Shown here: positions 1-64,000 of the stretch, in pieces
Layout: each line of letters opens with the position of its first letter
Numbering within the stretch: position 1 is the stretch's first letter
Assembly (NCBI RefSeq): GCF_003312875.1
Contig: NZ_CP015163.1
Location: 8,680,001 to 8,744,000, forward strand
Length of the DNA stretch: 64,000 bases
DNA from: Amycolatopsis albispora
Lineage (GTDB): Bacteria; Actinomycetota; Actinomycetes; Mycobacteriales; Pseudonocardiaceae
Direction of reading: 5' to 3'
Position numbers and translations under genes: made by a program
The notes under the pieces: generated by a model
Databases searched by the model: none
The model's input: the letters and a program-made list of their open reading frames with translations, nothing else
Told to the model about the DNA's origin: nothing

Positions 1-48
1 GGTTTCTAGAGGGCTTCTACTGATGACTGTTGACGGAGGAGGGGGCGG

Positions 49-402
49 ATGACCGGTCCGTTTCAGCAACCGCCTGGCGGCTACGGCTACGGCCCCGGGT
101 ACGGCTACGGCCCGCCCAACTACGGGCCGCCGCCGGAAAACCACCTGGTGTGGGCGATCCTGACGACGATCATGTGCTGCCTGCCGCTGGGCGTGGTGGC
201 GATCGTGAAGTCGAACCAGGTGCACACGCTGTGGTACTCCGGGCAGTTCGAAGCCGCGCACAAGGCCGCCGACGAGGCCAAGAAGTGGGCCATGTGGTCG
301 GCGCTGAGCATGGTCATCCTGCTCGCGCTCTACATCGTCTTCGTGGTTTTTGTGCTGGGACTCGGGTTGTTCGGCATCTTCGGGGCGGCGTCGTCGGTAT
401 GA
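49..402 (+). CDS. CD225/dispanin-type small membrane protein
   Basis: This 117-residue protein has a Gly/Tyr/Pro-rich N-terminus (residues 1-30) followed by two hydrophobic segments separated by a short charged loop. The loop reads IVKSNQV and then ends in an Ala/Lys-rich helix, the layout of the CD225/dispanin family. A strong GGAGGAGGGG ribosome site precedes the ATG. The gene overlaps the next one by ATGA at 399-402. Two paralogues follow at 1077 and 1593, so this is a small family cluster. The molecular role is unknown; bacterial dispanins are only presumed to act at the membrane. Confidence 0.85.
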   Translation: MTGPFQQPPGGYGYGPGYGYGPPNYGPPPENHLVWAILTTIMCCLPLGVVAIVKSNQVHTLWYSGQFEAAHKAADEAKKWAMWSALSMVILLALYIVFVVFVLGLGLFGIFGAASSV

Positions 403-869
403 GCCAGGCCGCGGGTGAGTACACCGGTATCTACAACGGGATCCCGGCGCGTACCTTCGCGGAGCGGGCCAGGGCGCTGGGCCCGCCCGCGGCGGTGGTC
501 GCGGCCGGGGCCGCGGGCTGCGTCGCGGTGCTGCTCGGCGACCCGACCACCCCCGGCGGTTTCCTGCCCGTCTGCCCGACGCACTCGCTGCTGGGCATCG
601 CCTGCCCCGGCTGCGGCGGGCTGCGGATGATGTACAGCCTGCTGCACGGGGATCTACTGGGGGCGCTGCACTACAACGCGCTGTCGCTGATCGTGGTGCT
701 GCTGTCGGTGTGGAGCATCGTGGCGTGGGCGGTCGGCCGGTGGCGTGGCCGTTGGGTGAACAGCTGGCTGCACTGGCGGTGGACCCCGCTGGTCTTCGGC
801 GTGGCGTTCGTCGTCTGGTTCGTGGTGCGCAACCTGCCGTTCGCGCCGTTCACCGCGCTGTACGTGTGA
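399..869 (+). CDS. DUF2752 membrane protein
   Basis: The 156-residue product carries the DUF2752 signature: a Cys-containing stretch (CPGCGGLR) followed by a hydrophobic helix, then two more membrane segments near the C-terminus. I chose the ATG at 399 because it overlaps the upstream TGA (ATGA), which implies translational coupling to the dispanin gene; the same frame is open upstream, but that part is a shadow of the first gene. DUF2752 proteins are often found near CD225 or TM2-type small membrane proteins. The function is unknown. Confidence 0.85.
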   Translation: MSQAAGEYTGIYNGIPARTFAERARALGPPAAVVAAGAAGCVAVLLGDPTTPGGFLPVCPTHSLLGIACPGCGGLRMMYSLLHGDLLGALHYNALSLIVVLLSVWSIVAWAVGRWRGRWVNSWLHWRWTPLVFGVAFVVWFVVRNLPFAPFTALYV

Positions 870-1076
870 GCCGGGACGGAAAATTCGGCGAAATGCCGGT
901 GGAACCGGCGCCGGTCGCCTACCGTCCTATCGCGACGTCACGGCGTCGGGGTACCGATCGGTGCCTGCCCGCACCCCTGGTCACCCGACCGAGTACGCTC
1001 CCGCGCACCGGCCTGCCTCGGGGGGCGACCGTGACGACATGTTCAAGCCGACTGAAGTGAGCGAGGGGGAAGCCCC

Positions 1077-1544
1077 ATGACCAATCCCTACGGTCAGCAG
1101 CAGCCCTACGGCCAGCAACCGCAGGGTCAGCCGCAGCCGGGCTACGGGCCCCCGTCGGGTGGCACGCCGGCCCCGTACGGTCAGCCGTCGCCGCCGTACG
1201 GTCAGCCCGCTCCCTACGGTCAGCAGCAGCCCTACGGCCAGCCGTCGCCCTTCGGCGGCGGTCCCGGCATGGGTGGTCCCGGTGGTCCCGGCGGCTCCAT
1301 CCAGGAGATCCCGGACTACAAGGGCTGGGCCATCGCCTCGCTGTTCCTCGGCGGCGTCCTGCTGGGCATCTTCGCGATCATGAAGTCGAACGAAGTCGGC
1401 CAGTACAAGATGCAGGGCAACTACCAGATGGCGGAGCAGGCGTCCCGTACCACCAAGACGATCTGCCTGATCTCCACCATTCTCGGCGGTCTCGGCTGCG
1501 TGGTCGGCCTGATCATCTTCATCGTCAGCCTCGCCGCGCTCTGA
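1077..1544 (+). CDS. CD225/dispanin-type protein with PYGQ-repeat N-terminus
   Basis: This 155-residue protein begins with about 75 residues of low-complexity Pro/Tyr/Gly/Gln repeats (PYGQQ, YGQP). A CD225-type domain follows: the motif IPDYKGWAIASLFLGG leads into the first membrane helix, then an IMKSNEVGQYKMQGNY loop, then a second helix at the C-terminus. The ribosome site GAGGGGGAAG lies just before the ATG. It is about 85% identical by eye to the next gene over the CD225 part, so the two arose by tandem duplication. Function unknown. Confidence 0.88.
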   Translation: MTNPYGQQQPYGQQPQGQPQPGYGPPSGGTPAPYGQPSPPYGQPAPYGQQQPYGQPSPFGGGPGMGGPGGPGGSIQEIPDYKGWAIASLFLGGVLLGIFAIMKSNEVGQYKMQGNYQMAEQASRTTKTICLISTILGGLGCVVGLIIFIVSLAAL

Positions 1545-1592
1545 GCCCGTGTTTCCACCTTTCACCGTTCCAGCCTCTTTGGGGGATTCTCG

Positions 1593-2060
1593 ATGACCAA
1601 TCCATACGGCCAGCAGCAGCCGGGTTACGGCCAGCAGCCCGGTGGCTACGGCCCGCCGTCCGGTGGCATGCCCGCGCCCTACGGGCAGCCCGCCTACGGT
1701 GCCCCCGGCGGCGGCTTCGGCGGCCCGCCCGGAATGCCCCCCGGCGGCCAGGACATCCCGGACTACAAGGGCTGGGCGATCGTCTCGCTGTTCCTCGGCG
1801 GCGTGATCCTCGGGATCTTCGCGATCATGAAGTCCAACGAGGTCGGCCAGTACAAGATGCAGGGCAACTACGCGATGGCCGAGCAGGCCTCGCGGACCAC
1901 GAAGACGCTGTGCCTGATCTCGACCATCCTGGGCGGCATCGGCTGCGTGGTCGCCATCATCATGATCATCGTCGCGATCGCGGCCGGTACCGCGGCGTAC
2001 GACTCGTACTCCGAGATCACCAGCTCGTACGACTACTGCGACTACACCACCTCCTGCTGA
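1593..2060 (+). CDS. CD225/dispanin-type protein, paralogue of the preceding gene
   Basis: This 155-residue protein has a shorter Gly/Pro/Tyr/Gln-rich head of about 55 residues, then the same IPDYKGWAI membrane-entry motif and KSNEVGQYKMQGNYAMAEQ loop as its upstream copy. It differs by an extra C-terminal tail rich in Tyr, Ser and Asp that ends in Cys (YDYCDYTTSC) and faces one side of the membrane. The tail and head are the variable parts of this duplicated pair. Function unknown. Confidence 0.87.
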   Translation: MTNPYGQQQPGYGQQPGGYGPPSGGMPAPYGQPAYGAPGGGFGGPPGMPPGGQDIPDYKGWAIVSLFLGGVILGIFAIMKSNEVGQYKMQGNYAMAEQASRTTKTLCLISTILGGIGCVVAIIMIIVAIAAGTAAYDSYSEITSSYDYCDYTTSC

Positions 2061-2083
2061 CCCGGTAGTGGGACGATAGGGCG

Positions 2084-2845
2084 GTGAGCCGTCTCTACCG
2101 CGACACCGGGGTGGTGCTGCGGACGTACAAGCTCGGCGAGGCCGACCGGATCGTCAGCTTCCTGACGCGGCGGCACGGCAAGGTCCGTGCCGCCGCGAAG
2201 GGCGTCCGCCGCACCAACTCGCGGTTCGGCGCCCGCCTCGAACCCTTCGTGCACGTGGACGTGCAGTTCCACACCGGCCGCACGCTCGACGTGGTGACCC
2301 AGGTGCAGACCCTGGACGCGTTCGCCATGCCGATCGTGGCCGACTACCAGCGCTACACCTCGGCCAGCGCCATCGTCGAAACGGCCGACCGGCTCACCGT
2401 GGAAGAGGGTGAGCCCGCACTGCGGCTCTACCTGCTCGTCGTCGGCGCCCTGCGCGCGCTGGCGGACGGCGAGCGCGACTCCTCACTGGTGCTCGACGCC
2501 TTCCTGTTGCGCGCGATGGCCTTCGCCGGCTGGGCGCCCGCGATCGACGAATGCGCCCGCTGCGGTGAACCCGGCCCGCACCGCGCGTTCAGCGTGGCCG
2601 GCGGCGGCGCGATGTGCCCGCGGTGCCGGATGGCCGGTTCGGTGCACCCCGCCCCGGAGATCTTCCAGCTGCTCGGCGCGCTGCTCCACGGGGACTGGAC
2701 CACCGCCGACGCCGCCACCCAGAGCACCCGCCGCGACGCCAGCGGCCTGGTCGCCGCGCAGTTGCAGTGGCACCTGGAGCGCCAGCTGCGGTCGCTGCCG
2801 CTGGTGGAGCGACGTGCCCGCGATGCCGAGGTCACCGGGAAGTAG
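2084..2845 (+). CDS. recO: DNA repair protein RecO
   Basis: The 253-residue protein starts [20 protein letters not shown], the OB-fold opening of RecO, and continues with [18 protein letters not shown] and the basic [11 protein letters not shown] segment. A four-cysteine zinc site (CARCGEPG then CPRC) lies around residues 150-185. RecO loads RecA onto SSB-coated single strands within RecFOR or RecOR and anneals complementary strands. The GTG at 2084 begins the conserved N-terminus. It lies 44 nt before uppS, an arrangement conserved in actinobacteria. Confidence 0.95.
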
Positions 2846-2889
2846 GGTCGGGTGGAAACGTACCCGCCCGAATGACCTGGAGGACGACC

Positions 2890-3714
2890 GTGCGGCTCAG
2901 GGGACGCTCCACACCGGCGTCGCAGGTGCCCTTGCGGGCGCCCGAACCGCATCCTTCGGGGGCGCGGCCGCCGGAGATCCCGGCCGAGCTGGTGCCCAAC
3001 CACGTCGCGCTGGTGATGGACGGCAACGGTCGGTGGGCCAACCAGCGCGGCCTGCCGCGGATCGAGGGGCACAAGCGCGGCGAGGCGGTGATGATCGACG
3101 TCGCCAGCGGCGCGGTGGAACTCGGCGTGAAGTGGCTGTCGGTGTACGCCTTCTCCACCGAGAACTGGAAGCGCAGCCCGGAGGAGGTGCGCTTCCTGAT
3201 GGGCTTCAACCGCGACACCATCCGCCGCCAGGTCGACTACCTCGGCTCGATCGGGGTGCGCATCCGCTGGGCCGGTCGCCGGCCGCGGCTGTGGCGCAGC
3301 GTGATCAACGAGCTGCAGGCGGCCGAGGAGAAGACCAGGCACAACACCACGCTGAACATGACCATGTGCGTGAACTACGGCGGCCGCGCCGAGATCGCCG
3401 ACGGGGTGCGGCGCATCGCGCAGCTGGCCGCCGAGGGCAAGATCAACCCGGACAAGGTCGACGAGCGCACCATCGCCAAGTACCTGTACCAGCCGGAGAT
3501 GCCGGACGTGGACCTGTTCCTGCGCCCGTCCGGGGAGCTGCGTACCTCGAACTTCATGCTGTGGCAGTCGGCTTATGCCGAGTTCGTCTTCCAGGACACC
3601 CTTTTTCCCGACTTCGACCGCCGCCAGCTGTGGGCGGCCTGCCTCGAGTACGCCAAACGTGACCGGCGATTCGGTGCCGCGGTGGACGCGGCGTCGTCGG
3701 CCGGAGGAGCCTGA
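2890..3714 (+). CDS. uppS: (Di)trans,polycis-polyprenyl diphosphate synthase (UppS type)
   Basis: This 274-residue cis-prenyltransferase shows the DGNGRW motif with the catalytic Asp (about residue 44), the [12 protein letters not shown] segment, and the C-terminal [14 protein letters not shown] and FPDFDR motifs. It makes the long-chain polyprenyl diphosphate that becomes the lipid carrier for peptidoglycan and arabinogalactan precursors. The GTG at 2890 was chosen because GGAGG lies 6 nt before it; an ATG at 2872 is in frame but has no ribosome site. It ends in TGATG, overlapping the next start. Confidence 0.95.
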
Positions 3715-4133
3715 TGACCACCGAAGCCGCGGACACCGCGAACCTGCTCACCCTCGCCCGCTCGTCGCTCGAGCGCTACCTCGATGTGCACGTCGACGAC
3801 GACGGGGCGCTCACCTTCATGCACGCGGACGTGCCGTGCGTGGTGCAGGCGACGCGCCTGGCCGACGGGCTGACCGTGCTGAGCCTGACCTGCGTGGTGG
3901 CCTGGGACCTGCCGGACGACCAGTCGATCGCGGCTTCCGCGGCGGAGCGCGCCGGGCAGGGCCTGTTCGGCACGCTGGGCGTGGTACACACCGAGCGGGG
4001 GATGGACGTCACCCTGCGTTACGCCTTTCCGGCTGAGGGCATGGACCCGTCTCCGCTGGGCACGCTGCTGATGCTGGTGGTTTCGACCGCTTCGCAGCTG
4101 CGCACCGACCTGCTGGGCATCCCGGAGTCCTGA
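3714..4133 (+). CDS. YbjN-like protein (type III secretion chaperone-like fold)
   Basis: This 139-residue soluble protein has alternating strand/helix segments: a long N-terminal helix (LLTLARSSLERYLDV), four strands, and a C-terminal helix ending in TASQLRTDLLGI. This is the layout of YbjN-type proteins. Its ATG overlaps the uppS stop codon, so translation is coupled. A gene of the same size sits next to uppS in mycobacteria. The function is not known; a chaperone-like role is only a guess from the fold. Confidence 0.75.
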   Translation: MTTEAADTANLLTLARSSLERYLDVHVDDDGALTFMHADVPCVVQATRLADGLTVLSLTCVVAWDLPDDQSIAASAAERAGQGLFGTLGVVHTERGMDVTLRYAFPAEGMDPSPLGTLLMLVVSTASQLRTDLLGIPES

Positions 4134-4147
4134 CCGACCTGGGCTGG

Positions 4148-4202
4148 TGTCACGAATGTGGCTTTCGAGACGCCAAACGTCTCGAAAGCCACATTCGTGA
4201 CA
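4148..4202. repeat. 55-bp perfect inverted repeat, copy 1
   Basis: Two 25-base arms (TGTCACGAATGTGGCTTTCG then AGACG, and the exact complement) flank a CCAAA loop. Near-identical copies lie at 15442-15496 and 54064-54118. Here it lies 14 nt after the stop of the YbjN-like gene, where it could act as a bidirectional terminator or RNA-stability hairpin. No transposase is attached, so it is a REP/MITE-like dispersed element. Confidence 0.95.
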
Positions 4203-4341
4203 TGTGCTCGCCGCGCGGCTCGCGTCACGCCGCTCCCGGCCCGGGGATGCTCCCGGCGGCAGCGCCACCCCACCTCGGTGACCGGCCCGCGCCACCCCGG
4301 CGCTCCCGTCTGCGGGTGGGGCGTCTGGCATAGTCACGAAG

Positions 4342-5352
4342 GTGGGAATCATTTCCGGCAACGCGGAGGGTACGGCCCGCAGGAAGCCGAAGATCACCTC
4401 CATCGAGGTGCTCTGCGCGGTGCTGTTGATCGCGATTCTCGCGCAGGGCTGGCTCCAGCAGGTCCTCGACGTGCCCGCGCTGCGCACCGGCTCCACCGTC
4501 TTCGTCGCGGTTTGTGTGCAGGCGCTGCCGTTCCTCGTGCTCGGGGTGCTGATCAGCGGCGCGATCGCCGCGTTCGTCCCCGCGCGCGTACTGCGCCGGG
4601 TGCTGCCGAAGCGCGAGGGCGCCGCGGTCGGGGTGGCCGGGCTCGCGGGAGTGGCGCTGCCGGGATGCGAGTGTGCTTCGGTGCCCGTCGCGCGTCGGTT
4701 GATGGGGCAGGGTGTTGCGCCCGCCGCGGCGCTGACCTTTCTGCTCGCCGCGCCCGCGGTGAACCCGGTGGTGCTGGTGGCCACCGCGGTCGCCTTCCCC
4801 GGCGAGCCGATGATGGTGCTCGCGCGCTTCCTCGCCTCGCTGGCCACCGCGATGGTGATGGGCTGGCTGTGGGCCCGCTTCGGCAAGCTCGAGTGGATCG
4901 CCGAGCGCGCGCTGCGCCGCCTGCCCGACAGCGAACCGGGCTCACGCTGGAAGACCTTCGCCGAGATCGCCCGCACCGACCTGGTCGAGGCGGGCGGCTT
5001 CCTCGTGCTGGGCGCGCTGATCTCGGCCGCGCTCGGCGTGCTCGTGCCGCCGGAGTGGTTTGGCGTGCTGGGCGAGCAGATCGTGCTCGGCATCCTGGTG
5101 ATGGCCGTGCTGGCCGTGGTGCTCGCGCTGTGCAGCGAGGCCGACGCCTTCGTCGCCGCCTCGCTCACCGCGATGCCGCTGCTGCCGAAACTGGTGTTCC
5201 TGGTCGTCGGCCCGGCGGTGGACGTCAAACTGTTCGCGTTGCAGGCGGGCACCTTCGGCCGGTCGTTCGCGCTGCGGTTCGCCCCGGTCACCTTTGTCGT
5301 CGCGACCACCAGCGCGGTGCTCGCCGGATCGTTCCTGCTCGGAGGTTCGTGA
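4342..5352 (+). CDS. DUF318-type permease (YcgR/ArsP-like)
   Basis: The 336-residue protein has about eight membrane helices and the family's cysteine motif PGCECASVPVARRL. A second conserved half-motif lies near LCSEADAFVAASL. Family members are permeases, some moving metalloid or metal species. The next gene overlaps by TGATG and belongs to the partner family, so the two likely form one complex. There is no clear ribosome site before the GTG, which fits a leaderless transcript; a Zur-box-like sequence covers the start codon. With zur and smtB 2.5 kb away, a role in zinc handling is plausible but inferred. Confidence 0.85.
   Translation: MGIISGNAEGTARRKPKITSIEVLCAVLLIAILAQGWLQQVLDVPALRTGSTVFVAVCVQALPFLVLGVLISGAIAAFVPARVLRRVLPKREGAAVGVAGLAGVALPGCECASVPVARRLMGQGVAPAAALTFLLAAPAVNPVVLVATAVAFPGEPMMVLARFLASLATAMVMGWLWARFGKLEWIAERALRRLPDSEPGSRWKTFAEIARTDLVEAGGFLVLGALISAALGVLVPPEWFGVLGEQIVLGILVMAVLAVVLALCSEADAFVAASLTAMPLLPKLVFLVVGPAVDVKLFALQAGTFGRSFALRFAPVTFVVATTSAVLAGSFLLGGS
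4343..4357. promoter_or_regulatory. Candidate Zur box over the permease start codon
   Basis: The 15 bases TGGGAATCATTTCCG match 11 of 15 positions of the actinobacterial Zur box as I recall it (TGAAAATCATTTTCA). They include the central AATCATTT core and keep the dyad. The site covers the GTG start of the permease gene, as expected for repression of a leaderless transcript. Confidence 0.4.
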
Positions 5353-6080
5353 TGCGGCGCGAAACGCAGAACATCCTGCTCGTCCTGCTCGGCGGGGCGC
5401 TGCTCAAGATCAGCCTCAACGGCGACTACCTGCGGTACGTCAAGCCCGCGCACCAGCCGTGGATCATCGCCGGTGGCGCGATCATGGTGCTGCTCGGCGT
5501 GCTCGCCATCGGCCGCGACCTGGTGGCCGCCCGCAGGGCCGCGGCCCCGGCCGGACACGCGCACGAAGGCCACCAGCACCCGGCCCGCTCGGCGTGGCTG
5601 CTGATGGTGCCGGTGCTCGCGGTGTTCCTGGTCGCCCCGCCCGCGCTCGGCTCGGATTCGGTGACCCGCACCCAGGGCCGCACCCCGCAGTCCTCGGCGC
5701 TGCGGGACGCGCAACTCTTTCCCGCGCTGCCCGAGCAGCAGGTGGTGCCGTTGCCGGTTTCGGAGTTCGTCACCAGGGCGGGCTGGGATTCGAGCGGTTC
5801 GCTCAACGGCCGCACGGTTTCGCTGTCCGGGTTCGTCGCCCGCGACGGCGCCGACGTGCTGCTGGCGCGCCTGGTCATCGGCTGCTGCGCGGCCGACGCC
5901 AACCCGGTCACCGTGCGCCTGCTCGGCCCGGGCACCGAGGGCCTGCGGCCGGACACCTGGATCGAGGTCACCGGCGTGGTCGTGCCCGGCACCACCACCC
6001 GCGAGACGAACTACACCCCGGACCTCACCCTCGCCTCGGTGCGCCCGGTACCCGCGCCGAAGGACCCGTACGAATACTGA
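5352..6080 (+). CDS. TIGR03943-type partner of the permease
   Basis: This 242-residue protein begins with two membrane helices (residues 8-25 and 38-58). A His-rich loop (HAHEGHQHPARS) and a third helix follow, then an extracytoplasmic domain with the conserved GFVARDG and VIGCCAADANPV motifs and a double cysteine. It pairs with DUF318 permeases throughout actinobacteria and firmicutes (YcgQ/YcgR-like). The His-rich loop and the double Cys suggest metal binding. The ATG overlaps the permease stop codon. Confidence 0.85.
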   Translation: MRRETQNILLVLLGGALLKISLNGDYLRYVKPAHQPWIIAGGAIMVLLGVLAIGRDLVAARRAAAPAGHAHEGHQHPARSAWLLMVPVLAVFLVAPPALGSDSVTRTQGRTPQSSALRDAQLFPALPEQQVVPLPVSEFVTRAGWDSSGSLNGRTVSLSGFVARDGADVLLARLVIGCCAADANPVTVRLLGPGTEGLRPDTWIEVTGVVVPGTTTRETNYTPDLTLASVRPVPAPKDPYEY

Positions 6081-6084
6081 AGAC

Positions 6085-6765
6085 CTACTGAGCGGCTAGC
6101 GCGCTTTCCGAGAGACGGCCGACGATCGCCGGTGCCTCCCGCACGAGCGAGTCGTCGGTCAGCGCCTCCACCATGAACAGCGCGAAGTCCACGCGCCGCG
6201 TCAGGTTGCTGGCGAGGATCGGGTCGCCGACGTGACGGCTCCACACCGGCAGCCCCTGGCTCTCGCCCTCTTCGAGATCGCTGCCGCGCACGACCGTCCA
6301 CCGCCGGTCGCTGTCGAAGATCCGGCGGCACGCCTCGACCTGGTCGTCGATCTCGACCACGCGCGCCAGCTTCGCCAGCCTGGTGGCGACCCGGACGCCG
6401 GTTCTGAACCGCCACGAGTACCGGTCGAGCCCGTCCCGGCTGATGTGCCAGCCACACGAGAAAACCAGCCGCGCACCGGGTTCGGCGTGGTCGAGCACGG
6501 CCTGCGCGGTGCCCGACGAGTACTGCCGCACACCCCACGGCACGAGCACGGTCAGCACGCCGTCGCAGCCCGCGACCGCCTTCCGGATCACCTCCGGATC
6601 GTTGGTCGGCCCCGGCACCACGGTGATCCGGTCCGCGAACCGGGTGAGCTTGCCCACGCTGCGCTCGCGGCACACGCCGACGACCTCGTACCCGCGATCC
6701 AGTGCCTGTCCGACCATGTACTGCCCGAGCTTTCCCGACGCGCCGATGACGCAGACCTTTTCCAT
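6085..6765 (-). CDS. Atypical short-chain dehydrogenase, NAD(P)-binding (NmrA-like)
   Basis: The 226-residue protein opens with the dinucleotide-binding motif VCVIGASGKLGQYMV. It has the Rossmann pattern of atypical SDR/NmrA-like proteins and a VVRGSDLEEG segment typical of the family. The usual Tyr-Lys active site is not evident, so it may be a sensor or isomerase rather than a classical dehydrogenase. It diverges from the TetR gene at 6840 across two tandem operators, so it is probably the TetR target. Substrate unknown. Confidence 0.8.
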   Translation of the reverse strand: MEKVCVIGASGKLGQYMVGQALDRGYEVVGVCRERSVGKLTRFADRITVVPGPTNDPEVIRKAVAGCDGVLTVLVPWGVRQYSSGTAQAVLDHAEPGARLVFSCGWHISRDGLDRYSWRFRTGVRVATRLAKLARVVEIDDQVEACRRIFDSDRRWTVVRGSDLEEGESQGLPVWSRHVGDPILASNLTRRVDFALFMVEALTDDSLVREAPAIVGRLSESALAAQ

Positions 6766-6785
6766 GTCCCGCTCCCGCCTTCCGG

Positions 6786-6823
6786 ACTTACGTTGTAAGT
6801 AACGCTAGACTTACGCTGTAAGT
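6786..6823. promoter_or_regulatory. Twin TetR operator between divergent genes
   Basis: Two copies of an inverted repeat lie 23 bp apart: ACTTACGTTGTAAGT (6786-6800) and ACTTACGCTGTAAGT (6809-6823). Each has perfect 6-base arms. They fill the gap between the oxidoreductase gene and tetR, as expected for TetR binding that represses both. Confidence 0.75.
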
Positions 6824-6839
6824 ACGTCAAGGAGGGCAC

Positions 6840-7484
6840 ATGCCGAAGCGCGCACCGCTGAGCCGGGAGCGGGTGATCACCGCAGCGATGGAGCTGGCCG
6901 ACGAAAAGGGCGAAGCCGGGCTCACCATGCGGGCGATCGCCGGGAGGCTGGGCGTGGAGGCGATGTCGCTCTACAACCACGTCGGCGGCCGGGACGACAT
7001 TCTCAACGGCATGGTCGACGCGGTGTTCGCCGAAATCGAGCTGCCCGCCCCGGGCGGGGACTGGAAGGCGGCCATGCGCGACCGCGCGGAATCAGCGCGC
7101 GCGGCGCTGCGGCGTCATCCCTGGGCCGTCGGCCTGATGGACTCGCGCAGCCAGCCGGGCCCGGCGACGCTGCGCCACCACGACGCGGTGCTCGGTGTCC
7201 TGCACGCGGGCGGTTTCTCCGTGCCGATGGCCGCGCACGCCTTCTCGGTGATCGACAGCTACCTCTACGGTTTTGTGCTCCAGGAGCTGAGCCTGCCGTT
7301 CACCAACACCGAGGAACTTGACGAGGTCGCCACCGGAATCGCCCGCGACGCGCCCGTCGACGCCTATCCGAACCTGATGGAGCTGATGACCGAGCACGTT
7401 CTCCAGCCCGGTTACACCTACGCGGGCGAGTTCGAGTTCGGCCTGTCGCTGATCCTGGACGCGTTGCGCCCGGACGAAACCTAG
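6840..7484 (+). CDS. TetR family regulator
   Basis: The 214-residue protein has an N-terminal helix-turn-helix (residues 10-50, ending MSLYNHVGGRDDILNGMV) and a C-terminal ligand domain of the TetR_C type. A good ribosome site (AAGGAGGG) precedes the ATG. It is divergent from the SDR-like gene and probably controls it and itself through the twin operator at 6786-6823. Its 3' end overlaps the convergent zur gene by 4 nt. Confidence 0.88.
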   Translation: MPKRAPLSRERVITAAMELADEKGEAGLTMRAIAGRLGVEAMSLYNHVGGRDDILNGMVDAVFAEIELPAPGGDWKAAMRDRAESARAALRRHPWAVGLMDSRSQPGPATLRHHDAVLGVLHAGGFSVPMAAHAFSVIDSYLYGFVLQELSLPFTNTEELDEVATGIARDAPVDAYPNLMELMTEHVLQPGYTYAGEFEFGLSLILDALRPDET

Positions 7485-7903
7485 TTTTCCTTGGAACAGT
7501 CCGCGCAGAGCCCGACGATTTCCACGGTGTGCGAAATGTCGGAGAAACCGTTGCCCGAGGCGATCTTCTCCGCCCAGCGCTCCACCGCCGGGCCCTCCAC
7601 CTCGACGGTGAACCCGCACCGGCGGCAGACCAGGTGGTGATGGTGGTGCGAGGAGCAGCGCCGGTAGATCGCCTCGCCGGATTCGGTGCGCAGGACGTCG
7701 ATCTCGCCTGCCTCGGACAGCGACTGCAGCGTCCGGTACACCGTGGTCAGGCCGATGCCCTCACCACGCTTGCGCAGCTCGTCGTGGAGTTCCTGCGCCG
7801 ACCGGAAGTCGTCCACCGTGGCCAGCAGCTCGACCACGGCCGCGCGCTGCTTGGTGGACCGGCGTCCCGGCAGCGGGGCCGGTCCTCGGGTCGGGATGCT
7901 CAC
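7481..7903 (-). CDS. zur: Zinc uptake regulator, Fur family
   Basis: This 140-residue Fur-type protein has the winged helix (STKQRAAVVELL through GIGLTTVYRTLQSL), a His-rich HHHHHLVCRRC motif, and a C-terminal GLCADC pair that forms the structural zinc site. Zn-loaded Zur represses uptake genes. Its GTG overlaps the smtB stop by one base (TAGTG), giving a smtB-zur operon as in mycobacteria (Rv2358-furB). Assignment as Zur rather than Fur rests on this smtB partner and is therefore partly contextual. Confidence 0.9.
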   Translation of the reverse strand: MSIPTRGPAPLPGRRSTKQRAAVVELLATVDDFRSAQELHDELRKRGEGIGLTTVYRTLQSLSEAGEIDVLRTESGEAIYRRCSSHHHHHLVCRRCGFTVEVEGPAVERWAEKIASGNGFSDISHTVEIVGLCADCSKEN

Positions 7904-8292
7904 TACTGCTTGCCTTCCTGCACGTGTGCCACCGCGTCCACCACGATATGCGCCAGGTGGTCGTCCACCAGCCGGTAGACCACCTCGCGGCCGCGCCGCT
8001 CGCCGTGCACCACCCCGGCCGCCTTGAGCACCCGCAGGTGCTGGCTGATCAGCGGCTGCGCCACCTCGAGCGAGTCGACCAGTTCGTGCACGCAGCGGTC
8101 GCCGTCACGCAGCTGCAGCACGATCGAGATGCGCACCGGGGCGGCCAGCGCGCGCAGCAGCTCACCGGCCTCGACCAGGGTGGCCGCGGACGGCGTCGGC
8201 GCGTGCGGGGACGGCGTCCTGGCCGGCGAGTGCACGTGCTCGGCGTCCTCCGGCAGACCGGGTGGTGCGGCGTCCGGGCTCACCGTCGGCAT
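7903..8292 (-). CDS. smtB: ArsR/SmtB-type metal-responsive repressor
   Basis: The 129-residue protein has a Pro/His-containing N-terminal arm and then an ArsR winged helix (LLRALAAPVRISIVLQLRDG, LISQHLRVLKAAGVV). The C-terminal helix DHLAHIVVDAVAHV carries the Asp and His residues of the alpha-5 metal site. Zn binding would release it from DNA. It is the first gene of the smtB-zur operon. GGAG stands 7 nt before the ATG, and a TAGGAT element upstream (near 8333) could be its -10 box. Confidence 0.9.
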   Translation of the reverse strand: MPTVSPDAAPPGLPEDAEHVHSPARTPSPHAPTPSAATLVEAGELLRALAAPVRISIVLQLRDGDRCVHELVDSLEVAQPLISQHLRVLKAAGVVHGERRGREVVYRLVDDHLAHIVVDAVAHVQEGKQ

Positions 8293-8516
8293 CGTCCACT
8301 CCAGCGGTTGGCGAAAAGGGTTGTCCTTACCATCCTAGTGCCCATCTCAGGGACTAGGCCGTTCGAGTGACATCCGGTCGAAATCGTGAGTAAGTTTCCT
8401 ATCTTGTGGACGGCCGTGCGAAGTTGGCCGCACCGCGGGGTCTGGGGACGCGCGAGCAACCCCTGCGCGTGGTCACGCGTGAGACACGGCAAGAGCGCCT
8501 ATGAAGCTGAGGAGCC

Positions 8517-9584
8517 ATGACGCGTTTTGTGACGAAGCTGGCCGCCGGTACGACGGCACTGGCCTTCGCGGTCGCGCCCGGGGTGGCGTCGGCCCAGGTC
8601 GACGAGGAGACCGGCCCGGTCGCCTACGCCAACGCCGCGGCGGCGAAGGTCGGCGAGGGGGAGAATGCGGGCACCCTGGTCACCGAGACGCAGAAGTCTC
8701 CGCTCAAGGCGGGCGAGTCGAGGCTGTCGCAGGACCGCATCCTGCTGCCCAAGGACGACGGCGAGAAGAACGCCATCGGCCCGAACTACCTGGTGCACCT
8801 CGGCAAGTACGACCCGGCGCACAGCCCGTACCCGGAAGGCGTCGCAAGCCGCGACCACAACGTCGTGGCGACGCTGAAGGACAACAACGTGCCCACGGCC
8901 ACCGCCGAGACCAACTACGCGCTGCAGGACACCTCGATCGGCGGCCACAGCGACCTCGAGAACACCCTCGTGGTGCTGAGCGGGGCCAAGACCAGCGTGG
9001 AATGCGCGGGCAGTGACAAGGTCACCGGCACCACCACCGCGGAGAAGCTCTGGGTGCGCAACGCCGACGGTGAACTCGTCGAAGAGAAGGTGCCCGCCGC
9101 CGGCGGTGAGGTAAAGCTGACCGACCTGCCGTTCGGCGCGCCGCGGGACACCGACGCCAAGGTCGGCGTCGAGGACCCCGCCAAGACGCGCTCCGACCTG
9201 ACCGTGCGCCCGATCTCCGAGTTCGACTCGCTGCTGCGCCAGGACCAGTGGCGCAAGGGGGAGCTGAACGCCGCCGCGGGCTGGCTCGTCGAGGTCGTCA
9301 CGCGCGTCAAGGACAAGGACGACAAGGTCATCGAGGAAGTCCCGAGCCGGTACGTGCTCGGCGGGGTCAGCTGCTCGATCCCGGAGAACTTCAAGCCGTC
9401 GGAGCCGCAGTCGAGCACCCCGCAGGTGCCGACGAAGATCCCGGCGGGCGCGATCACCCCGGAGCACACCGATGGTGGCGTGTCGCCGCTGGGCCTGTCG
9501 CTGCTCGGTGGTGGCTTGCTGCTGGGCACCGGTGCCGTGCTGACGCTGCGCCGTCGTCCCGCGCCGGCCGAGCGGAAGAGCTGA
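8517..9584 (+). CDS. Secreted surface protein with C-terminal membrane anchor
   Basis: The 355-residue protein has a signal peptide cut near ASA-Q (residue 27), a beta-rich exported body (residues 30-300), a Pro-rich spacer, and a C-terminal hydrophobic helix followed by RRRPAPAERKS. This is the layout of cell-wall sorted proteins, and the next gene is a sortase. A canonical LPXTG or LAXTG motif is missing, however: the spot before the helix reads EHTDGG. It may use a degenerate motif or simply stay membrane-anchored. Function unknown. Confidence 0.75.
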   Translation: MTRFVTKLAAGTTALAFAVAPGVASAQVDEETGPVAYANAAAAKVGEGENAGTLVTETQKSPLKAGESRLSQDRILLPKDDGEKNAIGPNYLVHLGKYDPAHSPYPEGVASRDHNVVATLKDNNVPTATAETNYALQDTSIGGHSDLENTLVVLSGAKTSVECAGSDKVTGTTTAEKLWVRNADGELVEEKVPAAGGEVKLTDLPFGAPRDTDAKVGVEDPAKTRSDLTVRPISEFDSLLRQDQWRKGELNAAAGWLVEVVTRVKDKDDKVIEEVPSRYVLGGVSCSIPENFKPSEPQSSTPQVPTKIPAGAITPEHTDGGVSPLGLSLLGGGLLLGTGAVLTLRRRPAPAERKS

Positions 9585-9588
9585 CCTG

Positions 9589-10254
9589 GTGGAAACGCCT
9601 CCCGTCGAGCCGGAAGTCCCGCGCCGCCGCAAGCTGATCGCGATCGTGCTCGCCGTCGTCGCGGTGGTGGTCACCGGGGTCGGGATCTGGGTGCTGGCCA
9701 GCGGCCCCGAGCCGGTGCCGGTGGCCCAGCCGCCCGCCCCGGTGCCGGTGCGGGTGCCGGCGGAGACCTCGGCCCCGGCCGCGCCGGTGCAGGTCGCCGA
9801 ACCCGCGCAGAGCCCCGGCACGGTCCGGCTGCCCGAGGGCGGCACGGCGAAGCTGGTCCGCAAGGAGGTCACCGCCGACGGCGTGCTGCCGATCCCGGAC
9901 GGCCTCGACGAAGCCACCTGGTGGGGCGCCAAGCTCGGCGACAGCCAGGGTGCGGCGCTGCTGTCCGGCCACGTGAACTGGAAGCGGCAGAACGGCCCGT
10001 TCGACGAGCTGTGGCGCAGCAACCCGGGGCAGGAGGTGAGCGTGGTGGACACCGGCGGCGGGCAGTGGAAGTACCGGATCACCGAGGTCCTCACGCTGCA
10101 CAAGAACGAACTGCCCCAGCACGCGCAGCAGCTGTTCGGCCAGGACGGGCCGCACCGGCTGGTGCTGGTGACCTGCGGCGGTGACTACGTGGGCGGTACC
10201 GAGGGCTATCAGGACAACCGGATCGTGACCGCGGAGCTCGTCTCGCGGCCGTGA
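9589..10254 (+). CDS. Class F-type sortase
   Basis: The 221-residue protein has a short cytoplasmic tail, one membrane helix (residues 15-36), a Pro/Val-rich linker, and a sortase barrel. The catalytic triad is visible: His in LLSGHVNWKR, Cys in LVLVTCGGDY, and Arg in YQDNRIVT. It cleaves a sorting motif and joins the protein to the cell wall or a partner. It starts 4 nt after the upstream surface protein, its likely substrate. The class is assigned from size and layout. Confidence 0.88.
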   Translation: METPPVEPEVPRRRKLIAIVLAVVAVVVTGVGIWVLASGPEPVPVAQPPAPVPVRVPAETSAPAAPVQVAEPAQSPGTVRLPEGGTAKLVRKEVTADGVLPIPDGLDEATWWGAKLGDSQGAALLSGHVNWKRQNGPFDELWRSNPGQEVSVVDTGGGQWKYRITEVLTLHKNELPQHAQQLFGQDGPHRLVLVTCGGDYVGGTEGYQDNRIVTAELVSRP

Positions 10255-10366
10255 TCCGCGTTTGCCTTTTCACCCAAGGTAAACCCCTCGCGGAGGGCGC
10301 GGAGCGCAGCGGATACCCTGACAGTTCCAAGTCAGATGTTCGTCCCCGCATGTCACGGAGCGTGGA

Positions 10367-11752
10367 GTGCCCGCCAACACCATCGAGACCGTAGTCAGTC
10401 TCTGCAAGCGTCGTGGTTTTGTCTTTCCGTGCGGGGAGATCTACGGGGGTACCCGGTCGGCGTGGGACTACGGCCCGCTCGGCGTGGAGATCAAGGAGAA
10501 CATCAAGCGCCAGTGGTGGAAGTCCATGGTGCAGGGCCGCGACGACGTGGTCGGCCTGGACTCCTCGGTGATCCTGCCGCGCCCGGTGTGGGTGGCCTCC
10601 GGTCACGTCGAGGCCTTCGTCGACCCGCTGGTCGAGTGCCTGTCGTGCCACAAGCGCTTCCGGGCCGACCACCTGAGCGAGGAGTACGCCGAGCGCAGCG
10701 GCAAGGAGATCGCCGAAGGCGACCTGACCGACGTGCCGTGCCCGAACTGCGGCACCCGCGGCCAGTACACCGAGCCGCGTGAGTTCAACGGCCTGCTCAA
10801 GACCTATCTCGGTCCGGTCGAGTCCGAGGAGGGCCTGCACTACCTCCGCCCGGAGACCGCGCAGGGCATCTTCGTCAACTTCCTCAACGTGCAGACCACC
10901 TCGCGGAAGAAGCCGCCGTTCGGCATCGGCCAGATCGGCAAGTCCTTCCGCAACGAGATCACCCCGGGCAACTTCATCTTCCGGACCCGCGAGTTCGAGC
11001 AGATGGAGATGGAGTTCTTCGTCGAGCCGGGTGAGGACGAGGTCTGGCACCAGCGCTGGATCGACACGCGCACCGAGTGGTACACCGATCTCGGCATCAA
11101 GCCGGAGAACCTGCGCCACTACGAGCACCCCAAGGAAAAGCTGTCGCACTACTCGAAGCGGACGGTGGACATCGAGTACCGCTTCGGCTTCGGCGGCCAG
11201 GAGTGGGGTGAGCTGGAAGGCATCGCGAACCGCACCGACTTCGACCTCACCACGCACTCGAACCACTCCGGCGTGGACCTGTCCTACTTCGACCAGGCCA
11301 GCGGCCAGCGCTACCGGCCGTTCGTGATCGAGCCGGCGGCCGGTGTCGGCCGGTCGATGATGGCCTTCCTGGTCGACGCCTACACCGAGGACGAGGTGCC
11401 CAACGCCAAGGGCGGCGTGGACAAGCGCGTGGTGCTGAAGCTGGACTACCGGCTCGCGCCGTACAAGGTGGCCGTGCTGCCGCTCTCGCGCAACGCCGAC
11501 CTCACGCCGAAGGCCCGCGACGTGGCGGCCGCGCTGCGCAAGCACTGGCACGTCGACTTCGACGACGCCGGGTCGATCGGCAAGCGCTACCGCCGCCAGG
11601 AGGAGATCGGCACGCCGTTCTGCGTCACCGTCGACTTCGACTCGCTCGAGGACCACGCGGTGACCGTGCGCGAGCGCGACACCATGCGCCAGGAGCGGAT
11701 CTCGATCGACCAGCTGGAGTCCTACCTGGCCGCGCGGCTGATCGGCTGCTGA
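10367..11752 (+). CDS. glyS: Glycyl-tRNA synthetase, class II dimeric type
   Basis: The 461-residue enzyme shows the class II layout of the alpha2 glycyl-tRNA synthetase: [12 protein letters not shown] at the N-terminus, a zinc-like Cys pair region (CLSCHKRF and CPNCGTRG), motif 2 ([24 protein letters not shown]), and motif 3 ([14 protein letters not shown]). A C-terminal anticodon-binding domain follows. It charges tRNA-Gly in the cytoplasm. The GTG at 10367 starts the conserved N-terminus. Confidence 0.97.
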
Positions 11753-11827
11753 CCCCTGACGGATGTCATGGGCAGGTCGTGACGAGCGGCCTGGGGTCCG
11801 GGCGGCCTCCGGCGCGACGCTGGAGGC

Positions 11828-12730
11828 ATGACCAGAGATTCACACGCGGTCCGGCTTTCGGGGCTGCGCAAGCACTACGGGACGGTCCGGGCGGTCGACG
11901 GCGTCGAGCTGGCCATCGCGCCGGGTGAAGTCGTCGCCCTGCTCGGGCCGAACGGCGCCGGGAAGTCCACCACGGTGGACCTGCTGCTCGGGCTGACCCG
12001 GCCGGACGCGGGCACGGCCACGATCTTCGGGCTGAGCCCGGCCGAAGCGGTGGCCGACGGCGTCATCGGCGCGATGCTGCAGGGCGGTGCGCTGCTCGAA
12101 GACGCGACCGTCGGCGAGATGGTGGAAATGGTGGCGTCGCTGCACCGCGCGCCGCTGCCGGTGGGCGAGGCGCTGCGCCGCGCGGGGGTCACCGAACTCG
12201 CCGGGCGGCGCGGGACCAAGCTGTCGGGCGGGCAGAAGCAGCGCGCGCGGTTCGCCATCGCGCTGGTCAGCGATCCGAGCCTGCTGGTGCTCGACGAGCC
12301 CACCGCGGCGATGGACGTCGGCACGCGCCGGGAGTTCTGGCGCGGGATGCACGAGTTCACGAACACCGGCCGGACCGTGCTGTTTGCCACGCACTACCTC
12401 GAAGAGGCCGAGGACTTCGCCGACCGGGTGGTGCTGATGCGCGGTGGCCGGGTGGTCGCCGACGGTTCGGTGGCCCAGGTGCGGGCGCTGGCCGGTGGCC
12501 GCACCATCCGCGCGGTGGTGCCCGGCCTGAGCGCGGCCGTGGCCGGGGAACTGCCGGGAGTGTCCGATGTGGAGCAACGCGGTGAGCAGGTGGCGTTGTC
12601 CAGCCGGGATTCCGATGCCACCCTGCGTGCGCTGCTGCGCGAATACCCGGCGGCACACGAGATCGAGGTGTCCGCGGTCGGTCTCGAAGGCGCGTTCCTG
12701 TCCCTGACCGCCGAAGGGAGCGCCCGATGA
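11828..12730 (+). CDS. ABC exporter ATP-binding subunit
   Basis: The 300-residue protein has Walker A GPNGAGKST, the signature LSGGQKQR, Walker B LLVLDEPTAAMD and the switch His (LFATHYLEE). A C-terminal extension of about 80 residues is typical of drug/lipid exporter ATPases. It overlaps the permease gene by ATGA and heads a four-gene operon with a sensor kinase and response regulator. The ribosome site lies unusually close to the ATG (one base). The exported substrate is unknown. Confidence 0.92.
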   Translation: MTRDSHAVRLSGLRKHYGTVRAVDGVELAIAPGEVVALLGPNGAGKSTTVDLLLGLTRPDAGTATIFGLSPAEAVADGVIGAMLQGGALLEDATVGEMVEMVASLHRAPLPVGEALRRAGVTELAGRRGTKLSGGQKQRARFAIALVSDPSLLVLDEPTAAMDVGTRREFWRGMHEFTNTGRTVLFATHYLEEAEDFADRVVLMRGGRVVADGSVAQVRALAGGRTIRAVVPGLSAAVAGELPGVSDVEQRGEQVALSSRDSDATLRALLREYPAAHEIEVSAVGLEGAFLSLTAEGSAR

Positions 12731-13467
12731 GCCTGGCCTATCTGCGGCTGGAGATTCGCCGCACCTTCCGCTCCACCCGGTTCGTGGTTTTCGCCGTGGT
12801 CTTCCCGGTGGTGATGTTCCTGTTGCAGGCCAACCTTTTCCTGCCAGCCGGGACGCCGCACCGGGCGGAGCTGGTCGGCGTGTTCATGGTCAACATGATG
12901 GCCTTCGGCGTGCTGTCGGCGGCGATGGCCGGTGGCGGCAGGCTCGCGCTGGAACGGGCGGGCGGCTGGCAGCGCCAGCTGCGGCTGACCCCGTTGTCGG
13001 GCGCCGGGTACCTCGGCGGCAAGGGGTTGTCCGGGATGCTGGTGGCGCTGCCCGCGCTGGTGCTGGTGCCGGTGGTCGCGGTGATCACCGAGGGCGTGCA
13101 CCTCGGGTTCGACGGCTGGCTGCGGGCGGGGCTCGGCAGCTGGCTCGGCGCGGTGCCGTTCGTGCTGCTCGGCCTGCTGCTCGGGCAGTTCGGCACGCCG
13201 GAGTCGATGCAGCCGCTGGGCATGCTGGTGACCATGACGATGGGCTTTCTCGGCGGGCTGTGGGTGCCGATCGACACCATGCCCGAATGGCTGCGCGGGG
13301 TGTCGCAGCTGCTGCCGAGCTACTGGCTGACCCAGCTCGGCCGGGGCGCGGTGACCAGCGAGCTGTCGGTGAGCCTGCTCACCGCGGTGGCCGTGCTGGC
13401 CGGGTGGACCGTGGTGCTCGGTGCGATAGTGATCCGGCGTTACCGCGCCGACAGCGCACGGGTTTGA
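12727..13467 (+). CDS. ABC-2 type exporter permease
   Basis: The 246-residue protein has six predicted membrane helices and the ABC-2 pattern: a cytoplasmic N-terminus (LRLEIRRTFRSTRF), and the conserved GLWVPIDTMPEWLRGVSQLLP segment between the last helices. It pairs with the preceding ATPase, overlapping it by 4 nt, and is followed by a DesK-like kinase. Kinase-linked ABC-2 pumps of this kind often respond to membrane stress or antibiotics; that role is inferred. Confidence 0.88.
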   Translation: MSLAYLRLEIRRTFRSTRFVVFAVVFPVVMFLLQANLFLPAGTPHRAELVGVFMVNMMAFGVLSAAMAGGGRLALERAGGWQRQLRLTPLSGAGYLGGKGLSGMLVALPALVLVPVVAVITEGVHLGFDGWLRAGLGSWLGAVPFVLLGLLLGQFGTPESMQPLGMLVTMTMGFLGGLWVPIDTMPEWLRGVSQLLPSYWLTQLGRGAVTSELSVSLLTAVAVLAGWTVVLGAIVIRRYRADSARV

Positions 13468-13481
13468 GGGGATCGGGCGAG

Positions 13482-14612
13482 ATGGTGAACTGGCGGGACG
13501 GCCGGTGGGAGGACACGTCGCGGACGTCGGGACCGAGCCGGTTCCCGGTGCGCTGGCTGGTGATCTCCTCGCTGCTGTTGCTGCCGTTCGTCATCCCGTC
13601 GAGCATCGAGCTGCTGGAGCGCGAGCACCGCTGGCCGGTGCTCGTGCTGTCCTTCGCGCTGGTGGCGGGCTATTGCGCGGGGTACCTGGCGATGCCGGTG
13701 CTGTTGCCGGTGCGCCGGGTGGGCACGCGGCTCGCCTGGTGCGCCGCGCACGTGGTGGCGGGGTTCGCGCTGCTGGTGCTGTTCGGCGACGAGCACATGT
13801 ACCTGATGGTGTACTCGATCTCGATGGTCGCCTTCGCGTTGCCGACGCCGATCGTGCTGGCCGTCGACGGGGTCGCGGTGCTCGGGCTGACCGGCTGGCT
13901 GCTGGTGGAGGGACGGTTCCTCGCGGAGCTGGGGAATCTGGTCACCGTGGTGTCGGTGAGCATCGCGATGTTCTTCATGGGCAGGCTTTCGCGGATGGTG
14001 CGGCAGTTGCGCGCGGCGCAGGAGGAGATCGCCGCGCTGGCGGTCAGCGCCGAACGCGAGCGGCTGGCTCGCGATCTGCACGACCTGCTGGGGCACAGCA
14101 TCACCACGATCGCGGTGAAGGCCGGGCTGGCGCGCCGGATGCTGGAGACCGCGCACGACGAGCGGTCCGCCGTCGAGGAGATCCGCTCGATCGAAGGGCT
14201 GGCCAGGAGCACGCTGGCGGACGTGCGCGCCACCGTCACCGAGTACCGCGAGGTGTCACTGCCCGCGGAACTGGCCGGGGCGCGTGAGGCGCTGCGGGCC
14301 GCGGAGATCCGCGCGGAACTGCCGTCCGCGGTGGACGACGTGCGGCCGGAGCTGCGGGGTGTGTTCGGTTACGTGGTGCGGGAGGCGGTGACCAACGTGA
14401 TCCGGCACTCGGGGGCGCGGGTGGTACGGATCTCACTCGGCGAAGACTGGATCGAGATCACCGACGACGGCGCGAACCCACCCGGTGCGCCGGGCAACGG
14501 CCTGCGGGGGCTGGGGGAGCGGCTGGCTGCGGTTGGTGGCTCGGTGCAAGCGGAACCACTGACCGGCGGCGGTTTCCGAGTACGAGCGAGCGCGGGGGAG
14601 GCAGCGGCGTGA
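13482..14612 (+). CDS. Sensor histidine kinase, DesK/HisKA_3 type
   Basis: The 376-residue protein has about six N-terminal membrane helices (residues 22-170), then a HisKA_3 dimerisation helix with the phospho-acceptor His in LARDLHDLLGHSITTIA. An ATPase domain follows with the N box EAVTNVIRHS and G boxes EITDDG and GNGLRGLGERL. I chose the ATG at 13482, 14 nt after the permease stop. The cognate regulator begins at 14824; a repeated insert of about 210 bp separates the two genes. Confidence 0.92.
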   Translation: MVNWRDGRWEDTSRTSGPSRFPVRWLVISSLLLLPFVIPSSIELLEREHRWPVLVLSFALVAGYCAGYLAMPVLLPVRRVGTRLAWCAAHVVAGFALLVLFGDEHMYLMVYSISMVAFALPTPIVLAVDGVAVLGLTGWLLVEGRFLAELGNLVTVVSVSIAMFFMGRLSRMVRQLRAAQEEIAALAVSAERERLARDLHDLLGHSITTIAVKAGLARRMLETAHDERSAVEEIRSIEGLARSTLADVRATVTEYREVSLPAELAGAREALRAAEIRAELPSAVDDVRPELRGVFGYVVREAVTNVIRHSGARVVRISLGEDWIEITDDGANPPGAPGNGLRGLGERLAAVGGSVQAEPLTGGGFRVRASAGEAAA

Positions 14613-14640
14613 TCAAGGCGCGGGCGGTGATGCACCCGGC

Positions 14641-14826
14641 GGCGGTCTTCGGGTACGAGTGGCCGCAGGAGCCAGTGGCGGTTCCCGGGGGCGCGTGGCC
14701 GCGGAAGGTGGCGCCGGTGCGCTGGTGCGAGGGGCAGCGGGAGGTGGCGCCGGTTTTCGGGTGCGAGTGGCCGCAGGAGCCATCGGCGATTCCCGGGGGC
14801 GCGTGGCCGCCGGAGGTGGTGGCGTG
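14641..14826 (+). repeat. Tandem repeat, period 108 bp, between kinase and regulator genes
   Basis: Two 78-bp copies (14641-14718 and 14749-14826) are about 88% identical by eye and share GAGTGGCCGCAGGAGCCA. Between them lies a stretch (14719-14735) that matches 16 of 17 bases of the regulator's own 5' region (14854-14870). The array carries a 72-codon frame (14609-14827) whose GTG overlaps the kinase stop and whose TGA overlaps the regulator GTG. That frame may only be a by-product of duplication at an ancestral GTGA junction. Confidence 0.8.
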
Positions 14827-15429
14827 ATCCGGGTGCTGGTGGCCGACGACCAGGCGCTGGTGCGAGGCGCCCTGGCGGCCATGCTCGGGCTGGAGCCGGA
14901 CATCGAGGTGGTGGCGCAGGCGGCCTCGGGCGACGAGGTGGTCGCGCTCGCCCGTGCCTCCGAAGTGGACGTTGTCCTGCTCGACGTGCAGATGCCCGGC
15001 AAGGACGGGCTGGAAGCCGCCGCCGAGCTGCACGCCGCGCTGCCCGGCTGCCGGATCATCGTGTGCACCACCTTCGGCAGGCCGGGTTACCTCGCCAGGG
15101 CGATGGCCGCCGGGGCGGCCGGCTTCGTGGTCAAGGACAGCCCGCCGGAGCAGCTGGTGGACGCCGTCCGGCGGGTCCACAGTGGACTGCGCGTGGTGGA
15201 CCCGGCGCTGGCCGCGGAATCGCTGGCCACCGGCACCAGCCCGCTGACCGGGCGGGAGCTGGAAGTACTGCGCGCCGCCGGTGATGGGGCCACGGTGGCC
15301 GACGTGGCCGCGCGGCTGCACCTGTCCGACGGCACCGTGCGCAACCACCTGTCCGCCGCCATCGGGAAGACCGGCGCCCGCACGCGCGCGGAGGCCATCC
15401 GCATCGCCGAGGACCGCGGCTGGCTGTAG
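14824..15429 (+). CDS. NarL/DesR-type response regulator
   Basis: The 201-residue protein has a receiver domain (VADDQALVRGALAAML, with the phospho-accepting Asp in VDVVLLDVQMPGKDG and Lys in VVKDSPPEQL) and a LuxR-type helix-turn-helix (LTGRELEVLRAAGDG, VRNHLSAAIGKTGARTR). GGAGG precedes the GTG at 14824; the frame is open further upstream through the repeat but without a good ribosome site. It is the partner of the adjacent kinase and probably controls the ABC exporter operon. Confidence 0.93.
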   Translation: MIRVLVADDQALVRGALAAMLGLEPDIEVVAQAASGDEVVALARASEVDVVLLDVQMPGKDGLEAAAELHAALPGCRIIVCTTFGRPGYLARAMAAGAAGFVVKDSPPEQLVDAVRRVHSGLRVVDPALAAESLATGTSPLTGRELEVLRAAGDGATVADVAARLHLSDGTVRNHLSAAIGKTGARTRAEAIRIAEDRGWL

Positions 15430-15441
15430 GCCCCCTCCGGA

Positions 15442-15496
15442 TGTCACGAATGTGGCTTTCGAGACGCCAAACGTCTCGAAAGCCACATTCGTGACA
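15442..15496. repeat. 55-bp perfect inverted repeat, copy 2
   Basis: This copy is identical to the one at 4148-4202, including the CCAAA loop. It lies 12 nt after the stop of the response regulator gene, again in a terminator-like position. Confidence 0.95.
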
Positions 15497-15590
15497 CTGC
15501 GAGCGCCCGCCGCCGCCTGAGCCCGGCGGCCCGGCCTGGTCCGTAGGGGGTACTCGCTACGGAGCGTGCATCTGTCAGGATTTCCCCACT

Positions 15591-16244
15591 ATGACTGCGC
15601 GAATCCCCGGACGTGTGAGTGCTGCCCGCTGGGTGCGCCGTGCCGTGGTCGGCGCGGTGCTGATCGCGCTGCTCGTGGTCGGCGGCACCGCGGTCCGGGT
15701 GTGGCAGGTGGCCAGGCTGGACGACCGCTCCCCGGCCGACGTCATCGTGGTGCTCGGCGCGGCCCAGTACAACGGCAAGCCGTCGGAGGTGTTCCGCGCG
15801 CGCCTGGTGCACGCGAAGCAGCTCTACGACAGCGGCGTCGCCAAGTACGTGCTGACTTCGGGCGGTTCCGCGGAGGGGGACAGCTACACCGAGGCCGAGG
15901 CGGGCGCGCGGTGGCTGATCGAGCGCGGCGTGCCCCGCGAGCACACGATCGTGGTCGGGGAGGGGCGTGACACGCTCGGCACGCTCCACGCGGTCTCCGA
16001 CGAGGTGCACCGGCGCGGCATGGCCAGCGCGGTGCTGGTCAGCGACCCGTGGCACTCACTGCGGGCGGAGACGATGGCCGAGGACGTCGGGCTGGACGCG
16101 TGGACCTCGCCGACCCACCGCGGCCCGATCGTGCAGACCAGGGAAACCCAGGCGAAGTACATCTTCCGGGAAACCGGGGCGCTGCTGTACTACCGGCTTT
16201 CGAAACGCCCCGCGGACGATATCGGCGGCACCGGTATCAGCTGA
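15591..16244 (+). CDS. YdcF/SanA-like DUF218 protein
   Basis: The 217-residue protein has one N-terminal membrane helix (residues 16-38) and an extracytoplasmic DUF218 domain. Its conserved acidic and Gly motifs include ADVIVVLGAAQYNG, VLTSGGSAEGDSYTEA and SDPWHSLRA. Relatives (SanA, ElyC, YdcF) affect cell-envelope integrity and lipid-carrier metabolism in other bacteria. The exact activity here is unknown. Confidence 0.87.
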   Translation: MTARIPGRVSAARWVRRAVVGAVLIALLVVGGTAVRVWQVARLDDRSPADVIVVLGAAQYNGKPSEVFRARLVHAKQLYDSGVAKYVLTSGGSAEGDSYTEAEAGARWLIERGVPREHTIVVGEGRDTLGTLHAVSDEVHRRGMASAVLVSDPWHSLRAETMAEDVGLDAWTSPTHRGPIVQTRETQAKYIFRETGALLYYRLSKRPADDIGGTGIS

Positions 16245-16302
16245 GCAACCGCTATTCCACACCCGCCGATCATGTGATTCTCCCGCCTTGCGGAAACAAT
16301 TC

Positions 16303-16647
16303 TCACGCCGCCGATTCACCGGGTAACGGCGGCACCACGGAGAGCCGCCGGCTCCCGTAACCCTGGATCGGGCGCGCCAGCGCGGCCAGTCCGGCCGGGG
16401 TCAGCTCGGCCCGCACCCAGGTGCCCGGCAGGGCCGGTCCGGCCGCCCTGATCAGCCCCGCCCTGGCCAGTTCGTGGGAAGTCGCCTGGTCACTGCAGTG
16501 CAGGCCGTCCACCCTGAGGTCCGGCTCGCAGCTCGCGGTCAGCTCGGCCCGGCCCGCCTGCACCGCGCGCAGCATCGCGCGGGCCCGGTGGGTGATGACC
16601 GGTGTTCGCTCAGGAGTGACGACTTCGGCTCTTTCGGCGCTTGTCAT
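16303..16647 (-). CDS. Small winged-helix-like protein, unknown function
   Basis: This 114-residue protein has a helix-rich N-terminus (THRARAMLRAVQAGRAELT), a Cys pair (SCEPD and LHCSDQ), and a ATSHELARAGLIRAA ... AELTPAGLAAL pattern that resembles the recognition helix and wing of MarR/PadR-type domains. Codon use is typical of the host. It is divergent from dgt. It could be a small DNA-binding regulator; no target is known. Confidence 0.7.
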   Translation of the reverse strand: MTSAERAEVVTPERTPVITHRARAMLRAVQAGRAELTASCEPDLRVDGLHCSDQATSHELARAGLIRAAGPALPGTWVRAELTPAGLAALARPIQGYGSRRLSVVPPLPGESAA

Positions 16648-16787
16648 AACTCATCACCGCCTCCGTGCTTCCAGTGTTCGTGGTGACTGGAATCACAATC
16701 GTCTCCTGGTTTGCTTTCCGCGGGCACCCGAGAAAGTCCCTAGGGGAACCCCTATTTCGGCAAGCCGGGGCGGTTAAGCTGGCGGAG

Positions 16788-18056
16788 GTGAACTCCTACA
16801 CGGCGCACGACGCCGAGCGAAGGCTCGCCGAGCCGCCCAAGGGCGCGGTGCTCGCGGGCGCGCGGGCCGACGCCCGCAGCGCGTTCGCGCGTGACCGGGC
16901 CCGGGTGCTGCACTCGGCTGCCCTGCGCCGGCTGGCCGGGAAAACGCAGGTCGTGGGCCCCGGTGAGGGCACCGAGGTGAGCGGGGTGCCGCGCACCAGG
17001 TTGACCCATTCGCTGGAGGTCGCCCAAATCGGCCGCGGCATCGCCGAGGAGCTGGGCGCCGACCCGGACCTGGTGGACACCGCCGGGCTGGCGCACGACA
17101 TCGGCCACCCGCCGTTCGGCCACAACGGCGAGCACGCGCTGAACGAGGCGGCGCAGCCCTGCGGCGGGTTCGAGGGCAACGCGCAGACGCTGCGCATCCT
17201 GGCCAGGCTCGAGCCGAAGGTGCTCGACGGGCCGGAGACCGCCGGGCTCAACCTGACCAGGGCCTGCCTGGACGCGGCGACGAAGTACCCGTGGCCGCGC
17301 ACCGCCGGGGTGGCCAAGTTCGGGGTGTACGCCGACGACCTCGGCGTGTTCCGCTGGATGCGCGAGGGCGCGCCGGAGGGCCGCACCTGCCTGGAGGCCC
17401 AGATCATGGACTGGGCCGACGACGTGGCCTACTCGGTGCACGACGTGGAGGACGGCGTGCTCGCCGGGCGCATCTCGTTCCGCGTGCTGGCCGACTCGCA
17501 GGAGCGGGCCGCGCTGGCGGAACTGGCGGCCAAGCACTTCTCCGCCGCCCCGGTGTCCACTTTGGAGGGTGCGGCGCGCGGGCTGCTGGAACTGCCGGTG
17601 GTGAAGGAGCTGGCCGAGCGCTACGACGCCTCGCTCGGCGCCCAGGTGGCGCTCAAGCGGATGACCAGCGAGCTGGTCGGCCGGTTCGCCTCGGCGGCGG
17701 TCACCGGCACCAGGGAGGCCCACGGCGACGGCCCGCTGACCCGGTACGCCGCTTCGCTGGCGGTGCCGGAGCAGGTGGGTGCCGAGGTGGCCGTGCTCAA
17801 GGCATTGGCGCTGCGGTACGTGATGAGCGACCCGCGGCGGCTGGCCATGCAGGACGGCCAGCGGCAGCTGCTCATCGAGCTGGTCGAGGTGCTGGCCAGG
17901 CAGGCGCCCGAACCACTGGACCCGATCTTCCAGCCAGCCTGGACCGCCGCGGCCGACGACGCCGCGCGCCTGCGCGTGGTGATCGACCAGGTCGCCTCGC
18001 TCACTGACGCACAAGCCCACGCTTGGCACTCGTGGCACACGGGTCGTCACGCGTAG
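16788..18056 (+). CDS. dgt: Deoxyguanosinetriphosphate triphosphohydrolase-like HD protein
   Basis: The 422-residue protein has the HD-domain metal ligands in [11 protein letters not shown] and [18 protein letters not shown] and a downstream Asp ([18 protein letters not shown]). It hydrolyses dNTPs to the nucleoside and triphosphate, helping set dNTP pools. The GTG at 16788 gives the conserved start [17 protein letters not shown] abuts it, so it may be translated leaderless. It belongs to the conserved dgt-dnaG neighbourhood of actinobacteria, here separated by an accessory insert. Confidence 0.93.
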
Positions 18057-18066
18057 GGTCGGTGCC

Positions 18067-19179
18067 ATGGGAGTCCCAGCAGACCCAGCCGAAACCAGTC
18101 ACCTGCGCTTCGCTCTGGCCCTGCACGCCGAGGCCGGATCGGGCGCCACCTGCTTTTCGCCGTACTCCGCGGCCAGTGCGCTGGCGCTGGTGGCCAGAGC
18201 GGCCCGCGGGAAGTCCGCCGAGGAACTGGTCCGGCTGCTCGGCGAGGTGGACGCCCACGCCAAGCTCCTGCGCGAAGCCGCGGAGCTGCAGGGGCCGGAC
18301 CACCAGGACACCCCGGTGCTCGAAGTGGCCAACACGCTCTGGGCCTGGGACGAGCTGGAACTGCGTGCCGAGTTCGCCGGCGAGCTGACGGCCTGGGCGA
18401 ACGGCTCGGTCGCGAGCGCGCCCTTTGTCGGTGACCCCGAGGGCGCGCGGCGGCTGATCAACGCCGACATCGCGGCCACCACGCACGACCTGATCCCCGA
18501 ACTGCTCACCCCCGGCTCGGTCGGCCCGGACACCGTCGCCGCCGTGGTCAACGCGCTCTACCTGAAGACCGCGTGGACCAACCCGTTCGGCGAGGGCGCC
18601 ACCCGCCCGGCCCCCTTCCGCGCGCCGGGCGGCCCGGTCGAGGTGCCGACCATGCACCTGACCGAGCAGCTCGGTTACGCGCACGAAGACGGCTGGCAGG
18701 TGGTCGGCCTGCCCGCGGTCGGCGACGTGGAGGCGGTCGTCCTGCTGCCCGACGGCGAGCTGGCCGCCGCGGAGGCGGAGCTGGACGCCGGGCGGCTGGC
18801 GGAACTGTTGTCCGCCAAGCGGTTCACCCAGGTGAGCCTGGCGCTGCCGAAGCTCGAACTGGACCTGCGCACCGACCTCACCGCCGTGCTCAAGGCGCTC
18901 GGCGTGCGGACGCTGTTCACACCGGAGGCGGACCTGTCCGGCCTCAGCCCCGACCCGCGGCTGCTGGTTTCGGACGTGCTGCACCAGGCGGTGCTGCGCA
19001 TCGACGAGAGCGGCCTGGAGGGCGCGGCGGCCACCGCGGCGATGATCCGGATGGTCTCGCTGCCGGTCGGCGACCCGGTGCCGGTCACCGTGGACCGGCC
19101 GTTCCTGCTGCTGGTCCGGCACACCGGCACCGGTGCGGTCTACTTCCTGGCCAGGGTCACCAATCCGGCGACGGGCTAA
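18067..19179 (+). CDS. Serpin family protein (serine protease inhibitor)
   Basis: The 370-residue protein spans a complete serpin fold: CFSPYSAASALALVARAARGKSAEEL near the N-terminus, NALYLKTAWTNPF, and the C-terminal VDRPFLLLVRHTGTGAVYFLARVTNP. The hinge (residues 314-325, ESGLEGAAATAA) has the Gly and small residues needed for loop insertion, so it is probably an inhibitor. P14 is Leu instead of the usual Thr or Ser. The reactive bond should lie near IRMVSLP. No signal peptide is seen, so the target is probably intracellular. It starts 10 nt after dgt. Confidence 0.92.
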   Translation: MGVPADPAETSHLRFALALHAEAGSGATCFSPYSAASALALVARAARGKSAEELVRLLGEVDAHAKLLREAAELQGPDHQDTPVLEVANTLWAWDELELRAEFAGELTAWANGSVASAPFVGDPEGARRLINADIAATTHDLIPELLTPGSVGPDTVAAVVNALYLKTAWTNPFGEGATRPAPFRAPGGPVEVPTMHLTEQLGYAHEDGWQVVGLPAVGDVEAVVLLPDGELAAAEAELDAGRLAELLSAKRFTQVSLALPKLELDLRTDLTAVLKALGVRTLFTPEADLSGLSPDPRLLVSDVLHQAVLRIDESGLEGAAATAAMIRMVSLPVGDPVPVTVDRPFLLLVRHTGTGAVYFLARVTNPATG

Positions 19180-19664
19180 CGCAGCACTTCCTTGGCCAGC
19201 CGCCCCAGGTAGCCGGCGAAGCGCCGCCGGTCTTCGGCTGGCCAGTGCGCGACCAGTTCGGCGAAGGCCGCGCGCTGGTATTCGTGGGTGGCGTCGAGGA
19301 ACTTCTCGGCCGCCGGTGACAGCGACAGCCGGGCGCGGCGGGCGTCCTGCCCGGAGGTTTCCCGGAGCACAAAGCCGTCGCGCACGGCGTCGGTGATCAT
19401 CCGGCTCGCCACCGAGCGGTCCAGCCCGAGCTGCCGCGCCACGTCGGCCACGGTCACCTCCGGATCCGCCTGCGCCGCGCTGTGGATCGCGTCGATCACG
19501 TAGAGGTTCTGCACGGTCCACGTCTGCGGGGCGCCCTCGTAGAGCCGCTCCACCACCTCGGGCGCCCACCGGCGCGACCAGAACCTGACCAACCGGAACA
19601 AGGCCGGTCCGCCGCCGTTCGGCGCGGGCCGGGCTTTCTCGTTTTCGGTCACCTCGGAGCTCAC
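19176..19664 (-). CDS. MarR family regulator
   Basis: The 162-residue protein has the MarR winged helix: TVADVARQLGLDRSVASRMITDAVRDGFVLRETSGQDARRARLSLS. It starts at GTG 19664. It is divergent from an MFS efflux gene, with two inverted repeats in the gap, so it most likely represses the pump until a ligand binds. Its 3' end overlaps the convergent serpin gene by 4 nt. Confidence 0.88.
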   Translation of the reverse strand: MSSEVTENEKARPAPNGGGPALFRLVRFWSRRWAPEVVERLYEGAPQTWTVQNLYVIDAIHSAAQADPEVTVADVARQLGLDRSVASRMITDAVRDGFVLRETSGQDARRARLSLSPAAEKFLDATHEYQRAAFAELVAHWPAEDRRRFAGYLGRLAKEVLR

Positions 19665-19728
19665 GAGCCTTTCCTCGAACCAAGATCACCCATGCGGGTA
19701 TGGCCGGACATCCTGCCATGCCCTTGAT

Positions 19729-19768
19729 GCGTGCATATTGCACGCGTTAATGTGTGCGATATGCACAC
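19729..19768. promoter_or_regulatory. Twin MarR operator in the marR-MFS gap
   Basis: Two inverted repeats lie 23 bp apart centre to centre: GCGTGCATATTGCACGC (19729-19745, perfect) and GTGTGCGATATGCACAC (19752-19768). The second covers the ATG of the MFS gene at 19761, so binding would block a leaderless transcript. Confidence 0.75.
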
Positions 19769-21122
19769 GAATCAGCGTACGCGCACGCTCGCCTTCGCCG
19801 GGGTCCTGCTCGGGATGTTGCTGGCACAGCTGGATTTGACGGTGGTGGTGACCGCGCTGCCGCTGATCGGCGCCGAGCTGGACGCCGGGCCCGCGGTCGC
19901 CGGGGTCACCGCGGCGTCACTGCTCACCACCACGGTCTCCACGCCGGTCCACGGCCGCTTCGGTGATCTGTATGGGCGAAAAGCGGCTTTTGTGCTGTCG
20001 ATCGTGTTGCTCGCGGCGGGATCCACCTGGTGCGCGGTGGCCGGGGACATCGGCTCGCTGATCGCCGGGCGCGCCGTGCAGGGTCTCGGGGCGGGCGGGC
20101 TGATCGTCGGCGCGATGGCGGCGCTCGGCGAGCTGTTCGACCGCACCGAGCTGATCCGGCGGCAGGGCTGGCAGGTGGCCGTCGGCGCGGTCGCCTCGCT
20201 CGCCGGGCCGCCGGCCGGCGGGCTGGTGGCCGACGCCTTCGGCTGGCGCTGGCTGTTCTGGTTCAACCTCCCGCTGTGCGTGGTTTCGCTGGTGCTCGGC
20301 ATGGCCGGGTTGCCCGGCCGCCGTGCCGACCGCCCCGCCGGACGGCTGGACCTCCGTGGCTCGGCACTGCTGGCGGTGGCGGGTGCGGCGGCCACCGCGC
20401 TGGGCACCGTGCCCGAGCTGGCGCGAAGTCCACTGTGGACGCCGGTGCTGGCGGTGGCCGCGGTGGTGGCCGGGTACGCCTTCGCCAGGACGCAGACGCT
20501 GATCCCGCGCCGGATCTTCGCCGACGCGGTGGTGGTCCGCTCGGTGCTGGCGACCACGCTCGCCGGCGTCGCGCTCTACGGCACCTTCACCTACGTCTCG
20601 CTGGTGATCACGCTCGGCGTGCGGGGTGACCCGAGCGCGGCCGGGCTGCTCCTGCTGGCCATGACGGGCGGCTCGTTGCTCGTCTCGAGCTGTTTCGCGG
20701 TGCTGGCGCGCCGCTGGCCCCGGATGACCGCGTGGGGCCGCTGGGGCTGCCTCACCGGCGTCGCCGGGCTGGCGCTGATCGCGGTGTCGATCCACACCGG
20801 CGGGGTGGTGCTGATGGCGGCCGGGCTGGTGCTCACCGGCGGCAGCTTCATGCTCGTGGTCTCCGCCTACACCGTGCTCGCCCAGGGCCGCGCCGCGCCG
20901 GCCGAGATGGGCGCCACGATGGGCGTGTTCACCTTCGCCAGGCAGGCGGGCGGGGTGGCCGGGACCACCGTGCTCGGCTGGCTCGCGCTGCTGGTCACCG
21001 GGGGTTTCGAGGCGGCGGGGCTGACCGTGGTCTTCGGCGCGGCCGCGGTCGCCATGGTGATCGCCGCCACCTGCTCACCCCGGCCTGTCACAGCCGGAGA
21101 AGTCGTCTCGTCCCCCTCGTGA
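19761..21122 (+). CDS. MFS drug transporter, DHA2-like
   Basis: The 453-residue protein has 12-14 membrane helices and drug-pump motifs: AQLDLTVVVTALPLIGAEL in helix 1, GRFGDLYGRKAAF (motif A), GRAVQGLGAGGLIVGAMAALGELFDR, and the motif C-like AGPPAGGLVADAFGWRWLFW. I chose the ATG at 19761 rather than 19731; the first part of the longer frame would cover the operators. It is divergent from marR, its likely repressor. The ECF41-type promoter of the next gene lies in its last 40 bases. Confidence 0.88.
   Translation: MHTNQRTRTLAFAGVLLGMLLAQLDLTVVVTALPLIGAELDAGPAVAGVTAASLLTTTVSTPVHGRFGDLYGRKAAFVLSIVLLAAGSTWCAVAGDIGSLIAGRAVQGLGAGGLIVGAMAALGELFDRTELIRRQGWQVAVGAVASLAGPPAGGLVADAFGWRWLFWFNLPLCVVSLVLGMAGLPGRRADRPAGRLDLRGSALLAVAGAAATALGTVPELARSPLWTPVLAVAAVVAGYAFARTQTLIPRRIFADAVVVRSVLATTLAGVALYGTFTYVSLVITLGVRGDPSAAGLLLLAMTGGSLLVSSCFAVLARRWPRMTAWGRWGCLTGVAGLALIAVSIHTGGVVLMAAGLVLTGGSFMLVVSAYTVLAQGRAAPAEMGATMGVFTFARQAGGVAGTTVLGWLALLVTGGFEAAGLTVVFGAAAVAMVIAATCSPRPVTAGEVVSSPS
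21086..21112 (+). promoter_or_regulatory. ECF41-type sigma promoter
   Basis: TGTCACA (21086-21092), exactly 16 bases, then CGTC (21109-21112) matches the reported ECF41 promoter consensus TGTCACA-N16-CGTC at every position. It sits in the 3' end of the MFS gene and would start a transcript near 21118, giving a leader of about 30 nt with AAGGAG before the ATG at 21148. Confidence 0.75.
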
Positions 21123-21147
21123 GACCGACGAACGAAGGAGAGGGATC

Positions 21148-21738
21148 ATGCCCCGTATTCCCGCGCTGGACGTCAAGAGCGGCGGCCTCGTGCTGCGTGT
21201 CATCGCCAGGATCGCCCGCCGCCGCTTCGGCGCGCTGCCCGAGCCGATGGCGGTCAGCGCGCACAACCCGCGTGTCCTGCGTGCCGGGCTGGTGACCGAG
21301 CTGTTCGCCGAGAAGGTGTCGAACGAGCTGCCGGTCAACGTGCGCGAGCTGGCGGTGTACCGCACGGCGGTGCGGCTCGGCTGCTCGTGGTGCATCGACT
21401 TCGGCACCATGCTGCAGAAGCACGAGGGCCTCGACATCGACCGGCTCAAGGCGATCGACGACTACGCCGACTCGCCGCTGTACAGCCCGCAGGAGCGGCT
21501 CGCGCTGGCCTACGCGGACGCGATGACCGCGACGCCGGTCACCGTGACCGACGAGCAGGTCGCCGAGCTGGAGGCCGAGTTCGGCCGCAAGGGCGTGCTG
21601 GAGCTGACCTACCAGATCGGCCTGGAGAACATGCGTGCCCGGATGAACAACGCGCTGGACATCACCGAGCAGGGCTTCACCTCGGGGGGGGCCTGCCGGG
21701 TGCCCCAGGTCACCGAGATCGGCCGGGCGGCCGGTTAA
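21148..21738 (+). CDS. AhpD/carboxymuconolactone decarboxylase-like protein
   Basis: The 196-residue protein has the AhpD-type active-site motif CSWCIDFG (Cys-X2-Cys) with the following EGLDIDRLKAIDDYADSPLYSP segment. Such proteins act as alkylhydroperoxidase partners or small thiol oxidoreductases. ECF41 sigma factors are usually encoded next to genes of this family. Here the sigma gene lies 2.2 kb downstream, but a perfect ECF41 promoter stands 36 nt before this start, so it is the probable target. Confidence 0.87.
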   Translation: MPRIPALDVKSGGLVLRVIARIARRRFGALPEPMAVSAHNPRVLRAGLVTELFAEKVSNELPVNVRELAVYRTAVRLGCSWCIDFGTMLQKHEGLDIDRLKAIDDYADSPLYSPQERLALAYADAMTATPVTVTDEQVAELEAEFGRKGVLELTYQIGLENMRARMNNALDITEQGFTSGGACRVPQVTEIGRAAG

Positions 21739-22080
21739 GCAGTTTCCGATTAATCGCCGTGCAGGTCACGGAAACATCACTGGACAAGATCGATTGCGGG
21801 TGCCGTGACGGCACCCGCAACCCGGTCCTGGCCCGTTGCGCCCGGCCTGCTCGCGCATTCACGGCTTGCTGCCAAGATCGTGCAATTCATTAACGGAGTT
21901 GGTTTATCACTCACCGAAATTCGGGCTAACAATTAGTGGTTCGCCCTGGTTATGGTTGCGCCAAGAGCGGGTTTTGTGTGCTCCGGCTGGGAAGTCTCGG
22001 GGGCCAGTCAGTGCTGCCGGCGTCTATTGGAGATGGGCTCCGGCACGGCCGCGGGATGATGAATGGAGCGTGGGTCTTAC
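21739..22080. other. Intergenic region with terminator and AT-rich promoter zone
   Basis: No convincing gene lies in these 342 bases. The first part holds a stem-loop (21794-21820). The stretch 21890-21945 is unusually AT-rich for this genome, with a TAACAAT element and a short palindrome CCGAAATTCGG, and probably carries the promoter of the downstream lipoprotein genes. Confidence 0.5.
21794..21820 (+). terminator. Stem-loop after the AhpD-like gene
   Basis: A perfect 12-bp stem, TTGCGGGTGCCG with its complement, closes a TGA loop 56 nt after the stop codon. There is no T-run, which is common for actinomycete terminators. Confidence 0.65.
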
Positions 22081-23016
22081 ATGGTGAGGGCGTTTCCGGC
22101 GCGCCGCTGGCTGGCGATGGCCGCGGCGGTCACCGGACTGGTCGCGCTGACCGCGTGTGGTGGCTCGAACACCCCGGGTACCGCTGGTCCGAGCCCCGCG
22201 CCGGGGCCGGGCGGGCTGCTCGACCGGGCGCCGGTGGCCAGTGCGGCGGAGCTGGCGGCGAGTCCCACCGCGACCGCCATCCGGCAGCGCGGGCAGCTGA
22301 TCGTCGGCGGGGAACTGGACCTGCCACTGCTTTCCGAGCGGAATTCCATTACCGGTGAAACCGAAGGTTTCGACGCGACGCTGGCAAAGCTGCTGGCGAA
22401 ATACATCATCGGGGAATCGTCGGTCAAGATCGCGAAAGCCACCCCGGAGACCCGTGAGGCGCTGTTGCAGGTCGGCACGGTCGACGCGGTCATCCGGATT
22501 TACACCATCACCCCGCAGCGCGCGCAGAAAGTGGCCTTCGCCGGGCCGTACCTGATGTCCGGCCAGTCGATCGCCACGCTCAGCCGCGAGCGCTCGATCA
22601 CCAAGCCGGCCGACCTCAACGGCAAGACCGTGGTCGCGGTCGCGGGCACCACCAGCGTGGACGCGCTGGAGAAGGTGGCCCCGGACGCGCAGATCAAGAC
22701 CTTCGGCACGGCCAACGAGTGCATCCAGGCGCTGGAGGCCGGGCAGGCGGTGGCCTACGTGCACGACCTGACCGTGCTGGCCGGCGCGGCCAGGCTCAAC
22801 GACAAGATCCGCGTCATCGGCGAGCCGTTCACCAGCGAGCCCTACGGCATCGGCCTGCCGCGCGGGGACACCGAGTTCAAGAAGTTCGTCAACGACTGGC
22901 TGGGCAAGATCGTGCAGGCCGGGATCTGGGAAGAGCTGTGGAAGGAGTCGCTGGGCACCGTCGTCGCCGGTCAGCCGCCGGCGCCACCGCAGATCGGGTC
23001 CGTTCCGGGGTCGTGA
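22081..23016 (+). CDS. Solute-binding lipoprotein, SBP_bac_3 (amino acid type), copy 1
   Basis: The 311-residue protein has a lipoprotein signal peptide with the lipobox LTAC (Cys about residue 26). The family-3 binding domain follows: GQLIVGGELDLPLLSER, GFDATLAKLLAKYI, TYTITPQRAQKVAFAGPY-like segment, and GKTVVAVAGTTSVDALEK. I chose the ATG at 22081 for the signal peptide; an ATG at 22063 is also in frame. A close paralogue follows, but no ABC permease or ATPase is nearby, so it may serve a transporter encoded elsewhere or act as a sensor. Confidence 0.88.
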   Translation: MVRAFPARRWLAMAAAVTGLVALTACGGSNTPGTAGPSPAPGPGGLLDRAPVASAAELAASPTATAIRQRGQLIVGGELDLPLLSERNSITGETEGFDATLAKLLAKYIIGESSVKIAKATPETREALLQVGTVDAVIRIYTITPQRAQKVAFAGPYLMSGQSIATLSRERSITKPADLNGKTVVAVAGTTSVDALEKVAPDAQIKTFGTANECIQALEAGQAVAYVHDLTVLAGAARLNDKIRVIGEPFTSEPYGIGLPRGDTEFKKFVNDWLGKIVQAGIWEELWKESLGTVVAGQPPAPPQIGSVPGS

Positions 23017-23049
23017 CGCCCACCAACGCCCACGAGAGGGGAACGCGGC

Positions 23050-23967
23050 GTGACAACGGCGTCTTGGCTGCGGACGGGGCTGGCACTGGGTGCGGTGTGC
23101 CTGGTGGCGCTGAGCGGGTGCAGCGGCGGGCAGGCACCGCCCGCGGCGCCACCCGCCCAGCTGAGCCTGCTCGACCGGGCGCCGGTGGCCTCCGCCGCGG
23201 AGATCGCGGCCAGCCCGACGGCCGCCGCGATCCGCGAACGCGGGCAGCTGCTCGTCGGTGGCGAGCTGGACCTGCCGCTGATGTCCCAGCGGAACCCGAT
23301 CACCGGGGAGACCGTCGGCTTCGACGCCACGCTCGGCAAGCTGCTGGCGAAGTACCTCATCGGCGAGCCGAACGTGAAGGTGGTGCGGTCGATCTCCGAG
23401 ACGCGTGAAGCCGTGCTGCAGACCGGCACGGTCGACGTGGTGATCAGCACCTACACCATCACCCCGCAGCGCGCGGAGAAGATCAGCTTCGCCGGGCCGT
23501 ACCTGGTCTCCGGGCAGGCCATCGCCACGCTGAGCACGGAGAACAAGATCTCCACCCCGGCCGACCTGGCCGGCAAGAAGGTGGTCGCGGTCTCCGGCAC
23601 CACCAGCGTGGACGCGATCAAGCAGAGCGCGCCGGGCGTGCAGCTGACCACCTACGGCGCGGCCACCGAGTGCATCCAGGCGCTCGAAGCGGGCACCGCG
23701 GTGGCCTACGTGCACGACATGACGCTGCTGGCCGGGACGGCGCAGCTCAACGACAAGATCCAGATCGTCAGCGAGCCGTTCACCGAGGAGGCCTACGGCA
23801 TCGGCATCCGGCACGGCGACGAGGCGTTCAAGAAGGTGGTCAACGACTGGCTGGGCAAGATCCAGCAGAGCGGGCTGTGGGGCGAGAACTGGACCGAAAC
23901 CCTCGGCCAGGTGGTGCCGGGCGACCCGCCCAAGCCGCCCGCCATCGGATCGGTGCCCGGCTCCTGA
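23050..23967 (+). CDS. Solute-binding lipoprotein, SBP_bac_3, copy 2
   Basis: The 305-residue protein has the lipobox LSGC (Cys about residue 24) and the same domain as the upstream copy, with about 70% identity by eye. It shares PVASAAEIAASPTAAAIRERGQ, YTITPQRAEKISFAGPYL and the C-terminal IGSVPGS. It starts with GTG after GAGAGGGG, 33 nt after copy 1. The pair arose by tandem duplication. Its 3' end nearly meets the convergent sigma factor gene. Confidence 0.88.
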   Translation: MTTASWLRTGLALGAVCLVALSGCSGGQAPPAAPPAQLSLLDRAPVASAAEIAASPTAAAIRERGQLLVGGELDLPLMSQRNPITGETVGFDATLGKLLAKYLIGEPNVKVVRSISETREAVLQTGTVDVVISTYTITPQRAEKISFAGPYLVSGQAIATLSTENKISTPADLAGKKVVAVSGTTSVDAIKQSAPGVQLTTYGAATECIQALEAGTAVAYVHDMTLLAGTAQLNDKIQIVSEPFTEEAYGIGIRHGDEAFKKVVNDWLGKIQQSGLWGENWTETLGQVVPGDPPKPPAIGSVPGS

Positions 23968-23968
23968 C

Positions 23969-24895
23969 TCAGTCGGGCAGGTGGGTCAGCTTCTCCGGGT
24001 TCGCCTGGTCGTAGATCGCCACGACCAGGCCGTCGCGGACCACGAAGGTGGACACGTGCGCGTCCAGCGGGTGGTGGTCGGCGTCGCCGGGGGCGGGCGG
24101 CAGGTACAGCCCGAGATCGCCGTTGACCAGCAGCGGCCGCGCCCCGGCCACCGCGTCGTCGGTGTACTGGGCGAACACGCCGGTGAAGAAGCGGGTGATC
24201 TTGTCCGCGCCGACCATGATCTGGCGCGTGGTGCGGGCCTTGCCGTTGGAGTCGCCGATCAGCACCACGTCGGGGTGCAGCACCTCGGCGACCGCGCGCA
24301 CGTCACCGGAGGTCAGCGCGGCCATCAGCCGCTCGAGCACGGCCTGCTGCTCGGCCAGCGGCGCCCGGGGCGGCGGTTCGGCCTCCTCCAGTGCCCGGCG
24401 CCCGCGGGAGGCGTGCTGCCGCGCGGCGGCCGGTGAGCAGCCGAGGATCTCGGCGATCTCGGCGAACGGCACCGAGAACGCGTCGTGCAGCACGAAGGCC
24501 ACGCGCTGCTCGGGGCCGAGCCGGTCGAGCACCACCATCGCCGCCATGCGCACGCCGTCGTCGCGCACGGCCACCTCGAGCGGGTCCTCGCTGGGGCGCG
24601 GGCCGAAGCCGGACACGATCGGCTCGGGCAGCCACTGCCCGACGTACCGCTCGCGGCGCGCGGCCGCCGAGCGCAGCCTGTCCAGCCCGATCCGCCCGAC
24701 CACGGTGGTCAGCCAGCCACGCGGGTCGCGGATGGCGGCGCGCTGCTCCTCCGAGAGCCCGGCCAGCCGCAGCCACGCCTCCTGCACCGCGTCCTCGGCG
24801 TCGGCCACCGAGCCGGTCAGCCGGTAGGCCACCGAGATCAGGTGCGCGCGGTGGGCGGTGAACTCCTCTGCCAGCAGATCCCCGGTGACGGCCAT
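23969..24895 (-). CDS. ECF41-type (SigJ-like) sigma factor with SnoaL-like C-domain
   Basis: The 308-residue protein has sigma region 2 (LISVAYRLTGSVADAEDAVQEAWLRL), region 4 (VAFVLHDAFSVPFAEIAEILGCSPAAARQHASRGRRAL), and a C-terminal SnoaL/NTF2-like domain of about 110 residues. Two ECF41 hallmarks are visible: VGQWLPEP in the linker and NPEKL near the end. The extra domain takes the place of an anti-sigma factor. The start at 24895 follows CGGGGT; a longer start at 24913 is possible. Its predicted promoter sequence occurs at 21086. Confidence 0.9.
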   Translation of the reverse strand: MAVTGDLLAEEFTAHRAHLISVAYRLTGSVADAEDAVQEAWLRLAGLSEEQRAAIRDPRGWLTTVVGRIGLDRLRSAAARRERYVGQWLPEPIVSGFGPRPSEDPLEVAVRDDGVRMAAMVVLDRLGPEQRVAFVLHDAFSVPFAEIAEILGCSPAAARQHASRGRRALEEAEPPPRAPLAEQQAVLERLMAALTSGDVRAVAEVLHPDVVLIGDSNGKARTTRQIMVGADKITRFFTGVFAQYTDDAVAGARPLLVNGDLGLYLPPAPGDADHHPLDAHVSTFVVRDGLVVAIYDQANPEKLTHLPD

Positions 24896-24957
24896 ACCCC
24901 GAGTCTGCCCCATCCGGTGCCTGCGGGGCCGCCGAGGCCGCGCACTAGAGTGGCGGT

Positions 24958-26844
24958 GTGGCGGGACGGATCCGGGAAAGCGACATCGCGGAGGTGCGTG
25001 ACCGCAACCGGATCGATGAGGTCGTCGGCGAGTACGTGGCGCTGCGGCGGGCCGGTGGCGGCGCGCTGAAGGGGCTGTGCCCGTTCCACGACGAGAAGAC
25101 CCCGTCGTTCAACGTCCGCCCCACGCACGGCACCTTCCACTGCTTCGGCTGCGGGGTCGGCGGGGACGTCATCAAGTTCCTGATGGACCTGGAGAAGCTC
25201 ACCTTCGTCGAGTCGGTGGAGCGGCTCGCCGACCGGGTGGGCCTGCGGCTGACCTACGAGGGCGGCGGCGGGAGCGTGCAGCGCGACCGCGGCACCCGCT
25301 CGCGCATGGTCGAGGCGCACAAGGCCGCCGCCGAGTTCTACGCCGAGCAGCTGCTCGGCGAGGAGGGCCGGATGGCCCGCGACTTCCTCAACGAGCGCGG
25401 GTTCGACCCGGTCTCGGCGAAGACCTTCGGCTGCGGGTACGCGCCCAGCGGCTGGGACAAGCTGACCAAGTACCTGCTCAAGCGCGGGTTCGAGCTGACC
25501 GAGCTGATCAAGTCCGGGCTGGTGCGCGAGGGCAGGCAGGGGCCGATCGACCGGTTCCACCGGCGGCTGCTGTGGCCGATCAAGGACCTCGGCGGCGACG
25601 TGGTCGGCTTCGGCGCGCGGCGGCTGTTCGACGACGACCGCATCGAAGCCAAGTACCTCAACTCCAGCGAGAGCCCGATCTACCGGAAGTCCGAGGTGCT
25701 CTTCGGGCTGGACATGGCGAAGAAGGAGATCTCGCGGCGGCACCAGGTGGTGATCGTCGAGGGCTACACCGACGTGATGGCCATGCACGCCGCCGGGGTG
25801 CCGACCGCGGTGGCCACCTGCGGCACCGCGTTCGGCCAGGACCACATGAAGGTGCTGCGCCGGCTGCTGATGGACGACGACGCCTTCCGCGGTGAGGTGA
25901 TCTTCACCTTCGACGGTGACGAGGCCGGGCAGAAGGCCGCGCTCAAGGCGTTCGAGGGCGACCAGACCTTCGCCGGGCAGACCTACATCGCGGTGGCGCC
26001 GGACGGCATGGACCCGTGCGAGCTGCGGCTGGCCAAGGGCGACACCGCGGTGCGCGACCTGGTGGCGCGGCGCATCCCGCTGTTCGAGTTCGCCATCCGC
26101 AGCATGCTCAAGTCCTACGACCTGGAGTCGGTGGACGGGCAGGTCGCCGCGCTGCAGAAGATGGTGCCGATGGTGGCGCAGATCAGGGATCGCGCCAAGC
26201 GGGACGGCTACGCCACCAAGCTGGCCTGGTGGGTCGGCTGGGCGGACGAGGCGACCGTGGTCAAGCGGGTGCGCGCGGTCGCCAGCGGCAAGGGCGGGCG
26301 GGCCCTGGCCGAGCGGCCGTCCGGGGCGAGCGCGGCGAACGGGCAGGACGTGCCGCGGCCCAATCCCACCGACCCGCGCCTGACCGTGCAGCGCGAGACG
26401 CTCAAGGCCGCGCTGCAGGAGCCCGCGCTGGCCGGTCCCGAGTTCGACGCGCTGCCCGACGAGGCGTTCACGCACCCGGCGTACCTGGCCATCCGCAAGG
26501 CGATCCGCGAGGCCGGTGGGGCCGCCGGTGGCATGGCCGGGCCCGCGCTGCTCGACGCCACCTCGCAGCACTGTCCACAAGGGATGGTGCGCCGGGTGCT
26601 CGGCGAGCTGGCGGTGGAACCGATGCACGCCAAGGAAGAAGCCGACGCGCGGTACGTCTCCAGCGTGCTCGCCGCGATCCAGGAGAACCTGGTCGGCAGG
26701 CAGATCCAGGAGATCAAGTCGAAGCTGACCCGGTTGTCGCCGGTGGAGGCGCCGGACGACTACCGCGCGTTGTTCGGTGACCTGGTGGCGCTGGAGGAGT
26801 ACCGGAAAGCCCTGCGGCAGCAGGCCGTCGGCGGGCTGGACTGA
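24958..26844 (+). CDS. dnaG: DNA primase
   Basis: The 628-residue protein has the CHC2 zinc finger (CPFHDEK with Cys41 and His44, then CFGCGVGGD with Cys62 and Cys65), the RNA polymerase domain with GFGARRLFDD and KYLNSSESPIYRKSE, and the TOPRIM motif VIVEGYTDVMAMHAAG with DGDEAGQKAA. A C-terminal helicase-binding domain follows. It makes RNA primers for replication. The GTG at 24958 begins the conserved AGRIRESDIAEVRDRNRIDE. It is divergent from the sigma gene. Confidence 0.97.
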   Translation: MAGRIRESDIAEVRDRNRIDEVVGEYVALRRAGGGALKGLCPFHDEKTPSFNVRPTHGTFHCFGCGVGGDVIKFLMDLEKLTFVESVERLADRVGLRLTYEGGGGSVQRDRGTRSRMVEAHKAAAEFYAEQLLGEEGRMARDFLNERGFDPVSAKTFGCGYAPSGWDKLTKYLLKRGFELTELIKSGLVREGRQGPIDRFHRRLLWPIKDLGGDVVGFGARRLFDDDRIEAKYLNSSESPIYRKSEVLFGLDMAKKEISRRHQVVIVEGYTDVMAMHAAGVPTAVATCGTAFGQDHMKVLRRLLMDDDAFRGEVIFTFDGDEAGQKAALKAFEGDQTFAGQTYIAVAPDGMDPCELRLAKGDTAVRDLVARRIPLFEFAIRSMLKSYDLESVDGQVAALQKMVPMVAQIRDRAKRDGYATKLAWWVGWADEATVVKRVRAVASGKGGRALAERPSGASAANGQDVPRPNPTDPRLTVQRETLKAALQEPALAGPEFDALPDEAFTHPAYLAIRKAIREAGGAAGGMAGPALLDATSQHCPQGMVRRVLGELAVEPMHAKEEADARYVSSVLAAIQENLVGRQIQEIKSKLTRLSPVEAPDDYRALFGDLVALEEYRKALRQQAVGGLD

Positions 26845-26849
26845 GCCGG

Positions 26850-27371
26850 ATGGGGTTCTTCAAGCGCCTGTTCGGCGACCGGCTGCCCGAGGACTTCGCG
26901 GGCGAGCTGGCCGCGGGTGAGGACGCGCTGGCCACCGCCAAGGTGACCGGCGGCGGGTACCTGGTGGTGACGCAGTTCGGCCTGTGGGTGCCCGAGGGCG
27001 GGGAACAGCGCCGCATCGGCTGGCACCTGATCAGCAAGGCGGCCTGGGCCGAAGGATCACTCACCGTGACCGAGGCCGAGGAAACCGGGCAGGCGGGTGG
27101 CGCCGTGCTGCTGACCGACCGCGCCCCGGTGCGGTTCGGCGTCGAGTCGCCGGGCAAGGTGCCGCCGATGGTGCGCCAGCGCGTCGACGGCTCGATCCGC
27201 GCGCGGCACCGGCAGGAGCTGCCGGGTGGCGGGGCTTGGTTCCTGCGGCGGAAGGTGCCGGGCACCGACGGCACCGTGCTGCAGGTCCGTGCCGATCCGG
27301 GGGTGGACGCGGACCTGGTGGCCGCCATCGCCGAGGACGCGGTGAAGAAGCTGGTGGATCCGGAGGCCTAG
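26850..27371 (+). CDS. Conserved actinobacterial protein downstream of dnaG
   Basis: The 173-residue protein begins MGFFKRLFGDRLPEDF and has a mostly beta-strand body (GGYLVVTQFGLWVPEG, RIGWHLISKAAWAEGSL, VRFGVESPGKVP) resembling a PH-like or Bact-PH fold, ending in a helix (VAAIAEDAVKKLVDP). No membrane segment is present. It starts 5 nt after dnaG and is probably co-transcribed with it. I do not recognise a function. Confidence 0.8.
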   Translation: MGFFKRLFGDRLPEDFAGELAAGEDALATAKVTGGGYLVVTQFGLWVPEGGEQRRIGWHLISKAAWAEGSLTVTEAEETGQAGGAVLLTDRAPVRFGVESPGKVPPMVRQRVDGSIRARHRQELPGGGAWFLRRKVPGTDGTVLQVRADPGVDADLVAAIAEDAVKKLVDPEA

Positions 27372-27374
27372 CAG

Positions 27375-27389
27375 TACAGTCGTACTGTA
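27375..27389. promoter_or_regulatory. 15-bp palindrome at the methyltransferase start
   Basis: TACAGTCGTACTGTA has perfect 6-base arms around CGT and ends on the A of the ATG start codon at 27389. It resembles a TetR- or Xre-type operator placed over a leaderless start. No regulator gene is adjacent. Confidence 0.5.
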
Positions 27390-28144
27390 TGTGGGATCCG
27401 GTGAAGTACCTCGACTACCAGGACGAACGCGCGCGCCCGTTCCACGAGCTGCTGGCCAGGGTCGGAGCCACCGAGCCGCGCCGGGTGGTCGACGCCGGGT
27501 GCGGGCCGGGGAACCTGACGCCCTCGCTGGCCGAGCGCTGGCCGGACGCGGTGGTGGAGGCGTTCGACAGCTCCCCCGAGATGATCGAGGCGGCGCGGGC
27601 CAACGGCGTCCAGGCGGACCTGGGCGACGTAGTGACTTGGCAGCCGCCCGCCGACACCGACGTGCTCATCACGAACGCCGTGTTGCAGTGGGTGCCCGCC
27701 CACCACGAAGTGCTCACCCGATGGGTGGACGCGCTGCCGTCCGGGGCGTGGCTCGCGATGCAGGTGCCCGGCAATTTCCGTGCGCCGTCGCACGCGCTGG
27801 TGCGCAAGCTGGTGGCGACCGCGCGCTGGTCGCGCTCGCTGGGCTTCCGCGAGGAGAACGTGGTCAGCGAGCCGCAGGAGTACGCGGAACTGCTGGCGGC
27901 GCGGGGTTGCGCTGTCGACGCCTGGGAGACCACCTACGTGCAGCGCCTGACCGGGGAGGACGCGGTGCTGGAGTGGATCACCGGCACGGTGCTGCGCCCG
28001 ATCAGGGCGGCGCTGGACGCGGCGGACTGGGCCCGGTTCCGGCACGAGCTGGGCTCGCTGCTGCGCGACGCCTACCCGCCGAACGCGGATGGCACCACGT
28101 GGTTCCCGTTCCGCCGCGTCTTCACCGTGGCGCGGGTGGGCTAG
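27389..28144 (+). CDS. Trans-aconitate 2-methyltransferase-like enzyme
   Basis: The 251-residue SAM-dependent methyltransferase opens with MWDPVKYLDYQDERARPF, typical of Tam enzymes. It has the SAM motif VVDAGCGPGNLTPSLAERWP and NAVLQWVPAHHEVL. Tam methylates trans-aconitate, a toxic by-product of the TCA cycle. The ATG at 27389 is immediately preceded by a palindrome and has no ribosome site, suggesting a leaderless, regulated transcript. Its end overlaps the convergent small membrane protein gene. Confidence 0.85.
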   Translation: MWDPVKYLDYQDERARPFHELLARVGATEPRRVVDAGCGPGNLTPSLAERWPDAVVEAFDSSPEMIEAARANGVQADLGDVVTWQPPADTDVLITNAVLQWVPAHHEVLTRWVDALPSGAWLAMQVPGNFRAPSHALVRKLVATARWSRSLGFREENVVSEPQEYAELLAARGCAVDAWETTYVQRLTGEDAVLEWITGTVLRPIRAALDAADWARFRHELGSLLRDAYPPNADGTTWFPFRRVFTVARVG

Positions 28145-28365
28145 CCCTGGTGCTCCCGCGCCCGGTGCCCGTTGGTGCTGTGGCTGGGTCGCTCGCCGAA
28201 CGGCAGCTTCTCGCCCACCTTGGCCCTGGCGATCCCGGCCGCGCCCTGCACGGCGGGGTGGTCGGCCAGCTTGCGGTAGGTGCGGACGATCTGCTCGTAA
28301 CGGCTGCGGCCGGCCCGCGCGCCGAGTACGTAGCCCACCGCCGCGCCCAGCAGGAACTTCTTCAT
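28141..28365 (-). CDS. Small YtxH-like membrane-associated protein
   Basis: This 74-residue protein starts MKKFLLGAAVGYVLGARAGRSRYEQI. That is a short glycine-rich membrane helix followed by a basic, amphipathic region, as in the YtxH-like proteins common in actinobacteria. I set the start at the ATG at 28365, since the longer open frame upstream crosses the tRNA and is not coding. Function unknown. Confidence 0.75.
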   Translation of the reverse strand: MKKFLLGAAVGYVLGARAGRSRYEQIVRTYRKLADHPAVQGAAGIARAKVGEKLPFGERPSHSTNGHRAREHQG

Positions 28366-28521
28366 CTCCGTGCGCCTCCCTGTAGCTCGCTCGGGTTCCA
28401 TTGTCCCCCAGCTCCCGGCGGCGGGCCGGGCGCGGACGGGGTGGGGGTGGGTGCGCGGGGCCGGATGGGCATGGGCTAGAGTTCTTCGTGTCAGGCCGGA
28501 GCGCTCCGGCCGGGCCAGTGA

Positions 28522-28594
28522 TCCCCTGTAGCTCAATTGGCAGAGCAGCCGGCTGTTAACCGGCAGGTTATTGGTTCGAGTCCAATCGGGGGAG
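28522..28594 (+). tRNA. tRNA-Asn (GTT)
   Basis: The 73 nt fold into a full cloverleaf. The acceptor stem TCCCCTG pairs with CGGGGGA (one G-T pair), the anticodon stem GCCGG/CCGGC closes the loop CTGTTAA with anticodon GTT at 28555-28557, and the T-arm ATTGG-TTCGAGT-CCAAT is intact. The CCA end is not encoded. A tyrosine recombinase remnant lies just downstream, so this tRNA was probably used as an attachment site. Confidence 0.97.
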
Positions 28595-28599
28595 CATCC

Positions 28600-28620
28600 G
28601 CCCAGGTCAACGACCTGGGC
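28600..28620 (+). terminator. Terminator hairpin of tRNA-Asn
   Basis: GCCCAGGTC, loop AAC, then GACCTGGGC forms a perfect 9-bp stem 5 nt after the tRNA, followed by the T-rich TTCGTTGTGT. This is a good intrinsic terminator. Confidence 0.8.
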
Positions 28621-28652
28621 TTCGTTGTGTGTACCCCCGGCGGAGTGCAGGA

Positions 28653-28886
28653 TCACACCACACTGTCGGCTATGGCCCCCGTGGGCAGGTTGGCTTCGTC
28701 GAGCACGGTGGCGACGGTCTTGCGGAAGACGTGGCTGGTGACCCAGCCGTAGCCGCACTCGGTGAAGGCTTCCTTGAGCCGGTGGATGACGTTGCTGGGA
28801 TCCAGCCACGCGGTGGCCGTCTCCACGATCGCGACGGCGATCAGCGGCGCCCCCGCGCGGCGTGCGACCAGTGCCAGCTGCGCGTC
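28653..28886 (-). pseudogene. C-terminal remnant of a tyrosine recombinase (phage/ICE integrase)
   Basis: Reading the minus strand to the stop at 28653 gives TAWLDPSNVIHRLKEAFTEC and then TSHVFRKTVATVLDEANLPT. This is the end of an integrase catalytic domain with the His-X-X-Arg box (HVFR). The fragment stops at SVV, before the catalytic Tyr, and its upstream part runs into the HD-domain gene in another frame. Its place beside tRNA-Asn marks the scar of an integrated element. Confidence 0.7.
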
Positions 28887-29884
28887 TGCCCGATCGCGGC
28901 GTGATCCGCCTCCGGATCGTTTCCGTCGATGCCGCGGCGGGCGACCACGCAGCGCCAGGGCAGCTGCCGCAACTGGTGGGCGGGCAGAGGTAACGGTTCG
29001 CTCTCGACGCAGGCGGTGTCGAGGTAGAGGTGGCGCAGTTCGTAGGGATGACCGTCGGTGTGGTCGGCGGGGTGGACGTCCCAGCCGAGTGGATCGCGCC
29101 GCAGTAGTCGCGCATCCGCTTGAGTGCGCGGGTCAGCAAGCAGCATGGCCCACAGTTCGTCATCCGTTGCCTCGGTGATGCCGTGGGTGGTGGCGCTGTC
29201 GCTGAGCAGCATGGTGGCCAGGCCGCGCAGCACGGCGGTGGGAACCACGTTTTCCCAGCTGCAGAGGTATTCCGCTTCACCGATTGCCAGCTCGGCGAGA
29301 TAATGGGCGGTGTCACCGTCGGTGTGCACCTCGCCGTCGATGAGCCGCAACCGGGCCAGCGTCTCCGGCGGTGACTCGCGTAGCCGCGCATGCGCACGGC
29401 CGCTGCGTATGAAGGATTCCAGGTGGTCCAGCTTCAGCACGCCTCGACGGCCACATAGCACGGAGGGCGCACTGCCTTCGACAGCGAGTACGTCCTCGAC
29501 GCGCACGCCGTATTCGGCCAGGATCGGTCCCAGCTCTCGAATGCGCTGGACTCCTAGCTCGTGGTGCGAGAGGCCTGCGACACCCTCGAACGTGTGGCTG
29601 AAGGGGAGGTGTCCGACGTCGTGCAACAGCGCGGCGAGCCTGGCTGGTTCATCGTTCGGGGCAAAGTGTGCCACCAATGACAACAGGCCGAGGCTGTGCT
29701 CCAACCGGGAATAGGTCTGGTGGGTGCTCACCACCGCGGCTCCGGCGTGAGCGACGAATTGCAACCGCCGTACCGGCCAGCACCGCAGCAACCGGCGCTC
29801 CAGCGGGGTCAAACGGAATTCCACCCGCCAGAGCGGGTCCGCGTAGAACTCGTCTCGGCCCAGAATTTCGGCTACCGCACGCAA
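28841..29884 (-). CDS. HD-domain phosphohydrolase
   Basis: The 347-residue protein carries an HD metal site: YSRLEHSLGLLSLVAHF, then LLHDVGHLPFSHTFEGV, then a downstream Asp. It resembles the dGTPase/SpoT-like HD hydrolases, but the substrate cannot be told. The start is a TTG at 29884, 10 nt after GAGG. The last 35 or so residues overlap the integrase remnant and may not be original. Third codon positions are less GC-rich than in the housekeeping genes, suggesting acquisition with the tRNA-linked island. Confidence 0.75.
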   Translation of the reverse strand: MRAVAEILGRDEFYADPLWRVEFRLTPLERRLLRCWPVRRLQFVAHAGAAVVSTHQTYSRLEHSLGLLSLVAHFAPNDEPARLAALLHDVGHLPFSHTFEGVAGLSHHELGVQRIRELGPILAEYGVRVEDVLAVEGSAPSVLCGRRGVLKLDHLESFIRSGRAHARLRESPPETLARLRLIDGEVHTDGDTAHYLAELAIGEAEYLCSWENVVPTAVLRGLATMLLSDSATTHGITEATDDELWAMLLADPRTQADARLLRRDPLGWDVHPADHTDGHPYELRHLYLDTACVESEPLPLPAHQLRQLPWRCVVARRGIDGNDPEADHAAIGQTRSWHWSHAARGRR

Positions 29885-29896
29885 TAACTCAATACC

Positions 29897-30061
29897 TCAC
29901 GATCGCTCATGGAGCAGGTTGGCAACCTCGGCTCGCAGGTTCGCGAGTCGCGACGCTGCGGCGGCTCGCGCTTCTTGGAGGGTTCCAGAAGGCCGGAAGT
30001 CTTTCGCCCGCAGTCGTACCCCGCCGAATTCGGGCACCGGTACCGTGTGCAGCCGGTCCAT
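29897..30061 (-). CDS. Small ORF upstream of the HD-domain gene, unknown
   Basis: This 54-residue frame opens with ATG at 30061 just after an in-frame TGA and ends 12 nt before the HD gene. The product begins MDRLHTVPVPEFGG and has an Ala/Arg/Leu-rich amphipathic helix (EARAAAASRLANLRAEVANL). It has no strong ribosome site, and its third-position GC is only about two thirds. It could be a small leader or antitoxin-like partner of the HD protein, or chance. Low confidence. Confidence 0.4.
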   Translation of the reverse strand: MDRLHTVPVPEFGGVRLRAKDFRPSGTLQEARAAAASRLANLRAEVANLLHERS

Positions 30062-30222
30062 GGTAGCGGCGCGGCGAGGTCAGCAGCGAGTACTGCCGCA
30101 TTCACGGTGCACAATCCCCGCCGAAACAGGCCGAATGATGTCGGCTGAGGGCATGAGCACCCGCCCAGGCTGAGGTAGTGCTCCATATCGAGGTTGCGGA
30201 CGCTGTGCTGGCCTCGGTCTTG

Positions 30223-31101
30223 TCACGCGGGTGCCAGGCTCAGCACGGCTTTGCCGTCGCCGACGGCCACGGCTTTGACCTCGAGTCCGTTCATGATCGT
30301 GGCGCGGCCGGTGTCCAGTGGCGAGGTCATCGAACCGCCGCTGACCTTCGCGCCGAGTTGCAGGACACCGTCGGCGATGGCGCGCACCCGGATGAGTTCG
30401 AAGCCGAACCGTTTCGGCGCGGGCACCTCGGCTCCGGCGGAGACCAGCACCTCGCACCGGCCGTCCGAGCAGGCGGAGAGCCTTTCGCCGTCCTTCGCCG
30501 CGGGTAGCTCGACGGGCGCGGTGGATGGCTTGCCCTCTTCCTTGGGCGGCTGGCACTTTTCGGCTTGCTGGTGTGCCTGCGCGACGGTGCCGTCGGTGGC
30601 CACCAGCGTGGGGAGGTCGAGTCCTTGCGGCCGCAGTGTCTTGAGTGCCTCGGTGGTCTCGGTGACGTACCCGCGCAACACGTCCTCGGCGGCGGTGTAC
30701 TGGCGTGAGTACTCGTCGACCTTGTTGCCCAGTTGCTCCGCCGCGGTGGTGTAGGCGTCGACGAGTTCCTTGCCGTGTGGGAACGTTTCCGGGGCGAGGG
30801 TGGTGCTCTGGTGCCTGATGCTGCTCAGCGAGGTGCTCACCGTGCTCAGGTAGGAGCTGAGGTCCATCGCGGTGAACTCGTCGCGCAGGTCCCGCGGCGG
30901 TTCCGGGGGCAGCAGGAACACCTTTGCTGCCTGGCAGAAGCGGTTCAGCCAGTCCACCTGGGCGGGGGTGGGCGGCGGCGCGGGCGGGCTCGGCGCGGGT
31001 GGCGGTGCGGCCGGTGGTGCCGCGGGCTCGTCCGGCGCCCCGCAGGCGGCGAGGCTGCACAGGATCAGGGCGGCGGCACCGAGCCGCAGAGCGTTCCGCA
31101 T
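30223..31101 (-). CDS. Secreted lipoprotein with Pro-rich linker, unknown function
   Basis: The 292-residue protein has a lipobox LAAC (Cys about residue 20), a Pro/Ala-rich spacer (residues 25-47), a helical region with WLNRFCQAAKVFLLP, and a C-terminal beta domain with a Cys pair (LSACSDGRCEVLV). The mature part resembles the extracytoplasmic portion of kinase-linked actinobacterial lipoproteins. It is followed on the same strand by no close gene. Exact function unknown. Confidence 0.8.
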   Translation of the reverse strand: MRNALRLGAAALILCSLAACGAPDEPAAPPAAPPPAPSPPAPPPTPAQVDWLNRFCQAAKVFLLPPEPPRDLRDEFTAMDLSSYLSTVSTSLSSIRHQSTTLAPETFPHGKELVDAYTTAAEQLGNKVDEYSRQYTAAEDVLRGYVTETTEALKTLRPQGLDLPTLVATDGTVAQAHQQAEKCQPPKEEGKPSTAPVELPAAKDGERLSACSDGRCEVLVSAGAEVPAPKRFGFELIRVRAIADGVLQLGAKVSGGSMTSPLDTGRATIMNGLEVKAVAVGDGKAVLSLAPA

Positions 31102-31176
31102 GCACCTGGTCTACGCGCGGGTGGTCCACCCGCCCTACATTTCCGGTACAGGGCGCGGCGGGTCACCAGCACCAAC

Positions 31177-31931
31177 TCAGGACAAGCCGTCGAGCAGGGC
31201 CAGATCCGGCGGCACCAGCGTGGTGGACAGGATCAGTTCCCGGAGCAGGTTGTCGTTGAGGGTGTTGCCGACCGGTTCCCCGACCTCCTCCCGCAACAGG
31301 CCGTGCACGCTGGCCGCGGACAGCCGCAGGCGGACGTCGGTGACGAGGTGCTCGACCCGCTTGACGCTCCAGTTCGCGTCCGGCTGCAACTCGGCGAGCA
31401 TCAGCGCGGCCTGCTGACGTGAGATCGGCTGCGGATTGGCGTCGTGGAGCAGATAACGCTGCCCCAGCACCACCAGCAGCAGCCGTTCGTCCGGTGAGAG
31501 CGGCCATTGCCTGGGCTGGTGGGTGACCGCGTCGGGCCGGACCGCGGGCTGGCCGCCGTCCTCGCCGGTGATGTACAGCTCGAGCAGGTGCTCGCGGTCG
31601 CGGGAGCCGCGGATGAACATCGGGGTGTAGCCGGTGGGCAGCGGCAGCGGATCCTCTCCGGGGAACAGCCACGTGGTCTTCGGCAGCCGGATGGGCAGCC
31701 TGCCGGTGTTGCTGACCCACCAGTGTGCCTCGCGCCGGACCAGCAGGCCGTGCTGGCGGCTGACCCGGGGATCGGTCTCACCGACGGGCAGGTCGACCTC
31801 GGTGCGGTTGCGGCCGAACCGGATGGTGCGCCCTTCCGCCGGGCCGGCGGTGATCCGGCCGGGACGGTGAGCGCGACGACGGTGCTCGCGGCCGCCGGCG
31901 GCACACCGCGGGCAAGGCTTTCGTGGCTCAT
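31177..31931 (-). pseudogene. FHA-domain protein with zinc-ribbon head, apparent frameshift
   Basis: A perfect GGAGG stands 6 nt before the ATG at 31931 (MSHES), but the meaningful frame from about 31917 onward is shifted by one base. That frame reads PCPRCAAGG (a zinc-ribbon knuckle), an FHA domain (IRFGRNRTEVDLPVGE, DPRVSRQHGLL), and a helical tail from MFIRGSRDREHLLEL to the stop at 31177. It has no start codon of its own before 31620. One missing base near 31917 (mutation or sequence error) explains this. FHA domains bind phospho-Thr, and a Ser/Thr kinase gene lies just upstream on the same strand. Confidence 0.75.
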
Positions 31932-31989
31932 TCCTGCCTCCTGCGTTCCCGTGACCGCCAGTCTGGCCGACCGTCAGGGGACCCCTCCC

Positions 31990-33741
31990 TCACCGCGGCA
32001 GCCGGGCGGCCGCGGCCTCGGCCAGGCCGATCGCGCGGGGGCAGTACTGGGCATCCGGGCGCGGGCCTTCGACGGTGAGCACCATCAGCTCGATGGTGGG
32101 GCCGGCGGGCCGACCGGCCGGTCGGTGGACGACGTGCACGGTGCACGCCTCGCTTTCGGCGTCGATGTGCGCTTCATGACCGGGGAACGGGATCGAATCG
32201 CCTTCGACGGGGGAGGTGCTGGAGTGCTGGTCGTACCGCAGCAGAACGCTGACCTGGTCCGCCGTGCTGTACCACCGGCAGCGCCAGCCGCCGAAGCCCC
32301 GCGCTCCGGCGGTGGCGTCGATGGCGGGATAGACGGCCAGTGCGGTGTTGTCGAGCAGCGCGCAGGCGTCGATGTGGGCCAGCGAACTGGGCGCCAGCGG
32401 TTGTTCGCGACGCGGGATCGGGCCGCGCTCGAGCACACCGCGCACCTGGTCCGCCGCCACCTTCGCGGTGACGCAGAGCTGGTCCTGGGGCTGGCTGCCC
32501 TTCGCCGCGACCTGGATGCCGAACCGCTCGTCCACCGGCACCTGCTGGGCGCATTCGTCGTCACCCGGCGGGCCTTCGTCCTCGTACAGTTCGCCGACGA
32601 CGGGATGTCGCTTGAGCCGCAGCAACTGCACCTCGATGTCGATCGCGGTCGCGGCATCCGCTCCGGGCGGCCCGAGGATCACGTCGCAGCGGTTGAAGTT
32701 GCCCAGCGCGCTGTGCAAGCGCGCCGGTACACCGAAGTGCGTGCTCAGCGCCTCCGGATCGACCAGGGCGCACGGCGCGACCGTGTGCTCGTCACCGACC
32801 AGATCCGCCGCCGGTTCGGTCTTCCAGAGCGTGGGCACCAGGGTGGTGGCGGAGATCGTCGCGGCGAGCACGAGCACCGCGAGCACCTGGACGTGACGGC
32901 GGCGCCACCACGGCGGGCGAACGACCCCGGCGGGTGGCGGGCCGATCCGGTCGGCACCGGCGATGGCCTCGAGCCGCTGTCGCACCTGGTCGGCGGTCGG
33001 CCGGCGAAGTGGTTGCGCGGCCAGCATTTCCGCCAGCACTGGCGCCAGCGGGCCCGCACGGGCGGAGCTTTCGACCTCACCTCGGCGGGCGCGTTCCAGC
33101 ACCTCGCCTGGTTCACCGGCGCCGAACGGCGGGACACCTTCGAGCGCGGTGAACAGCGTCGCGCCCAAGGAGAACACGTCTGACGCTTCGTCGGCCGGAT
33201 GCCCGCTCGCCACCTCTGGCGCGGCGTAAGCGGGCGTACCGCTGAAATTGCCGTCGTGGGTCCAGGTCACCTCGCGCCAGACGGAAATGCCGAAGTCGGT
33301 CAGCTTGGCCACGCCGTCTTCGGTGACCAGCACGTTGCCCGGCTTCACGTCGCGGTGCACGATCTTGCGCTGGTGCAGCGCGGCCAGCGCGGCGGCGATC
33401 TGCGCGCCCACCGTGGCCACCCACTCCGGTGGGCGCGGCCCGCACTCGGCCAGCACCCGGTCCAGGCTTTCCGCTGGCAGGTACTCCATCACCAGCCAGC
33501 AGCCATCCGCCTCCACCGTGTCGAAGATCGAGATCGCGTTCGGGTGCTGCACCTGCGCCGCTGTCTCGGCCTCCCGGCAGAACTGGATGCGGTCGGCCTC
33601 GCTGACCATGGCGTGCGGGCGCTTGAGCGCCACCGTGCGCTTGAGCTTGCGGTCGAAGGCGGTCCAGACCATGCCGCCGGCCCCGCCGCCTCGGACTTCC
33701 TCGAGTTGGTAACGCCCGTCGATCACGTCTCCCGTGCGCAC
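31990..33741 (-). CDS. Membrane Ser/Thr protein kinase (PknB-like)
   Basis: The 583-residue protein has a cytoplasmic kinase domain (residues 1-260) with a glycine loop, Lys40 (VALKRP), the catalytic HRDVKPGN (Asp131) and DFG (149-151). One membrane helix (about 284-304) is followed by an extracytoplasmic domain of about 270 residues with several Cys and DUF3558-like features (PCALVDPEALS, CALLDNTALAVYP). It would sense an external signal and phosphorylate cytosolic proteins, possibly the FHA protein encoded next to it. Confidence 0.92.
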   Translation of the reverse strand: MRTGDVIDGRYQLEEVRGGGAGGMVWTAFDRKLKRTVALKRPHAMVSEADRIQFCREAETAAQVQHPNAISIFDTVEADGCWLVMEYLPAESLDRVLAECGPRPPEWVATVGAQIAAALAALHQRKIVHRDVKPGNVLVTEDGVAKLTDFGISVWREVTWTHDGNFSGTPAYAAPEVASGHPADEASDVFSLGATLFTALEGVPPFGAGEPGEVLERARRGEVESSARAGPLAPVLAEMLAAQPLRRPTADQVRQRLEAIAGADRIGPPPAGVVRPPWWRRRHVQVLAVLVLAATISATTLVPTLWKTEPAADLVGDEHTVAPCALVDPEALSTHFGVPARLHSALGNFNRCDVILGPPGADAATAIDIEVQLLRLKRHPVVGELYEDEGPPGDDECAQQVPVDERFGIQVAAKGSQPQDQLCVTAKVAADQVRGVLERGPIPRREQPLAPSSLAHIDACALLDNTALAVYPAIDATAGARGFGGWRCRWYSTADQVSVLLRYDQHSSTSPVEGDSIPFPGHEAHIDAESEACTVHVVHRPAGRPAGPTIELMVLTVEGPRPDAQYCPRAIGLAEAAAARLPR

Positions 33742-33784
33742 GCAAGCCAGTGTAGCCAGCCCGCTGCGCTGCGTGAGCCCCTGA

Positions 33785-34561
33785 TCACGAGGGTCGATGG
33801 GTCACGGCGAGCCGGTGGATGATCACCTGCCCGAAGTTGCCGGGGTCGCAGGGCACGGATTTCGCGCAGTTGGCCTGGGTGTAGGCACCGGCCTTGAAAT
33901 AGGCGCCGTCGAAGGTGGCCGGCAGCGTCACCTTGTGCACGCCGTTGTAGTAGGCCTTGATCTTGCCGCCGCTCACTTCGAATTTCGCCTGGAACCTGGT
34001 GCCGAGCACGTAGTGGTCGTCGAGCAACGCGAAGTTCGGGTCGTCCCCGTTGGTGACGTAGAGCTTTTCCCCTTCGAGCCGGAAGACGGTGACGTCGTCC
34101 TGACCGTCGTGGATCTGGCCCGCGACCACGTGCGGCTTGTCGTTGGGCAGGTGCGTGATGGCCTGGTCGATCTCCATCGTGTGCGTTCCGGAGGTGGGGG
34201 ACCAGCTGACGGGCTGTGTGCCGCCGCGGGTCATCTCGTGCAGTTCGGACCGGGGATAGCTGCTGTTGGGTGTGGTCACCCCGTTGACCGCGCTGCGGAA
34301 CCGGACACCGTCGCAGGCCGCGGTGGGCACGAACCACGGGTCGAGCCCGTAGCGCTTGAGCTGGGGCTGCTGGACCTCCAGCGGCTGGGCTCCAGGCTGG
34401 TCCGGGTCGTCGACCGGCAGGGTGATCTTCCAGTTGCGCAGGTCCAGGACCTGCGCGGGGCGGGTGCAGGCGGGGGAGTTCTCCTGGGCGGTCGCCACCG
34501 GCACCAGGGCCAGCGTGGCCGCGCCGGCGAAAGCGCCGGCGAACAGTTTGATCGTCCGCAT
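33785..34561 (-). CDS. Secreted polysaccharide lyase family 7 (alginate lyase)
   Basis: The 258-residue enzyme has a Sec signal peptide (cut near ATA-Q, residue 26) and all three PL7 motifs: RSELHEM (104-110), QIH (149-151) and YFKAGAYTQ (221-229). These hold the catalytic Gln, His and Tyr. QIH rather than QVH points to a poly-guluronate preference. It cleaves alginate by beta-elimination outside the cell. A second PL7 enzyme is divergently encoded 134 bp away. Confidence 0.92.
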   Translation of the reverse strand: MRTIKLFAGAFAGAATLALVPVATAQENSPACTRPAQVLDLRNWKITLPVDDPDQPGAQPLEVQQPQLKRYGLDPWFVPTAACDGVRFRSAVNGVTTPNSSYPRSELHEMTRGGTQPVSWSPTSGTHTMEIDQAITHLPNDKPHVVAGQIHDGQDDVTVFRLEGEKLYVTNGDDPNFALLDDHYVLGTRFQAKFEVSGGKIKAYYNGVHKVTLPATFDGAYFKAGAYTQANCAKSVPCDPGNFGQVIIHRLAVTHRPS

Positions 34562-34614
34562 TCTTCTCCGATCGTGCTGGGCCCGTGTTGCCAGCGGAGG
34601 CTAGGTGATCGCTC

Positions 34615-34630
34615 GGGGGACCGGTCCCCC
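34615..34630. promoter_or_regulatory. 16-bp perfect palindrome between the two alginate lyase genes
   Basis: GGGGGACCGGTCCCCC lies in the 133-bp divergent promoter region. It is a candidate operator shared by both genes, for example for a LacI or GntR-type sugar regulator; no such gene is adjacent. Confidence 0.5.
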
Positions 34631-34694
34631 ACGGGGTTTGCCACCTTGGGCGCGTCATCGTTGTTCCTAGTTGTTCCGATCGAAGAGAGGCTCG

Positions 34695-35840
34695 ATGAAA
34701 CGCACGCTTGGCGTAGTGCTGGCGGTGGTCGCGCTCGGGGTACCGGGAACGCTCACCGCGGTCGCCGCGGGTTCCCCGCTGCAGATCGCGGGCGTGACCG
34801 CCAGCGCGGACGACGGCAACGTCCCGGCCAACACGCTGGACAACGATCTCGGGACCCGGTGGTCCGCCGAGGGCGACGGGGTGTGGATCCAGTACGACCT
34901 CGGCACGGCGCAGACGGTCGGTTCGGTGTCACTGGCCTGGCACAAGGGCGACACCAGGAAGAACACCTTCGACATCAAGCTTTCCAGCGACGGGACGTCG
35001 TGGAAGACCGCGCTGGCAGGGAAAGTGTCCAGTGGCACCACGCTCGCGCCGCAGAACTACGACTTCGCCGACGCGTCCGCCAGGTACGTGCGCGTGGTCG
35101 GGCACGGGAACACGGGCAACGACTGGACCAGCATCACCGAAGCGGCCGTGCTCGGCGCCGACGGCAATGGTGGCACCTGCGCGTACCCGGCTGACGTGCT
35201 GGATCTCGAGAACTGGTACATCGGCTTGCCCATCGGCGCGGACGAGAAGCCGAAGAACGTCGAGCAACCGGAACTCGCGACGTACTCGATCGACCCGTGG
35301 TTCACCGCGACGCCGGACTGCGAGGCTGTCCAGTTCCGCGCCGCCGTCAACGGGGTGACCACCAGCGGTTCCAGCTACCCGCGCTCGGAACTGCGGGAAA
35401 TGAAGGGCTCGTCGAAGGCCAGCTGGTCGTCCACCTCGGGAACGCACACGATGACCATCGATCAGGCCATCACCGCGCAGCCCAAGGAAAAGCCGGACGT
35501 GGTCGCCGGCCAGATCCACGGCGGTGACGACGACGTCTCGGTGTTCCGGTTGGAGGGCAAGAAGCTCTACGTCACCAAGGGCGACACCTCCGACCACAAG
35601 CTGGTCGACGACAACTACGTGCTCGGCACCAGGTTCCAGGCGAAGTTCGAGGTGAGCGGCGGCAAGATCAAGGCTTATTACAACGGCGTACTGCAGACCA
35701 CCATCTCCGACAGCTTCACCGGCGGGTACTTCAAGGCAGGCGCCTACACGCAGGCCAACTGCGAAAAGTCGTCGCCTTGCTCGAGCAGCAACTACGGCGA
35801 GGTGAAGATCTACGCCCTGAACGTCACCCACAGCGGCTAG
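34695..35840 (+). CDS. Secreted alginate lyase (PL7) with N-terminal F5/8 type C (CBM32-like) domain
   Basis: The 381-residue protein has a signal peptide, then a discoidin/F5-8C domain (residues 30-155: ANTLDNDLGTRWSAEGDGVW, YDFADASARYVRVVGHG). The PL7 catalytic domain follows with RSELREM, QIH and YFKAGAYTQ. The binding domain should hold it on polysaccharide. I chose the ATG at 34695 for its AGAGG ribosome site and signal peptide. The catalytic half is about 60% identical by eye to the divergent neighbour. Confidence 0.92.
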   Translation: MKRTLGVVLAVVALGVPGTLTAVAAGSPLQIAGVTASADDGNVPANTLDNDLGTRWSAEGDGVWIQYDLGTAQTVGSVSLAWHKGDTRKNTFDIKLSSDGTSWKTALAGKVSSGTTLAPQNYDFADASARYVRVVGHGNTGNDWTSITEAAVLGADGNGGTCAYPADVLDLENWYIGLPIGADEKPKNVEQPELATYSIDPWFTATPDCEAVQFRAAVNGVTTSGSSYPRSELREMKGSSKASWSSTSGTHTMTIDQAITAQPKEKPDVVAGQIHGGDDDVSVFRLEGKKLYVTKGDTSDHKLVDDNYVLGTRFQAKFEVSGGKIKAYYNGVLQTTISDSFTGGYFKAGAYTQANCEKSSPCSSSNYGEVKIYALNVTHSG

Positions 35841-35857
35841 TAAGGCTGCGGCAAACA

Positions 35858-35899
35858 CGAGACGACCACCGGCGGCGCAGCTCGCCGGTGGTCGTCTCG
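35858..35899 (+). terminator. Strong hairpin after the alginate lyase gene
   Basis: A perfect 17-bp stem (starting CGAGACGACCACCGGCG) with an 8-base loop lies 17 nt after the stop codon. There is no T-run, but its strength and place make it a likely terminator. Confidence 0.8.
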
Positions 35900-35970
35900 A
35901 CAACAGGCGAAGCCGCATGATCCGCCACGCGGGACAGCGCCACGTCCGAAATCTGGATGGAGTCTGGGGG

Positions 35971-36045
35971 ATGGCCAACACCGCGATGCAGGTCGGCATC
36001 GGCGTGGGGCTGGCGGTGCTCGTGGGGTCGCGAACGCCGGTTTGA
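35971..36045 (+). pseudogene. Fragment of an MFS transporter
   Basis: A short frame reads MANTAMQVGIGVGLAVLVG and then stops. It matches the helix-11 region of DHA2-type MFS pumps (NTAQQVGGALGLAVL-like). Nothing before or after it continues the family. The rest of the 312-bp gap (35841-36152) shows only the terminator hairpin. Confidence 0.4.
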
Positions 36046-36152
36046 CCGGGCGCGACGGTGAGGCCTTGCGCGGCATTGCCGCCCTGGCGGCGAAGGTCGT
36101 CGGGGCCAGAGTGGTCGATCGTGCACGGCGACCGACCACCCTCGGCGAGTTG

Positions 36153-36797
36153 TCAACTGGCGACTCGTCGCACACCACCGCGGACGGCGGCGACCGCCGC
36201 GACGATGATCCACGCCATGCCCAGCAGCCGTCCCAGCAGGATGAACGCGTTCCCGTAGTAGAACAGCAGCGAGCTCAGCGACAGGAACGCCGGGACCGCC
36301 GCGACGGCACCGAAGATCCGGATCGCACGTGCTCGGAAGGCGCCGCGCGTCAGCCACACATAGGTGCCCAGCAGCACGACGTGCCCGACGCCGCCCGCGT
36401 AGAAGCCGCCCTTGGTGATCGCCGCGACGGTGCTCGCGGACAGGTCGGCGCCGAACGCGGCCGTCACGAAGGACGCGGTCACCGAAAGGCACATCGCCAC
36501 GACCGCGGCGTAGCCCACGAGATGGCTCGCGCCGGTGCCGCGCACGCGCCGGACGGCGTGCACGAACAACGCCAGTCCCAGTACCGAAACGAGCTGCATG
36601 ACACCGGTCATCGCGACCCCGGTGGCATTGCCGGTCACGTAGTCGAAGATGGCTGTCGCCGGGGCATCGGGCAGCGGCCGTTCCGCGTCGCCGGCGACCA
36701 GGTCCACGGCCAGGTACGAACCGAGGAAGACGGCCGCGCCGACCGGCGCGGTGAGGCGCACCGCCCGGTGGTCAAGAGTGGTTTCCGCAGTGGACAT
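36153..36797 (-). CDS. Six-helix membrane protein, unknown
   Basis: The 214-residue protein has six hydrophobic helices, with GAAVFLGSYLAVDLVAG first and GMAWIIVAAVAAV last. AAGGAG precedes the ATG at 36797. The pattern resembles the DUF4386/DUF998-type small membrane proteins of actinobacteria. The longer open frame upstream has no ribosome site and was not used. Function unknown. Confidence 0.8.
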   Translation of the reverse strand: MSTAETTLDHRAVRLTAPVGAAVFLGSYLAVDLVAGDAERPLPDAPATAIFDYVTGNATGVAMTGVMQLVSVLGLALFVHAVRRVRGTGASHLVGYAAVVAMCLSVTASFVTAAFGADLSASTVAAITKGGFYAGGVGHVVLLGTYVWLTRGAFRARAIRIFGAVAAVPAFLSLSSLLFYYGNAFILLGRLLGMAWIIVAAVAAVRGGVRRVAS

Positions 36798-36942
36798 CGG
36801 GACTCCTTCAGCGTTCGAGGTGTCCTCAAAGCTGCCGGAGCGAGCCGCGGAAAGCGTCCGCGCTCGGACGTAACTCCAGCTACGCAGCTCGGCGTAGGCG
36901 CTCCCTGTCCAGACGTCACCGGGCGGCAAGCCCGACGAAGTT

Positions 36943-37341
36943 CTACGCGGGCGACGACGGGGTGACCCGCCAGCCGGCGTCGAAGGTCAGGTCGAAGCGG
37001 TCCTGTGCGCCGAAGGCGTCGGCCACGGCGAGTACGCCGGCCGCGTGCACCGCCGATTCGTCCAGGTCGGTCAGGTACGCCAGTGCCTGGACTATTTCCA
37101 CCTGGTGACCGTCCACTTCGGTGCCGAGGGCGCGTACGAGGTCGAGCCCGTCGCGCACTCCCGCGAGTGCGGCTTCGACGAATTCGGCGTCTGCCCTGGT
37201 TTGCAGGGAAGCGGGATCGCCGTCGGGGATGGCCCAGGACACCGACGATGTGGCCGAAGGCGTCACGCGGACTTTCACGTGCCCGAAGTAGCCGCGTCCG
37301 TTCTTCTGGCGCTGCAACCTGAACTCGCCAACGCGGGTCAC
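36943..37341 (-). CDS. Immunity protein of the RHS toxin (EF-G domain IV-like)
   Basis: The 132-residue protein is encoded directly after the RHS toxin gene, its GTG overlapping the toxin stop by 4 nt (GTGA). That position is typical of an immunity gene. The middle reads YFGHVKVRVTPSATSSVSWA, FVEAALAGVRDGLDLV and VEIVQALAYLTDLDESAVHA. By eye this follows the strand-helix-strand order of translation factor EF-G domain IV. It should neutralise the toxin domain in the producing cell. A decayed second copy lies at 41912-41963. Confidence 0.75.
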   Translation of the reverse strand: MTRVGEFRLQRQKNGRGYFGHVKVRVTPSATSSVSWAIPDGDPASLQTRADAEFVEAALAGVRDGLDLVRALGTEVDGHQVEIVQALAYLTDLDESAVHAAGVLAVADAFGAQDRFDLTFDAGWRVTPSSPA

Positions 37342-40300
37342 CCCGGCCTCCTTGTCTCGAACAGGTGGTAAACGCTGTGGTGGAAGTAGTTCTCCGGGCC
37401 GAACCGCCCGGTTCCGCGGCGGATGTGCTCGTAGTCGTGGTTGCTGCCCTGGTTCCACAGGTCGGTCGCCGCGTCGTCGTCCATTGTGGTCATGTCGGCC
37501 GAGCGCAGCCCGTCGAAGTCCTCGCCGCGGATGCGGTGCTCGATGATCTCCAGGTCGGTCGGTGCGCCGTCGCGGCTGCGCACCATCTCCAGATAGCGTT
37601 CCGCCTGGTCGCGGGTTTCCCAGGCGTAGAGCCCTTCGCCGAGTTCGCTCCGCGGCCTGCCCTGTGCGTCCACTCCGGACGGCCACGGCTCACCGCCGTC
37701 GTTGATCAGCCGGTCGGCGTCGGCCCGGCCCTGCACGCTGTAGTAGGTGCGGCAGGGGGACAGGCCGGTCGGGTCGGTCGCGGCGGTCGGGTTGGGCACG
37801 TAGGCCTGCGGGTTCGGTCCCGGCGCCAGGCCCATCGGATCGGTCGACACGTAACGGCCGGTTTCGGCGTCGTAGTGCCGGAAGTGGTTGTAGTTCAGCC
37901 CCGACTCCGGGTCGAAGTACTGGCCGGGGAAGCGAAGCGGAGTGCCGGCCTGTTGCGGCGCCGAGCCGACGTCGTGACCCCAGATCGTCGACCGGCGGCG
38001 CCAGCCCAGCGCCCCGGACGCGTCCACCAGCTCGGTCGGGGTGCCCACCAGGTCGGTCACGATCGAGTAGAACTGGCTGTCGATCCAGCCCTGGTCGGCC
38101 GAGCGCACCCGCTGCACCTGGGAAATCGGCCGGAAGGTGCCCGGTGCCCAGTCCCAGGTCAGCGCGTGGCCGCCGGAGTGCACCTGCTCGGCGAGCTGCA
38201 GGCCGTCCCAGCAGAAGTCCGTTCGTTCGAGCACGGTGCCGCCGGGCCCCAGCCGCAGCTTGGCGATCCGCCTGCCCAGCGGGTCGTACAGGTAGCGCCA
38301 GTGGCTCCCGTCGGGCGTGACCACCCCGACGAGCCGGTCGTCGGCGTTCCAGGAGTAGTGCCAGGTCTCCGGTTTGGCGGACAGCCGCTTCTTCTGCCGG
38401 AGCACCACGCGTCCCTGCTGGTCGTGCTCGTAGCGCAGCTTTCCGGCCCGGGTGAGCAGCGTGCCGTGGTAGGCGCGCTCGCCGTGGGCTTCGGTGTCCC
38501 CACCGGACCACTCCGCGGCGCGCACGTTGCCGCCGCTGTCGTAGGCGTACTGCTCGGTCCACCCCGCGCCGCGGACGGCGGTGATCCGGCCGCCGCCGTC
38601 GAGCTGGAACGACCGCGGGCCGTCGAGCTGGTCGTCCACGGCGACCAGGTGGCCGTCCGCGCGGTAGCTGAAGTCCCGCCGCTGGATCAGCCGCGCCCGG
38701 CCGCCACCGGCCACAGTGGACACCGTCTGGCCGGTCAGCCGGTGGTTCGCGTCCCAGGACTGGGCGATGATGGTGCCGCTGTCGAGCAGGCGCTCGACTT
38801 CATGGCCCGCCGCGTCGTAACCGAAGCTGATGGTGTGCCCGGCGGTGGCCAGCGCCGTCGGCTGCCCGCTTTCGCCGTACTGCCAGCGTGATTCCGCGCC
38901 GGTCGGGGTGCGCCGGGCGATCCGGCGCCCGGCCGCGTCGTAGGCCGAGGTCACCGCCTGCCCGTTGACCGACTCGGCGATCACCTGGCCGAGCACGTCC
39001 CGCTCGAGCACCAGGTCGGCGTCGTTGTTGCGGGCGCGGACCAGCCTGCCCACCGGGTCGTATTCGAAGTACTCGGCGGTGCCGTCGTAGCGCCGCTGGA
39101 GCATCCGCCCGGCGCGGTCGCGGACGAACTCGATCCGCTGCCCGAGCCCGTTCGTGCGCGCGACGAGATGACCCGCCTCGTCGTGCTCGTACTGGATCCG
39201 CCTGCCGTTGAAGTCGGTCTCGGCGACCAGCCTGCCCGCCGCGTCGTAGTCGTAGCGCCACTCGAGGTGCTGCGCGTTGGTGACCGTGCGGAGCCGGAGC
39301 GCGGCGTCGTAGGTGAAGGTCAGCTTGCTGCCGTCGGTCCTGGTCTCCACCGCGGGCAGGTCGAAGTGCGTGGTCTGGACCGTCACGCCGCGCCCGGCGG
39401 CGTCCTGGTAGGCGACCTCGTTGCCTTCCCCGTCGTACTGCCAGCGTTCGACGCTGCCGTCGGGGGCGGTCCTGGACAGCAGCTTGCCCTCGACCGTCCA
39501 CGTCATGCGCGCGGTCGCGCCGCTCGGATCGGTGACCGAGACGATCCGGCCGAACTGGTCGCGCTGGTACCGGGTGACCTGGCCCCGCACGTCGATCTCG
39601 GCCACCGGCAGGCCGGCCGCGTCGACCTCGGTGCGGCGGGTGCGGCCCAGCCCGTCGGTGACCGAGGCGAGCTGCCCGTTCTCGTGGTAGGTGCAGGTGG
39701 TGGTGACCCCGGCCGGGTTGGTGATCGAGACCACGCGGCCAGCGTGGTCGTAGGCGCGCCGCCAGACCGCGCCGTCCGGGTCCACGGTGACCGTCGGCCT
39801 GCCCAGTTCGTTGTGCTCGGCCAGCGCCTGGGTGCCGTCCGGACGGGTCAGCCTGGTCAGGTTGCCGTCCTGGTCGTACTCGTAGCGCGTGGTGCGGCCG
39901 AGCGGGTCGGTGCGGCTGATCAGGCGGTCGTGGGCGTCCCACTCCTGCCGCCAGGTGTGGCCGAGCGGGTCGGTTTCGGCGATGACGTTGTTGCGCTCGT
40001 CGAAGCGGTAGGTGGTGGTGTTGCCCAGCGCGTCGGTGAAGCGGGTGCCGCGGCCGTCCTCGTCGTAGCCGAAGGTGCCGTTGAGGAAGCCGCCCGAGCC
40101 CTGGTTCGCGATGCACCGGCCCTGGGCGTCGTAGAAGTAGCGGTACCACTCGCCGTTGCGGTCGGTCCACTGCGTGATCCGGCCGGCGAGGTCGTAGTCG
40201 AAGCGCAGCGGGCGGCCGGAGGAGTTGACGACCTCGGTGAGCCGACCGCGCTCGTCGTAGCCGTACCGCAGCAGGACGATGCCGTCGCCGTCGGTCTCGG

Positions 40301-41807
40301 CGAGCCGGAGGGTGACGGCGCGGCCGCCCTCGTGCTCGAATTCCACCCGGTAGCCGCCGGAGTGCTGGACGGCCAGCGGGATTCCGGCGCCGTCACGCTC
40401 CACGGTGATCCGGTTGCCGCTGCGATCCTCGATCCGGGTCAGCGGCTGGACCGCGCCCGGACCGGCCGGGAAGTGCAGGCTCTGCCCCGAATCGCGCTGG
40501 ATGGTGAAGCCGTCCTCGGAGCGGCTCAGCGGCCAGCGCGGGCCCGCGGCGGGCAGCACCGAGCCGGTGTCCGGTGGGGCCGGGTAGGCCAGCAACATGC
40601 CGTCCTCGGCGACGAACAGCACGCCCTCGGCGTCGAACTCGAGCCGCTGGTCCACGGTGCTGGCCCAGGACGGTCCGAAGGTGAGGCCGGCCCGGTAGGA
40701 CGAGATGTGCGTGCGCCGCAGCACGAGCGACAGCACACCGGCGAGTTCGACGTCGGTCTGCGCCAGGACCATTTCCCCGGTCGCCACGTCGATCGGGTCG
40801 TTCTCGCACTTGCGCTGGTCGATCGGCGTCTTGGTGTCGTTGACGTCGTCCGGCCGGTTGCTGCCCGGTGAGGAGGAGTCGGGGGTGGTGCTGCCGGGTT
40901 TTCCGCCGTCGGGGGTGCTGCCGGTGTCGGGTGTGGTGTCGGCGCCGGATGGGGTGGTGTCGGGGGAGTTGGGGGTGGTGTCGGGGGTTGTGGTGGTGTT
41001 CGGCTTGGCGCCCGAGGGGGTGGTGCTGCTGCCGGGTTTGCCGCCCTTGCGCAGCATTTTGGACAGTTTCTCGATGATCTCGCCGAGTTTGTCGATGATC
41101 TTGCGGATCTTCGGGGAGACGTTGCCGATGGTCTTGACCAGCTTGCGGATGAAGTCGCTGATCTTGGTGATGGTCTTGGAGATGGCGGTGGTGGCCTGCA
41201 CGGCGATCACCGGCGTCGCGAAGCCCAGGGTCCCGGCGGCTTCCAGCGCCCAGGTGATGAGCTTGCCGACGAGTTCGGCGACCAGGTCCCGGACGAGTTC
41301 ACGCACGGCGGCGACGACGGTGCCCATGATCATCACACCGGCGGAGATGCCGTCGGCCAGCGAGGCGGCGCCGGCGAGGGCGTCGGCTTGTTCGGCGGCG
41401 GCGCCTCGGTAGGCGTCGGCGCCTTCGCCTTGCCAGCCGGCGGTGCCGTTGGTGACTTCGTTGCCGAGGTCTCCGGCGATGGCGTTGACTTCGGCGGCGA
41501 CGTTGGCCCAGGTGTCGGAGAAGGACTGGATCACGGGCGGGTCCCCGGCGAGCCAGTCGAGTGCTTCCTTGAGCGGCTGGACGTGTTCGATCAGCCAGGA
41601 CACGCCGTAGGAGGCCAGCGTGCCGATGGGGTCCACGACGAGGGACAGCACCTCAAGGCCGACGCCGACCGCACCGAGTCCGGCTTCGACCCAGGAGCCG
41701 TCGGACACGCCGTTGGCCAGATCGACCGCCGACTCGGCGATCCCGATCCCGGTCACCCCGGTCGTTTGCGACTGCGCTTGCGCGACCAGCGGATTTCCCT
41801 CAGGCAT
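37338..41807 (-). CDS. RHS-repeat polymorphic toxin with WXG-like head
   Basis: The 1489-residue protein has a helical N-terminus with a WXG-like motif (GWQGEGADAYR, 124-134), suggesting type VII export. A Thr/Pro-rich linker (about 257-325), a DUF6531 domain (about 336-400), and some 30 RHS/YD repeats (480-1290) follow. The shell ends at YNHFRHYDAETGRYVSTDPM, then DPTGLSPC. The last 140 residues are the toxin: YYSVQGRADADRLINDGGE, GEGLYAWETRDQAERYLEM, HHSVYHLFE. This looks like an ADP-ribosyltransferase-type fold, but I cannot assign it firmly. Confidence 0.92.
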   Translation of the reverse strand: MPEGNPLVAQAQSQTTGVTGIGIAESAVDLANGVSDGSWVEAGLGAVGVGLEVLSLVVDPIGTLASYGVSWLIEHVQPLKEALDWLAGDPPVIQSFSDTWANVAAEVNAIAGDLGNEVTNGTAGWQGEGADAYRGAAAEQADALAGAASLADGISAGVMIMGTVVAAVRELVRDLVAELVGKLITWALEAAGTLGFATPVIAVQATTAISKTITKISDFIRKLVKTIGNVSPKIRKIIDKLGEIIEKLSKMLRKGGKPGSSTTPSGAKPNTTTTPDTTPNSPDTTPSGADTTPDTGSTPDGGKPGSTTPDSSSPGSNRPDDVNDTKTPIDQRKCENDPIDVATGEMVLAQTDVELAGVLSLVLRRTHISSYRAGLTFGPSWASTVDQRLEFDAEGVLFVAEDGMLLAYPAPPDTGSVLPAAGPRWPLSRSEDGFTIQRDSGQSLHFPAGPGAVQPLTRIEDRSGNRITVERDGAGIPLAVQHSGGYRVEFEHEGGRAVTLRLAETDGDGIVLLRYGYDERGRLTEVVNSSGRPLRFDYDLAGRITQWTDRNGEWYRYFYDAQGRCIANQGSGGFLNGTFGYDEDGRGTRFTDALGNTTTYRFDERNNVIAETDPLGHTWRQEWDAHDRLISRTDPLGRTTRYEYDQDGNLTRLTRPDGTQALAEHNELGRPTVTVDPDGAVWRRAYDHAGRVVSITNPAGVTTTCTYHENGQLASVTDGLGRTRRTEVDAAGLPVAEIDVRGQVTRYQRDQFGRIVSVTDPSGATARMTWTVEGKLLSRTAPDGSVERWQYDGEGNEVAYQDAAGRGVTVQTTHFDLPAVETRTDGSKLTFTYDAALRLRTVTNAQHLEWRYDYDAAGRLVAETDFNGRRIQYEHDEAGHLVARTNGLGQRIEFVRDRAGRMLQRRYDGTAEYFEYDPVGRLVRARNNDADLVLERDVLGQVIAESVNGQAVTSAYDAAGRRIARRTPTGAESRWQYGESGQPTALATAGHTISFGYDAAGHEVERLLDSGTIIAQSWDANHRLTGQTVSTVAGGGRARLIQRRDFSYRADGHLVAVDDQLDGPRSFQLDGGGRITAVRGAGWTEQYAYDSGGNVRAAEWSGGDTEAHGERAYHGTLLTRAGKLRYEHDQQGRVVLRQKKRLSAKPETWHYSWNADDRLVGVVTPDGSHWRYLYDPLGRRIAKLRLGPGGTVLERTDFCWDGLQLAEQVHSGGHALTWDWAPGTFRPISQVQRVRSADQGWIDSQFYSIVTDLVGTPTELVDASGALGWRRRSTIWGHDVGSAPQQAGTPLRFPGQYFDPESGLNYNHFRHYDAETGRYVSTDPMGLAPGPNPQAYVPNPTAATDPTGLSPCRTYYSVQGRADADRLINDGGEPWPSGVDAQGRPRSELGEGLYAWETRDQAERYLEMVRSRDGAPTDLEIIEHRIRGEDFDGLRSADMTTMDDDAATDLWNQGSNHDYEHIRRGTGRFGPENYFHHSVYHLFETRRPG

Positions 41808-42424
41808 GCACGCCCCCTTCCAACCCGCACTCTACGACGTCGCCCCGGCTACGCCGGTTCCCTGGGCGGTGCCGCACCGGCGCAGGATGGCGACGGCCTC
41901 GTCGGCCATCGCGCCACGTCGGTGCCGAGGCCGCGTACGAGGTCGAGTCCGTCGCGCACCCCGGCCTCACGATGCCGCAGCTGGAAGTTGCGGCTCGACG
42001 GCTTGAGCTATCGCGAACGCGTCCTGGCACGCCTGTTCCGCCATGCACCATTGTCGGCCTCGCCCGCGGGAAAACCACGGCCGGTCAATCGCCAGGCGCA
42101 GCCGATGTCGAAGGCTCGAACGAAACCTGCGGCTGACCACACTCCCGCGTCGAGCATCGCCCGCCTGCATCAATGTTGCAGCGGAGCCCCGCTTGGTTGG
42201 AGATCAGGCAGTCAATGGGGGAGCAGCGGTTCTACGGCGGTCGCGGCGTGTTCACGCTAGCTTCTTTCGTACTCGAATCGCTCGCCAAGTTGGCCGGAAC
42301 AGCCCACCTCGCGTCTCGATCCAGGACATTCACCCCGTGCCGCCGCCGGCTTGAGTGTGTCCCAGGGGCAGGGTGTTCACTGGCGGGCAACCGTCCGTTG
42401 TGGACTGTCCGAGAAGGGGTACCC
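41808..42424. other. Gene-poor stretch upstream of the toxin gene
   Basis: These 617 bases hold a decayed immunity-gene fragment (41912-41963) and the promoter side of the peptidase gene, but no gene I can support. Base composition from 42100 to 42350 is less GC-rich than its surroundings. Short frames on both strands lack ribosome sites and family features. Confidence 0.5.
41912..41963 (-). pseudogene. Remnant of a second immunity gene
   Basis: Bases 41921-41963 match 39 of 43 positions of the intact immunity gene (37120-37162). They encode GVRDGLDLVRGLGTDV against GVRDGLDLVRALGTEV in the intact copy. The rest is lost. It lies on the other side of the toxin gene, pointing the same way. Confidence 0.75.
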
Positions 42425-43885
42425 ATGCGTAAATCCGTCGTTGCCGGGCTCGCCGCCCTGCTGGTGGCGTCGCTGGCGCCGGTGGGACTGGCGGCGGACA
42501 CCGCGCCGCCCGGTCCGGGCGCGGTGACCTGGGGGAAGTGCCCGAGCGGCACGCCGCTGGGCCCGCTGGAGTGCGGCACGCTGCCGGTCCCGCTGGACTA
42601 CCGCGACCCGCGCGGCGGCACCATCGACCTCGCGATTTCGCGGCTGGCCAGTGCGAACCCGGCCAAGCGCCGCGGCGTGCTGCTGCTCAGTTCCGGCGGG
42701 CCGGGCGCGCCCGCGATGAACTACCCGCTGGTCCTGACCTATTTCGGGCTGCCGCAGAGCGTGCGGGACAGCTACGACCTGATCGGCATGGACCCACGCG
42801 GGGTCGGTTACAGCACCCCGGTGACCTGCGACCTGCCGCCGGAAACCTCGCAGACCGCCAACATCCCGGACTACGCGCTGGACTCGGCCGACGTCGCCGC
42901 GCGGGCCGAACGGGTGGCCGAGGTCGCCAGGAAGTGCGGCGCGGCTTCGACCGCCGGCCTGCTGCCGCACCTGACCACCGCCAACACCGCGCGTGACATG
43001 GACCGGGTCCGCGAGGCGCTGGGGGAGCGGAAGCTGTCCTTCCTCGGCGTTTCCTACGGCACCTATCTCGGCGCGGCCTACGCCACGATGTTCCCGCAGC
43101 GCGGTGACCGGATCGTGCTCGACAGCTCGATGAGCGAGGAAGGTTCGGCCCCCTCGGCTTCACGTGGCTTCGGCCAGGGCGTCGAGGATCGGTTCCCGGA
43201 CCTGGCGAAGTTCATCGTCGCGCATCCGGAGTACGGCCTGGGCACCACGGAAGAGCAGGTGAAGCTGAAGTACTACGAACTCGCCGCGCGGCTGGACGCG
43301 CAACCACGCCCGGACGGCTTCGACGGCAGGCAGTTCCGCCGCGCCACCTTCGAGCGGATGTACACCGACCAGGGCCTGCCGCAGGCGGCCGAGCTGTGGC
43401 GCGCGATCGAGACCGGGCAGCCCGTGCCGCCGTTGCCGAGCGCCCCGCCACCGCCGGACCAGCCGGCGGACAACGTCACCGCCGCCCAGCTCGCGGTGCT
43501 CTGCGGGGACCGGAACTGGCCGGAGCCGGTCGAGTTCTACCAGCGCAACGTCGAGGAGGACCGGTTCCGCTTCCCGATGTGGGGCGCGGGCGCGGCCAAC
43601 ATCTGGCCGTGCGCGTTCTGGCCGGTGGAGCCGGTCGAGCCGCCGGTGGAGATCGGCGACCGCGGGCCGTCGAACGTGCTCATGGTGCAGAACCTGCGCG
43701 ACCCCTCCACGCCGCTGTCCGGCGCGCTGCGGATGCGGGAGGCGCTGGGCGACCGCGCCCGGATGATCACCGCCGACCAGGGCGGGCACGGCGCGTACCT
43801 CTACCTGAAGAACCAGTGCCTCAACGACGCGACCACCGACTTCCTGGTCACCGGCGAACGACCGCGCGAAGACCTCGCCTGCTGA
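42425..43885 (+). CDS. Secreted S33-family peptidase (tripeptidyl aminopeptidase-like)
   Basis: The 486-residue alpha/beta hydrolase has a signal peptide (cut near GLA-AD, residue 23), the oxyanion motif LLLSSGGPGAP, the nucleophile in GVSYGTYLG, and C-terminal Asp (QNLRDPSTPL) and His (DQGGHGAYL). It ends with the C-terminal Cys typical of Tap/SlpD-like proteins. It removes tripeptides from peptide N-termini outside the cell. I chose the ATG at 42425 for its AGAAGGGG site and the signal peptide. It is convergent with the LysR gene. Confidence 0.92.
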   Translation: MRKSVVAGLAALLVASLAPVGLAADTAPPGPGAVTWGKCPSGTPLGPLECGTLPVPLDYRDPRGGTIDLAISRLASANPAKRRGVLLLSSGGPGAPAMNYPLVLTYFGLPQSVRDSYDLIGMDPRGVGYSTPVTCDLPPETSQTANIPDYALDSADVAARAERVAEVARKCGAASTAGLLPHLTTANTARDMDRVREALGERKLSFLGVSYGTYLGAAYATMFPQRGDRIVLDSSMSEEGSAPSASRGFGQGVEDRFPDLAKFIVAHPEYGLGTTEEQVKLKYYELAARLDAQPRPDGFDGRQFRRATFERMYTDQGLPQAAELWRAIETGQPVPPLPSAPPPPDQPADNVTAAQLAVLCGDRNWPEPVEFYQRNVEEDRFRFPMWGAGAANIWPCAFWPVEPVEPPVEIGDRGPSNVLMVQNLRDPSTPLSGALRMREALGDRARMITADQGGHGAYLYLKNQCLNDATTDFLVTGERPREDLAC

Positions 43886-43893
43886 TCCCGGGT

Positions 43894-44793
43894 TCACCGG
43901 AGGGTCTGGCCGACGCGCTGCGCGAGGTCACGCAGCCAGATGTGGCCCGCGTCCTGCGTGTGCACCGGGTGCCACCACAGCGCCTCCTGCAACGGCACCG
44001 CCGGGAACGGGCAGGGCAGCACGCGCACGCCGGGCGCGGGCAGCCGGTCGACCAGGCGCTGCTGGATCATCGCGATCCGCCGGGTGCCCGCGACCAGTTC
44101 CGGGAGCAGGTGGAACGACGGCACCGACACGTCCACCCGCGGGCTGACGCCGAGCATGCTGAGCTGCCGTGCGACCGGGGCGTCGTAGGCCCGCTGGTAC
44201 ACCGCCCACGGCAGGCGCGCGAGGTGGTCGAGGGTGAGGTCGCCGGTGACCTCGGGATGGTCGTCGGCCACCAGGCAGACCCAGCGGTCGGTGCACAGGT
44301 CGACCGCGGGAAAGCCGTCGATCACCCCGTGCGGCATGAGCAGGCCGTCCACCGTGCTGAGCAGGGTCGGCAGGTTTTCCAGCAGCGTCGGCGAAGTCTG
44401 CTGGAAGGTCAGCCGGACGCCGGGTGCCGCTTCGTGCAGGGCGCGGGCGAGCGCGACGCCGAACACGGTGGCGCCGTAGTCGGAGCTGACGAGGGTGAAC
44501 TCCCGCGTTTCGGTGGCGGGGTCGAAATCGGCCTGGCTGCTGAACATGCGCTCCAGCACGTCGCACGCAGTGGCGCTGCGGTCGCGCAGCACCGTGCCCA
44601 GTGGGGTCAGCTCGTACCGCGAACCCACGCGCGAGAGCAGCGGATCGTCGAAGTGGCGGCGGAGCCGCGCGAGTGCCGCGCTCATCGCGGGCTGCGTCAG
44701 CCCGACGCGTTCGCCCGCCCGGGTGACGTTGCGTTCCTCCAGCAAGGCGCGCAGGGCCACCACCAGGTTGAGGTCCAGGCTGGACAGGTTCAT
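43894..44793 (-). CDS. LysR family regulator of the aromatic operon
   Basis: The 299-residue protein has a LysR helix-turn-helix (LVVALRALLEERNVTRAGERVGLTQPAMSAALARLRRHFDDPL) and a periplasmic-binding-like effector domain. It is divergent from the seven-gene catabolic set that begins at 44900. The gap contains a perfect dyad, so it probably activates that operon when the aromatic substrate or an intermediate binds. Confidence 0.92.
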   Translation of the reverse strand: MNLSSLDLNLVVALRALLEERNVTRAGERVGLTQPAMSAALARLRRHFDDPLLSRVGSRYELTPLGTVLRDRSATACDVLERMFSSQADFDPATETREFTLVSSDYGATVFGVALARALHEAAPGVRLTFQQTSPTLLENLPTLLSTVDGLLMPHGVIDGFPAVDLCTDRWVCLVADDHPEVTGDLTLDHLARLPWAVYQRAYDAPVARQLSMLGVSPRVDVSVPSFHLLPELVAGTRRIAMIQQRLVDRLPAPGVRVLPCPFPAVPLQEALWWHPVHTQDAGHIWLRDLAQRVGQTLR

Positions 44794-44828
44794 CGCCGCT
44801 CCCGGTATCCACGTGGTGAATGGCGGCT

Positions 44829-44852
44829 ATCACGGACATTCATTTCCGTGAT
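44829..44852. promoter_or_regulatory. LysR-type operator
   Basis: ATCACGGA, 8 bases, then TCCGTGAT form a perfect inverted repeat in the lysR-operon gap. The spacing and the T-N11-A type dyad are typical of a LysR recognition site. It is centred 59 bp before the first catabolic gene. Confidence 0.7.
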
Positions 44853-44899
44853 CCTCCGTCGGCGGCCACAGTAGTCCTCGAACCCAAGGAGGACACCCG

Positions 44900-45850
44900 A
44901 TGGCAACGCCCTTCGCGCTCGGCACCTTCTCCACCGGTCACGAGCCGTTCCCCGGCCTGGTGGTGGAGGACCGCGTGGCCGACCTGAGCCAGGCACTGCC
45001 CTGGCACCCCGCCACCACGCTCGCGGTGCTGGACCGGTGGGCCGGGGCGCTGCCCGAACTGCGGGAACTCGCCCAGCACGCCAAGAACTGGCTCGACCTG
45101 GCCAGCCTCCGGGTGCACGCGCCGATCGCGCCGCGCCAGGTGTTCCAGTCCGGGGCGAACTACCGCCAGCACGTGATCGACCTGGTGGTGGCGCACCGAC
45201 CGGAAGACGACCAGGAGACCGAGGAGCAGGCCAGGGCACGCGCCGCGGAGCTGATGGACCGCCGCGCCCGCGAGGACCAGCCGTACGTGTTCGTCGGCCT
45301 GCCGTCGGCGATCACCGGGCCCTACGACGACGTGGTGCTGCCGTCGTGGTGCACCCAGCCGGACTGGGAACTCGAGCTGGCGGCCGTGATCGGCCGCCCG
45401 GCGCACCGCGTCACCCCGGAAAACGCGCTGGCGCACGTCGCGGGCTACACCATCGCCAACGACCTCACCGCCCGGGATCTGGTGTTCCGCAAGGACATGC
45501 GGGAGATCGGCACGGACTGGCTGCGGGCCAAGAACGCGCCGGGGTTCACCCCGCTCGGCCCGTATCTGGTACCAGCCGAGTTCGTGCCGGATCCGATGGA
45601 CCTGCGCCTGGTGCTCAAGCTCAACGGCGAGACCAGGCAGGACGAGTCCACAAAGGACATGATCTTCGACGTGGCGCGCCTGGTGTCCTACGTCTCGCAG
45701 ACCACCACCCTGCTGCCGGGTGACCTCGTGCTGACCGGGTCACCGGCGGGCAACGGCCTGCACTGGGGCCGGTTGCTGCGTGACGGCGACGTCATGGAGA
45801 GCACCATCACCGGCCTCGGCACCCAGCGCACCCGGTGCGTGGCCGAGTGA
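44900..45850 (+). CDS. Fumarylacetoacetate hydrolase-family enzyme 1
   Basis: The 316-residue protein has the FAH catalytic core: PDWELELAAVIG (metal-binding Glu), GYTIANDLTARDLVFR, and LPGDLVLTGSPAGNG. It has an additional N-terminal domain of about 80 residues. FAH enzymes cleave C-C bonds in, or hydrate, the oxo-acids formed after ring opening. AAGGAGG precedes the ATG. It is the first gene of the LysR-controlled set and is coupled to the next gene by GTGA. Confidence 0.9.
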   Translation: MATPFALGTFSTGHEPFPGLVVEDRVADLSQALPWHPATTLAVLDRWAGALPELRELAQHAKNWLDLASLRVHAPIAPRQVFQSGANYRQHVIDLVVAHRPEDDQETEEQARARAAELMDRRAREDQPYVFVGLPSAITGPYDDVVLPSWCTQPDWELELAAVIGRPAHRVTPENALAHVAGYTIANDLTARDLVFRKDMREIGTDWLRAKNAPGFTPLGPYLVPAEFVPDPMDLRLVLKLNGETRQDESTKDMIFDVARLVSYVSQTTTLLPGDLVLTGSPAGNGLHWGRLLRDGDVMESTITGLGTQRTRCVAE

Positions 45851-46800
45851 ACCGCGCCGATCCCGAGGCTGCGATCGCCGAAGCCGCGAAGCTGTGCTCG
45901 AACTGGGGCCGCTGGGGTGCGGACGACGTGCTGGGCACGCTGAACTTCCTCACCGAGGCCAAGCGCCGCGAAGGCGCCGCGCTGATCCGCCGCGGGGCCA
46001 GTTTCTCGCTGTCGCAGCGGTTCGACCTGAACGGACCGCAGAAAGGCTGGCGCCGCCGCACGAATCCGGTGCACACGATGCTCGACACCGGCACCGACGC
46101 GGCGGCCGGGCTCCAGGGCTTCCCGCACGGCATCGGCGGTGCCGACGACGTGATCGCGATGCCGCTGCAGTGCTCGACCCAGTGGGACGGCCTCGGCCAC
46201 ATCTTCGACCACGGCCGGGCGTGGAACGGCCGGGACGCGGCCACCACGGTGACCGCCGAAGGTGATCGGGTGACCGGAATCGAGCATATGGCCGCGCACG
46301 TCGCCGGGCGCGCGGTGCTGCTCGACGTCGGCCGCGCGGTCGGCGGTGGCGAGCTGCCGGACGGCTTCGCCATCACCGAAGCCCACCTCACCGCCACCGC
46401 TGAGACACACGGGGTGGCCGTCGGCCGCGGTGATCTGGTCCTGGTCCGCACCGGGCAGCTGGCCAGGGCGCGGCGCGACGGCTGGGGCGACTACGCGGGC
46501 GGGCCCGCGCCCGGCCTGTCGTTCACCACCGCGCAGTGGCTGCACCGCACCGAAATCGCCGCGATCGCCACGGACACCTGGGGGTTCGAGGTCCGCCCCA
46601 ACGAGTTCGACCACGCCTTCCAGCCGCTGCACCAGGTAGTCATCCCGCACATCGGCCTGCTGGTGGGGGAGATGTGGGACTTCGAAGCGCTGGCCGCGGA
46701 CTGCGCGGCCGACGGGGTGTACGAGTGCTGGCTCACCGCCGCCCCGCTGCCGATCACCGGGGCCGTCGGCTCACCGGTCAATCCCGTCGCCGTCAAGTGA
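45847..46800 (+). CDS. Cyclase-family metal hydrolase
   Basis: The 317-residue protein belongs to the cyclase family, whose members include kynurenine formamidase and isatin hydrolase. Here the metal-site region reads CSTQWDGLGHIFDHGRAWNG, the variant of the longer (about 320-residue) branch. It probably hydrolyses a lactone or amide in the catabolic route. The GTG at 45847 overlaps the previous stop codon. The substrate is unknown. Confidence 0.87.
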   Translation: MNRADPEAAIAEAAKLCSNWGRWGADDVLGTLNFLTEAKRREGAALIRRGASFSLSQRFDLNGPQKGWRRRTNPVHTMLDTGTDAAAGLQGFPHGIGGADDVIAMPLQCSTQWDGLGHIFDHGRAWNGRDAATTVTAEGDRVTGIEHMAAHVAGRAVLLDVGRAVGGGELPDGFAITEAHLTATAETHGVAVGRGDLVLVRTGQLARARRDGWGDYAGGPAPGLSFTTAQWLHRTEIAAIATDTWGFEVRPNEFDHAFQPLHQVVIPHIGLLVGEMWDFEALAADCAADGVYECWLTAAPLPITGAVGSPVNPVAVK

Positions 46801-46813
46801 ACCAGGAGCCGTG

Positions 46814-47938
46814 ATGACCCGCACCGTGCTCGTGCTCGGCGGTGGCACCGCCGGGTGCGCCCTGGCCGTCCTGTTGAGACGGTCCGGCCACGCCGTCGAC
46901 CTGGTGGAGCTGAGGCCGGACTGGAACGCGGCCACCGGCTCCGGCATCACCCTGCAGGGCAACGCGTTGCGGGTGCTGCGCGCGGTCGGCGTGCTCGATC
47001 CCGTGCTGCGCGAGGGGTTCGCCTTCGAGGAGCTGAGCCTGCTGGGCGCGGACGGCACCGTGCTCGCCACGCAGCCGTCCGTCCGCACCGGTGGTGAGGA
47101 CCTGCCCGCCACGCTCGGCATGCAGCGCCCGGCGTTGCAGCGGATCCTGATCGACGCGGTCCGCGCGTCCGGCGCGTTCGTCGGGCTCGGCCTCACGGCC
47201 ACCGCGTTGGAGCAGCGCGGCAGTACCGTCGAGGTCACCTTCAGCGACGGCACCACCGGCGGCTACGACCTGGTGGTCGGCGCCGACGGCCTCAATTCGG
47301 CCGTGCGGCGGCTGATCGGCATCGGTGACGAGCCCGTGCCGACCGGGATGGCGATCTGGCGCGCGCCCGTGCCGCGCCCGGCCGGGCTGACGCACACGCA
47401 CATGAGTTACGGCGGTTCCTGCTTCATCGCGGGTTGCTGCCCGACCGGCGAGCACACCGCCTACGCCTACCTGGTCGAGCGGACCCGCGACCGCGATTCC
47501 GTGGATCCCGCGGGTTACCACCGGGAAATGCGGCGGCTGGCCCAGGGTTACGGCGGCCCGTGGCGGGAGATCCAGGAGGCGCTGACCGAACCGTCGGTGG
47601 TCAACTACACCTGGTTCGACCGGCTGCTGGTGGACGGTCCGTGGCACCGCGGCCGGGTCGTGCTGGCCGGTGACGCCGCGCACGCCTGCCCGCCCACCCT
47701 GGCCCAGGGCGCGGCCATGTCGCTGGAGGACGTGCTCGTGCTGGCCGAACTGCTGTCCACACGGGACAACTGGGACGACGGCCTGTTCGAGGCCTACCGC
47801 GATCGCCGGTACCCGCGGGTTCGTGAGGTCGTCGATGCCTCCGTCCAACTGGGACAGTGGCTGCTCGCCGGGGTGCGTGACGCCGACGTGCCCGGACTGA
47901 TGGGCCGCACCGCCAAGATGTTGAAGGAGCGGCCGTGA
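46814..47938 (+). CDS. FAD-dependent aromatic hydroxylase (PHBH fold)
   Basis: The 374-residue protein has the FAD motif VLVLGGGTAGCALAVLLRRSG, the DG motif VVGADGLNSAVRRL and the GD motif VVLAGDAAHACPPTLAQG of single-component flavin monooxygenases. It should add a hydroxyl to the ring using NAD(P)H and oxygen, preparing it for cleavage. AGGAG lies 5 nt before the ATG at 46814. It overlaps the next gene by GTGA. Confidence 0.92.
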   Translation: MTRTVLVLGGGTAGCALAVLLRRSGHAVDLVELRPDWNAATGSGITLQGNALRVLRAVGVLDPVLREGFAFEELSLLGADGTVLATQPSVRTGGEDLPATLGMQRPALQRILIDAVRASGAFVGLGLTATALEQRGSTVEVTFSDGTTGGYDLVVGADGLNSAVRRLIGIGDEPVPTGMAIWRAPVPRPAGLTHTHMSYGGSCFIAGCCPTGEHTAYAYLVERTRDRDSVDPAGYHREMRRLAQGYGGPWREIQEALTEPSVVNYTWFDRLLVDGPWHRGRVVLAGDAAHACPPTLAQGAAMSLEDVLVLAELLSTRDNWDDGLFEAYRDRRYPRVREVVDASVQLGQWLLAGVRDADVPGLMGRTAKMLKERP

Positions 47939-48939
47939 CCGCCCCCACCGTCGACGTGCACGCGCACCTCCTGCTGTCCGAAGTGGACAAGCTGGTCGAG
48001 GGAATGCCCGGCTGGCGGGCCGCTCGTGAGCTGGACGCCCGCCGCAACGGGGCCGAAGCGCTCGCCGTCAGCGGTGCCATGGTCGGCGGCCGGCTGCCGT
48101 TGCTGACCGAGGTCACGCGGCGGCTGGCCGCGATGGACACCGCCGGCGTGGACGTGCAGCTGGTCAGCCCGTCCCCGTCGCACTACCACTACTGGGCCGA
48201 TCCCGAGGTCGCCCAAGCGGTCTGGGAGACGGCGAACACCGCCACCGCCAAGCACTGCGCGCACGCCCCCGAGCGATTGATCGGCCTCGGAGTGGTGCCA
48301 CTGCAACATCCCGAGCTGGCGGTCCAGGCGCTGGACCACGCGCTGAGCGAAGGGTTGGCGGGCGTGGAGTTGTCCAGTCACGCCCCCGCGCGCGAACTCT
48401 CCGACCCGGCCTACGAACCGTTCTGGGAACTGGCCGCCGAGACCGGCGCGGTGTTGTTCCTGCACCCGTTCGGCTGCACGCTCGACGAGCGGCTCGACCG
48501 CTGGTACCTGTCCAACAGCGTCGGCCAGCCCGCGGAGAACGCGGTGGCCCTGTCCCACCTCATCTTCTCCGGGGTGTTCGACCGCCACCCCGGGCTGAAG
48601 CTCGTCGCCGCGCACGGCGGCGGTTACCTGCCCACTCACGCCGGCCGCGCCGACCACGCCTGGCGCGTCCGCCCGGACGCCCGCGGCTGCGCCCGCGAAC
48701 CCAGCCACTACCTGCGGCACCTGTGGTTCGACTCGCTGGTCCACGATCCGCGTGTGCTGCGCGAACTGGTCCGGGTGGCGGGCGCGGACCGGGTGCTGCT
48801 CGGCTCGGACTTCCCGTTCGACATGGGCACCACCGATCCGCTGGCGGCGCTGCGTGCCGCGGGCCTGCCCGAAGCCGATTTCCACGCCGTGCGTGGCGGA
48901 AACGCTGCCGCCCTGCTCAATCTGTCCACAAAGGAGTGA
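47935..48939 (+). CDS. Amidohydrolase-family decarboxylase (ACMSD-like)
   Basis: The 334-residue TIM-barrel protein shows the metal ligands His-X-His (VDVHAHLLL), His in LFLHPFGC and LVAAHGGGYLP, and Asp in LLGSDFPFDMG. This is the order in ACMSD-type non-oxidative decarboxylases such as 2,6-dihydroxybenzoate and aminocarboxymuconate semialdehyde decarboxylase. It probably removes CO2 from an aromatic acid or a ring-opened product. It starts with GTG, overlapping the hydroxylase gene. Confidence 0.9.
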   Translation: MTAPTVDVHAHLLLSEVDKLVEGMPGWRAARELDARRNGAEALAVSGAMVGGRLPLLTEVTRRLAAMDTAGVDVQLVSPSPSHYHYWADPEVAQAVWETANTATAKHCAHAPERLIGLGVVPLQHPELAVQALDHALSEGLAGVELSSHAPARELSDPAYEPFWELAAETGAVLFLHPFGCTLDERLDRWYLSNSVGQPAENAVALSHLIFSGVFDRHPGLKLVAAHGGGYLPTHAGRADHAWRVRPDARGCAREPSHYLRHLWFDSLVHDPRVLRELVRVAGADRVLLGSDFPFDMGTTDPLAALRAAGLPEADFHAVRGGNAAALLNLSTKE

Positions 48940-48941
48940 TG

Positions 48942-49880
48942 ATGACCCGGCGCCTGCTCACCCATCTCCGGCACGTCGATCTCGCCGTGCCGGACTACGA
49001 CAAGCAACTGGAGTTCTACGCCGGTGTCTGGGGCCTGACCGAGGTCGCCAACGACAGCGGCCTCAGCTTCCTGGCCGCCGAAGGCTCGCCCGAGCAGTAC
49101 GTGGTCCGGCTGCGCAAGGCGGAGGAGAAGCGGCTCGACCTGGTCGCGTTCGGGGCCGCCAGCGCGGCCGATGTGGACGCGCTGGCCGAACGGCTGATCG
49201 CCGCGAACGTCGAGCTGATCAGCAGCCCGGACCAGCTCGGCACGCTCGGCGGTGGTTACGGCTTCCGGTTCTTCGACATCGACGGCCGCACGGTCGAGGT
49301 GTCGGCCGACGTCGCGACCCGGCAGCACCGGCGCATCGAGGAAAAGGAATCGGTGCCGGTGCGCCTTTCCCACGTGGTGCTCAATTCACCGGACCTCAAC
49401 CGGACCCGCGCCTGGTACGAGCAGCACCTTTCCTTTGCGCTTTCGGACACGCTGAGTTCACCGCACCTGGGCGAGGTCATGCACTTCATGCGGATCAATC
49501 CGCAGCACCACAGCCTGGCGCTGGCGAAGGGGCCGCACACCTCGCTGCACCACATTTCGTTCGAACTACGCGGGATCGACGAATATCTGCGCGGCACCGG
49601 CAGGCTGCTCCGCGCGGGCGTGCACAAGGTATGGGGACCCGGGCGGCACATGGCCGGGGACAACACCTTCTCGTATTTCTTCGACCCGCACGGCAACACC
49701 CTCGAATACACCACCGAACTGGAACTGCTCGACGAGGACAGCTGGCACCCGCACGTCTACGACTTCTCCGAGCCCGAGGTCACCGACCAGTGGGGGACCG
49801 CGAACCCGATGAGCGAACTGGTCGCCAAGGAATCGTTCAACGACCCCGACCCCGGCTGCTTCGCCGCCCCGCCGGTGTGA
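48942..49880 (+). CDS. Type I extradiol ring-cleavage dioxygenase (VOC fold)
   Basis: The 312-residue protein has two VOC modules: HLRHVDLAVPDYDKQLEFYAG at the N-terminus, and a second with the Fe ligands His (LSHVVLNSPDL), His (SLHHISFEL) and Glu (GNTLEYTTELE). It opens catechol-type rings beside the hydroxyls. I chose the ATG at 48942, 5 nt after AAGGAG; an ATG directly before it overlaps the previous stop. It is the ring-opening step of the operon. Confidence 0.92.
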   Translation: MTRRLLTHLRHVDLAVPDYDKQLEFYAGVWGLTEVANDSGLSFLAAEGSPEQYVVRLRKAEEKRLDLVAFGAASAADVDALAERLIAANVELISSPDQLGTLGGGYGFRFFDIDGRTVEVSADVATRQHRRIEEKESVPVRLSHVVLNSPDLNRTRAWYEQHLSFALSDTLSSPHLGEVMHFMRINPQHHSLALAKGPHTSLHHISFELRGIDEYLRGTGRLLRAGVHKVWGPGRHMAGDNTFSYFFDPHGNTLEYTTELELLDEDSWHPHVYDFSEPEVTDQWGTANPMSELVAKESFNDPDPGCFAAPPV

Positions 49881-49881
49881 C

Positions 49882-50820
49882 ATGCGGTTCGCCACCTATG
49901 CCGAACGGGGCCGTGAGCGCGTCGGTGTGCTCGACGACGCCGAGCTGCTGCACCCGGTCGATGCCGCGTCCCTCATCGAGGTGCTGGACGAACTACCCGC
50001 GGCCGGGGCCGCGGCGCTGGACGGACCGCCGGGACCGCCCGTGTCCGCGGTCCGCCTGCTCCCGCCACTGCGACCACCGTCCATTCGCGACTTCGTCACC
50101 TTCGAGGAACACGTCGAGGGCATGCGTGGCGGTGACGGCGTGCCCGGCCAGTGGTACACCGCGCCGACCTTCTACTTCGGCAACCCGCATTCGGTGCTCG
50201 GCCCGCACGCCAACGTGCCGATGCCACCGGGCACCGAGCGGTTCGACTTCGAGCTGGAGGTCGCGGCCGTGGTCGCACGCGCGGGCCGCGACCTGACCCC
50301 GGAGCAGGCGGGCACGCACATCGCCGGTTACACGATCTTCAACGACTGGTCGGCCCGCGACCTGCAGGCCGCCGAGATGACCGTCGGGCTCGGACCGTGC
50401 AAGGGCAAGGACACCGCGTTGTCGCTGGGCCCGTGGCTGGTCACCCCCGACGAGCTGGCCGGTCACCGCGACGCCGACGGCCTGCTGCGCCTGGCGCTGA
50501 CCGCCGAGGTCAACGGTGAGGTCGTCGGCTCGGACCTGCTGTCGAACATGAGCTGGACGTTCGAGGAACTGGTGGCCTACGCCTCGCGCGGCACCGAGGT
50601 GCGGCCCGGTGACGTGCTCGGCTCCGGCACCTGCGGCAACGGCGGTTGCCTCGCTGAGCTGTGGAACCGGGGCAGCGACCGGCCACCGCTGCGGCCCGGC
50701 GACACCGTCCGGCTCACCGTCGAGGGGATCGGCGAGCTGAGCACGACGGTGGTCGCCGGGGCCGTGTCGCACCCGCTCCCGGCCGCCCGGCGGCGCCCGC
50801 GCCACCGGCCGGGCGGGTAG
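49882..50820 (+). CDS. Fumarylacetoacetate hydrolase-family enzyme 2
   Basis: The 312-residue protein has a full FAH domain: FDFELEVAAVVARAG with the metal-binding Glu residues, GYTIFNDWSARDLQAAEM, and RPGDVLGSGTCGNGGC. It is only distantly similar to the enzyme at 44900, so the two probably act on different intermediates of one route. It starts one base after the dioxygenase stop and is the last gene of the set. Confidence 0.9.
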   Translation: MRFATYAERGRERVGVLDDAELLHPVDAASLIEVLDELPAAGAAALDGPPGPPVSAVRLLPPLRPPSIRDFVTFEEHVEGMRGGDGVPGQWYTAPTFYFGNPHSVLGPHANVPMPPGTERFDFELEVAAVVARAGRDLTPEQAGTHIAGYTIFNDWSARDLQAAEMTVGLGPCKGKDTALSLGPWLVTPDELAGHRDADGLLRLALTAEVNGEVVGSDLLSNMSWTFEELVAYASRGTEVRPGDVLGSGTCGNGGCLAELWNRGSDRPPLRPGDTVRLTVEGIGELSTTVVAGAVSHPLPAARRRPRHRPGG

Positions 50821-50823
50821 ACC

Positions 50824-51258
50824 TCAGCTGACCGCCTGCTTCACGAGCGCGCCGATCTTCGCCTCGTCCTCGGCGGTCAGCTCGGTCAGCGCCACCGCGG
50901 TCGGCCACATCGTGCCGTCGTCGAGGTTCGCCTGGTCGCTGAAAGCGAAGGTGGCGTAGCGCGTCTTGAACTTCGCGGCGGGCTGGAAGTGGCAGACCAC
51001 CTTGCCGTCACGGGCGTAGGCGGGCATGCCGTACCACAGCTTCGGCGTCAGCGACGGCGCGTTGGCCTTGATCACCGCGTGCAGCCGCTCGGCGAGCGCG
51101 CGGTCGGAGTCGGGCATCTCGGCGATCTTCGCGAGCACTTCCGGCTCGGTGTCGGCCTTGGCGCCACGCCGGGTGCGCGCCTTCAGTTCCTTGGCGCGCT
51201 CCTTCATCGCGTCGCGCTCGTCCTCGGTGAACCCGTCGTATTTCTTCGTGGTGGCCAT
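50824..51258 (-). CDS. DUF1801-type protein
   Basis: The 144-residue protein has the DUF1801 core ([32 protein letters not shown]), preceded by a Lys/Arg/Glu-rich helix ([17 protein letters not shown]). It starts at the ATG at 51258; an open frame continues upstream but has no ribosome site. A relative is called iron chaperone frataxin-like in some genomes, but the role here is not known. It ends 3 nt from the catabolic operon, convergent with it. Confidence 0.85.
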
Positions 51259-51272
51259 GGTGTTCCCTTTCT

Positions 51273-51725
51273 CTATTCGCCCGCCTGCTGGCGGGTCGGT
51301 GCGTGGAGCCGGTTGACGGCGTTGGTGGACGCGATGCCGAGCAGCAGCGCGGCCAGTTCCCGGTGGTCGAAGTACTTGGCGGCCAGGTCCCACAGCCGGT
51401 CCGGTACCGGGTCCGGGTGGTCGGCGAGGCGGGTCACGGCCTCGGTCAGCGCGAGCGCCGCGCGCTCGTCTTCGCTGAACCAGGGCGCCTGCCGCCACGC
51501 GGCGACCGTGTGCACCTGCCGCTCCGGCACACCGTGCTCCAGTGCCCGCCGGACGGCCGCGGCCACCCCGTGACCGCAGCCGTTGATCTGGCTGGTGCGC
51601 AGGTGGCTCAGCGCCAGCAGCCCGCCCTCCAGCCCGGCCGCCCCGGTGACCTCGTCCACGGCCAGCAGCGCGTCCATCGCCCCGGGGAGCAGCTCCGCCG
51701 GGTTCGGCATCCGCTCGGTCGGCAT
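51273..51725 (-). CDS. Carboxymuconolactone decarboxylase-family (AhpD-like) protein, one active-site Cys
   Basis: The 150-residue protein has the AhpD-type fold ([22 protein letters not shown] ... [21 protein letters not shown]). The active motif reads Cys-Gly-His-Gly, so the second Cys of the usual pair is replaced and thiol redox chemistry is doubtful. It starts 14 nt upstream of the DUF1801 gene and probably shares its transcript. GAAGGAGA precedes the ATG. Confidence 0.85.
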
Positions 51726-51892
51726 CGCTTCTCTCCTTCGGTCGCGCTCGGCCTGACGGGATTGATCTGATCACCCGGGCGCACCCCGTCGCGCGGTCCG
51801 TGGGACACCGTGGGACACGCGGAACGCGCTTGACCTGCGCAAACCTCGTCCTGATCCAGTTCGGTGGGCTGGGACGGGTACCGTGTTCCACC

Positions 51893-54184
51893 GTGTCGAG
51901 CCCCCAGCAGCGACTGGTCACCCAGCTCGCACGGATCAAGGACCTGAGCGGGCTCAGCCTGCGTGCGCTGGCCAAGCAGGCCGGGCTGAGCAGCTCGTCG
52001 CTGTCCCGGTACCTGACCGGCAGGCTGGTGCCGCCGTGGGAGGCCGTGGTGGCGCTGTGCCGCGCGGTCGGCCGCGATCCCCGGCCGCTGCGCCCGATCT
52101 GGGCCGAGGCGGCCAAGGCCGGGGCGGCCCCGCCGCCGCGCCGCAACGACCTGCCCGCCGACCTGATCGACTTCACCGGGCGGGAAGCGGAGTACGCGCG
52201 GGTCGAAGAGTTGCTGCGGACCGCGGGCGCGGTCGCGATCGACGGCATGCCGGGGGTGGGGAAGACCAGCCTGGCCGTCCACGTGGGACACCGGCTCGCG
52301 GCGGCATATCCGGATGGCGGGCTCTACCTCGACCTGCGGGGTTTCACGCCCGGCGAGCAGCCGCTGGACGCGCAGACCGCGCTCGGCCGGTTGCTCGGCG
52401 CACTGGAGATCAGCCAGCCGCCCGCCGGTACCGACGAGCGCGCGGCGCTCTGGCGGTCCGAGCTGTCCCGCCGCCGGGCACTGGTGGTGCTCGACAACGC
52501 GGTCGACGCGGAGCAGGTGCGCCCGCTGCTGCCCGGCGCCGGCCAGTCCGCGGTGCTGATCACCAGCCGGTCCCGGCTGGTCAGCTTGGACGGCGTGCCG
52601 CCGGTTTCGCTGGCGCCACTGGCCGACGACGACGCCGCGCACCTGTTCGGCCGGGCCGCGGGGGTCGCGCTCGCCGAGGAGGAGGCGGTCGGTCAGGTGC
52701 TGTCGCAGTGCGGCGGGCTGCCGCTGGCGCTGCGGATGGCCGGTGCCCGGTTGCGGCACCGTCCCGGATGGACGGTGGCCGTGCTCGCCGAGCGGCTGCG
52801 GGAGGGCGCCGGTCGCTTCGACGCGGTGTTCGGCATGTCGCTCGAGCAGCTCGACGCCGAGCAGCGGCGCGTGTTCCGATTGCTGGGTGTGCTGCCGGGT
52901 GCCGACTTCGACGAGGCGGCGGTGGTCGCGCTGACCGGCCTGCCGCGCGGCCGCGTCGAGGCGGCGCTCGAAGAGCTGGTCGACGCGCATCTGGTCCAGG
53001 AGCCGTCGCCGGGGCGGTACCGGATGCACGACCTGCTCCGCCGCTACGCCGCCGACCTCGCGGCGGAGGAGGAACCGCAGGCCGACGCCGCCGTGCGCCG
53101 GGTGCTGGAGCACTACCTGGCGGAGGCGATCGCCCATGATCGGGTGCTGCCGTCCCCGCGGCGGCCACAGCCTTCGCATGGTGATCCGGCGAAGGCGATG
53201 GCCTGGTTCGACCTCGAATACGTCAACCTGATCGCCGCCTTCGATGCGGCCGTGCGGCTCGGCGTGGACGAGGTGGTGGCCGAGTTGCCGCAGGCCATGC
53301 ACGTCTGGTTCTTCCGGCATCGCGGCACCGGCGACCAGACGCGCCTGCTCGATGCCGCCGCGGCTGCCGCGGGACGGCTGGGGCGTGACCGGGAACGGGC
53401 TTCACTGCTGTCGGACCTGGGCTTCGCGCACGCGGCCGCGGGCCGCCTGACTGAGGCGCTGGCCGCGTACGAAGAGGCTGGTAAGTCCGATGTGGACGAT
53501 CCTGAGCTGGTGGCCGGATTGGCCCTGCGGACCGGTTTCGTGCGCCGGGATCTCGGCGACCTCGAAGCGGCGCAGGCCTGTTTCCGGCGGGCGCGGGAGT
53601 TGTTCGAGCAACTCGGTCACCGCGGTGGGCAGGCGCAGGCGCTGGCCTTCGACGGCTGGGTGACGTGGCGGCTGGGCTCCTCCGGCGAAGCCGCCGAACT
53701 CGCCAGGACGGCGGTCGACCTGGCCGACGGGCCCGCGCGGATCACCGGCCTGGTCACGCTCGGTGTCGCACTGGCCGAGACCGAACCGGCCGAGTCGCTG
53801 CGAACACTGCACGAGGCGTTGTGGTTGGCGGAGGAGCACAACCTCCAGCACAACCAGGCGTGGTGCCACAACTACCTCGGCGTCGCGCTGCGGGTGATGG
53901 GGGAGCTGGACCAGGCCGTGGAGCACCACCGGCGCGCGCTGGAGCTGCTGGAACCGCTGGCGGAGGCGCAGCTGGAGATCGACTGCCTGCGGTCCTACGC
54001 CGAAACCTGCCGCGCCGCAGGACGCCCCGAGGAGGCACAGGCGCTACTCGACAAAGCCGCCACTGTCACGAATGTGGCTTTCGAGACGCAGAACGTCTCG
54101 AAAGCCACATTCGTGACACCGAGCCCGCATGCGGGCCAGGCCGAAACCGGCCCCGCCGCGGGGGTCGCGGGCGGGGCCGGGTGA
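51893..54184 (+). CDS. XRE-NB-ARC-TPR regulator (STAND family)
   Basis: The 763-residue protein has an N-terminal Xre-type helix-turn-helix ([19 protein letters not shown]), an NB-ARC ATPase domain with Walker [13 protein letters not shown] and Walker [11 protein letters not shown], a winged-helix region, and TPR repeats from about 480 to 715. Such STAND proteins are signal-gated switches that often regulate secondary metabolism. I chose the GTG at 51893 before SSPQQRLV. The last 40 codons run through the 55-bp palindrome at 54064, so the original C-terminus was probably changed by its insertion. Confidence 0.88.
54064..54118. repeat. 55-bp perfect inverted repeat, copy 3 (inside a coding frame)
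   Basis: Both 25-base arms are identical to the copies at 4148 and 15442; only the loop differs (CAGAA for CCAAA). This copy lies within the open frame of the NB-ARC gene and encodes [18 protein letters not shown] near its C-terminus. Confidence 0.95.
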
Positions 54185-54302
54185 TCTGGAAGGGAGTACA
54201 CGACTCATCGCGTACCGGTGGTGAGGCTGCCGCGGTCTGGCGCCACGAGACGCGTGCCGGGGCCAAATCGGGCTCACCCGGCCATGGCGGGAGCAGACAG
54301 CC

Positions 54303-54668
54303 TCATCCGGTGACCGGCGCGCGTGACCGTCGTGGGAATGCGCGCCGCGATATCACCTGCCTTTCCCAGACACACAGCTGACGCAGTTGGTCGAGGACGC
54401 TGGCGTGGCCCGGCGGAGGGGACCGTTGCCGTCGCAGGCCTTGTTGCCGGCGCACCGCCTCGCGGGGCTTGCCGGCCGGAGGACGGGTCCGGCGTGGACT
54501 CTTCGCACGCTGGCCCGTCGTGGCGAGGTGGTTCTTGGACGGCGGTGGGACAGGCGGGAAGCTGGCCGCCACGATCGCCTCGAACTCGGCGTCCACCAGC
54601 AGCGGCTCGGCACCCAGCAGGTCGGCGAACCCGCTGGTCGCGGGTGGCCTGCACAAAGTGTCCCGCAT
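54303..54668 (-). CDS. Hypothetical small protein
   Basis: This 121-residue frame starts with ATG at 54668 after GGGAG. The N-terminal third (MRDTLCRPPATSGFADLLGA, then LVDAEFEAIVAASFPPVPP) looks like the short acidic proteins common in Pseudonocardiaceae. The rest is Arg/Pro-rich, as if it had lost its proper reading frame. It may be a short real protein with a decayed tail. Function unknown. Confidence 0.5.
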   Translation of the reverse strand: MRDTLCRPPATSGFADLLGAEPLLVDAEFEAIVAASFPPVPPPSKNHLATTGQRAKSPRRTRPPAGKPREAVRRQQGLRRQRSPPPGHASVLDQLRQLCVWERQVISRRAFPRRSRAPVTG

Positions 54669-54774
54669 CGTCGATCACTCCCCGGCACGGTGTCTTTCGC
54701 TGGCACCAGGTGGTGTACCGCCTCTGTTATTTCTATAGCTCGCACTGGAGGTTATGTCAAGCGCCCGGCCCAGA

Positions 54775-54986
54775 CATTTTCGCGCGGCGCAGGAGGGCGA
54801 CCGGCCGGTGGCCCCGAGGGACGACTCCAGCGCGAATCCCGCGATCCACGAGCCGACCGCGGTGCCCAGGTTGAACGCCGTCGCCATGCCCGCAGCCCGA
54901 GCGACAAGGCGAGCCCGCTGTTCGTGGTCAACAAGGGCGAAGTGAAGCTGTAGACGACCAGCGACGAACCACAGACGGTCGCGCAA
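54775..54986 (-). pseudogene. MFS transporter fragment
   Basis: The minus strand encodes RAAGMATAFNLGTAVGSWIA and then GFALESSLGATGR. This is the penultimate-helix region of DHA1-type MFS transporters. Just upstream, another frame reads SLVVYSFTSPLLTTNSG, the preceding MFS loop. The two parts are joined by a frameshift, and both ends are missing. Confidence 0.6.
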
Positions 54987-55090
54987 TCGCGGCCAGGGAA
55001 ATGGGCGCCGAGCGGATCATCGCGATGAGCCGCCACGAATCAAGGCAGAAGCTGGCCCGGGAGTTCGGCGCCACCCACGTCATCGCCGAA
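54983..55090 (+). pseudogene. Zinc-type alcohol dehydrogenase fragment
   Basis: The plus strand reads AREMGAERIIAMSRHESRQK and then LAREFGATHVIAE. It matches the NAD-binding second half of medium-chain zinc dehydrogenases (the residues after the GXGXXG motif). The rest of the gene is absent. With the adjacent MFS fragment it shows that 54.2-55.1 kb is a decaying region. Confidence 0.65.
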
Positions 55091-55149
55091 CGCCTTGCCA
55101 CGGCCACCCCCGAAACGCGGTGGGCCGAACGGTTCCCGCACCCGGTGAC

Positions 55150-57762
55150 TCAGTCGAGCAGCTCCACGTAACCGTCGCTGCCGTGGACGCGGATCCGCTG
55201 CCCGTCCCGGATCAGCCGGGTCGCGCCGTCCACGCTGACCACGGCGGGCAGCCCGTACTCCCTGGCGATCACCGCGCCGTGCGTCATCAGGCCGCCGACC
55301 TCGGTCACCAGGCCGGCGATCGCCACGAACAGCGGCGTCCAGCTGGGATCGGTGTACGCGGTGACCAGGATGTCGCCCGCGGCCAGCTCGGCCCGCGCCA
55401 TGTCCACGACCACCCTGGCCCGGCCCTCCACGGTCCCGGCCGACACCGGCAGCCCGGCCAGCGCGCCCGGCGGCAGGTCGTCACGCCGGTACTCGCCGTT
55501 GACGGCCTCACCGTCCGAGGTGAGCAGCCGGGGCGGCGTGAGCGCCTCGTACGACCGGAAGGCCTCCCGCCGTTCCCGGATCAGCTCGGCGTCCACCGCC
55601 CGCGTGCGCACAACCTCCTGGAACTCCTGCAGCCGGAGGTAGAACAGGTCGTCCTCGGCCCGCAGGACACCCGCTTCGACCAGGCGCGCCGCTTCCCGCA
55701 GCAACGCCTGCTTGTAGACGAAGTACCGGCAGACCATGCCGTACTTCGGGTACTCGCGGTAACCGGCGAAGGTGCGGACGCGGTCGATCATCCGCTTGGT
55801 TTCCGCGGCTTTGGCTTCCCCGTCCGGCAGCGCACGCAACCGCGTCAGCAACTCCTCTTCCTTGCGCAGCGCCTCCTGCCGTCCCTGCTCGAAGCGCTGC
55901 TTGCCGGCGCCGGGCTCGAAGTTCCTGACGTTGCCGAGGATCGTGGGCACCAGCATGGCGGGACGCTCGCTCCAGCGGTCCCTGGTGATGTCGATTTCGC
56001 CCGCGCAGCGCATGCCGTACTCGTCCAGATAACCCTGGATGGCGTCGCGTGCCTCGCGTCCGCCGGGCAGCGTGGCCAGCTCGTCCAGGAAATCGTCGTG
56101 GTCCTCGGCCGCCACCCGCTCCAGGAACGCCACGACCTCGGCGTGCGGCCGGATCGTGTCCGCGACGTCGAGCAGCGCGAGCCCCATTTCCGAGGTGACG
56201 TTGCCGGGCACGGACTGGGTGAGCACGTCGGCCGCGTTCTTCTCGCCCAGCCATTCCGCCAGCCGCTCGTTGAGCCACCAGGTGGTCTCCATCGCGGCCA
56301 TGATCGCCTGGTGGCTTCGCGGGGAGAACAGGATCCGCCGCAGCTCGTCGAAGTCGGCCAGGACGAAGTCGAGCAGCGCCGTGCCGGACAGCGGCTGGAT
56401 CTCGCGCCGCAGGGTTTCCACGGACGCCCGGTTCTCCGCGATCAGCTCGGCGACGATGGCCGGATCGGTCTCGATGGTGGACGGCGGGCCGTCGAGATGG
56501 GGGTTGCCGGTGCCCTGACCCGTGTCCGGCTGCAACGGGATGAAGTCCTCACGGGCCAGCACGCTTTCCAGCGCGTCGCGGATCAGCAGGTCCGACCGGC
56601 CCAGCGCGGTCAGCATGCCTTCGCGGCCCGACCGCGTCGCCAGCTCCGGGGCCACGTCGACGAACAGCCGCCCGCCCGCTTCGTGCATCTTCCGCGGGGT
56701 GGTCAGCTGCCACACGGACAGCCCGAGCGGCTTCATCGCGTCGGTCATCATCTGCTGGTGGCCGACGGAAAGGTAGACGTGGTTGCCGTCGTCTGCGCTT
56801 TCGGGCACCGGGAACAGCGTGGTGATCGGGCGGCTCTGCACGAGGTGGAACTCACCGTCCGCCAGGCACCATTCGATGTCCTGCGGGCCGCCGAAATGCG
56901 CTTCGAGCCGCCTGCCCAGCCGCACCAGCCGCACGGCCTGCGCCTCCGTCAGCGCGGGCCGCGCCTGGCGTTCCGGATCGACCGGCGCCTCCTTCGTGCC
57001 GCCTCCCGGCACCGCCTCGATGGCCCGCTGCTTGGTACCGACGGCCGTGGTGACGACCGGTTCACCGCGGTCGTCACGCACCGTGTAGATGTCCGGGTTC
57101 ACCTGCCCGGACACCAGCGCCTCGCCGAGCCCCCAGCCCGCCTCCACGGTGGCCACCTTCCGGTTCGAGGTCACCGGGTCGGCGGTGAACAGGATCCCCG
57201 CTGCCTCCGGGAACACCATCCGCTGCACCACCACGCCCATCCGCACGCTCCGGTGACCGAAGCCGTTGCGCAGCCGGTAGGTCACCGCGCGGTCGGTGAA
57301 CAGCGAAGCCCAGCACCGCCGGACGTGGTCGAGGACCGCCTCGGTGCCCACCACGTTGAGGTACGAGTCCTGCTGCCCGGCGAAGGACGCGGTCGGCAGG
57401 TCCTCGGCGGTCGCGCTGGACCGCACCGCGTAGGCGGCCTGGTCACCGAGGCGGGCGACCGCTTCGCTGATCGCCGTCACCAGCTCACCCGGCATCGCGA
57501 CGCCCTCGACGACGCCGCGGATCTCGGCGCTCAGCGCGCGGATCTCCGCCTGGTCGTCCGGGCGCACGCGGGACAGGCGGTCGAGCTGCTCCTCGATCGA
57601 CGCCGTCGCCAGGATCTCCCGGTAGGCGCCGGTGGTGACGCAGAAACCGCCGGGCACGCGGACGCCGTCGATCTTCGACAGCTCACCGAGGTGCACCCCC
57701 TTGCCGCCGACCTCCGCGAGGTTGGTCCGGTCGATCTGCTCGAAGCCCATCACGTAGCGCAA
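55150..57762 (-). CDS. rph: Rifampin phosphotransferase
   Basis: The 870-residue protein has the three-part layout of Rph: an ATP-grasp domain (GGKGVHLGELSKI, YAVRSSATAEDLPTASFAGQ), a middle rifamycin-binding domain (about 330-750), and a C-terminal swivelling His domain (TEVGGLMTHGAVIAREYGLP, catalytic His about 828). Rph uses ATP to phosphorylate rifampin at O-21, giving AMP and phosphate. Relation to PEP synthase is plain, but the PEP-binding domain is absent. The TTG start at 57762 has GGAG 8 nt before it; ATG 57750 is an alternative. Confidence 0.88.
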   Translation of the reverse strand: MRYVMGFEQIDRTNLAEVGGKGVHLGELSKIDGVRVPGGFCVTTGAYREILATASIEEQLDRLSRVRPDDQAEIRALSAEIRGVVEGVAMPGELVTAISEAVARLGDQAAYAVRSSATAEDLPTASFAGQQDSYLNVVGTEAVLDHVRRCWASLFTDRAVTYRLRNGFGHRSVRMGVVVQRMVFPEAAGILFTADPVTSNRKVATVEAGWGLGEALVSGQVNPDIYTVRDDRGEPVVTTAVGTKQRAIEAVPGGGTKEAPVDPERQARPALTEAQAVRLVRLGRRLEAHFGGPQDIEWCLADGEFHLVQSRPITTLFPVPESADDGNHVYLSVGHQQMMTDAMKPLGLSVWQLTTPRKMHEAGGRLFVDVAPELATRSGREGMLTALGRSDLLIRDALESVLAREDFIPLQPDTGQGTGNPHLDGPPSTIETDPAIVAELIAENRASVETLRREIQPLSGTALLDFVLADFDELRRILFSPRSHQAIMAAMETTWWLNERLAEWLGEKNAADVLTQSVPGNVTSEMGLALLDVADTIRPHAEVVAFLERVAAEDHDDFLDELATLPGGREARDAIQGYLDEYGMRCAGEIDITRDRWSERPAMLVPTILGNVRNFEPGAGKQRFEQGRQEALRKEEELLTRLRALPDGEAKAAETKRMIDRVRTFAGYREYPKYGMVCRYFVYKQALLREAARLVEAGVLRAEDDLFYLRLQEFQEVVRTRAVDAELIRERREAFRSYEALTPPRLLTSDGEAVNGEYRRDDLPPGALAGLPVSAGTVEGRARVVVDMARAELAAGDILVTAYTDPSWTPLFVAIAGLVTEVGGLMTHGAVIAREYGLPAVVSVDGATRLIRDGQRIRVHGSDGYVELLD

Positions 57763-58024
57763 TTCCGCTGCTCCATCGGTTCGTCGGGTGGTTCGCGACG
57801 GGAGTATGGAGCAGATTCCGGCGCCTCATGAGGCCGCGAAATCTGCTATAACCTGAAGTGGGAAGAGGGTGGTTCCCCGCTGGGGACCGGGCCCGCCCGA
57901 TTCGTCCGGGGATGCCGGATTCGCCTGTGCCTCCACAGTGGACACATCACGCCGCGTCGGCCGATCGACCGGATACCGCCGGGGTGCGCTGATAGCATCC
58001 AGCCCGGACGTCAAGGGGGGACTG

Positions 58025-59665
58025 ATGACAGGCCGGGGGTTCCGCGAAGAGCTGACCCAGTTGCTGCAGGCGCGTTACCCGCTGCTCGTCGTCGAGACGC
58101 ACGAGGAACAGCGCGTGGTGCGGGAAATCCGCGCCGTCGCCGAGGACGGGTCGCGGCTGCGCACGCCGCGTCGGGTGCACGTGTGGTCCTCGACCACGGG
58201 TCTGGTCCCGGCCGGTGGCGGCGCGCCGGTGGCCGAGACGAGGGCGGCCTCCGCGGCGCTGGAGCGCGTGTACAGCTGGAACGAGCCCGGCGTGTTCGTT
58301 TTTGTCGACCTGCACCCGTCGCTGGTCTCCGAGGGCGGCCACCGCCCCGACCCGGAGGTCGTGCGCCGCCTGCGTGAACTGGCCACCACGCTCAAGACGC
58401 GCCCGGTCCCGCTGACCGTCATCCTGGTCTCGCCCGCGTTGAAGGTGCCGCCGGAGCTGGAGCACGACGCCACCGTCATCGACTTCCCGCTGCCCGACCA
58501 GCAGCAGATCGGCGAGCTGCTCGACAGCATGGTCGCCGCCCACCGGCACCAGGTGCGCATCGGCATCACCAGGGAAGACCGCGACACCTTCATCGCCGCG
58601 GCCCGCGGGCTCACCCTGCCCGAGGCGGAGAACGCGTTCGCCCGCGCGCTGGTCGAGGGCGGCGGGCTCGACCCCGGCGACCTCGAGCTGATCCTCGCCG
58701 AGAAGCGCCAGGCGGTGCGCCGGTCGGGCATGCTCGACATCGTGCCCGCGGAGGTGAGCTTCGAATCCGTCGGCGGCCTCGAACGGCTCAAGCGCTGGCT
58801 GACCAAGCGCAGCGGCACCTGGACCCCGGCCGCGGCGGCGTACAACCTGAGCGCGCCGAAGGGCCTGCTGCTCACCGGCGTTCCCGGGTGCGGCAAGAGC
58901 CTGTCCGCGGTGTGCGTGGCCAGCATGTGGCGGCTGCCGCTGCTGCGCCTCGACCTCGGCCGCGTGTTCGCCGGGCTGGTCGGTTCCAGCGAGAAGAACA
59001 TGCGCGCGGTGATCCGCACGGCGGAGGGCATCGCGCCCTGCGTGCTGTGGGTTGACGAGATCGAGAAGGGCCTCGCCGGCGCGGGCGGCGGTGGGGACGG
59101 CGGCACCGCGCGGCGGGTGTTCGGCACCTTCCTGTCGTGGATGCAGGAGAAAACCGCGCCGGTTTTTGTGATGGCCACGGCGAACCAGGTCGACTCGCTG
59201 CCGCCGGAGTTCCTGCGCAAGGGCCGGTTCGACGAGATCTTCTTCGTGGACCTGCCCTCGGCCGCCGAGCGGGCGGTGATCTGGCGGATCCACCTGCGCA
59301 AGCGGGTGACCGACGAGTTCGTCGGCAGCGAGCTGACGATGGATGACGCGTTGTTCGCCGAGCTGGCCGCGTGCAGTGACGGCTACAGCGGCGCCGAGAT
59401 CGAGCAGGCCGTGCTGTCCGGGCTGGTCGACGCCTTCGCCGAAAAGCGGCCGCTGCGCAAGGAAGACCTGGTGCACGCGGTGAAGTCGACCGTGCCGCTG
59501 TCGGTCACCCAGGCCGACGAGATCCTGGCCATCCGCAACTGGGCGGAGACGCGCGCGGTCGCCGCCACCGACGACAGCAGCCTCGCCCCGGCGCCCGCAC
59601 CGCCCGCGGCGGCCGCGCCGCCGGAGCCAGCCGAGTCACTGCCGGGAAGGACGATCGACGTATGA
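58025..59665 (+). CDS. Ycf46-like AAA+ ATPase
   Basis: The 546-residue protein has an N-terminal domain of about 240 residues ([33 protein letters not shown]) typical of Ycf46. An AAA+ module follows with Walker A GVPGCGKS (285-292), Walker [11 protein letters not shown] (339-348), sensor-1 ATAN and an arginine-finger region RKGRFDE (399-405). The C-terminus is Ala/Pro-rich. It is the first gene of a five-gene operon in which every pair overlaps. The client is unknown. The start follows AAGGGGGG. Confidence 0.92.
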
Positions 59666-59877
59666 CGCACCGGGTGACCGTGACCGTCGGGCGTGACGGC
59701 TCGATCAGCGCCGAGACACACGGCGTGACGGGCTCGAAATGCCTCGACTACATCCCGCTCCTGGAGGATCTGCTCGACGCGGAGACGGTGTCCTCGGAGT
59801 TCACCGAGGACTACCGCCGCACCACGACGACCGCGGAGCACCAGGCGACCCAGCAGCAGTCCCAATGGAACTCCTGA
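59662..59877 (+). CDS. DUF2997 protein
   Basis: This 71-residue protein starts [20 protein letters not shown] and continues with TGSKCLDYIPLLEDLL, the DUF2997 signature with one conserved Cys. DUF2997 proteins are usually encoded next to Ycf46-like ATPases and DUF1257 proteins in cyanobacteria and actinobacteria. The ATG overlaps the ATPase stop (ATGA), and its own 3' end overlaps the radical-SAM gene by 13 nt. Function unknown. Confidence 0.88.
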   Translation: MTHRVTVTVGRDGSISAETHGVTGSKCLDYIPLLEDLLDAETVSSEFTEDYRRTTTTAEHQATQQQSQWNS

Positions 59878-60473
59878 ACCTCCACCGGATCGTCGACGCG
59901 ACGCTGGCCGAAGGGCCGGGCCTGCGGTGCGCGGTGTGGACGCAGGGCTGCTCGGTCCGTTGTCCCGGCTGCTTCAACCCGCAGACCTGGACCACCCGCG
60001 GTGGCACGCGGATGCCGTGGCCCGAGGCGGCGGAGCGGGTGCTGCGGGCCCGCGACGAGCACGGCGTCCAGGGCGTGACCTTTCTCGGCGGCGAGCCGTT
60101 CGACCAGCCCGAGCCGCTCGGCGCGCTGGCCGCGGCGGTCCGCGCGGAAGGGCTGTCGGTGATGACCTTCACCGGGCACCGCGTGGAGGAACTGCGCGTG
60201 CGGCCGGACTGCGCGGCGCTGCTGGCGTCGACGGACCTGCTGGTCGACGGGCCGTACCTGGCGGACAAGCCGGAGCCGAGCCGGCCGTGGGTGGGGTCGG
60301 CCAACCAGCGCTTCCACTTCCTGACCGACCGCTACGACGAGTCCGTGCTCGACGCCCCGAACCGGCTCGAGCTGCGGATCGCGACCGACGGCTCGGTGGA
60401 CCTGAACGGGTTCGCCACCACCGAGGCACTGGAGGCGCTGCTCGCGCCGGTGCGTGAAGGGAACAACCGATGA
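59865..60473 (+). CDS. Short radical-SAM (NrdG-like) protein
   Basis: The 202-residue protein has the 4Fe-4S motif CSVRCPGC (Cys29, Cys33, Cys36; Cys-X3-Cys-X2-Cys), the FLGGEPFDQPE segment for SAM binding, and a C-terminal part ending in FATTEALEALL. It resembles NrdG-type activating enzymes, which make a glycyl radical on a partner. No glycyl-radical enzyme is encoded in this window. The ATG at 59865 lies inside the DUF2997 gene, and its end overlaps DUF1257 by 4 nt. Confidence 0.9.
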   Translation: MELLNLHRIVDATLAEGPGLRCAVWTQGCSVRCPGCFNPQTWTTRGGTRMPWPEAAERVLRARDEHGVQGVTFLGGEPFDQPEPLGALAAAVRAEGLSVMTFTGHRVEELRVRPDCAALLASTDLLVDGPYLADKPEPSRPWVGSANQRFHFLTDRYDESVLDAPNRLELRIATDGSVDLNGFATTEALEALLAPVREGNNR

Positions 60474-60913
60474 GCGTCGTCCTCAAGCTGCGCAGCCAGG
60501 CGCTGGCCCAGCTCAACGCCGCCACCCTCGCCGCGCACACGCAGGCGCAGGCCGGGCAGGTCACCGTGCGCACCCGCATGCGGCACCGCGACCTGCTCAC
60601 CAAGGCGCTGACCGGGCTGAACGCGCAGGTCACCAGCGACGAGAACACCGTGGTCGCGCAGTGGGCGGGGCGGCGGATCCAGTTCACCTACGGTCCCGAC
60701 GGCGTGCAGCTGGCGCATGTGGACGGTCCGTCGATCAATCCGGCCGAAGCCGAGCAGCTGGTGCTGTCGGTGGACAACGCCTACGCGGCCGAGGTGCAGC
60801 GCCAGGTCTACGAGCGGCTCAAGGAGCGCGCCGCCCAGTCCGGGATGCGCGTGGAGTCCGAGCGGACCAACGCCGACCAGTCGATCAGCGTCACGCTGGT
60901 CGCCACCTCGTGA
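60470..60913 (+). CDS. DUF1257 (Ycf35-like) protein
   Basis: The 147-residue protein has the DUF1257 pattern: RTRMRHRDLLTKALTGLNAQ, a VAQWAGRRIQFTYGPDGVQL sheet, and a helical AEVQRQVYERLKERA before a final strand. Ycf35 proteins occur in cyanobacteria and red-algal plastids, often near Ycf46, and have no known activity. The ATG overlaps the radical-SAM stop by 4 nt, and the next gene's GTG overlaps its stop. Confidence 0.87.
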   Translation: MSVVLKLRSQALAQLNAATLAAHTQAQAGQVTVRTRMRHRDLLTKALTGLNAQVTSDENTVVAQWAGRRIQFTYGPDGVQLAHVDGPSINPAEAEQLVLSVDNAYAAEVQRQVYERLKERAAQSGMRVESERTNADQSISVTLVATS

Positions 60914-62391
60914 CCGAGCGCAGGATCGGGCTGATCGAGTTCGGCAAGGCGCTCAACGACTCGGTGTCCGTGCCCGGTCTCGGTGAACTGCCCGGTGGGC
61001 AGGTGAGCGCGGGCCGTGCCACCCGCGGGGCGAGGGCGCGGCTGATCCGGAACGACCGGGTGCTGGCGGACAACCTGCGCCTCGGGATCATGGTGCGCAA
61101 GAAGTTCTTTTCGAGTGAGGTCGAGCCGGTGTCGGAGGTCGGCTTCCTCAAGGACATCTTTGTGGTCGTCGGGCGGCGGGACCTCGGCAACGGTGACGCG
61201 CTGGAGCTGTACAGCGACGAGGAAGCGCCGCCGGACACGAGCAGGCAGGTGGGGCAGGCGCAGGTGCACGCGCCGTACTTCGACGAGATCACCGGGGTGC
61301 GGCTGCAGGTGCAGCAGCGCGGCGGGGTGCTGCGGGACGGGGCGCTCGTCGGACTGGTCCGCGGTGGCCGGGGCGGTGGTCAGCCGATGCGGGTGCTCAA
61401 GCTGTTCGGGCCTGCCGGGCCGGTGCCGGAACTGCCCGCGGGGCAGCACGGCACGGTGCTGCTCGGGTTCCAGTGCGAGGTGCAGCCGATGGCCGGGGAC
61501 GCGCTGGTCGCGTTCGACGAGCCGGAGTTGGAGTACCTGGAGCACCGGGAGGGTGTGGCCGTGACGCACGGGGTGAACCACCTGCCGGACGGCACGGTGG
61601 TGGCCGCGGTCGAGGTGCCGGACGTGCTGAAGGGCAACCGGCTCAGCGTCGGCTCGCTGGTGCGGGTGCTGCGCCCGGCGGGGACCACGTTCAACGAACG
61701 GTCCACAGTGGTCGCGACAGGGGTGCGGATCACGTCGCTGGCGCAGCACAACATGGCCGTGCCGGTGGCGAGCGGGACCGGGGTGTTCACCGTCGGCCTG
61801 TCGAGAACGGACCTGCGCGAGGGCGACACGATCGAGGCCCACATCCCGGCGCCGGGAACGCCGGGCGCGCCACCGGTACTCGCTCCGCCCCCGACGCTCG
61901 GCGGGGGCCCGATGACCGGCCCCACGCCGATGGGCGCCGCGCCAATGGGCGCGATGCCACCCGGCTTCCCACCCCCGACGGGTCCGCAGCCGACTGGCCC
62001 CGCGCTGACCGGGCCACAGCCGATCGGTCCCGCGGTGACTGGGCCGCAGGCTGCCGGGCCCGGCGTGACCGGGCCGCAGCCGACCGGCGCCGCGGTGAGC
62101 GGGCCGCAGGCTACCGGGGCCGCTCTCACCGGTGGCGCGCCGGGCTCGTCCGGGCAGCTCACCGACCTCAACACGGCACCGCCGCCGGATTTGGCGCGGC
62201 TGCCCGGCATGACCCCGCAGCGCGTCGCCGCCGCCGTGGAACTGCGCCGGCGGCAGGGCGGCTTCGCCGATGTCGAGGCGTTCGGCGTCGCCGTCGGGTT
62301 GCAGCCGCATGAGATCGTCCGCCTTCGCGCCCGCGCGACCACGAGCCGTATCCAGCACCACAACACCGGCGTCCGCCAGCTCGACATCTAA
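60910..62391 (+). CDS. Barrel protein with Pro-rich repeats and ComEA-like HhH tail
   Basis: The 493-residue protein has three parts. Residues 1-330 form beta-rich segments with two barrel-like repeats (FLKDIFVVVGRRDLGNGDAL, GVAVTHGVNHLPDGTVVAAV). A low-complexity linker (about 335-425) contains five 10-residue GPQ-type repeats. The C-terminus has a ComEA-like helix-hairpin-helix domain (TDLNTAPPPDLARLPGMTPQ, then VAAAVELRRRQGGFADVEAF). The latter binds DNA in its relatives. I do not recognise the first domain. Overlapping GTG links it to DUF1257. Confidence 0.88.
   Translation: MTERRIGLIEFGKALNDSVSVPGLGELPGGQVSAGRATRGARARLIRNDRVLADNLRLGIMVRKKFFSSEVEPVSEVGFLKDIFVVVGRRDLGNGDALELYSDEEAPPDTSRQVGQAQVHAPYFDEITGVRLQVQQRGGVLRDGALVGLVRGGRGGGQPMRVLKLFGPAGPVPELPAGQHGTVLLGFQCEVQPMAGDALVAFDEPELEYLEHREGVAVTHGVNHLPDGTVVAAVEVPDVLKGNRLSVGSLVRVLRPAGTTFNERSTVVATGVRITSLAQHNMAVPVASGTGVFTVGLSRTDLREGDTIEAHIPAPGTPGAPPVLAPPPTLGGGPMTGPTPMGAAPMGAMPPGFPPPTGPQPTGPALTGPQPIGPAVTGPQAAGPGVTGPQPTGAAVSGPQATGAALTGGAPGSSGQLTDLNTAPPPDLARLPGMTPQRVAAAVELRRRQGGFADVEAFGVAVGLQPHEIVRLRARATTSRIQHHNTGVRQLDI
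61978..62127 (+). repeat. Five 30-bp tandem repeats in the linker of the HhH protein
   Basis: Five units of about 10 codons encode variants of TGPQPTGPAL. Most third positions differ, so the array is old enough to have drifted, but the spacing is kept. It gives the linker between the barrel and HhH parts a regular Pro/Gly structure. Confidence 0.85.
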
Positions 62392-62402
62392 ACAGGCCGG
62401 GC

Positions 62403-63164
62403 TCAGTGGTCCCGGTGGCCCAGCCCCGCCGAGATCTGCTGCGCCGCCCGGCCGACCACCTTCGCCAGGCCCCGCAGCCGGGCGGCGGGCATGTACGGCC
62501 GGGTCGCCGACACGCTGATCGCCCCGGCGATCGTGCCGCTCGCGTCCCGCACGGGCGCCGCCACGCAGCGGATACCGGGCTCGTTGTCCTCCAGGTCGAG
62601 CGCCACCCCGGTCTCCGCGTACTCCCGCATCCGCACCAGGAACGCGTCCAGGTCCCCGGGGTGCACCTGGTCCGGCTCCAGCGGCGCCTCCGCCTGGTAC
62701 AGCCCCCGCCACTCCGGCTCCGAGTCCAGCAGCAGCGCCATGCCCACCCCGGTGCGCGTCAGCGGCATCCGGTGCCCGATCCGCGAGCGCATCTCCGCCC
62801 CGCGCGAACCCGGCAGCTTGTCCAGGTACAGCACCGAATCACCGTCCCGCACGGCCAGGTGCACGGTGTCGCTCAGCTGCGCGGACAACTCCTCCAGCAC
62901 CGGCCGCGCCACTACCGGCAGCGGATTGCCGTGCAGCGCCTGGAACCCCAGCTCGATCAGCGTCGGCCCGAGTGTGTAGCCCTCCCGCCCGCTGCGCAGG
63001 TAACCCTCGCTGACCAGCAGCTGGACCAGCCGGTGCGCGGTGCTGCGGCCCAGCCCGGTGCGCGCGACCAGCGCACGCAGATCGGTCGCGCCGTCGGCGA
63101 CGGCGCGGATCACCGCGAGGCCGCGGGCGAGCGTCTGGGTGCCCGGCGGGGGAGCGTCTGCCAC
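62403..63164 (-). CDS. IclR family regulator
   Basis: The 253-residue protein has an IclR helix-turn-helix (DLRALVARTGLGRSTAHRLVQLLVSEGYL) and the C-terminal effector domain (LGFQALHGNPLPVVARPVLEEL, ETGVALDLEDNEPGIRCVAAPV). It is divergent from a 2-dehydro-3-deoxygalactonokinase gene, so it probably represses galactonate use until the sugar acid or its keto-deoxy product binds. A partial dyad fills the gap. Confidence 0.92.
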   Translation of the reverse strand: MADAPPPGTQTLARGLAVIRAVADGATDLRALVARTGLGRSTAHRLVQLLVSEGYLRSGREGYTLGPTLIELGFQALHGNPLPVVARPVLEELSAQLSDTVHLAVRDGDSVLYLDKLPGSRGAEMRSRIGHRMPLTRTGVGMALLLDSEPEWRGLYQAEAPLEPDQVHPGDLDAFLVRMREYAETGVALDLEDNEPGIRCVAAPVRDASGTIAGAISVSATRPYMPAARLRGLAKVVGRAAQQISAGLGHRDH

Positions 63165-63191
63165 GGCGTCATCCTACATATAGGGACGGCA

Positions 63192-63207
63192 TTCGCATTA
63201 TTGGGAA
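63192..63207. promoter_or_regulatory. Candidate IclR operator
   Basis: TTCGCATT followed directly by ATTGGGAA forms a dyad with 6 of 8 complementary positions. It lies in the 64-bp gap between iclR and the kinase gene. Its TTC...GAA ends fit IclR-type sites. Confidence 0.5.
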
Positions 63208-63228
63208 CCGCGTCGCACAGTGCCCCCT

Positions 63229-64000
63229 GTGACGGACACCGAACCCGCCCTGGTCGCGCTCGACTGGGGGACCTCCGGCCAGCGCGCCTGGCTGCTCGGC
63301 ACCGGTGGCCGCGTCCTGGACGGCCGCCGCTCGAAGCGCGGGCTGCTGGCCGTCACCGAGGGCATCGACCCCGGCGACCCGGCCGCCCGCGCCGCCGCCT
63401 ACGAGACGGCCTTCCGGCAGGCCTGCGGCGACTGGCTCACCGCGCACCCCGGCCTGCCCGCCATCGCCTGCGGCATGGTGGGCAGCGCGCAGGGCTGGAC
63501 CGACACCGGCTACCGCGCCGTTCCCTCCACTTTGGACTTCACCGGCCTGGTCCCGGTGCCGCACCGCGACGGCGTGCTCCACCTGGTGCCCGGCCTGCGG
63601 ATCCCGTCCGGTGACCGGCCCGGCGACGTGCTGCGCGGTGAGGAGACCCAGCTCGCCGGCATGCTCGACGTGCTCACCGGGCCGTGCACCGTGGTGCTCC
63701 CCGGCACGCACACCAAGTGGGTCCGCGTCGAGGGCGACACGGTGACCGGGTTCGCCACCTCGATGTCGGGCGAACTGCACGGCCTGCTGACCAAGCACGG
63801 CATCTTCGCGCGCACGGCCGCCGAACCGGTCCGGGACGACGCGGCGTTCGAACGCGGGCTCGCGGCCGGGCGGCGGTCGCGCGGGCTGGCCGCGGAGCTG
63901 TTCGGCGCCCGCCCGCTGGTGCTCGACGGCGCGCTCGCCCCGGCGTCCCTGCCCGACTACCTCTCCGGCGTGCTGCTCGCCGACGAGGTCGCGCACCAGC
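63229..64000 (+). CDS. dgoK: 2-dehydro-3-deoxygalactonokinase, 3' end beyond the window
   Basis: The visible 257 residues begin VALDWGTSGQRAWLL, the phosphate-binding motif of DgoK-type sugar-acid kinases, and include CGMVGSAQGW, GEETQLAGML and VLPGTHTKWVRVEG. DgoK phosphorylates 2-keto-3-deoxygalactonate in the De Ley-Doudoroff route. The GTG at 63229 has no ribosome site, so the transcript may be leaderless. The gene runs past the window edge, and the pathway's aldolase may follow. Confidence 0.9.
   Translation, partial: MTDTEPALVALDWGTSGQRAWLLGTGGRVLDGRRSKRGLLAVTEGIDPGDPAARAAAYETAFRQACGDWLTAHPGLPAIACGMVGSAQGWTDTGYRAVPSTLDFTGLVPVPHRDGVLHLVPGLRIPSGDRPGDVLRGEETQLAGMLDVLTGPCTVVLPGTHTKWVRVEGDTVTGFATSMSGELHGLLTKHGIFARTAAEPVRDDAAFERGLAAGRRSRGLAAELFGARPLVLDGALAPASLPDYLSGVLLADEVAHQ

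Follow-up and report, generated by a model that had tools for sequence, protein, structure and literature searches.

A few described systems combine parts like those of the locus presented here. In Actinobacteria, the proteasome activators Mpa and Bpa, which are not homologous, dock by a common C-terminal GQYL tail into pockets of one hub (PMC8223512, available portion). In cyanobacteria, “cluster g” (duf2997-ycf35-fed7) places the genes for DUF2997 and DUF1257 next to that of an Fe-S protein, Fed7, which binds a DnaJ-like protein and without which cells are less tolerant of iron limitation and of oxidative and metal stress (PMC4284462, available portion). NTP-dependent conflict systems join an AAA+ motor to variable partners, and for one subset a radical SAM domain has been proposed to modify a peptide (eLife 2020, PMC7159879, available portion). 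A SpoVK/Ycf46/Vps4-like antitoxin is described in the sgiAT operon of SGI1. The functions of Ycf46, Ycf35 (DUF1257), and DUF2997 themselves are called unknown or merely suspected in the accessible literature text.

The locus lies at positions 58025-62391 of a 64,000-nucleotide stretch of Amycolatopsis albispora DNA (the window) and consists of five overlapping genes, in the order ATPase, DUF2997, radical SAM, DUF1257-like, and helix-hairpin-helix (HhH). A recheck bore out the coordinates and overlaps (4, 13, 4, and 4 nt) of a preliminary description, and a third-position GC of 0.91-0.96 across the five fits real genes in a GC-rich genome. The features are as follows.

58025..59665, + strand: Ycf46-like AAA+ ATPase gene, 546 aa, ATG start; degenerate AAA-like N-terminal half (~aa 1-225), active AAA module (~aa 236-470), variable linker, C-terminal tag
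58877..58900, + strand: Walker A motif GVPGCGKS of the ATPase (aa 285-292)
59645..59662, + strand: C-terminal tag of the ATPase, GRTIDV-stop
59662..59877, + strand: DUF2997 gene, 71 aa, by PF11211 score; 4-nt overlap with the ATPase gene
59722..59742, + strand: near-invariant G-x-x-G-x-x-C motif of DUF2997 (GVTGSKC, aa 21-27)
59865..60473, + strand: NrdG/PFL-activase-like radical SAM (rSAM) gene, 202 aa; 13-nt overlap with the DUF2997 gene
59949..59972, + strand: CxxxCxxC [4Fe-4S] motif of rSAM (C29, C33, C36)
60470..60913, + strand: DUF1257 (Ycf35)-like gene, 147 aa, divergent; 4-nt overlap with the rSAM gene
60910..62391, + strand: HhH-tag protein gene, 493 aa, GTG start; 4-nt overlap with the DUF1257-like gene
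60934..61221, + strand: first IF-2 C-terminal-domain-like barrel of the HhH protein (aa 9-104), profile-profile P 8.8e-8, prob 94
61642..61848, + strand: second IF-2-like barrel (~aa 245-313), profile-profile P 1.6e-7, prob 94
62152..62334, + strand: HhH module (~aa 415-475), first hairpin LPGM intact, second LQPHE degenerate, by eye
62371..62388, + strand: C-terminal tag of the HhH protein, VRQLDI-stop

The ATPase is Ycf46-like in its full-length similarity, its active AAA module, and its extra N-terminal half, which itself resembles the AAA half (hhalign P 2.5e-5, prob 75). It matches Pfam AAA (E 6e-27) and, over aa 4-517, phrog_8638 (E 7e-143); its close relatives carry the source names SpoVK/Ycf46/Vps4, and G285, G288, G290, and K291 of Walker A are invariant in a 15-row alignment. 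DUF2997 scores well above the PF11211 gathering cut-off (56.2 versus 24.1 bits, E 3e-15), and across 38 sequences the second Gly of its motif is kept in 97% and the Cys in 95%. The DUF1257-like protein falls below the PF06868 gathering score (13.8 versus 22.2 bits, E 0.07), while a profile of its own type aligns with a separate canonical DUF1257/Ycf35 profile (hhalign P 1.3e-11, prob 97%). One locus (L108) holds a fused DUF1257-DUF2997 gene. The rSAM matches Fer4_12 (E 2e-34) and Radical_SAM (E 1e-10), and every one of 16 aligned sequences, including that from the window, keeps its CxxxCxxC.

The HhH protein is a composite. Its module matches HHH_3 (E 1e-7) and is similar to the HhH of EEPD1 and ComEA. 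The ComEA-like tail described previously needs a correction: by eye only one hairpin is intact, whereas the ComEA-like proteins of two relatives keep both. The protein scores 17.6 bits against a comEA model cut-off of 152.35, and it further differs from ComEA in its added tag and variable N-terminus. The barrels were compared with a profile built from 16 long proteins matched in a search, which we take to be IF-2; a PDB profile search likewise returned IF-2. Across the family, the C-terminus is conserved and the N-terminus varies: in place of the IF-2-like barrels of the window protein, homologues elsewhere have hydrophobic segments (17 of 25 frames), RDD, DUF805, GYF, or TPR-zinc-ribbon domains. 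Such a pattern seems to suit a tag carried by clients better than a protein dedicated to DNA binding.

What do the ATPase and the HhH protein share? Although they are not homologous, both end in R-x-[ILV]-[DE]-[FLIVY], a pattern set post hoc from tails already seen. Of 438 frames in the window, exactly these two genes carry it. The strict tail ends 120 of 120 close ATPases among the matches listed (those nearest to the Neobacillus ATPase), and 19 of the 21 columns just before it are only 15-54% conserved, so that a conserved tail is set against a variable linker. It is likewise present in 24 of 25 HhH proteins of a mixed set and ends HhH homologues in 77 of 77 cases among the matches listed (window protein counted) and in 78 of 82 in another set, some with different N-terminal domains. 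Among the sequences examined, it is absent from DUF2997 (0/38), rSAM (0/26), and DUF1257 (0/41), as well as from the ComEA-like proteins of two operon-bearing genomes. We found no published description of this shared tail in the open-licence literature. We read it as a likely docking tag, as in Mpa and Bpa.

The tail is less universal in the wider ATPase family, being found in its strict form in only 25 of 112 ATPases of a mixed set and only 21 of 93 from virus contigs, and in none of the Prochlorococcus ATPases fetched. Among the neighbor genes on virus contigs, 11 of 2069 carry it versus 1.3 expected, and two of the 11 are HhH proteins. ATPases with the tail adjoin DUF1257 or DUF2997 in 15 of 17 cases, versus 12 of 65 without it (Fisher 1.6e-7, relatedness ignored); when relatedness is controlled for, the link between tail and DUF1257 keeps the same direction in nearly all pairings and is not significant (median p 0.125). 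There are thus 12 tail-less ATPases near DUF1257/DUF2997. In phage Catdawg, the ATPase alone has the tail among 127 annotated proteins, and no partner accompanies it, with no DUF1257 or DUF2997 match in the phage. A Treponema plasmid carries a tail-bearing ATPase and an rSAM, with DUF1257, DUF2997, and HhH absent from the 13 kb fetched.

The gene set itself is conserved. Among 11 genome loci fetched with the HhH family, 7 show all five families as a cluster (Bacillota, Bacteroidota, Actinomycetota, and unassigned genomes), and the contigs of the other four end in or near it. The full cluster is also present in four of four same-genus loci, with differing flanks, and, checked by profile, on two conjugative actinobacterial plasmids, from Rhodococcus and Arthrobacter, where both ATPase and HhH protein have the tail. 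This recurrence upholds the proposal that the genes form one unit. If the genes were apart in most relatives, that proposal would suffer. In the wider ATPase family they are indeed apart, 51 of 82 ATPases lacking all four partner families within 4 kb on their strand, but the HhH-type subgroup does not behave in this way. Nor are the families mainly cyanobacterial and plastid, as had been thought: an ATPase search returned at least 7980 protein clusters at E <= 1e-80, and the ATPase and its partners occur in many bacterial and some archaeal genomes. Of 396 genomes from the phylum, 3 have DUF2997, A. albispora among them. A plasmid search with the window HhH protein gave no match. A Bacillota-type ATPase query retrieved the complete operons on actinobacterial plasmids, among 669 plasmid records that are mostly partial, 61 covering >= 80% of the query; among the matches listed, most of the record counts belong to enterobacterial genera.

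How does the locus compare with the described systems? Like Mpa/ARC and Bpa, it pairs an AAA+ ATPase with a non-homologous protein bearing the same short C-terminal tail. The tail differs, however, being R-x-hydrophobic-D/E-hydrophobic; GRTIDV and VRQLDI are neither GQYL nor HbYX, and the operon encodes two DUF proteins and a radical SAM enzyme but no proteasome subunit. It shares with “cluster g” the DUF2997 and DUF1257 genes adjoining an Fe-S protein, but there a ferredoxin takes the place of the NrdG-like radical SAM, and the cluster as given in the available part of PMC4284462 has no ATPase or HhH protein. A link to the cyanobacterial slr0144-slr0152 “pap” operon was dropped because accessible text describes slr0147 as a V4R protein and fed7 as sll0662. 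As for the NTP-dependent conflict systems, the words DUF2997, Ycf, and HhH are absent from the main text of PMC7159879, and PADLOC recovers no such system at the operon. In keeping with the preliminary description, the open-licence literature yielded no published system for the full five-gene set.

How might these parts work together? The best reading, which we hold tentatively at a little under even chances, is that the operon encodes an ATP-driven protein-remodeling machine with a portable C-terminal recognition tag, composed of motor, clients, DUF hub, and rSAM. The Ycf46-like AAA+ ATPase would be the motor that threads or remodels clients, and the HhH protein a tagged client or adaptor. 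The portability of the module is seen directly in relatives, where the same HhH plus tail is joined to unrelated N-terminal domains. The tail would serve as docking signal, DUF1257 and DUF2997 as the hub into which both motor and clients insert R-x-hydrophobic-[DE]-hydrophobic, and the rSAM could carry out redox or radical chemistry on hub, tail, or client. A fuller version, a prokaryotic protein-tagging system with tag, clients, rSAM switch, and reduced versions, is rather doubtful. Here, the portable HhH and tail would recruit unrelated clients, many apparently membrane-bound, to the same-tagged AAA+ motor; the rSAM would chemically switch the tag or its DUF1257-DUF2997 reader, and iron or redox state would thus control how clients are handled. 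Reduced versions would persist in cyanobacteria, plastids, and phages, with a ferredoxin replacing the rSAM or with none.

What else could the rSAM do? Activases target a short glycyl loop at the C-terminus, and the rSAM is closest to NrdG and PFL activase: like them it is small and has CxxxCxxC and GGE motifs, and its conserved GSxNQR region resembles NrdG. That it simply is such an activase, serving either a glycyl-radical enzyme or an anaerobic ribonucleotide reductase, is very improbable. The NrdG model TIGR02491 matches it at E 1e-31 and an Arthrobacter homologue is publicly annotated nrdG, but it scores below the equivalog cut-off (109.7 versus 126.1 bits). Glycyl-radical targets, suggested earlier, were searched for in the genome: neither NrdD (PF13597) nor Gly_radical (PF01228) gave a match, while 6 and 3 of 14 controls, respectively, did. 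The NrdG identity was rejected on these grounds. Alternatively, the tail might be the substrate, the Gly-Gly-Arg of the ATPase and perhaps HhH tails being modified or given a radical. GGR is found in the tails of 118 of 120 close ATPases among the matches listed and in all HhH-type ATPases (8 of 8) that combine a complete tail with a neighboring rSAM, in contrast to none in loci L074, L076, L077, L083, and L084. However, this pattern is confounded with one clade, the window ATPase has one Gly rather than two, and the L095 ATPase (KRRRIFEV), near an NrdG-like rSAM, has no Gly. Gly is also missing from cyanobacterial and verrucomicrobial tails and many HhH tails (ER-x in L064-L066), and we consider this idea rather unlikely.

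The preliminary description had favored a repair or modification machine or a conflict system. A role in conflict or defence, the HhH protein being the effector, would suit the sporadic distribution, plasmid carriage, differing flanks within a genus, the association of one variant of the core with a superfamily 1 helicase, and the radical SAM effector proposed in other conflict systems (PMC7159879, available portion). PADLOC-DB 2.0.0, however, lent it no support, giving partial AAA/radical-SAM matches only (IetA, TRIP13, pVip), no match at all for three of the five proteins, and no full-length multi-member system. Viruses carry the core themselves: of 24 ATPase-bearing virus records, 13 match DUF2997 at E <= 1e-3, 12 of them passing its cut-off, and 9 match DUF1257 at that level, 6 of them passing. 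The scanned HhH N-termini contain no toxin family (they are membrane, GYF, TPR, barrel, or without Pfam family), and ycf35/ycf46 are described, in the available text, as ordinary genes of cyanobacteria and plastids; we consider defence unlikely. Lower still stands a machine in which HhH binds DNA or RNA and the rSAM modifies it. The resemblance to EEPD1/ComEA, the IF-2-like barrels, and the helicase of one variant speak for it, but the second hairpin, intact by eye in ComEA-like proteins, is degenerate in the operon family, the N-termini are often hydrophobic, and HhH variation looks tag-like, as mentioned.

If the docking interpretation of the tail is true, these genes would represent a tag-and-motor system that is coupled to radical chemistry and distinct from those of the proteasome, Clp, Lon, and FtsH, and the tail could be used to list clients genome by genome. 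Plastids, cyanobacteria, and many bacteria have kept Ycf46, Ycf35, and DUF2997 despite the scant functional knowledge about them. The shared tag offers a concrete handle on which protein reads the tail and what is pulled or modified.

The five-gene set at 58025 to 62391 (+) of the window, and the short C-terminal tail common to two of its products, are real, recurrent, and conserved. Re-examination bears out the genes, coordinates, and overlaps of the preliminary description: a Ycf46-like AAA+ ATPase, a DUF2997 protein, an NrdG-like radical SAM protein (rSAM), a DUF1257-like protein, and a helix-hairpin-helix (HhH) protein. Pfam identifies all but the fourth protein of the operon, which is assigned to DUF1257 by profile-profile comparison only (P 1.3e-11, probability 97; Pfam E 0.07). 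The genome, 9.1 Mb in one contig, is one of 5 among 24 sampled Amycolatopsis genomes with a close HhH homologue (E < 1e-100), and the other four loci carry the five genes in identical order. The window's flanking genes are absent beside those four operons (3 to 8 kb each side), except for one partial match (35% identity, locus L235) to the HTH-NB-ARC-TPR (STAND-type) protein that lies upstream of the operon at 51800 to 54184.

How widely is the set distributed? Of 396 genomes sampled from the phylum, 3 have DUF2997, A. albispora among them (two of the three matches are above the cut-off). The ATPase alignment, scanned against 84,980 species genomes, matched at least 590 stretches, of which at least 139 were confirmed and 80 kept (loci L061 to L140), their family content being taken from profile searches of all reading frames. 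Among the matches listed, all five families occur together in L062, L065, L066, L068, L069, L070, and L071; sources of complete sets include Neobacillus, Paenibacillus, Clostridium, Tenacibaculum, and Microbacterium. In four further HhH-bearing loci (L061, L063, L064, L067), between one and three families are missing, and the contig breaks off within the cluster or near it. On conjugative plasmids of Rhodococcus aetherivorans and Arthrobacter ZXY-2, the genes for ATPase, DUF1257, DUF2997, HhH, and rSAM are consecutive, with profile E-values of 4e-12 and 1e-13 (DUF1257), 2e-10 and 1e-8 (DUF2997), 3e-9 and 1e-10 (HhH), and below 1e-55 (rSAM; for Arthrobacter a frame longer than annotated was taken, the annotated nrdG start being short). 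Phyla are intermixed in the HhH-type group of the ATPase tree (FastTree), one archaeon among them, which, with plasmid carriage, indicates that the system has probably spread by horizontal transfer. An open-licence literature search on DUF1257, DUF2997, Ycf46, and Ycf35, singly and combined, turned up no paper about the five-gene set or the tail.

Do the genes stand apart in most relatives, the outcome that the preliminary description named as counting against it? In the wider ATPase family they do, 51 of 82 ATPases in L061 to L140 having no gene from any of the four other families within 4 kb on the same strand, but HhH-type loci keep the set together. The core of ATPase, DUF1257, DUF2997, and rSAM also exists without HhH: with the protein families F4 (identified by Pfam in L091 as a superfamily 1 helicase) and F5 in L090, L091, L109, and L110, while L111 has a WD40-repeat protein beside it and L114 an Hsp70-domain protein. 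L090 has no match to the DUF1257 profile but does have F10, a frame belonging to the same cluster. Among 24 ATPase-bearing virus records, DUF2997 is found in 13 and DUF1257 in 9 at E <= 1e-3 (12 and 6 above the cut-off). A Polyangiaceae locus (L095, 4814 to 11912) has DUF1257, DUF2997, and rSAM amid three ATPase-family frames, and a 778-aa frame there may begin, by eye, with a protein-kinase glycine loop. The Treponema succinifaciens plasmid pTRESU01 (L271, 5345 to 13076) carries rSAM and an ATPase whose tail is VRKLEM; next come a protein annotated as phage baseplate assembly protein V and one of 1164 aa, so that the group may be a contractile injection-like cluster. Profile searches of this stretch matched no DUF1257, DUF2997, or HhH. 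A cyanobacterial duf2997-ycf35-fed7 cluster is published, in which Fed7, which binds a DnaJ-like protein, is required for tolerance of oxidative stress, metals, and iron limitation (PMC4284462), and in red algae plastid retention of ycf35 and ycf46 follows habitat, a pattern that the paper connects with iron (PMC5940233).

The tail has the form R-x-hydrophobic-[DE]-hydrophobic. ATPase and HhH protein end, respectively, in GRTIDV and VRQLDI in the window, RGGRTIDF and GRVIDF in Aneurinibacillus, RGGRQIDF and RRLDL in Arthrobacter, and RGGRTFEF and GRRLEF in Rhodococcus. The strict pattern used for counting, R.[ILVMF][DE][ILVFYM] closing the protein, was defined post hoc from seen tails, so its counts are descriptive and the controls are important. 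It ends 2 of 438 stop-to-stop window frames of at least 80 aa, both of them operon genes. Across the loci, with ORFs truncated at the locus end set aside, it is present in 24/25 HhH proteins and 25/112 ATPases and absent from DUF2997 (0/38), rSAM (0/26), and DUF1257 (0/41). All 77 window-type HhH homologues (window protein counted) have it, as do 78 of 82 of the Neobacillus type; the other four end in GRLGDI, RRIIDC, GRVIDW, and VLGQ, the last a ComEA-like protein. It is likewise present in all of the 120 ATPases nearest that of Neobacillus (best 120 of at least 7980 matches). Their last eight columns are 98 to 100% conserved, bar two at 49% and 66%; of the 21 columns upstream of these, 19 reach only 15 to 54%. 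As a control, ComEA-like proteins elsewhere in the L062 and L068 genomes (L261, L260), with the second hairpin intact, lack the tail.

In 93 non-redundant virus-contig loci, the strict tail ends 21 of 93 ATPases and 11 of 2069 neighbor genes, where the frequencies of internal five-residue stretches predict 1.3. The 11 comprise two HhH proteins of one contig; three genes in one locus, one of the YpsA/SLOG family and two with no Pfam match above the cut-off; two in another; and four singles. In phage Catdawg, the ATPase is the sole tail-bearer of 127 proteins. On the virus contig of L051 (L222, 4336 to 5639 and 10173 to 12158), three proteins (one YpsA/SLOG, two with no Pfam family above the cut-off) end in KRIVEL or KRIVEV and flank an ATPase ending in TRVVES. 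A second ATPase tail type, about LRQExxNPF, is seen in L090, L091, L109, and virus loci L043/L044, and more loosely in L099; its bearers adjoin F4 in L090, L091, and L109 and a helicase-domain protein in L099.

HhH and tail also travel as a module. Most proteins matched by the Neobacillus HhH protein share its N-terminal family, and some modules sit behind unrelated N termini: GYF_2, DUF2628, DUF805, and TPR combined with zinc ribbons. Another follows RDD and, judged by eye, a zinc ribbon; its tail ends in Cys. L066 has seven consecutive HhH-tail genes. Among the loci's 25 HhH frames, 17 contain a stretch that is hydrophobic by the Kyte-Doolittle scale (19-residue maximum above 1.6), mostly near the N terminus; the one in L071 is internal to a frame that is over-long. 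The window protein's nearest named homologues are from Amycolatopsis, and its homologues among the matches listed are mostly shorter, about 390 to 430 aa. By profile-profile comparison, the Amycolatopsis-type N terminus has two barrels resembling the IF-2 C-terminal domain (P 8.8e-8 and 1.6e-7), its middle third matching nothing in the IF-2 comparison; a PDB profile search gave IF-2 at E 0.0075. The linker (window 61894 to 62140) is, by eye, a degenerate T-G-P/A-G-P-rich repeat.

What might read the tail? DUF1257 or DUF2997 is a near neighbor of 15 of 17 strict-tail ATPases and of 12 of 65 without that tail (Fisher 1.6e-7, kinship ignored); in independent pairs the link nearly always runs in the same direction but is not significant (median p 0.125). 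Cyanobacterial tails adjoin DUF1257 with no rSAM detected and verrucomicrobial ones have only a distant rSAM, so DUF1257/DUF2997 appear better candidate readers than rSAM. A natural DUF1257-DUF2997 fusion supports a physical complex of the two, and the near-invariant GxxGxxC of DUF2997 is a candidate redox or radical site.

AAA+ proteins thread clients, and the ATPase here may do likewise. Its closest solved relatives by sequence profile are Cdc48/VCP, and its Walker A is intact. The colinear match of its N-terminal half to its own AAA half (probability 75, P 2.5e-5) suggests two AAA modules in tandem, the first of them dead. The rSAM keeps CxxxCxxC and is nearest to NrdG and PFL activase; NRDD and glycyl-radical families have no match in the A. 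albispora genome. The analogy with Mpa and Bpa, non-homologous proteins with a common docking tail (PMC8223512, PMC6017811), guides our reading of the tail as a docking tag. Overall, we infer, at a little less than an even chance, a tag-guided remodelling machine, in which the C-terminal tag common to ATPase and HhH proteins would guide AAA+ remodelling and redox or radical chemistry would accompany it.
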